Shown in pieces: positions 1 to 26,669 of a stretch of 26,669 nt of DNA. Source of the DNA: a virus; the IMG/VR virus record IMGVR_UViG_3300008259_000319, positions 1 to 26,669 of that record, one strand, 5' to 3'. Both the position numbers and the translations under genes were made by a program. The number at the start of each line of letters is the position of its first letter. Position 1 is the stretch's first letter. The notes below the pieces were generated by a model. It made no database searches and had not been told where the DNA came from. It worked only from the letters and a program-made list of their open reading frames with translations.

Positions 1-1551
1 GCCACCAATAAATCCATAATCACAACTAGCAGTGTTTTGTCTTCCACCAACAACACTAGTACAACATCCACAAGATGTATTTGCAGTTCCTCCACCAACA
101 AAACTATAACAACCAATTGCGTTATTTGTTTGTCCCCCACCAATTGCAGAACCTTTAAACCTAGTTACATTTGAAGCTCCTCCATTTATACTACTATAAT
201 CACCGCTTGCTGTGTTTGAATAACCCCCTGTAATTACACTACTACATCCAGATAGGATATTAAAACCACCACCGCCGATTGTTGATGTTTGACCTGTTAT
301 GTTATTAAAAGTTCCACCAGCAATTATTGAGTCAATACCAACAATAACTTTATTTGCTCTTCCACCACCTATAGTACCACCATCAACTAAATTTGTATTT
401 TTACAACCACCAACTAATGTAGAGTAACACCCACTATTTGTGTTGCCGCTTCCAGAACCCAAAGTGCTATAATTACCTAAATTAGTATTATATACACCAC
501 CCAATATTGTTGATATATTTAATGTTGTATTATTAAAACCACCACCAATTGTCGCGTCGCCGCCACATATAGTATTACAATTTCCTCCCCCAATATTTGA
601 ACGTACCCCATTAATTTTATTACACTCCCCACCTGAAATTGTTGAGCTGCCACCATTTACTGTGTTTCCACGACCCCCGGATACTGTTGATGCTGTACCA
701 TACACTGTATTGATAGCACCCCCGCCGATAACACTTACATTTCCTTCAATTGTATTACAATATCCACCAGCGATTGTCTCTCCACCATAAAATACTAGAT
801 TTATTGAATTATAATTTCCCCCACCAATAGTTGATGTATAAACATCACCACTTGTATAATAGGAAGAAATAGTATTAAAAGATCCACCAGCAATTAAAGA
901 ACCATAAGAAATTCCGTCAGTTGTGTAAGATAAAACTGAATTGTAATTACCACCACCAATTACAGACCCATTTGGGTTACACCCTAATGATGATGTTTGA
1001 AGTTCAATTAGATTAGCCTCTCCACCATTAATTGTTGAAAATGGGTTTTGAATTGTATTTAATTGACCGTTTGTGATTGTTGAATACATATCGGTTACTG
1101 TATTCGCATTACCACCACCAATAAATGAGAAATCACCAAAAACATTGTTTTGTAAACCACCACCAATAAATGTAAATTGTTCATCCGTGGTATTACCAGA
1201 GCCACCAACAATTGTTGACACATCATCATTTGTTGTGTTATTTAGTCCACCACCAATAAAATTACCGCCTAAACCAAGTCCTTTTGATGATAAAATAATA
1301 TTATTACATCCACCACCGATTGTTAAGTAATTACAAAAAGAAAGTGTGTTTTTATAACCACCACTTATTGTTGATAGTGTAGAACCATCTATTGTGTTTT
1401 TATAACCACCACTTATTGTATTTATACTACCAATTGATGTATTGTTTGCACCACCACCAATTGTGTTTGAGTTGACACCACAAGAAGTATTAGCATACCC
1501 ACCAGAGACGGTTGAGTATGCGTCGTCTGATGTGTTATTTTGTCCACCACT
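1..1551 (-). repeat. Tandem ~45-48 bp coding repeats of the fiber
   Basis: About 33 degenerate units of 45-48 bp encode the G-G-x-x-N-T turns. Unit length is a multiple of three, so copy number can change by recombination without breaking the frame. At DNA level the units have diverged (CCACCACCAATT-like cores on the plus strand), which points to old duplications under selection for the protein pattern. Confidence 0.85.
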
Positions 1552-1791
1552 AACTACAGAATAATTACCATTTGCTTTTCCACCAACGTTTATTCGTTGT
1601 GTTGAGTCAGTCCCAATTCCTACTTCATACAAATCTGAAATACCATTTAAAATATAACTTTGTACTTGATTTAAAGGTGTGTGTTTTGTAACACCAGCTG
1701 GGTCTTGATAATTTACAATAGCAAATATATCATTTGGTGTGTAATCTACACATCCAACATAAGGTAATTGGGATATTTTTTTATTGGCCAT
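1..1791 (-). CDS. Glycine-rich repeat tail fiber protein (3' end beyond window)
   Basis: An open frame of 597 codons starts at ATG 1791 and reaches the left edge with no stop, so the C-terminus is missing. I checked every codon of this frame. The first ~75 residues (MANKKISQLPYVGCVDYTPN...) resemble the short anchoring segment seen at the start of many phage fibers. The rest is about 33 tandem units of 15-16 residues with the pattern S-x-I/V-x-G-G-x-x-N-T, like the stacked turns of YadA-type adhesin heads and other beta-roll fibers. This suggests an elongated, probably trimeric fiber contacting the host surface. It starts 5 nt after the gp25-like gene ends, which fits a baseplate-attached fiber. 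Cysteines are unusually frequent, often where the repeat has Gly after N-T-x-S. The receptor-binding end is not visible. Repeat structure is certain; the fiber role is inferred. Confidence 0.75.
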   Translation of the reverse strand, partial: MANKKISQLPYVGCVDYTPNDIFAIVNYQDPAGVTKHTPLNQVQSYILNGISDLYEVGIGTDSTQRINVGGKANGNYSVVSGGQNNTSDDAYSTVSGGYANTSCGVNSNTIGGGANNTSIGSINTISGGYKNTIDGSTLSTISGGYKNTLSFCNYLTIGGGCNNIILSSKGLGLGGNFIGGGLNNTTNDDVSTIVGGSGNTTDEQFTFIGGGLQNNVFGDFSFIGGGNANTVTDMYSTITNGQLNTIQNPFSTINGGEANLIELQTSSLGCNPNGSVIGGGNYNSVLSYTTDGISYGSLIAGGSFNTISSYYTSGDVYTSTIGGGNYNSINLVFYGGETIAGGYCNTIEGNVSVIGGGAINTVYGTASTVSGGRGNTVNGGSSTISGGECNKINGVRSNIGGGNCNTICGGDATIGGGFNNTTLNISTILGGVYNTNLGNYSTLGSGSGNTNSGCYSTLVGGCKNTNLVDGGTIGGGRANKVIVGIDSIIAGGTFNNITGQTSTIGGGGFNILSGCSSVITGGYSNTASGDYSSINGGASNVTRFKGSAIGGGQTNNAIGCYSFVGGGTANTSCGCCTSVVGGRQNTASCDYGFIGG

Positions 1792-1796
1792 TTTTA

Positions 1797-2258
1797 TTAA
1801 ATATTAATAATCACAAAATCACTTGAGTTGAATACCCCATTTGTGTTTTTGTAGTCAATTTTTATTTTTGCTGTATGTTCTTGTGTTGCAATATTTGGTG
1901 TTCTAAATTCTCTTTGTCCATTTTCATTTACATATGTTGTGTCTTGACTATTAATCTGTTCTGCGGCATCTGTAATTGATATATTTGTTATTAAAATACC
2001 TGGCATATATTTTTCAACTGAATCTCTAATTTCACTTTCAATTTCTGAAAATGTTGGTCCGTCTAACGGTTCAAAAATATATTCATAAAGTCTTGTACCA
2101 AAATCTGGAAGAAAATACCTTGTACCTTTTTTAGTTAGTAATAAATGTACTAAATTACTTCTAACCTCTTCTTCTCCCGTATCTGAAGCGTCTAAATATT
2201 TTCCAACGTATGAATCTACAAAAGGAAAATTAATACCATAAGTTATACCATCTGCCAT
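1797..2258 (-). CDS. 25: gp25-like baseplate wedge protein
   Basis: This 153-aa protein belongs to the GPW/gp25 family. It forms the inner baseplate ring and joins the wedge to the sheath in contractile tails. The family core is clear: V-R-S-N-L-V-H-L-L-L-T-K-K-G-T-R near residues 33-48, then P-D-F-G-T-R-L around 51-57, a short F-E-P-L turn corresponding to the EPR region, and an E-I-x-D-S-V-x-K-Y-x-P-G-I helix. T4 gp25 is 132 aa, so this is a normal length. The fiber gene follows after 5 nt. It is separated from the preceding DUF5522-like gene by a hairpin terminator, so it may have its own promoter in the AT-rich stretch 2259-2293. Family assignment is confident. Confidence 0.93.
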   Translation of the reverse strand: MADGITYGINFPFVDSYVGKYLDASDTGEEEVRSNLVHLLLTKKGTRYFLPDFGTRLYEYIFEPLDGPTFSEIESEIRDSVEKYMPGILITNISITDAAEQINSQDTTYVNENGQREFRTPNIATQEHTAKIKIDYKNTNGVFNSSDFVIINI

Positions 2259-2293
2259 ATCAAATAAATATATTGTTTTAATGTTTTATATAA

Positions 2294-2322
2294 ATAAAAA
2301 AATCACTACTTTCGCAGTGATT
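2294..2322 (-). terminator. Hairpin terminator after the DUF5522-like gene
   Basis: On the minus strand AATCACT pairs with AGTGATT (7 bp, 8-nt loop) and is followed by seven T. The stem includes the stop codon of the upstream small gene. Confidence 0.75.
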
Positions 2323-2533
2323 CTTTTAAGTTTGTATTACCTTTTTGGTAAAGTGGTTCGTAAGGACAATGCCTACAATTATTTCCACAACATTTACCTC
2401 TTTTCATATGGAAAGATTCTGTCATAACAATATTTCCAGAATCGTCTTTATAAAAGTCGGGTTCAGGAGATTTTTTAGTTGTCTCCTGAGCATATAACTG
2501 TTGTACCCGATCTTTTGATGCGTTTACCGTCAT
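2306..2533 (-). CDS. DUF5522-like small cysteine-rich protein
   Basis: This 75-aa protein has the motif K-R-G-K-C-C-G-N-N-C-R-H-C-P-Y at residues 44-58, preceded by an acidic stretch and V-M-T-E-S-F-H. This matches the DUF5522 signature (CCGxxCRHCPY) as I remember it, a family found in Bacteroidetes and also as a small eukaryotic protein. Four clustered cysteines and a histidine suggest metal binding, but the function is unknown. It lies alone between two hairpin terminators, downstream of the HNH gene and upstream of the gp25-like gene. In a phage it is probably an acquired host gene or a small regulator. Family recognition is fairly sure; no role is claimed. Confidence 0.75.
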   Translation of the reverse strand: MTVNASKDRVQQLYAQETTKKSPEPDFYKDDSGNIVMTESFHMKRGKCCGNNCRHCPYEPLYQKGNTNLKESLRK

Positions 2534-2559
2534 TTTAGTTAGTTTTTCTTTGGTTATAA

Positions 2560-2589
2560 AACGCTAACAAAACTTGGTATGTTAGCGTT
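2560..2589 (-). terminator. Hairpin terminator after the HNH gene
   Basis: A perfect 9-bp inverted repeat (AACGCTAAC / GTTAGCGTT) with a 12-nt loop lies just past the HNH stop. On the minus strand it runs into TTTTAT. The T run is short, so efficiency may be modest. Confidence 0.65.
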
Positions 2590-2592
2590 ACA

Positions 2593-3204
2593 TTATTTCC
2601 CCAACTTGCTTTCATAATATTTTGTGTTTAAACCCCATTTAAATTCATCAATTTTTTTAAAATCAAAATCAACTAATTTATTATTTTTTGTTATTTGATT
2701 ACATAAGAAAATAAACATTTCTTGATCAAAAATATTTTTCATAATATTAACTATTTTGTGTACCCATTGGACATTACCAACGACGTAGCCTTTTTTACTG
2801 TCAATTCTATCTAAAGATGCGGTATAGGATTTGTCGTCCCACCTTTTTGGTAATGTTATTTCAAGACCAGAAAGTGAACACTTACGTTTTTGTTTGATAT
2901 ATAAATCATAAATAAAATCTTTAGTTAAATCAAACTCAAGATTTCTTCTAAATGCTCTTTTTGATGTTTTACTTTTTGTTATATTAAACCATAAATCACC
3001 ATTTATTCCACCTTCTTTTTTAATTCTATTTTTACAACCGCAAGACATTATATTACCACGACGTAAGTGTGTTCCAAAAACTTCCGTTTTATTACCACAC
3101 TCACATTCACACCCATATTTTATGTGTCCATTTTTATTCTTTTGTAGTTCTTCAATTACTTTAAGTTTTCCAAAAAATTTACCAATCATTTCAATTTTTT
3201 TCAT
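2593..3204 (-). CDS. Freestanding HNH homing-type endonuclease with zinc finger
   Basis: This 203-aa protein has two parts. The N-terminal ~60 residues form a cysteine module (C32-x-C34-x-C36-G and S-C55-G-C57) typical of DNA-binding domains in phage homing endonucleases. The C-terminal part carries an HNH-like core: C109-S-L-S-G, then S-L-D-R-I-D-S-K-K-G-Y at 130-140 and G-N-V-Q-W-V at 143-148. Such enzymes cut DNA at a target site and spread their own gene by repair. It sits just downstream of the ribonucleotide reductase gene, a common neighbourhood for homing elements, and is flanked by two terminators, as expected for an inserted single-gene unit. The reductase itself is uninterrupted, so this is not intron-encoded. 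The target is unknown. Confidence 0.85.
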   Translation of the reverse strand: MKKIEMIGKFFGKLKVIEELQKNKNGHIKYGCECECGNKTEVFGTHLRRGNIMSCGCKNRIKKEGGINGDLWFNITKSKTSKRAFRRNLEFDLTKDFIYDLYIKQKRKCSLSGLEITLPKRWDDKSYTASLDRIDSKKGYVVGNVQWVHKIVNIMKNIFDQEMFIFLCNQITKNNKLVDFDFKKIDEFKWGLNTKYYESKLGK

Positions 3205-3247
3205 ATTTCACAAGTATTTATTATTATATATAAATATAATGTGAAAT

Positions 3248-3289
3248 AAAAAAAGTAAGAAACTTTTAATAAATTCCTTACTTTTTTTT
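3248..3289 (-). terminator. Hairpin terminator after ribonucleotide reductase
   Basis: A 12-bp stem (AAAAAAAGTAAG / CTTACTTTTTTT) with a 17-nt loop lies 4 nt beyond the reductase stop. The A and T tracts make it work-like in both directions. It probably ends the replication operon. Confidence 0.75.
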
Positions 3290-3292
3290 ATA

Positions 3293-5152
3293 TTAAACAA
3301 TCTCACATCCCGACGCACCACAAGCGATTTCTCCACTTAAATCGGTGTTATCCTGTAATTCAATTACTTTAGTTAAGTCAATATTAGTCAATGTTCTAAC
3401 TAATTTTTCATACTCTTCTTTTGAACAATCGGTAAAAGGTGCTTGGGTATAAGTACCTCCGTTGAAAGGCAAGACCGATAAGCCATTGTAAAATTTTCTA
3501 TTTTTCCACATCCAATCACCTACTAAGTCCCACTCATCTTCTTTAATTGAAACTGTTGCTGAAACGTTATGTGAATTTTGTCCGCCTCTATGTCCTGGTT
3601 TAATCCACTCTTGAGATACTTTTTTTACTCTTTCAAGCATTTGAAACACAGACTCGTATCTTAAAATTGACCCTTCTGGTGACATTTGTGGTATTGTAAT
3701 TACCGCGGTATCGTGTGGACGGAAATACTCATCTTCAACTAATTCTGGGTGATTAATCGCAAGATATGAATAAATCGCTTCATTTTTTCCAACTCTAATT
3801 CTTCTTAAATAGAAGTCATTATGCCAAGCGTGAATACCAGATGATGTACCTAAAACCAATGATGATGTACCAGATGGTTTAACGGTTGTTGTACGAGCAG
3901 CTTTATTAATCCCAATTAAATTTGCAACTCTTTCATTTTCTTCTTTAACGGCTTCAGCAGCTGCTTTCATATCATAACCTAATACAACACCAGAACCAAT
4001 ACCGGTCATTCCAACACCAATAAGTGCGTCTTTTTCAGTTGTTCTTTTCCACACATCTCTCAAATAATGAAAGTCAGTATATCCTGCTTGTAATGTTCCA
4101 ATGAACGCAGCACCTTTAACTCTTTTTTCAAAGTCTTCTTGTGAGTCAATATCTGAAGCATTAACCTCACATAGATTACAGAATTGGTATGGACGTAAAC
4201 CAATTTCACAACAAGGATTTGTTCCCCAATCTTTATCATTTGATAAATAAATTCCTGGTTCACCAGCCCCAGATAACTCAATTCGTTTCCAAAGACTCAT
4301 AAAATATTCTTGTGTTATTTTATGTCTTAATAGAACTGCTGAATTATTTGCACGACCTCTTTGTGGGTTTGATTCCCACCAATTTCCAGATTTACAAGAA
4401 ATCATTTCATCATCATCAGCTGAGAATAATGAGATAAGTGCTGCTCTTCTGATTCCACCCGCTAATACTGCGTCAGCAATATGACATACAATGTCGTGAG
4501 TCTCAATTGGTGTTAATTTATCACCATCGTTTTTGTTTTCCAAAACCTTTGTAATATGATGAATACAATCTTTTAATGGTTGAGGTCCTGGTGCCTTTCC
4601 TCCTGATGTTACAAGGTTTGCCCCTTTTTGTCTAATATCTGAAAAATCAAATATTGGTGTTGATGCTTTGTAACCTAAATAAGACTCCATCAATACTTTA
4701 ATAGCATCAGCCCATCCTTCAATAGAATCTCCAATAAGGTATCTTCTTGTTCTTGTTGGGTTTGGTTTTTTAATTTCTGGTAGTTTATCTACGTGATGTC
4801 TTTGTACTGAAAACCCTACTCCAGTTCCACCTAATAACAAAAACATTGTTTCTGAAAATGCGTCTGTGTGGTCTATCGGTAAATAAGCACAGTTATAAAC
4901 TCTGTTTGGTGAAATCTCAATTGGTTTACCACCAAATTGTAATGATCTCATAGATGGAAGAATTTTTTTATCGTATACCATTTTATATACTTCTTCTATC
5001 TGGTCTTTAATGTTTGGGTATTTTTTTTGGTGCATTTCTTTATTTCTTGTCACCAATTCTTCCCAAGTTTCCCTTCTATTTAGTTCAGGGACAAATTTAG
5101 CGTATTTCATATAGACTGTAATATCGCTCAATATTTTTTGTGAAATATCCAT
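3293..5152 (-). CDS. nrdJ: Class II (adenosylcobalamin-dependent) ribonucleotide reductase, monomeric type
   Basis: This 619-aa enzyme converts ribonucleotides to deoxyribonucleotides for phage DNA synthesis. The active-site layout fits the Lactobacillus leichmannii-type reductase. C88 (YNCAY) and C325 would be the redox pair. N312, C314 and E316 in NPCCE would be the radical cysteine and its partners; C325 lies 11 residues after C314, the spacing I recall for the family. P-S-G-T-S-S at 426-431 and G-I-H-A-W-H fit the phosphate-binding region, and R-A-N-N-S-A-V fits the specificity site. The C-terminal C611-x4-C616 pair matches the reducing tail of monomeric class II enzymes. No small radical subunit gene is nearby, which supports class II and dependence on host B12. 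It is shorter than the ~739-aa Lactobacillus enzyme. It starts 26 nt after the helicase C-terminal ORF. Confidence 0.92.
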   Translation of the reverse strand: MDISQKILSDITVYMKYAKFVPELNRRETWEELVTRNKEMHQKKYPNIKDQIEEVYKMVYDKKILPSMRSLQFGGKPIEISPNRVYNCAYLPIDHTDAFSETMFLLLGGTGVGFSVQRHHVDKLPEIKKPNPTRTRRYLIGDSIEGWADAIKVLMESYLGYKASTPIFDFSDIRQKGANLVTSGGKAPGPQPLKDCIHHITKVLENKNDGDKLTPIETHDIVCHIADAVLAGGIRRAALISLFSADDDEMISCKSGNWWESNPQRGRANNSAVLLRHKITQEYFMSLWKRIELSGAGEPGIYLSNDKDWGTNPCCEIGLRPYQFCNLCEVNASDIDSQEDFEKRVKGAAFIGTLQAGYTDFHYLRDVWKRTTEKDALIGVGMTGIGSGVVLGYDMKAAAEAVKEENERVANLIGINKAARTTTVKPSGTSSLVLGTSSGIHAWHNDFYLRRIRVGKNEAIYSYLAINHPELVEDEYFRPHDTAVITIPQMSPEGSILRYESVFQMLERVKKVSQEWIKPGHRGGQNSHNVSATVSIKEDEWDLVGDWMWKNRKFYNGLSVLPFNGGTYTQAPFTDCSKEEYEKLVRTLTNIDLTKVIELQDNTDLSGEIACGASGCEIV

Positions 5153-5178
5153 TTTTTATTAATTTAATTATTTTTATT

Positions 5179-6099
5179 TTATGATTTTTTTTCTTGTTCT
5201 CTTTGTTGTCTTTTTTCCAACAATTCTTTAACTCTTAACCTTTGTCTTTCTTCTTTTTGTTCTTCTAAACCTAAAAATGTAGTTGTGGATTCAGTATCAA
5301 TTTCAATCATCGCATTATCAAATTTACAATTTTCAAACACCACACCGTCATCTCCAATACGAGACTTGGTAATTGCTATTGTGGCTAATTTCATTTCTTT
5401 TTGTTGTAATGTCTTTGCTACTGAAATAATAACGTGTCCTACTTGTGCCTTCTTAATTGAGCCGCCCATTTGGTCTGTTGTAACAACTTCCGATGAAATA
5501 GAAGCTCTATTTCCCTGTGTTGCCGTCCAACCAGCAATGTTTAATTCGTGACACATAGCTTCAAATCCTCTCATTACAGATCCTTCACTTTTCCACTCAT
5601 CCCCTAGGTTTTTATCTGGAACAACACAATCAATGTAATCTAAAACAACCATATCTATTTTAACACCATCTGCAATCATCTTTCTAATTTCATTCTTAAT
5701 TTGCAACATAGTTTTTGTGTCAGAAGGTAGTTTTTTCAAGATTAACTCATTTGGCATTGTTTCCTTGATTTCTGTTACTTTAGTCATCACCTCATCCTTT
5801 TTTTCTGACAATTCGTCAGGGTGAATCTTTGTCCAGAGAGTAAAATGTTTTCTCTGTATCACTTTTGGGTTGTCTTCAAAAAATACTTGAAGAACGTTAA
5901 ATCCTAGGTTAAACGCGTGGTTTGAAATCTTTGTTAGGATAGTTGACTTTCCTACACCTGTTGGTGCTAGTATTACACCAATTTCCCCTTTTGCTAATCC
6001 TCCTTTTAACAGTCTATCAATCCCTGGTATTCCCATTGGAATTGGGTGTCTATAGTCGTCATCCAAGACTTGGTCTAGGTTTGAAAAGACATCTAACAT
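5179..6099 (-). CDS. 41: Replicative DNA helicase, C-terminal RecA-type domain (split gp41/DnaB)
   Basis: This 306-aa ORF is the motor half of a DnaB/T4 gp41-type hexameric fork helicase. It has Walker A A-P-T-G-V-G-K-S-T (45-53), a catalytic E in V-F-F-E-D (75), Walker B V-V-L-D-Y-I-D (151-157), the DnaB-like T-Q-G-N-R motif (194-198) and an arginine-finger-like K-S-R-I-G-D-D-G (245-252). The tail is a charged coiled coil. The N-terminal domain lies in a separate ORF just upstream in another frame. Frame-consistent codons continue upstream of this ATG to 6150 (reading R-I-R-D-A-L-L-V-G-S), so the true coding region probably begins before the ATG. Both ORFs plus the linker give about 460 residues, close to T4 gp41. 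Confidence 0.88.
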   Translation of the reverse strand: MLDVFSNLDQVLDDDYRHPIPMGIPGIDRLLKGGLAKGEIGVILAPTGVGKSTILTKISNHAFNLGFNVLQVFFEDNPKVIQRKHFTLWTKIHPDELSEKKDEVMTKVTEIKETMPNELILKKLPSDTKTMLQIKNEIRKMIADGVKIDMVVLDYIDCVVPDKNLGDEWKSEGSVMRGFEAMCHELNIAGWTATQGNRASISSEVVTTDQMGGSIKKAQVGHVIISVAKTLQQKEMKLATIAITKSRIGDDGVVFENCKFDNAMIEIDTESTTTFLGLEEQKEERQRLRVKELLEKRQQREQEKKS

Positions 6100-6134
6100 T
6101 GATGTGTCTTTTGAACCAACAAGTAATGCGTCTC

Positions 6135-6560
6135 TTATTCTTCTAGAGTATCATAGTTTTCAAACTCACCTCCGTCTATAATTTTTTGAGCCTTTTTCAT
6201 TACTTTCTGTAACTCTTGTTGTTTACAGAATTTAAGTGCCTTTTCTTGTACGAAATCCGCTCCGTCGATAGGTGCAGACTTGATTTTCTTAACGGTATCA
6301 AGTACAACCTTAACGGCAGTTTCTTGTTGTAATTCGGATTTTGCGACTTGTTCTAGGGTGTCAAATGATGGTGTATGTTCATACTTTGTATAGTACTCTT
6401 TTATCATTTGAATGATTATTTTAAAATACTTGTTTTCAAAATAATTGTTTTCAATTACCTCAATAATTGAGTGTGAAAAGTCTTTGTCTACAATGATTTG
6501 GTTAAGTAATTGTATTTGAAAATTGTTACCAAGATATTCAAAGTTTTTGTTTGTCGCCAT
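6135..6560 (-). CDS. Replicative DNA helicase, N-terminal domain ORF (split gp41/DnaB)
   Basis: This 141-aa, mostly helical ORF resembles the N-terminal collar domain of DnaB/gp41 helicases, which drives hexamer assembly and partner contacts. It begins E-Y-L-G-N-N-F-Q-I-Q-L-L-N-Q-I-I, a start often seen in such domains. It includes a T-P-S-F-D-T-L segment near residues 63-69, like those before the last helices of the domain. It ends at TAA 6135-6137. The motor domain continues in the -1 frame, and the two frames overlap only at 6135-6150. The assignment rests on position, size and general resemblance, so it is weaker than that of the motor ORF. Confidence 0.72.
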   Translation of the reverse strand: MATNKNFEYLGNNFQIQLLNQIIVDKDFSHSIIEVIENNYFENKYFKIIIQMIKEYYTKYEHTPSFDTLEQVAKSELQQETAVKVVLDTVKKIKSAPIDGADFVQEKALKFCKQQELQKVMKKAQKIIDGGEFENYDTLEE

Positions 6561-6593
6561 AATTTTTCTTCTTATCAGTAAAGATAAATACTA

Positions 6594-7043
6594 CTAGTTT
6601 TGAATAAATTGTGGATAAAAATAATTAAATTTTCTACCTGAAAAAATGTCAGTAAGCTCCGACAATATAGTTTTCAGCTTTGGGCGTAGGTCTACGGTAT
6701 ATCTGACCTTTGGTGGGTATACTTTTGCATCAAATGACCTCTGACAAATTGTCATATTCTCAACCTTAATATATAGGTTAAAAATTTCGTCACCTTCTGT
6801 TATGGATGTGTTTAACACTTCCGGGTTTTCCATAATTTCATATTGGTTTTCCAACATATAAACTACGGATCTCATTTTTAAATCGTATTGTAGTTCATTA
6901 CAAAACGACCTAATGTAATCATAAAAATCTTCAGATTTGTGTGCTGTTTTATTGAAACCTTTGACATTAAAATATCGTTGTACAACAATATTGTCATTAC
7001 ACATTAAAAGAAATTCTACTTTTGTTACTTCTTGTTCTCTCAT
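6594..7043 (-). CDS. Unknown phage protein in replication operon
   Basis: I do not recognise this 149-aa protein. It starts 4 nt after the RNase H stop and ends 33 nt before the helicase N-terminal ORF, so it is expressed with replication genes. Its start (V-E-F-L-L-M-C-N-D-N-I-V-V-Q-R-Y-F-N-V) looks like two beta strands. The middle has helical segments rich in Glu and Tyr, and the end has P-P-K-V-R-Y-T-V-D-L-R-P-K. There is no signal peptide or membrane segment. Position suggests a helicase accessory or loading role, but it does not look like T4 gp59. That role is only a guess from context. Confidence 0.8.
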   Translation of the reverse strand: MREQEVTKVEFLLMCNDNIVVQRYFNVKGFNKTAHKSEDFYDYIRSFCNELQYDLKMRSVVYMLENQYEIMENPEVLNTSITEGDEIFNLYIKVENMTICQRSFDAKVYPPKVRYTVDLRPKLKTILSELTDIFSGRKFNYFYPQFIQN

Positions 7044-7046
7044 TTT

Positions 7047-8063
7047 TTACTTTTTTGTTCTGTTTCTAAAATTTGTTTTTTCTTTTCTTGATAGTTTTAA
7101 AAATGGTTTTAAAAAATTCACCCAGGCATCGTCACCCTTTGGGAGAAATTTGAAGAATCCGTCGTCCATCATCATTCTTATTAGATTTCTATGTCCTCTT
7201 CCGTCTGGATCCAAAGACTCTGAATAATATAATCTAACAAATTCTTTTCCTTCTTGAGAAATGAGTGGATTAGCTAGGTCCACCAATTTTTCATTAATTG
7301 TGAAAAACTCCTCTCCAAATATTCCCTCTTTGGTTTTCCCGCTTAGGAGATTTTGTAAGGCAACATTTCCTTTTTGTTCCGAAAGTAAACTTTCTGCCTT
7401 TGTTAAAATATCGGTATATTTTAATTCAGTATCAAGTATTTCAGGAAATAATTTAAGAAATGTTTTTTCACCCAAATAAAAAATACCATCAATATTATCT
7501 GAACTATCACCAGTTAATATTTTGTAAGTTTTGATATTATAATGTGGTATTTCTGACATATCCATTTTAATACCATCACCATTTTTATAATATCGTTTTT
7601 GTTGGGGTGAATATATAGTTACCCTTTCAGAAATTAACTGTGTTAAATCCCTATCGGATGAAAATATTGTCTTGTCTTCATCTTCAGAAATTTGACAATA
7701 ATAAGCAATTAAATCGTCAGCCTCCGATTGTTCTACCTCTAATTGTCTAACAAACATTTCTTCTAGGTATTGTTTTACTCTGTTTTTTTGAGTAATAAAA
7801 GATTGTTCTTTAAAATCTTCTTCGTTTTTTTGTTTTCTATTGAGTTTGTATTTGGGATAGATAATTCTTCTTTGTGAAGAACCAGTTTCACTATCCCAAA
7901 AGACAACCACTTTGTTATAATTGTTTTCCTCTAAAAATCGTCTTAAAGTGTTTAAAAAGTACCAAGTACCACCAACGTGTTCTCCTTTATTAAAAAAGTC
8001 TCTAACACCGTGAAAACCAATTTTTAATAGATTATTTCCATCAACTAATAAAGTTTTAGTCAT
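7047..8063 (-). CDS. rnh: RNase H / 5'-3' exonuclease, T4 Rnh type
   Basis: This 338-aa nuclease removes RNA primers and 5' flaps during lagging-strand synthesis. The PIN/FEN-type metal-binding acidic residues are in place: D8 (L-V-D-G-N-N), D57 (F-W-D-S-E), E114/D116/D117 (S-E-A-D-D), D137/D139 (S-S-D-R-D-L) and D186/D189 (T-G-D-S-S-D-N-I). The last opens a helix-hairpin-helix region (G-I-F-Y-L-G-E-K-T). T4 RNase H is 305 aa. The start overlaps the methyltransferase stop by 8 nt, which suggests translational coupling. The Lys/Arg-rich C-terminus may contact DNA or gp32-like protein. Family assignment is firm. Confidence 0.92.
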   Translation of the reverse strand: MTKTLLVDGNNLLKIGFHGVRDFFNKGEHVGGTWYFLNTLRRFLEENNYNKVVVFWDSETGSSQRRIIYPKYKLNRKQKNEEDFKEQSFITQKNRVKQYLEEMFVRQLEVEQSEADDLIAYYCQISEDEDKTIFSSDRDLTQLISERVTIYSPQQKRYYKNGDGIKMDMSEIPHYNIKTYKILTGDSSDNIDGIFYLGEKTFLKLFPEILDTELKYTDILTKAESLLSEQKGNVALQNLLSGKTKEGIFGEEFFTINEKLVDLANPLISQEGKEFVRLYYSESLDPDGRGHRNLIRMMMDDGFFKFLPKGDDAWVNFLKPFLKLSRKEKTNFRNRTKK

Positions 8064-9078
8064 TAGAAGTTTCGTTTATTGGGTTTGACAATACTGGTTC
8101 TTTTTCCTGGATATAATCAGAGAAGAATTCCATAAATATCGCTTCCATTACTGGTACACAAATTGAGTTTCCGGCTAGAGATACGTGACCTTTTGTTGAT
8201 AATGATGTTGTTAATAATAAATCAATATCCTCATCACGAACACCCATAAATCTGTATCCTTCTCTTGCGGTAATTGTTCTTACTCTACCGTCTCTCGTCA
8301 TAATTTGTGGAGATCCACTAGTTGTTAGACAAGGTGAACAACCCTCAATAGAATAAATCCTTCTTGCTTGGTCGTAACTAATATCGTCTCTTCTAGCAAT
8401 TAATCTACAAATTGTATGATGTTTTGGTTGATGTAAGGTATATGGACAATCAATAAACAATGATTGATTTTCGGTGTCTTCAATAAATGTGTCCATAGGT
8501 ATTCTAGTTTTTTTGTAACTATCAACATTCATCATTTTTTGTTTCACATCATCTTTGTCACCATTTAAAACAGAAATCATAAAAACTCTTTCTCTATTTT
8601 GTGGACAACCAAAGTCAGCACCATTTAAAATTCTCCAGTACGAAGTATATCCTAATCCACGAAGAAAATAAATGTGTTTTTTGAAATTTTCATAGTGGTT
8701 TTTGGATACTAGATTTTTAACGTTTTCCATCAATAAATATTGTGGTCTATTAACCGACAAAAGTCTTTCAACGTCAAATAATAATCCACTTCTTGTACCT
8801 TCTTTAATTCCTCTTTGTATTCCAGATATTGAAATATCTTGACAAGGAAATGAATACGTTAGTAAGTCACAATTTGGAAAGTTATTTTCATCAACTTTTG
8901 TAATATCACCTAAATTTCCATAAGTTGTTGTATGTAAAACATCATAACATTCGTTTGCCTGTTTGAAGTTGTCGCAGTTTGCAACATTTTCATAATTAAC
9001 CCCAATGTATTTAAGTGCCAACTCTTGTGTTCCGTAACCGGAAAATAACGATACTACTTTTAATTTATTCTTGTTCAT
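8056..9078 (-). CDS. DNA cytosine-C5 methyltransferase
   Basis: This 340-aa enzyme transfers a methyl group from S-adenosylmethionine to C5 of cytosine in a specific sequence. Conserved motifs occur in order: motif I S-L-F-S-G-Y-G-T (10-17), motif IV S-F-P-C79-Q-D with the catalytic cysteine, motif VI M-E118-N-V, motif VIII Q-N-R-E-R-V-F (160-166), and motif X-like G-N-S-I near the C-terminus. The target recognition region lies around 190-270. No restriction endonuclease is visible next to it, so it probably shields phage DNA from host restriction or acts in regulation. It overlaps the uvsX end by 14 nt and the RNase H start by 8 nt, so it is built into the replication operon rather than carried as a separate cassette. 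Confidence 0.95.
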   Translation of the reverse strand: MNKNKLKVVSLFSGYGTQELALKYIGVNYENVANCDNFKQANECYDVLHTTTYGNLGDITKVDENNFPNCDLLTYSFPCQDISISGIQRGIKEGTRSGLLFDVERLLSVNRPQYLLMENVKNLVSKNHYENFKKHIYFLRGLGYTSYWRILNGADFGCPQNRERVFMISVLNGDKDDVKQKMMNVDSYKKTRIPMDTFIEDTENQSLFIDCPYTLHQPKHHTICRLIARRDDISYDQARRIYSIEGCSPCLTTSGSPQIMTRDGRVRTITAREGYRFMGVRDEDIDLLLTTSLSTKGHVSLAGNSICVPVMEAIFMEFFSDYIQEKEPVLSNPINETSND

Positions 9079-10075
9079 AAACCTTTTCTTCTTTTAAATC
9101 AAATTCACCATCTACACCAATAATATTTTTCCAATATTCGGCATAATCTTTTTTGTAGTCTTCAATAGACTTCTTTTCTTCCGTAGCATCTTTTCCAGGT
9201 AAAAACCCGTGAGGTGTTACGATAATTTTACCATCTTCAAACCCAAGTCCATTAATGTGGTTTTTCATAACCGATACTTTTGTTCTTGATGCAAATTTAA
9301 CTGTTCTTTTGTCTTTTGTCGCTGTAATTTTTGTTGTTCCAGCGCCTTTTTGGTTTCCATATAGAAATACTAAAGATGAATTTAACCAAATTGCTTCACC
9401 ACCTTTTGCTTTAATTTTTGGTTGACCAAATGGATTATCTGGTAATTCAACCCAAGGTTGGTTTACAATGATTAATGTGTTTTCAAATTTAGAATCTGCT
9501 TTACGTGACCCAGAAATTCTTTGGTTAATTCCCATTCCAATCTTATCGGCTAAAACGCTTGCATTGTGTTGTTTACCACCTTTACCTTCATAAGTCATTT
9601 TACAAGGAACTGAACCTACTGAATCCCACATAATACATAATGAATAATCTAACTCACCTTTTTCTTGTGCATCCAACAAATCATTAATATAATCTGTAAT
9701 TTGTTCAATATAACTAAAATTGTTATTAAATAAAAAGAAACCGTCCCAAGTTAATTCTCCTGTTTCTTCATCAACAACTTCTTCACATTCAAACCCCATA
9801 AGTTTTGAGTGTTCAAAAGACCATTTTTGTTCTGTAATAATAAAAACTGGAAGTATTTCTTTTTTTTGTGCGTCAACGGCTGTTTTTACTAGAGCGGTTG
9901 TTTTCCCGGTGTCTGAATGTCCAAGAAACATATTGATGTGTCCCATAGCAGGACCTGGAAGTCCTACAGCGTCTAAAAATGCCGGTCCTAAATCAAAGTA
10001 TCTTTGTGGTTTGTATTTTGCGTCCGACGAGAATTTTTTCTTTATCGTACTAAAGTCTGTTTTTTTGATTGCCAT
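9065..10075 (-). CDS. uvsX: UvsX/RecA-like recombinase
   Basis: This 336-aa ATPase coats single-stranded DNA and carries out strand exchange for recombination-dependent replication and repair. It has Walker A G-H-S-D-T-G-K-T-T (52-60), a catalytic E82 in I-I-T-E-Q-K-W, Walker B C-I-M-W-D151-S-V-G, and the motif N205-Q-P-W-V-E followed by loop L2 with K-A-K-G-G-E-A-I-W. The length and the C-terminal acidic segment fit UvsX (T4: 391 aa). It lies downstream of the gp32-like gene after a hairpin terminator, and its end overlaps the methyltransferase start. The upstream region is A/T-rich and lacks a Shine-Dalgarno match. Confidence 0.93.
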   Translation of the reverse strand: MAIKKTDFSTIKKKFSSDAKYKPQRYFDLGPAFLDAVGLPGPAMGHINMFLGHSDTGKTTALVKTAVDAQKKEILPVFIITEQKWSFEHSKLMGFECEEVVDEETGELTWDGFFLFNNNFSYIEQITDYINDLLDAQEKGELDYSLCIMWDSVGSVPCKMTYEGKGGKQHNASVLADKIGMGINQRISGSRKADSKFENTLIIVNQPWVELPDNPFGQPKIKAKGGEAIWLNSSLVFLYGNQKGAGTTKITATKDKRTVKFASRTKVSVMKNHINGLGFEDGKIIVTPHGFLPGKDATEEKKSIEDYKKDYAEYWKNIIGVDGEFDLKEEKVYEQE

Positions 10076-10097
10076 AATGTTTTTTTAAAAAGATAAG

Positions 10098-10134
10098 AAA
10101 ATATGGGTACATTGTCCACTAATATACCCATATT
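10098..10134 (-). terminator. Hairpin terminator between gp32 and uvsX
   Basis: A perfect 10-bp inverted repeat (AATATGGGTA / TACCCATATT) with a 15-nt loop starts 13 nt after the gp32 stop. On the minus strand the stem ends in TTTT then CTTAT. It could partly separate a highly expressed gp32 mRNA from the downstream recombination genes. Confidence 0.65.
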
Positions 10135-10146
10135 ATTTGTTAAAAA

Positions 10147-10932
10147 TTAGAATGGTAACTCTTCGTCAATATCATCGTCTTCTTGTGGATCAACGACTTT
10201 TGTTTCTTCTTTGGTTTTTTTACCTCCCATAGAGATTTCAGCTTCGGTAGAATTACTGTAGATGTATTTTCCAGTATCAGAATCCCATCTTGGTGTTTCA
10301 CCACGAGCAATAGATTCAAGGTATTCTACTGGTTTTTTAGAATAAACATCTTCCCAAGTAAGTTCGTCTCCAATCCAAGATGCCATTGTATCTTCGTCTT
10401 CGTGTACTGGCGATGGGTCGTCATACATAACAGTTTGGATTACTGTGTAGAACGCACCTTTTGGTGTTTTTGCTTTTGTTAGTTCAAGAATTAAATCTCG
10501 TCCTTTGTCCGCATCAGCAACATCACCTTTTGCTTTGTAGATTGGGATAATCTTATCAAAAATTCCTTCTTGTTTGTAGTTGTGTTTAAATCGCCAGAAT
10601 TTAGGACCATCTTGTTCGTTGTCACGATCAATTACTTTAACAATATAAAACTTACGAGGTTTGTATTGTTTTGCTAAATCTTTGTCAGAATCTTTTCCAG
10701 TATTCATCAACTCTTCATAAACCTCACTTAATGGTGAACGCTCATTGTCATTTTTTCCTGGATCATAAAATTTCTGCCATTTACCGTCCACAAGGATTTC
10801 GTGAAACCACACTTCTTTAAACGGTGTTGACCCGTCTGGTGTTGGTAAAATACGGATTCTTTTTTGTGCTTGCTTTTCGTTGTCTTTAAGTATTGCAGCA
10901 AAATACTTTTTCATTCTTTCTTCTTGAGACAT
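10147..10932 (-). CDS. 32: gp32-like single-stranded DNA-binding protein
   Basis: This 261-aa protein binds single-stranded DNA at the fork and recruits replication and recombination partners. The OB-fold core is recognisable from K-R-I-R-I-L-P-T-P near 24-32, the W-F-H-E-I-L-V-D-G-K-W-Q-K-F strands, Y-K-P-R-K-F-Y-I-V-K-V-I-D, and P-K-F-W-R-F-K. There is no cysteine in the whole protein, so the zinc knuckle of T4 gp32 is absent. Where T4 has C-P-V-C, this protein reads S-P-L-S. The C-terminal tail is strongly acidic and ends D-D-D-I-D-E-E-L-P-F, like bacterial SSB tails. The start lies inside the end of the preceding ORF (22-nt overlap), and a hairpin sits just before the ATG. Confidence 0.9.
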   Translation of the reverse strand: MSQEERMKKYFAAILKDNEKQAQKRIRILPTPDGSTPFKEVWFHEILVDGKWQKFYDPGKNDNERSPLSEVYEELMNTGKDSDKDLAKQYKPRKFYIVKVIDRDNEQDGPKFWRFKHNYKQEGIFDKIIPIYKAKGDVADADKGRDLILELTKAKTPKGAFYTVIQTVMYDDPSPVHEDEDTMASWIGDELTWEDVYSKKPVEYLESIARGETPRWDSDTGKYIYSNSTEAEISMGGKKTKEETKVVDPQEDDDIDEELPF

Positions 10933-11678
10933 TTTTGAAGTGGAAGAAGAACCACTTTGTTTTGAGAATTGTTTTCGTCTTCACCAAATTGGTTAAAACT
11001 ATCTTTAACCTCTGTTGTTGACAAACTTTCAACCTCGTCTGGTGTTAAAACATATTCGTGTTTTCCACTTTTTTCAAAGTCTTCTTTTTTGTCTTCAAAA
11101 AAATCAGAAAGTTTTTGATTAAAAGGTCCAGAATCTAAAGACCTTAATTCTAGTTTTTCAACTGGTGTTTTTGGTCTTAATTTATCAAATTTTGTTTCAA
11201 GGTCATTAAGTTTGTTTACAAGATTATCCATTTCACCAAGTTTTGTTTCCAACGTTTGTAATTGGTTAAACAAATTACTAAAATATTCTTCTTGTTTGTC
11301 AGACATTGTTTTTTGTGAATCAACAAGATCTGTAATATCTAATTCTTCAACACCACTTTCTTCATCAGCAGGTTCTTCATCACCACCAACTTCTTCAACA
11401 TCTGGGTCATTAGCAATATCAACTGTTGTTCCAGTTGTTGCTCCAGTCGCACCTAAATCTCCTGTCGGTGGCGGTGGGGGTGTACCCAAATCTCCACCTG
11501 GAGGAGGTGGGGTTCCTGGGGCTGGACTTGCAGCTCCTGGTAGGGGTTCTTCGGCTCCTAAATCCAATCCTTCAATCCCCGAATCTTCTGGTATTGCTTG
11601 TTCTTTAATATAGTTATTTATATTATTGAATCTTCTAATTTCCTCTAGGATTTTTTTATCTACATTCATATTAACCAT
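10911..11678 (-). CDS. Proline-rich, acidic coiled-coil protein of unknown function
   Basis: I do not recognise this 255-aa protein. After a basic/helical start (about residues 1-30) it has a low-complexity Pro/Gly stretch (about 45-85, including P-P-P-P-G-G and P-P-P-P-P-T). An acidic Glu/Asp/Val segment follows, then a coiled coil around 120-170 (L-F-N-Q-L-Q-T-L-E-T-K-L-G-E-M-D). The C-terminus is charged. There is no signal peptide. Its end overlaps the gp32 start by 22 nt and its start overlaps the 75-aa gene by 8 nt, so the three are co-transcribed and probably coupled. It could be a structural or scaffold-type protein, or a gp32 partner; nothing in the sequence decides. Confidence 0.8.
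   Translation of the reverse strand: MVNMNVDKKILEEIRRFNNINNYIKEQAIPEDSGIEGLDLGAEEPLPGAASPAPGTPPPPGGDLGTPPPPPTGDLGATGATTGTTVDIANDPDVEEVGGDEEPADEESGVEELDITDLVDSQKTMSDKQEEYFSNLFNQLQTLETKLGEMDNLVNKLNDLETKFDKLRPKTPVEKLELRSLDSGPFNQKLSDFFEDKKEDFEKSGKHEYVLTPDEVESLSTTEVKDSFNQFGEDENNSQNKVVLLPLQKCLKKKE
10918..10957 (-). promoter_or_regulatory. Candidate pseudoknot over the gp32 start codon
   Basis: In the minus-strand RNA, AAGUGG (10957-10952) pairs with CCACUU (10943-10938). The 8-nt loop UUCUUCUU is perfectly complementary to AAGAAGAA at 10925-10918, just after the AUG at 10932-10930. The start codon would lie in the connecting loop. T4 gene 32 is known to be autoregulated through a leader pseudoknot, so this may be an analogous control site. 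The elements also lie within coding sequence, so chance is possible. Confidence 0.4.
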
Positions 11679-11898
11679 TTAATAAAGTTTTTATACCAGA
11701 TTTGGTCTCAACGTGAATTTTTTTAAATTGTTTCATAGTGTTGTCTACTCTTTCAATAAGACCATCTTTCATTCTAACGGTATAACAATCTCCAGTATCT
11801 AAATCACATACTTGTTTTGTTCCGTCACCCATATCTTTTTCTGACATTCTTGTATTCTTACCAAGATAATTGTCCAATATTAGTTTAGTACTACTCAT
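11671..11898 (-). CDS. Unknown 75-aa protein
   Basis: This small soluble-looking protein is not recognised. It has a short compact core with V-C-D-L-D-T-G-D-C-Y-T-V-R-M-K-D-G at about 30-46, where two cysteines seven residues apart flank an Asp/Gly turn, and a basic C-terminal part. It is preceded by a T4-late-promoter-like TATAAATA 8 nt before the ATG. It overlaps the next gene by 8 nt, which supports real coding. It is the first gene after the giant hub gene and may head the gp32 operon. Confidence 0.72.
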   Translation of the reverse strand: MSSTKLILDNYLGKNTRMSEKDMGDGTKQVCDLDTGDCYTVRMKDGLIERVDNTMKQFKKIHVETKSGIKTLLNG

Positions 11899-11906
11899 AT
11901 TCTTTT

Positions 11907-11914
11907 TATTTATA
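11907..11914 (-). promoter_or_regulatory. T4-late-promoter-like TATAAATA
   Basis: An exact TATAAATA on the minus strand lies 8 nt before ATG 11898. This octamer is the T4 late-promoter consensus. In AT-rich DNA chance matches occur, but a second exact match sits at nearly the same distance before the 1660-aa gene. Confidence 0.4.
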
Positions 11915-11935
11915 AATATCTGTTTAATTTAAATG

Positions 11936-14900
11936 TTATAAAGATTTAAATAAATTTATTGATTCTTTAATTTTTGTTTTAATTTTACTGATGTCATTAG
12001 GTTGCATTTCATCATATACTTTTGGTGATTTGTTGGTTGGGAAATCTAAAATGTATGATTTTGTTATAGCGTCAATAATATTATTGTCTAAATCAACACC
12101 AGTTAAAGTATTATCAATTAAAGACTCAATACCACCAACTTTACCAGAGTATTTATTAACCATAAAATCTAAAAATTTTTCTAAAGATGAAAATGTTGCC
12201 ATAGGTACTTTTAAATTTTTTCCTTGGTCAACACAAAAATAATTTAAATCAAAGTAAGTTGCTGCACCACCCCAATCAACATTTAATGGTATTGCAGAAT
12301 AATTAAAATTAAGTGTTTTAAATTGTCCAGAGCTGTCGCTTCCAATATAAATTGTTGAAAATAAAAAAGTACTTAATATGATTTTCTGATTTTCTGGTAA
12401 TGATAATTCTTTAATTTTTTTAATTAAAAGATTATACATTGTTTTATAATTACTAGTAGTTGTTGTTGGTGTAACGTTTGTATAGTTTTGATATGATCTT
12501 ATTAGGTTTGTTGAGCAAGTTAGTGTTGTTACATCACCAATACCTTCGGTCGCATAGCTTACAGAACTATTTTGTTCTTTTAATATGTTGTCTGGTGTTT
12601 CACTTAATCTACTGTCTTCTTCTTGTATTTTTTGTTTTAAAGATGTTAATATTTTACTATTCAATGATTGTAAATACTTATCAAGTGTTGGGATACTATA
12701 AAAAGGTTGTCTTTGACCTTCAAAAGACGTTTCAAAACCAGAATCATTAATTCTATGTGTTACTTTTAAAATCATATATGGCCCACTAAATAATGGTACA
12801 TATCTCAAGTTAAAATACATCATTGGTTGTATCATAGCATTACCTAACATATCAACACTACATTTGTAACTTCTATTTCTATATAAATTATACAATGAAA
12901 CACTTTGAGTTCCACCCCCTCTGTTTCTATTTAAATTTGCCATTTGATTTAACACCTCTAAAGATTCGGCTGTGGGGTCTCCTGGTTCTTGTGACACATC
13001 AAATTTAGTAAATATTTGTTGATTTTGTGGTCCCATATCTATATTAAACCCAACAACTTTATTTGACCTATCCCAATCTTGTTTACCGTCTTGGTCTTCC
13101 ACTAAAGGACAATCGCTTGATCTTCTCAAATCAAAAGCATCATCTCTAAATCTATAATCTATATTTTCATTTAATGCCAAATGTTCACTTGGTTTGTTTG
13201 CAAACAAACACAAAAACTTTGAGCTTGTTTCTCTATAATCTAAACTTGTAAACGTACCAAATAATGAATTTGCAAATTCTAACGACCCTTCTGGTGAAGG
13301 AGACGCGTTTTTACTTACGTCTTGTACATTATAAAAGTTTGCATATGCCGGTAAGGTAAAAAATGTAAAATTATTATTTGTTAATATTGTTGATATAATA
13401 TCTAACATTTTGTTTTTATAAGAACCATAATCAATTGTGTCTTTAACTTTAAACACGTCAGCATAAATTTTTTGACCAACGTCTCTACTTGCTCTATCAT
13501 AAAGTAAAACGTCTTCAAAAAGGGTTTTAGTTTTATAGTCGCCACCAGCTATCCAAGTGTCGTTTAAACCTTTAAACATATCATATAACTCATATCTAGT
13601 TTGTTCACCATTTAAGTCAGCTTTAACTTTTTTTGCTTCTTTTTTTATTGTAACTTTTGGTATGTTTTTTCTTAATGTTGTTAGTTCCAGATTCAACACG
13701 GTATCAATATAATTTTCACCTTTAGTTAGGTATACAGACATTAAATTTAAAAACTTTTCTCTATTAAGAGATACGTCTAACAATTTTTGTGTTGCATAAA
13801 TTTTTATTATTGGGGCAAATCTTATAACATTGTTTTCTTCAAACTCAACATTCATATCAATAAAAAAGTCAGTAATGTAAGAACCTAAATTTGAGTACTG
13901 TAATGACGTAATATCTGAAAACCCAACATATGTTTCTAGCGCTTTCCAAGTTTGTGGGTATAACGCTTTTGAGTTTGCAAGAGTTATTGTCCCCGATGGT
14001 GTTGGTAAAGCGTTTGGTGAATTTGTCTTATAGTAATTATATGTCAATGGATCTTGAATAAACTCATTTGAGAATGTATAAAATAGTCTTCTATCAAATG
14101 AAGATGGGTTTCCGTATTTAATTATTGTCTCATATTTCATAAACAACCCTAAATAATTATTAAATTGTGAAATTTGCTTATTAGTGATTTCACTAATTAT
14201 AACACTTGGGACATCCCCAATTGGTTTTTCCACTTTCATAATTGTTCTCATAAGTCCTTGGAAATTTTTATACTTATTTTTTGTTTCCAATTCTTCTTGG
14301 TTTTTTGATTCTAGGTCATATACCGATTTTGAGAAGTTCAAAAATTCTTTTTCTAGTATGTCAAGGGCTTTTTTGTCAAAAGCACTAAACATATCATCTA
14401 TTTTTGAGTAACTTGCATCCGAACCATTTATTGAGAAATTTTGTTGGATTGAGAGATTATTAAATATTTCTTTAAGATATGAGTCTGGTTTCGGGATTTC
14501 TACTTTATCGTTATCAAAGTACCCATAGTTTGGGGCTTTCCAAAAGTTCCTCACCGAACCATTATATAGTGCAGAATTATTTTTAACCTCTTTTGTCATT
14601 GTTCCACCTAAATTAAAACATTCGTCATTCACTTGATTTAACGAACTACCAAATGATGGCATAGGATATACTTGTCCGTCAGGGGTTGTTGAAAAGCAAG
14701 ACCAGGGTTTCAAAATTAATGACCTATTTGGTTGTAAAGGATTAAAACCGTTAAATTTAGATATCACACTACTTAAAGAATAGTTTAGATATAAAGACCC
14801 GTCATCTATTGATAATTGTATGTCTTGACTTGAGTAATCAACATTTTCAACATTTGATATTGTAAAATTTGTTGGTCCAACATTTGTTGTGTATGTTTCT

Positions 14901-17900
14901 GAAATCACATAACTTCCAGTTCCGCCTGTTGTACCAGATATTTGAGAAACAACTGTCGTGTTTAAAAGTATATTTGGACCTACGATTACACTTCCAGGTA
15001 TTATTGCTGGTGCTGTTATTGATAAAATCTCAAGAGTGTTTCCAGAAATTTTACATTGTCCTGTAACTTCATATGTTGAGTCAAATACTCTTGTTCCTTG
15101 ATAAAATACGTTAAAATCGTCAATTGTTTTTGGGTAAAACCCTGGATTCATTATAGTTCTAGACAACGACCCAACCACTAAATCGTCTTGTAAAACAAAT
15201 TCATATGGTGCCCCATCAATAGTTAAATTATACGTTTTTGTTATTGCACTTGTTGTTGGGTCAAAATTTCCAACATAATCAAAATCTTTCCAAACATCAT
15301 CTAAAATGTCTTTACCCGTTTCAACCCAGGTTTTATATCTATGCCAAATTGATCCGTATTTCAAAACCCAAGCGTATGGGACTTTGTGAATTGCACCATA
15401 TTTTTTTAAAGTTGATAACACATAATCTAACTCTGTCACACTATTGTTGTTATTATATTTTTTGTATCTTTCTTTTGTTGTTGCTAACGGTAAACTATTT
15501 AAAAACAAAAACGCAGCTTCTTTATAGGGATACAAGTTTGATGGGTTATATCTAAACTCAAAAACACCTTTTTGTATTGCGTTTACAAAATATGGCGTGT
15601 TTAACATTGAGGTTGTTTGAGTTGCCGTTAATTGATTTGTGTAGTTGACATAATTTAAATTTCCTTCAGTTACATATTGGTTCTCAAATTTTCTATTGTT
15701 ATAGAATATTTTGAGATTTGTTATGCTGAGAGGTCTAAACATTGTTGCTTCCTCATAGTTAAAATTTGTAATTGGTTTTTTTTCTGTTTGTGAGTTTTCT
15801 TCAAAATTTGTGATTACCTTATTTGTTTCATTATAATTTAAAACATTTGCTGTAACAAAAGCATCTATTGGTGTTTTTATTACCGACCCATTAGACATAT
15901 TTTTTTTAATCCAGTTTAATGATGTAAGGGGATATATGTCAGAAATGTCATAATTTTCCATTACGACATTTTTACTTATGTATTTAGTTATCTGCTCTGT
16001 GTTTTCAATAGAAACACTTGGTTGACTTTTTGGGTTCTCAACAACTGTGTAACTTAAAATTTCAAAAGATGTTTTTATATCATTTTTAATATAAGATGTG
16101 TTAAATTCACCTCTTATGTAGTTTTGCCAAGAAGGTCCTTGTCCTTGATTTGATATATCCCGTAAATAAGAAACAAAATTTGATAAATCAAATTCTTTTA
16201 GTTTATAAGATAGATATGGATTATCATCACCTAAAGCGTCAATAATATCAACCCTTTCCATTTCGGCAACATAATATGGTATGTTATATTGATAAACACC
16301 ATCTCTATTAAATTTTTCATAAAAAGAGTTAATGATTAATCTTTCATACATTTCATAAAAAAACTTAACCTCTTCTGAATTTGTAAACACTTCGTTTCCT
16401 ATTGGAAACTCTATCGCATTAAAGCTTAGCCTTCTAGGGTTAATTTGTGAGTTGGCAATTGTTTCTGGTTCTGGTATTTGAGTCTCCCTAAGCGTATATC
16501 CTCTAATAAATTCTTCAACAAATTCAACCTCTGGCCAAACTTCGGGACTATAGGCGTTTAAAGACTGTGCAACAGAATCGTCACCGGGGTAAACCAATTC
16601 AAATTTTTCACCATCTTTTTTATTGTCGTTTTTGTTTATAACTTGTGGCCAAGGATAAACAGGAGTTTGGTTTTGTGGTAAATCTTTAACATCAACACTA
16701 CTTCCACCGCTATTTGCGAATATCGCAGTTTTTCTAAATCTATCGTCTCTAACTCCCCAGGCTTTTGTGTGTACATCATCCATCAAACGAAGAAATGCTT
16801 CTCCTTGGGCAAAAAACACGGCTAAAACATTTCTCATTGTTGGTTCAAACCCAATTCCACCATCGGCAATACTTCCAGAAATTTTATTAGCTAAATCTTT
16901 TGTTAACTTTTCTTCAATAGATTGTTTTTGTTTTAAAAAATTTTCTTTTATTTTATCTATTTTCGCAATAAAAGAGTCTATTCCTTCATAGAAAAAAACA
17001 TCTTTTCCTTGTAGTTCTTTATTAATTTGATTTTTAAAATCTGTGGTTACCGTAGAGTTTCCAATTGGGTATTCTTTATTGTACCTTTGAAAATAGGTTT
17101 TAGACAAATCTAAATCATTACTAGATTTAACATCACTAATAAACGTATTATTATTTTGTGTTGACGAATAGTTAATGTCTACTGGTACTTTATTTTCAGA
17201 ATTGTTCCCTAGGGTTTTATTGTCATTTAATAATTTATTGTATTTTAGAACTAACCCATAAAGTTTTGTTTTAGCGTCATTTACATTTGTTATTTGTTTT
17301 TGAAAAATATAATTTGAGTTACCGTTTGTATCAACAAATGGATTTTTAATATCAAGGTAAGTGTTTGTCCAAGAGTCGGAATATGTTGCAACTTCGGACC
17401 TATACAATTCCAAGTTTTTTTCAAACTCATCTATATCATTTAAAAGATTTAAATTTGTTTTTTTAAAACTTTCATAAATTGATTTTAGAAATAAATTTAA
17501 TCTACGTTGTAATTGTTGGATTGTAAGTTCTGGAAAATTTTCATCAATAAGACCTTTAGCTTTATATTCAGAATAAAGTTCTTTCATTTTTTGGTAACCA
17601 TTACTAGTAAAACCCCTATCAAGTGCTACAGATGAATTTTGATTGGTTTTTGATTCACTTTTTGTTTCAATAATTGACCGATACATAAACGGTACGGCTA
17701 ACATAGCACCCCAAGGTACATATGATAAGATTGAATACTTGTATGTATAGAATTTTAATTGTACTCTAAAATTTCCACTATTTGAATCATAGCTACTACT
17801 AAACGTATATAACATTAGGGGTAATCTAACAGCCTTCCCCAAATAACCTTTAATTGTTAAATAAAATATTGGGTATGGTAATTGAAAAAAGGCGGCGTAA

Positions 17901-18439
17901 GGTGAGTTGTTTCCTCCCTCAAATAGAGCTCTTCCTTTAACGTCTTCAAGTGTCATATCAATAACCGGTAAAAAATCTGTTCCGTATGTTATTGTGATGT
18001 CAGTAATACCGAGTAATCCATTGTCAACAGCACCCGGTTGACCGTCTGAAGTTAAAGTTTGATTAACATAAAAATCATCACTTTTATTTTTTGCGTATTT
18101 AAATTTACTATTAACTTGATTAACTCCTTTTCCTTCTAATGAATTTTTACCCGTAATTTCATCAACATATCCATCTTCTAGAAATGTTTTAAAACCTGGA
18201 TTTAAAAAATTAATCTTACCAACCGAAATTGTTTTAAGTGATTCGTCTAGTGGTACACCAACAGCTAATTTTGTTCTTGGTACTACATTACATTCTAGGT
18301 TTGCATAAATAACCAAATCTTCGTGATTGATAAGTCTTTCACTTACTTTACCGTCATTATCAATTATTTTGTTTGGGTCTATAACGGTTATGTTTTGGTA
18401 GTCAAATTCAACTAATATGTTCTCACCGTTATTTACCAT
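11936..18439 (-). CDS. Giant baseplate hub protein (2167 aa)
   Basis: This 2167-aa structural protein has hub-type segments near both ends. Residues ~140-245 (D-I-T-I-T-Y-G-T-D-F-L-P-V-I-D-M, then G-Y-L-G-K-A-V-R-L-P-L-M-L and K-F-Y-T-Y-K-Y) look like a tube-like hub domain. Residues ~1858-1930 (S-V-D-M-L-G-N, P-M-M-Y-F-N-L-R, F-S-G-P-Y-M-I-L-K-V-T-H, F-E-T-S-F-E-G-Q-R-Q) match the closing domain of gp27/gpD-type hubs, which ends in a 'Y-x-V-x-x-V-x-H ... R' pattern. The long middle is unassigned, apart from a Gly/Thr-rich beta segment at ~1125-1195. T4 gp27 is 391 aa, so this is greatly enlarged. Its start overlaps the gp53-like gene by 11 nt. It would sit at the tail tip around the spike. 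The hub role is likely; most of the sequence is unexplained. Confidence 0.72.
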   Translation of the reverse strand: MVNNGENILVEFDYQNITVIDPNKIIDNDGKVSERLINHEDLVIYANLECNVVPRTKLAVGVPLDESLKTISVGKINFLNPGFKTFLEDGYVDEITGKNSLEGKGVNQVNSKFKYAKNKSDDFYVNQTLTSDGQPGAVDNGLLGITDITITYGTDFLPVIDMTLEDVKGRALFEGGNNSPYAAFFQLPYPIFYLTIKGYLGKAVRLPLMLYTFSSSYDSNSGNFRVQLKFYTYKYSILSYVPWGAMLAVPFMYRSIIETKSESKTNQNSSVALDRGFTSNGYQKMKELYSEYKAKGLIDENFPELTIQQLQRRLNLFLKSIYESFKKTNLNLLNDIDEFEKNLELYRSEVATYSDSWTNTYLDIKNPFVDTNGNSNYIFQKQITNVNDAKTKLYGLVLKYNKLLNDNKTLGNNSENKVPVDINYSSTQNNNTFISDVKSSNDLDLSKTYFQRYNKEYPIGNSTVTTDFKNQINKELQGKDVFFYEGIDSFIAKIDKIKENFLKQKQSIEEKLTKDLANKISGSIADGGIGFEPTMRNVLAVFFAQGEAFLRLMDDVHTKAWGVRDDRFRKTAIFANSGGSSVDVKDLPQNQTPVYPWPQVINKNDNKKDGEKFELVYPGDDSVAQSLNAYSPEVWPEVEFVEEFIRGYTLRETQIPEPETIANSQINPRRLSFNAIEFPIGNEVFTNSEEVKFFYEMYERLIINSFYEKFNRDGVYQYNIPYYVAEMERVDIIDALGDDNPYLSYKLKEFDLSNFVSYLRDISNQGQGPSWQNYIRGEFNTSYIKNDIKTSFEILSYTVVENPKSQPSVSIENTEQITKYISKNVVMENYDISDIYPLTSLNWIKKNMSNGSVIKTPIDAFVTANVLNYNETNKVITNFEENSQTEKKPITNFNYEEATMFRPLSITNLKIFYNNRKFENQYVTEGNLNYVNYTNQLTATQTTSMLNTPYFVNAIQKGVFEFRYNPSNLYPYKEAAFLFLNSLPLATTKERYKKYNNNNSVTELDYVLSTLKKYGAIHKVPYAWVLKYGSIWHRYKTWVETGKDILDDVWKDFDYVGNFDPTTSAITKTYNLTIDGAPYEFVLQDDLVVGSLSRTIMNPGFYPKTIDDFNVFYQGTRVFDSTYEVTGQCKISGNTLEILSITAPAIIPGSVIVGPNILLNTTVVSQISGTTGGTGSYVISETYTTNVGPTNFTISNVENVDYSSQDIQLSIDDGSLYLNYSLSSVISKFNGFNPLQPNRSLILKPWSCFSTTPDGQVYPMPSFGSSLNQVNDECFNLGGTMTKEVKNNSALYNGSVRNFWKAPNYGYFDNDKVEIPKPDSYLKEIFNNLSIQQNFSINGSDASYSKIDDMFSAFDKKALDILEKEFLNFSKSVYDLESKNQEELETKNKYKNFQGLMRTIMKVEKPIGDVPSVIISEITNKQISQFNNYLGLFMKYETIIKYGNPSSFDRRLFYTFSNEFIQDPLTYNYYKTNSPNALPTPSGTITLANSKALYPQTWKALETYVGFSDITSLQYSNLGSYITDFFIDMNVEFEENNVIRFAPIIKIYATQKLLDVSLNREKFLNLMSVYLTKGENYIDTVLNLELTTLRKNIPKVTIKKEAKKVKADLNGEQTRYELYDMFKGLNDTWIAGGDYKTKTLFEDVLLYDRASRDVGQKIYADVFKVKDTIDYGSYKNKMLDIISTILTNNNFTFFTLPAYANFYNVQDVSKNASPSPEGSLEFANSLFGTFTSLDYRETSSKFLCLFANKPSEHLALNENIDYRFRDDAFDLRRSSDCPLVEDQDGKQDWDRSNKVVGFNIDMGPQNQQIFTKFDVSQEPGDPTAESLEVLNQMANLNRNRGGGTQSVSLYNLYRNRSYKCSVDMLGNAMIQPMMYFNLRYVPLFSGPYMILKVTHRINDSGFETSFEGQRQPFYSIPTLDKYLQSLNSKILTSLKQKIQEEDSRLSETPDNILKEQNSSVSYATEGIGDVTTLTCSTNLIRSYQNYTNVTPTTTTSNYKTMYNLLIKKIKELSLPENQKIILSTFLFSTIYIGSDSSGQFKTLNFNYSAIPLNVDWGGAATYFDLNYFCVDQGKNLKVPMATFSSLEKFLDFMVNKYSGKVGGIESLIDNTLTGVDLDNNIIDAITKSYILDFPTNKSPKVYDEMQPNDISKIKTKIKESINLFKSL

Positions 18440-18752
18440 AATAGAATCTGTAATTGTCTAATGTTGATTTATACTCTTGTAAAGAAGTTACTAAAGGATA
18501 TGGTATTGTCAATACTGTACCATCTGGTATTTCAAATTCTGAACCAGAAAATTCTGAATTAGCTTGTAATATCAACCAACCAAAAAAAGGAGAACCATAA
18601 TATTGTTCTGAAATTTTATCTAACCTAGATTGTCCTACTCTATAAATGTATTTTTTGTCACTACCTTTTGGTTGTAAGTTCAAGTATGGTACTACGGTTT
18701 GTTCTCCGTTTACCAAAAAATTACTATATCTATTATAATATTGTGTGGCCAT
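18429..18752 (-). CDS. 53: gp53/LysM-like baseplate protein
   Basis: This 107-aa protein has a LysM-like core: I-Y-R-V-G-Q-S-R-L-D-K-I-S-E-Q-Y-Y-G-S (36-54), P-F-F-G-W-L-I-L-Q-A-N (55-65), and I-P-D-G-T-V-L-T-I-P-Y-P (75-86). T4 gp53 and the P2 gpX/LysM tail proteins share this arrangement (Y-G-x-P-x-x-W-x-I-L-x-x-N). They hold the wedges to the central hub. It starts 1 nt after the 1660-aa gene ends and overlaps the hub start by 11 nt, so the three large-baseplate genes are tightly coupled. The choice between gp53 and a gpX-type name is open, but the baseplate role is well supported. Confidence 0.83.
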   Translation of the reverse strand: MATQYYNRYSNFLVNGEQTVVPYLNLQPKGSDKKYIYRVGQSRLDKISEQYYGSPFFGWLILQANSEFSGSEFEIPDGTVLTIPYPLVTSLQEYKSTLDNYRFYYGK

Positions 18753-18753
18753 A

Positions 18754-21700
18754 TTAATTAAATGTTACTTTACCGTTAAATGTTTTTTTATCGTTATCTA
18801 CATTTTGGTTAGAATAAAGATTTTTTATTATTTTTTTATTATCGTTATAGTTTCCTATTTTGTCTGTGGTATATCCAACTTTTTTATCTTTAAAATACTC
18901 AATACTTTCTTGGCCGACTGTTAATTTATAATCCGAATATTTTTTATATCCTTCTCCGTTTTCTAATCTTGAGTACAATTCTAATTCTAGATTGTGATCG
19001 TTTTTACATCTGGATTGGAATTCATCACAATATTTTATAATGTTTGCTTCTAAATTTGGGACTTTTTTTACTTCTTCCGTAATTAAGGATTTTACAAACG
19101 TTTGATACAAATTATTGTCTAGTAAAATATTACACATACTCATATAAAATCTTCTGTCTGATTTGGCAGTTACTTGTAATTTAGAACTAAAATCAGATTG
19201 ATAATAGGTTTCTTTATCAACATAAAAAGCAGTTGATAGTATTGAGTTAGCGGTATCTGCTAGAAAAATAAGGAAGTTTTTTAAGTCTGGACCCGTTTTT
19301 TCTATATAAGTTTGATTTATTGTTGATATAAGATTATTTGTTGGGTCAGCAGTCAATGAATATATTTTTAAATCTCCAGTTGTTAATTTTACACCATCAA
19401 CAGAATTACAAACGGCGTCCATTTTTCTAAGCGTGTAATTCAAAATTTGTTCTGTATCTACTAAACTATTTATTTGTTGTTGTACTAAATTATTTAATTC
19501 AATTTCGTTTGTTTTGATATTTTTTGTAAAAGTGTTTTTTAAATCTCTAATAACAGCATCTGGAATGTTTGGTGTTTGCCCAGAAATATTTATAAGTATT
19601 ATATTTTCATTGTTTTTAACATCTTTAGTTGTGTTATCAACTAGGTTTGAAATCTTTTTAGCTATGTCATTTGGTTTACCATATAATTTAGTTTCAACTT
19701 TTGTTCCGTATTCCAATATCACACCATCAGAATAATTTCTTGTGTTAAATACTAATTGTGATACGCCCCAATTTGTAACTTGGGTTATTGATTTTGATTG
19801 GTTTACAACAGAAGTAAAATAATTTTTTGAGTTGTCTTGTAATTCGTTCATCAAATTATAATAATTTATTTCACCAGTTTCTAATCCATTTGTGGTATCT
19901 AAATTAGAGTTTTCAATAACCCCAATTGGTGTTAAACCCTTTTGAGACTGTTGATTTGACACATCTTTATTTGTAACCGTAGGTCCTTGATTACCAACTA
20001 ATATTTTTTCTAATTGTAAGTCTCTATCGTCACTTTCTTTTTTATCTGTTGATATTGACCTTTCGTCGTAAATTTCAGTATTACCATAGTAGTTAAATGA
20101 CAGGGCATTTTGTAGTTGTTTTATTGGTCCGGCTAAACCTTGTCCACCAATAAAATCAAAACTTAAAGTAATTTTGGCTATCATAGGTTGTACACCAATT
20201 CCTTCTGGATTCAAATCATATACAAGTGGATCAAAACCAATTTGTAAATTATTAGGAATAATTTTAGTATTATAAAAATCACCAATTCTCAAAACCAATA
20301 CTGGTGGTGTACCAAACGATGTGTTTAGTGCGTCGTTATATTTTAATTGATTGTCATTCCCAATTACTGGTATTGTTTGTCCAGGTCTCATACATTGATT
20401 CAAAAATGTCAATCGTGAATTTAAACCTTCAGGTGTTGTTGAGTGAAAAGCGGGGTTAAAGTATTTTATTTTATCTTTCAATGATTGGTAAATCATTGGG
20501 TTTGATTCTTTAATAACTTCAAAATAATCACATTCTGAAAATAAATTTCTAAGCACTTTTTTTGATATTCCCTCTTTTAATTTTTTAATTGGGTCTGGTT
20601 TTTTTACTGGTTTTTTTGGTTGTACAATAACAACATCTTCTTCAATAATTACTGGGTCTATAATTGGTGCTGGTTTTTTAATTTTTTTTATTGTTGCTCC
20701 TTGAATTACAACGGTTCTACAGGCGTATACTGGTAGTGTGTCATTTTTACAACTATTGGTACAGTCAACTTCGTTACCATTTTTTAATATAACTTTTGTA
20801 CCATAAGCTAAAGTTTCTTTTGATGGGAATGTTAAAGTGCCATTATCAAAATATGTTTTAAATGTTTCCGTATCACTAATTCTTTGACTTAAAATCCACT
20901 TAATTACAGAGTCATATCTCCTACTTCCCAAAGCATCATTATATGCCTTATCACTACAAGAGTTTGTAATACCTAAAAAATCTAAAGAAACTGTTCCACC
21001 TTTTGATAGAGCTTCACCCCAAACTTCCATTTTTTCTTTGAACTCTATAGACCCTTTAACCACGTCTTCAGCAAAAAAAGTTTTCAAACTTGGTTTTGCA
21101 TAAATAACGCCATTGTTTGTAAATGGTATTTGTGGGTCATTTACATCTCCAGTATATCTACCTTTCAAACTAATGATTTGGTCATAGTATGTTGGGAAAT
21201 ACGGTTCATCAGCAGTTAAATCGGTATTTCTATCGGTTGTACTTCCGTCTTTATCTTCATATTTTGGTTGTGTACTAGCAAAATACAAACTTATATTATA
21301 TTTTTCTTCTACAACATCTTCTTGATCAATTTCGGAATTATCATCAATATTTAAATTAACGTTTTGATTTTGGTCTTTTCTTTCTTTTTGTTTTGAAATT
21401 TCATTTAAAACTTGATTAACTTCTTCCGCTGTTGTGCGAGCATCATTCAATATTTCCTGATAAGTATAAAGTTCACTAATTGGTATTTGATTATACTTTG
21501 CCGCTAAATCATATAAGTCATACTTCACACATCCAGCAAAAAAAGAATCAACAATTGAGTTTATTTCTTGGTCACTTCTATTTGCTAATTGTTTTTCTAT
21601 TATAGTATTAAGAGCTGATGGGTGGTCAACAACAATTCTCCAACTAATAGACCCAGACCTAGACGAATTTTGATATGTATAAATAGGTTCTGGTCTTCCT

Positions 21701-23736
21701 AGGAATTTAGTTGGATTCCAAGATGCTTTTGTGTCCTCACTAAATGTTAAATCATATGGTGGAAACCACATAATTCTACCACCATTTGGTCCTCTTTCAC
21801 ATTCTGGTAAATCTTGTACGGTAAATCCAGGTTTGTCTGAAGTTCGCCAAGCAAGATTCTCCAATGAGAACATATATTTTTTTACTTTGCCGTCTCTAAT
21901 ATTTGTTGAGCCCTCGCCTCTCATTGGTGCGATATTCAAATTATATGTGTTGTCTAATACCGAATTATTAAATTTACGACCAGATGTTGTTATACCATCT
22001 GTTTTTTGTAAGTCGGCATAGGTATAATAAGGTGTGTCTTTTTGAAAGATTCTACAATATTCTCTACCCACTTCAACACCACCAATACCAATTGTTTGAC
22101 TATCCGTGGTTGAGTCGTAATAAGCAACAACTTGTGATCCTTTGGTTAATTCTTTATATCCATCATTAAAGACTTTTGATACTTGGTTTATAGCATTTCC
22201 TACGTGTTTTAGTCTTGCTTGTCCTTGTACTTTATCAGCGGCATCAATAATTCTTTGTGTGTCATCAAGTATTGATCCGTTTTTTAATTCAAAATCTATT
22301 GACCTATTTTGACTGTATTGGCTTGCAATCTCATTGAACCCGTTGTCTTGTTTTGCAATGTCTCCACCTGGTTTTACTTTAAACCCGGCGTTTCCTTGGT
22401 ATTTTGGTGAAGTCCAAATAAACTCACCCATAATACCGCCACCGTCAGTAATTGACTTTCCTTTTAAACCAAAATTAATTTTTGCGTCATTTCCCTCGTA
22501 TAAAATACCCAATTCAGATGGTCCATAAACAATTGTATTTTGTTGTTTACCAAAACTATTTACAGCAACTTGATTTGGTGGTGAAGTAATAAAAGATGGT
22601 TCTGAAAACGCACTTCCAATATAATACTTACCAGTTATTTGTGGGTCGTTGTCTAAAAAATTACTAATGGAATTTATTAAATTTTGACTAACGCTACCTC
22701 TATTATATGATGGTCTATATGTGTTGTAATCCAAACTATTAAATAAAACAGATTGTTGTGCTTTTCCTGTGTTTGAGATAAATAATTCAGATGGGTTTCT
22801 AAATAAATTAAGTACTGGTCCTAAATTTCCAGTAATATTATTAATATTTTCTAATGCCGTTTCGGCAACTGGTGATTGTATTGGACCAAATCCATCAAAA
22901 TAGTCACCAGGAATTGGTGATGATGGGTAATAATTTTCTTGTAATCTATTTGTAAATTGTTGATTATTTGCGTTTGTATCTTCACCAACTGTAATTTTCC
23001 AATCTCTATTTGATAGAGGTTGATTATTAAAGTTTGTAAATAGATTTGAGAAAGGACTATTTAATGTGTTTAAATTCCCAAAACCTAATGGTATTGATGG
23101 TCCTTGGGAATTTAGAAATATTGTTTCATATGCAATTCTTTCTTCAAATGCCGCTTTAAGGTTGGTCGCGGCAATTTTAGCTAAAAATGTATCCTGTGAT
23201 AATGTTCCGTCTGTCCCACTTGGGTTTTGACTTGATAATATCTGATAAGGTTTATATAAAGACGTAACAAATGGTTCGTCATATGATTGGAAATACTGAT
23301 TAGAAAGTTGTATATCTGTAATTGTAAATAAATCATTAAACCCACCTTCTGGTCCGTATTTGTTTTGGATATATGCCGCGTCAATAAAAAATTCATTAAC
23401 TAAATCTATTGATTGAAAGTTTGGGTCTGTCGGGTCATAGGGTCCTTGATTTGAATCAACAGGTAATGGTTGCCCTGGCACATTGTATTTTCCTATGTAA
23501 CCACCTTCTGGACCATATTCGTTAAGTGGGTATAACCCATTCGCAAATTGATTTGTACTAATATAATTATTTGGTGAATCAACTACCGTTAAATCTTGTA
23601 ATGGTGAAATTTCATAAGTTACGTTTCCAGCCGGAGGACTATAAGCCCCTGGTATATTATAGGGTGCTAAATTCCTAGCTATTAAAGAGTTCCTAAATGA
23701 TGAAGTAGAAACAAATGATAATGAACTTTCAGACAT
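18754..23736 (-). CDS. Giant baseplate/tail-tube adaptor protein with OmpA-like domain (1660 aa)
   Basis: This 1660-aa structural protein has several visible parts. Near the N-terminus there are two Y-G-P-E-G-G motifs (74-79, 127-132). Around 655-712, L-T-F-S-E-D-T-K-A-S-W-N-P and G-R-P-E-P-I-Y-T-Y fit a tube-like domain of the gp48/gp54 or CIS-tube kind. A second such domain is likely at ~1095-1215 (N-N-L-Q-I-G-F-D-P-L, then I-A-K-I-T-L-S-F-D-F-I-G-G). Between them, ~813-990 resembles an OmpA-C domain (G-I-T-N, A-Y-N-D-A-L, S-R-R-Y-D-S-V). It is followed by a Lys/Pro-rich linker at ~1016-1060. The protein lies between tape measure and gp53-like genes, where tube-initiator or hub-adaptor proteins belong. 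A TATAAATA element precedes the ATG. Exact identity is uncertain. Confidence 0.65.
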   Translation of the reverse strand: MSESSLSFVSTSSFRNSLIARNLAPYNIPGAYSPPAGNVTYEISPLQDLTVVDSPNNYISTNQFANGLYPLNEYGPEGGYIGKYNVPGQPLPVDSNQGPYDPTDPNFQSIDLVNEFFIDAAYIQNKYGPEGGFNDLFTITDIQLSNQYFQSYDEPFVTSLYKPYQILSSQNPSGTDGTLSQDTFLAKIAATNLKAAFEERIAYETIFLNSQGPSIPLGFGNLNTLNSPFSNLFTNFNNQPLSNRDWKITVGEDTNANNQQFTNRLQENYYPSSPIPGDYFDGFGPIQSPVAETALENINNITGNLGPVLNLFRNPSELFISNTGKAQQSVLFNSLDYNTYRPSYNRGSVSQNLINSISNFLDNDPQITGKYYIGSAFSEPSFITSPPNQVAVNSFGKQQNTIVYGPSELGILYEGNDAKINFGLKGKSITDGGGIMGEFIWTSPKYQGNAGFKVKPGGDIAKQDNGFNEIASQYSQNRSIDFELKNGSILDDTQRIIDAADKVQGQARLKHVGNAINQVSKVFNDGYKELTKGSQVVAYYDSTTDSQTIGIGGVEVGREYCRIFQKDTPYYTYADLQKTDGITTSGRKFNNSVLDNTYNLNIAPMRGEGSTNIRDGKVKKYMFSLENLAWRTSDKPGFTVQDLPECERGPNGGRIMWFPPYDLTFSEDTKASWNPTKFLGRPEPIYTYQNSSRSGSISWRIVVDHPSALNTIIEKQLANRSDQEINSIVDSFFAGCVKYDLYDLAAKYNQIPISELYTYQEILNDARTTAEEVNQVLNEISKQKERKDQNQNVNLNIDDNSEIDQEDVVEEKYNISLYFASTQPKYEDKDGSTTDRNTDLTADEPYFPTYYDQIISLKGRYTGDVNDPQIPFTNNGVIYAKPSLKTFFAEDVVKGSIEFKEKMEVWGEALSKGGTVSLDFLGITNSCSDKAYNDALGSRRYDSVIKWILSQRISDTETFKTYFDNGTLTFPSKETLAYGTKVILKNGNEVDCTNSCKNDTLPVYACRTVVIQGATIKKIKKPAPIIDPVIIEEDVVIVQPKKPVKKPDPIKKLKEGISKKVLRNLFSECDYFEVIKESNPMIYQSLKDKIKYFNPAFHSTTPEGLNSRLTFLNQCMRPGQTIPVIGNDNQLKYNDALNTSFGTPPVLVLRIGDFYNTKIIPNNLQIGFDPLVYDLNPEGIGVQPMIAKITLSFDFIGGQGLAGPIKQLQNALSFNYYGNTEIYDERSISTDKKESDDRDLQLEKILVGNQGPTVTNKDVSNQQSQKGLTPIGVIENSNLDTTNGLETGEINYYNLMNELQDNSKNYFTSVVNQSKSITQVTNWGVSQLVFNTRNYSDGVILEYGTKVETKLYGKPNDIAKKISNLVDNTTKDVKNNENIILINISGQTPNIPDAVIRDLKNTFTKNIKTNEIELNNLVQQQINSLVDTEQILNYTLRKMDAVCNSVDGVKLTTGDLKIYSLTADPTNNLISTINQTYIEKTGPDLKNFLIFLADTANSILSTAFYVDKETYYQSDFSSKLQVTAKSDRRFYMSMCNILLDNNLYQTFVKSLITEEVKKVPNLEANIIKYCDEFQSRCKNDHNLELELYSRLENGEGYKKYSDYKLTVGQESIEYFKDKKVGYTTDKIGNYNDNKKIIKNLYSNQNVDNDKKTFNGKVTFN

Positions 23737-23745
23737 ATAAAATTT

Positions 23746-23753
23746 TATTTATA
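23746..23753 (-). promoter_or_regulatory. T4-late-promoter-like TATAAATA
   Basis: An exact TATAAATA on the minus strand lies 9 nt before ATG 23736 of the giant adaptor gene, just after the tape-measure hairpin. If it works as in T4, transcription would start only a few nucleotides before the ATG. Confidence 0.4.
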
Positions 23754-23760
23754 TATAAAT

Positions 23761-23774
23761 AACTCAAAAGAGTT
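23761..23774 (-). terminator. Weak hairpin after the tape-measure gene
   Basis: A 5-bp stem (AACTC / GAGTT) with a 4-nt loop begins 4 nt after the tape-measure stop. On the minus strand it is followed by ATTTAT rather than a clean T run. The plus strand has eight T after the stem. Possibly a weak terminator or processing site. Confidence 0.35.
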
Positions 23775-23778
23775 TTTT

Positions 23779-25614
23779 TTAACCTTCAGTACCTTTTAAT
23801 ATATTATTTGGTTCAATAACCTTTTCAAAAACTTTTTTCTTGTTTTTTTCAAACCCCACTTGAAATTCGGTTGTTTCGGCTATTTTAATAATAGTATCCT
23901 CTGTCGCTTTTTTAATTGTCGGTTCTAATGACGCAACGTTATCAAAATTAACATTAATATCCATAACAGATTTAATTGTTCCTGAATGCTCAACGTTTGA
24001 TTTCATTTCATTTTGTGAGTACAAATCTTTGTAAAGATTATTATTTGTTAAAGGTGTTGTATATTGTTTATAAGTTTCTTTTCCGGCTTTAATAAAAAAC
24101 TTTCCAAAATCAACAAGTGGTCCACTACCAATCCCCATAACCATCCCAGTCATTTGTTTCGCTAAATCTTTTAATACTTGTGCAACAGATTTTGTGTTAG
24201 TTAATAAATCCAAAGATTGTCTATATGTTTCTGAATTACGAGCTGGTTCAACCCCTGCTGGTGATTTTTCAAATTCAGTTGTCAACATTCTTAAATTTTT
24301 TACATAAGTACCTGAAAGTATATTACTAGACGCCGTACCGTATCTTTGTGCCATTATAAATTCATTAATTCTTGTGTTTAATTTTCTTAATTCGTCTAAT
24401 TGATCTCTAGCAATATCTGACATTGTTGCGCCTTCAGATAATTGTTGTTTTTGTAATCTTTCTATTTGCTGTTGGGTTAATTCACTTACAGCTCTAGTTT
24501 CATATTCACCGGTTAAATTTCCTTGTGCGTCAACTTGAGCAACCCTAACTTCGGCAATTCCATTCTCATTCATTTGAGCCATTGTTGCAATAAGATTTCT
24601 GGTTTCCTCGTTAATTGGGATATTAGGCATTCTTATTTGTTGGAGTTTAGCATCAAAATTTGCAGCATTAATTGCCATTTTTTGTAGTTCACCGTTGTTA
24701 TAACCCATAGCAGCACCAATCTCATTCAATCTTCTTTTTGCCCCTGGTAAAATTTCAAATGATTTTGATTCTTTATTAAATCTGACAAATTCCTTTGTCA
24801 TATTAACCATTTGATTTTGTAATTCTGTTGGGTCATTTTGAGATAAATCCATTAGTCTTAAAGGGTCTAATAAATCACTTGTTGTTACTCCTAGTCTTTG
24901 GAGTGCTGCTGCCATATTTATAGCACCTTCTGGATTAAAAACTTTATCTACAACACCAAAAACACCATCCATAGAAATTCCAAGTCTAGAGGCTTGTGCT
25001 GCCATTTTTGCAAGACCTTTAATACCGCCTTCAAAATTATATAAATTCATTTTGTCTAGGTTAGATACTACGGCGTCTGAAACGGCTTTTACTGTGACAC
25101 CGGCTTGTTGTGCAATCCTAGTAACTTCCCTCATTTTAGGACCAATACCCGCAACACTAACACCAACGTCTCTAAAATTTACAGCCAATGTTTTTTGTTC
25201 AACCCCAGTTACTTTGGCTGTTGCCGCAAATTCAGTAAGAGCCTCTTTTCCAATAAAAAGATTTGTATTTAAGGCATCATATAATCCGGACATCGCTTTT
25301 CCAGCGTCACCAACTTCTAAACCAATACCAACAAATTCTGGTATTGCATCAGCTACCGCAACTGTTAGTTCTCTTGTTCTTTGACTTGAAACACCTAAAG
25401 ATCTGGCCAACCTAAAGGCTTCTTCGTTTAATGATTTTGTCGCGTTAATATACGTGCTGGGGCTGAAGTTCTTTATTTGACTCTGAACCTCTTTTATAAT
25501 TCCAAGTGGTGACGAAAAAATAGTCTCTAAACTCTTACTAATATCAAACTTTTGTTCATCGGATATACCAATTTGTTGTTCTTCGGTTTTTTCTACTATG
25601 GTGCCCATAAACAT
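23779..25614 (-). CDS. Tape-measure-like tail protein
   Basis: This 611-aa, largely helical protein is rich in Ala, Gln and Lys. Its middle region (about 90-260) has alternating Gly/Ala helices such as L-E-V-G-D-A-G-K-A-M-S-G-L-Y-D-A-L, F-A-A-T-A-K-V-T-G-V and A-Q-A-S-R-L-G-I-S, as seen in phage tape-measure proteins. A Gly-rich hydrophobic stretch (K-Q-M-T-G-M-V-M-G-I-G-S-G-P-L-V) near 495-510 could be the membrane-active part. It follows directly after a tail-chaperone-like gene with an overlapping frame, which is the usual place for the tape-measure gene. At 611 aa it would imply a tail of roughly 90 nm by the usual 1.5 Å per residue rule. The start could also be the Met at residue 3. Confidence 0.65.
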   Translation of the reverse strand: MFMGTIVEKTEEQQIGISDEQKFDISKSLETIFSSPLGIIKEVQSQIKNFSPSTYINATKSLNEEAFRLARSLGVSSQRTRELTVAVADAIPEFVGIGLEVGDAGKAMSGLYDALNTNLFIGKEALTEFAATAKVTGVEQKTLAVNFRDVGVSVAGIGPKMREVTRIAQQAGVTVKAVSDAVVSNLDKMNLYNFEGGIKGLAKMAAQASRLGISMDGVFGVVDKVFNPEGAINMAAALQRLGVTTSDLLDPLRLMDLSQNDPTELQNQMVNMTKEFVRFNKESKSFEILPGAKRRLNEIGAAMGYNNGELQKMAINAANFDAKLQQIRMPNIPINEETRNLIATMAQMNENGIAEVRVAQVDAQGNLTGEYETRAVSELTQQQIERLQKQQLSEGATMSDIARDQLDELRKLNTRINEFIMAQRYGTASSNILSGTYVKNLRMLTTEFEKSPAGVEPARNSETYRQSLDLLTNTKSVAQVLKDLAKQMTGMVMGIGSGPLVDFGKFFIKAGKETYKQYTTPLTNNNLYKDLYSQNEMKSNVEHSGTIKSVMDINVNFDNVASLEPTIKKATEDTIIKIAETTEFQVGFEKNKKKVFEKVIEPNNILKGTEG

Positions 25615-25644
25615 ATCTAGAGTATTTTACTAATAAATATAAAA

Positions 25645-25815
25645 TTATCGTTTTTTATTTTCTTCAATAATCTTATCAATTAAAAAACGTCTGATATATG
25701 TGGGTAATGTTAGAAACTCACTATATTGTGTTCGGAGGATTTTTGCTAGAATATAAAATTCGTCAAGTAAATATTTCCTATGTTCAGAAGAAAGGCCGAA
25801 AAAATTCCACCCCAA
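25645..25815 (-). CDS. +1-frame extension (T-like) of the tail chaperone, or small TTG-start gene
   Basis: This coding stretch overlaps the last ~30 nt of the gp26-like gene in the +1 frame. The frame opens after a stop at 25827-25825 and runs to TAA 25647-25645. It contains no ATG near its beginning; the only plausible separate start is TTG 25815. Past the TTTTTTCGG site it encodes 50 residues, G-L-S-S-E-H-R-K-Y-L then D-E-F-Y-I-L-A-K and T-L-P-T-Y-I-R-R-F-L-I-D-K. The L-P-x-x-x-R-R-F pattern resembles the T part of G/GT tail chaperones. A +1 shift would give a ~300-aa fusion. It ends 30 nt before the tape-measure start. I read this frame directly from the sequence; the frameshift is inferred. 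Confidence 0.65.
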   Translation of the reverse strand: MGWNFFGLSSEHRKYLLDEFYILAKILRTQYSEFLTLPTYIRRFLIDKIIEENKKR

Positions 25816-26548
25816 AAGCGATACTTACGTTCACTTTTTCTCCAGACGGGGCTATTACAATTTTAGATAAATCTAATCTAGGTTCATTATCATTTAAGAC
25901 TTTTTTGATGTGTTTTGAATCCATAATTGGCATTTGTTCAATAAACTTTGCTATTTCCCCACCATCTCTACTACCATTTAGTTCAACAATATTTTTTTGT
26001 AATCTTAATGTTGCAGATGGTGCCATTCTTCCCGCCGGATAATTTGCAATAAGTTCATCAAGTTCCATTTGTTCTTTTAGATTGAGAAGTTTTAACTTAA
26101 CATCGGCACCACTTCTAGGTAGTGTCGTTGTAAATAAACCTTCTTCATTTGGTTCATTTGGTGCTTGAACAATGTTTAGTTCGTCCAATAATATAGTTGT
26201 AGAAAATGGTTTTTCTGTTTTTGGGTCAATAACCTCAATTAGGTATTCTGGTCCAAAAGATGTGTTTCTTAAAAAGATTAATAAGGCTTCCAAGTCACCA
26301 TCAAGTAATTCTTCAGGTCTTAAATCCGGTTCGTATAATTTGTTTCTAAGCAAGGGAAGTACAATAGACTCCTTAACAGATTTTGAAAAATTTAGATTAG
26401 CTAGTATGTTTTCGTCGTTAGCCGTTAAATAACCAACTTTGACACTTTTCTTTTTTGACTTATAGAACTTACCCTTTGACGGTAACATAACAACGTCGTG
26501 TGGTAAATTAAAATTCATTTGACCAATCTCATTTACATTTGCATCCAT
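25784..26548 (-). CDS. 26: gp26-like baseplate/tail assembly chaperone
   Basis: This 254-aa protein matches the T4 base-plate (gp26) family as I know it from T4-like phages. It has V-M-L-P-S-K-G-K-F-Y (20-29), L-T-A-N-D-E-N-I-L-A-N (41-51), then P-x-x-L-L-D-G-D-L-E-A-L-L-I-F-L-R and F-G-P-E-Y-L-I-E-V. The second half is helical with N-L-K-E-Q-M-E-L-D-E-L. In T4, gp26 belongs to the hub assembly pathway. Here the gene lies immediately upstream of the tape measure and its 3' end overlaps another coding frame, the layout of tail assembly chaperones. It ends R-P-F-F at a TGA just after the presumed slip site TTT-TTT-CGG. The start at 26548 is preceded by an A-rich tract without Shine-Dalgarno sequence. 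Confidence 0.8.
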   Translation of the reverse strand: MDANVNEIGQMNFNLPHDVVMLPSKGKFYKSKKKSVKVGYLTANDENILANLNFSKSVKESIVLPLLRNKLYEPDLRPEELLDGDLEALLIFLRNTSFGPEYLIEVIDPKTEKPFSTTILLDELNIVQAPNEPNEEGLFTTTLPRSGADVKLKLLNLKEQMELDELIANYPAGRMAPSATLRLQKNIVELNGSRDGGEIAKFIEQMPIMDSKHIKKVLNDNEPRLDLSKIVIAPSGEKVNVSIAFGVEFFRPFF

Positions 26549-26631
26549 ATTTTCTTTTTTATTATAAAAATACTTTACTTATGTTTTTTGTAAATGTTTG
26601 CGTAAAATTCAATAATATTTTTTTATAACAC

Positions 26632-26661
26632 AAAAAAATCCCCAATACCAAAGTTTGGGGA
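26632..26661 (-). terminator. Intrinsic terminator of an upstream gene
   Basis: On the minus strand TCCCCAA pairs with TTGGGGA (7 bp, 9-nt loop) and is followed by seven T. It ends transcription of a gene lying beyond the right edge. The remaining ~80 nt up to the gp26-like ATG hold AT-rich sequence, including TATAATA-like elements that may be a promoter. Confidence 0.85.
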
Positions 26662-26669
26662 CTTGAATA

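Follow-up and report, generated by a model that had tools for sequence, protein, structure and literature searches.

Near one end of a 26,669-nucleotide viral sequence (IMG/VR record IMGVR_UViG_3300008259_000319, positions 1 to 26,669; the window), a tail assembly chaperone gene overlaps a second open frame in the +1 phase, which raises the question of whether ribosomes pass from one frame into the other. All window features given here lie on the minus strand. The 0-frame open reading frame (ORF; 26548 to 25784) encodes a 254-amino-acid (aa) protein, here called TAC-N for the short tail assembly chaperone, and its 3′ end reads GAA TTT TTT CGG CCT TTC TTC TGA. The first-pass annotation had this frame ending just after GAA-TTT-TTT-CGG; that string is present, but the TGA stop (25784 to 25786) lies three codons further on. 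The putative slip site, TTT TTT (25799 to 25804), comprises the E-site codon (25804 to 25802) and the P-site codon (25801 to 25799), followed by CGG in the A site (25796 to 25798). In the +1 reading, the P-site TTT at 25801 to 25799 re-pairs on TTC at 25800 to 25798, exactly where the annotation had placed both codons. Among relatives, the 0-frame stop lies 3 to 6 codons from the A site and is therefore neither part of the shift site nor a pause signal.

The +1 frame is open from 5′ of the slip site down to 25645, and the portion after the slip, TAC-C, consists of 50 codons and a stop (25645 to 25797). No ATG occurs in this frame at the locus, as had been claimed, and the sole candidate start is a TTG at 25815. 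The next gene (23779 to 25614) encodes a 611-aa protein that only synteny marks as a candidate tape measure protein. In Flavobacterium phage immuto, a tape measure protein is annotated at the equivalent position; a BLASTP comparison of the 611-aa protein with it gave no significant match.

The 0-frame protein matched PF12322 with 29.3 bits (cutoff, 24.5) and phrog_150 with an E value of 7.8e−10, and the 254-aa gene product is a member of the T4 gp26/gp51 tail assembly chaperone family. Family membership and synteny together suggest that it acts as a chaperone on the tape measure protein. Structure prediction for the 300-aa fusion of the two frames gave a mean pLDDT of 79, and the C-terminal extension was predicted to form a three-helix segment (residues 254 to 271, 275 to 280, and 283 to 299). 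The predicted fold resembles SP-15 and T4-like hub proteins in a structure comparison against a viral library, and a PDB structure search with it returned no match.

Relatives were collected by tblastn and peptide-pattern searches, which yielded 77 phage contigs at first and several hundred later. They were divided into the clade of the window (A1) and a group of remoter relatives (A2) that takes in the cultured Microcystis phage Mel-JY01 and Flavobacterium phage immuto. Some members of the full A1 set (n = 178) were retrieved with a search pattern in which GGGG and the slip site are fixed. Sequence was sufficient at 278 distinct loci, and 272 of these have a +1 extension that is open and overlaps the end of the 0 frame; without the loci retrieved by the slip-site pattern, the figure is 217 of 222. 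These loci are kin, near-copies raise the totals, and the counts are not independent. The extension is likewise in the +1 frame in Rhodothermus phage RM378, Bacillus phage SP-15, and Streptococcus phage GXN1. For A1 pairs that were 3 to 25% divergent, the +1 reading of the extension gave a pN/pS of 0.197, and the two remaining frames gave 0.88 and 1.75. By this measure, the extension is under protein-level selection in the +1 frame only. The alignment of related phages upheld the proposed conservation of the slip site and the +1 frame, and the layout occurs far more often than chance would allow. The likelihood that it reflects faulty sequencing or assembly, or gene decay, is negligible: such an origin fits single odd loci only, e.g., L134, and the same layout is repeated in hundreds of contigs and in the cultured phages Mel-JY01, immuto, RM378, SP-15, and GXN1.

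The five exceptions among the 222 loci are L134, with an early stop; L092 and L096, in which the −1 frame has a start of its own; and L105 and L249, in which the extension is in the −1 frame. L289 is a further exception within the pattern-selected loci. The arrangements that the first-pass annotation had named as evidence against a frameshift, one continuous frame or an independent start in relatives, were thus not found generally, but a separate start or a −1 frame does occur in L092, L096, L105, and L249. In L092 (from 3190 onward) and L096 (from 3187 onward), the extension ORF has an ATG immediately past the 0-frame stop, and frameshifting may have been lost here inside the +1 branch. The N-terminal part of the proteins in L105 (LR756511, a 595-kb phage) and L249 groups with or resembles those of +1 phages; the shift direction may have been reversed in these phages, or an indel may have moved the frame.

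L092 and L096 lend some substance to the idea that the extension is translated as a gene in its own right, from an independent or a coupled start, as do the +1-frame TTG at 25815 and the cyanophage records that annotate a gp51 whose start falls after the shift site. We consider this idea very improbable. In 46 distinct loci, the +1 frame contains no ATG, GTG, or TTG; in L018, L049, and L076, a stop follows the TTG before the slip site is reached; and a separate gene has no need for fixed slip codons. The stop in these three loci is a +1-frame TAG upstream of the slip site, which means that the shift must fall in the TTTTTTCGN region.

The codons at the site are fixed to a degree that the remainder of these genes does not share. 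Among the 123 A1 loci obtained without slip-site selection, the P-site codon was TTT in all and the A-site codon was CGN in all (CGG in 73, CGT in 26, CGC in 23, and CGA in 1), while the E-site codon was TTT in 121 and TTC in 2. All 123 carry the P-site codon, A-site codon, phase, and overlap of the UUU_CGN +1 motif. Elsewhere in these A1 chaperone genes, 82% of Phe codons are TTT, only about 10% of Arg codons are CGN, and CGG and CGC account for 0.4% and 0.2%. No other in-frame TTT-CGN was found within the gene, versus 5.8 expected if kinship is ignored, and the slip site is the sole in-frame TTT-CGN among the annotated genes of the window. CGG was expected to be rare in this genome, and it makes up 4 of 8,050 window codons; its decoding is probably slow. 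In A2, the A-site codon after TTT is nearly always TGG. These comparative data strongly support the proposal that tRNA-Phe leaves TTT for TTC while the rare codon CGG occupies the A site.

The E-site codon is less constrained. At least three lineages of A1 and several of A2 have TTC there with the extension intact, and changes to TTC, CTT, or GCT occur in several lineages that retain the extension. Retention of the extension with TTC at the E site fits only a +1 movement of the P-site tRNA. A Mu-like −2 frameshift would reach the same frame with one extra Phe, and the T6 tract does permit tRNA-Phe to re-pair two bases back. With TTC-TTT, the −2 codon becomes TCT, which does not pair with the Phe anticodon, and the extension is kept there nonetheless, so that we give this route hardly any weight.

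The E-site changes also break the T run, which argues against slippage by RNA polymerase. Under that explanation, the polymerase would drop one U in T6 with help from a nascent hairpin, and ribosomes would read the edited mRNA without shifting to make an identical protein. A C follows the T6 tract, and about 10 nt separate the end of the run from the edge of a hairpin upstream, an arrangement suited to polymerase pausing. A tract of six T residues is short for slippage by the polymerase, TTC-TTT interrupts it in the lineages named above with the extension and slip codon intact, the fixation of CGN is left without explanation, and a scan near the slip site revealed no terminator-like site. Transcriptional slippage is therefore quite improbable. 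Together, the breaks in the T run and the loci without a +1-frame start codon point to programmed +1 frameshifting on UUU_CGN.

When synonymous conservation was profiled, three features stood out: a Gly codon GGG, a second Gly codon, GGA, located 30 nt 5′ of it, and the slip codons. The GGG was found at its site in 123 of 123 loci versus a background of 8.9%. Both Gly codons fall within a conserved RNA hairpin (25809 to 25852) that consists of a 6-bp GC stem, a 9-nt 5′ bulge, a 9-bp upper stem, and a 5-nt loop. The outer stem (helix 1) pairs GCCCCG (25847 to 25852) with TGGGGT (25809 to 25814), the latter being the G-rich element that the first-pass annotation had singled out. The bulge, TCTGGAGAA (25838 to 25846), is near-invariant, with the GGA in 121 of 123 loci. 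In the upper stem (helix 2; 5′ arm at 25829 to 25837 and 3′ arm at 25815 to 25823), the sequence varies and pairing is kept.

With the A site as position 0, RNAalifold returned the hairpin at −54 to −11 with −8.9 kcal/mol, versus −0.06 ± 0.22 kcal/mol for column shuffles. The bulged structure was 89% paired over 82 distinct sequences, none of them selected by the slip site. In the same sequences, 109 cells were changed on both sides of a pair, versus 46.6 ± 6.7 in shuffled data and 13 to 54 in slid controls, and helix 2 had both sides changed at 7 of 9 pairs. The GCCCC/GGGG outer stem is nearly without variation, so the covariation evidence rests on the upper stem. Against a null of resampled synonymous codons, the hairpin region had a mean z of −2.7, compared to −0.2 to −0.5 for control windows, and a covariance model of the hairpin scored 79.7 bits. 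These comparisons support a hairpin conserved in A1 with compensatory changes. In almost all A1 folds, the last paired base is at −11 to −9, i.e., 5 to 7 nt before the P-site codon, which places a stable hairpin immediately ahead of the shift site. A2 has a weaker structure excess at the equivalent place just upstream (mean z of about −1.2), and ten −1 loci showed no structure excess upstream of the site. We found no conserved downstream structure in A1 or A2, and an Rfam search of the window gave no match.

The bulge TCNGGAGAA has GGA where GGT is usual, and its near-invariance is not accounted for by coding or by hairpin pairing. A pairing of its GGAGAAA with UUUCUUC on the 3′ side of the slip site was about 90% paired without covariation and was set aside.

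GGGGTGG had been read in the first-pass annotation as an internal Shine-Dalgarno (SD) sequence like that of prfB; it is better read as the 3′ arm of the covarying hairpin. A version in which the +1 shift is real, with GGGG acting as an internal SD and the hairpin secondary, is unlikely. GGGG(TG) is able to pair with the anti-SD, and the GGG codon is fixed in all 123 loci. SD pairing does not require the covariation of the upper stem, however, and the spacing from GGGG to the slip codon is 8 nt, compared to 3 nt from the internal SD to the slip codon in prfB. Furthermore, SD-like motifs precede 0 of 18 genes in the window and only 16 of 555 genes in the clade. The site has neither an SD 3 nt away nor a stop codon in the A site, which is CGG, as found in prfB.

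Rarity of SD-like motifs is typical of Bacteroidota-type initiation, and their absence ahead of all 18 window genes suggests a Bacteroidota-like host with SD-independent initiation; a host search among bacterial genomes found no relative. Given genes poor in SD motifs and the stimulation of +1 shifts by hairpins (PMC6321510), we hypothesize that the hairpin may be an intramolecular substitute for the SD duplex. In A2, hairpin strength did not correlate with SD use; the structure excess there does not track the lack of SD motifs and leaves the substitution idea unsupported in that set.

Selection on both frames, fixed slip codons, and a hairpin with compensatory changes are supported by the sequence comparisons. 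On this basis, it is very probable that programmed +1 frameshifting on TTT-TTT-CGG yields two chaperones, with an upstream hairpin probably pushing the ribosome forward. Most ribosomes would read to the TGA and produce TAC-N of 254 aa. A minority would arrive at TTT-TTT-CGG with the rare and presumably slow CGG in the A site, and peptidyl-tRNA-Phe on the second TTT would move one base forward onto TTC. Reading would then continue in the +1 frame to give TAC-NC of 300 aa with the added helical C-terminal segment. The hairpin, refolding behind the ribosome, would push it forward much as the SD duplex does in prfB, but from within the mRNA. That cells carry out the shift, and with what efficiency, we infer from sequence; stimulation by the hairpin is proposed by analogy. 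An upstream refolding hairpin attenuates −1 and stimulates +1 frameshifting on 70S ribosomes, with about 60% of the effect of an internal SD (PMC6321510). The hairpin in that system juxtaposes the E site, whereas the hairpin here lies about 2 to 4 nt from the E-site codon.

Elsewhere, the window encodes a gp25-like baseplate wedge protein (1797 to 2258), a B12-type ribonucleotide reductase-like protein (3293 to 5152), and a C5 cytosine DNA methylase (8056 to 9078). Two very large ORFs in the tail region (11936 to 18439 and 18754 to 23736) encode proteins of 2,167 and 1,660 aa with no family match.

Frameshifted tail assembly chaperones of T4-like phages were reportedly described by Vladimirov, Gautam and Davidson in 2022 (Virology 566:9-15). 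That T4-like phages make two chaperone forms by frameshifting or from separate genes is already stated in PMC12846349 and PMC10885494, and the earlier remark that a frameshift would be unusual for a gp26-like gene does not hold. Judged against those papers, chaperone frameshifting is known, and the novelty lies in the +1 shift, in its UUU_CGN site, and in a 5′ hairpin of natural origin. T4 gp26 (TAC-N) and gp51 (TAC-NC) share the PF12322/phrog_150 family and represent short and C-terminally extended forms. In T4, however, they are two separate phrog_150 genes, of which gp26 stops at the FF position and gp51 runs on past it, while a single gene with a probable frameshift is found here; accordingly, T4 has two phrog_150 loci per genome and the +1 phages examined have one, the window being a fragment. 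Relatives among cyanophages (P-SSM2 and others) and Vibrio, Desulfovibrio, Rhizobium, and Ackermann-type phages have the extension in the −1 frame, at or near T_TTT_TTC, in contrast to the +1 frame here. The annotated starts of cyanophage gp51 in P-SSM2 (L125, 780 to 1091) and in L412 to L414 fall past the shift site, and this gp51 looks less like a gene in its own right than like a −1 continuation of gp26. In a tree of the N-terminal part, the +1 and −1 branches stand apart with three state changes overall (SH-aLRT support only; the deep branches are long), T4 is on the −1 side, and L105, the lone −1 huge phage, is on the +1 side.

We lean toward a broader reading in which a natural bulged 5′ hairpin stimulates UUU_CGN +1 frameshifting throughout a large T4-like group, while the other branch shifts −1 at a near-identical T6C. 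If this is true, a one-base move in the phase of the tract, plus upstream structure, would be enough to reverse shift direction in evolution. Few clear natural +1 sites besides prfB are found in bacterial systems. Natural mutations across the hundreds of sequences allow the contributions of the three codons (E, P, and A site) to be told apart from one another and from that of the upstream structure, and a sister branch that shifts the opposite way makes the determinants of shift direction directly testable. For annotation, two frames now listed as separate hypothetical proteins can be joined in Mel-JY01, immuto, SP-15, and RM378.

Like lambda G/GT, this locus probably encodes a short form and a frameshift-extended form ahead of the tape measure gene (PMC5009743), and its extension in the other frame is open and selected across relatives. 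Lambda shifts −1 and Mu −2, unlike the +1 shift here, and a +1 chaperone shift was called very likely for haloarchaeal virus HSTV-2 (PMC5009743). The UUU_CGN motif and phase are identical in influenza A PA-X and plant amalgaviruses, but those are sites of eukaryotic RNA viruses read by 80S ribosomes, for which the excerpted text of PMC5052127 reports no conserved 5′ hairpin; the likeness is convergent, not homologous. The proposed mechanism resembles prfB in the +1 shift of a P-site tRNA, a slow A site, and an upstream duplex, and it differs in that the duplex is inside the mRNA, a sense codon occupies the A site, and the shift does not depend on a stop codon. Huang, Cho and Chang (2018; PMC6321510) reported that a hairpin adjoining the shift site stimulates +1 frameshifting on 70S ribosomes; their hairpins were laboratory reporters, whereas the hairpin described here is natural and carries compensatory changes.
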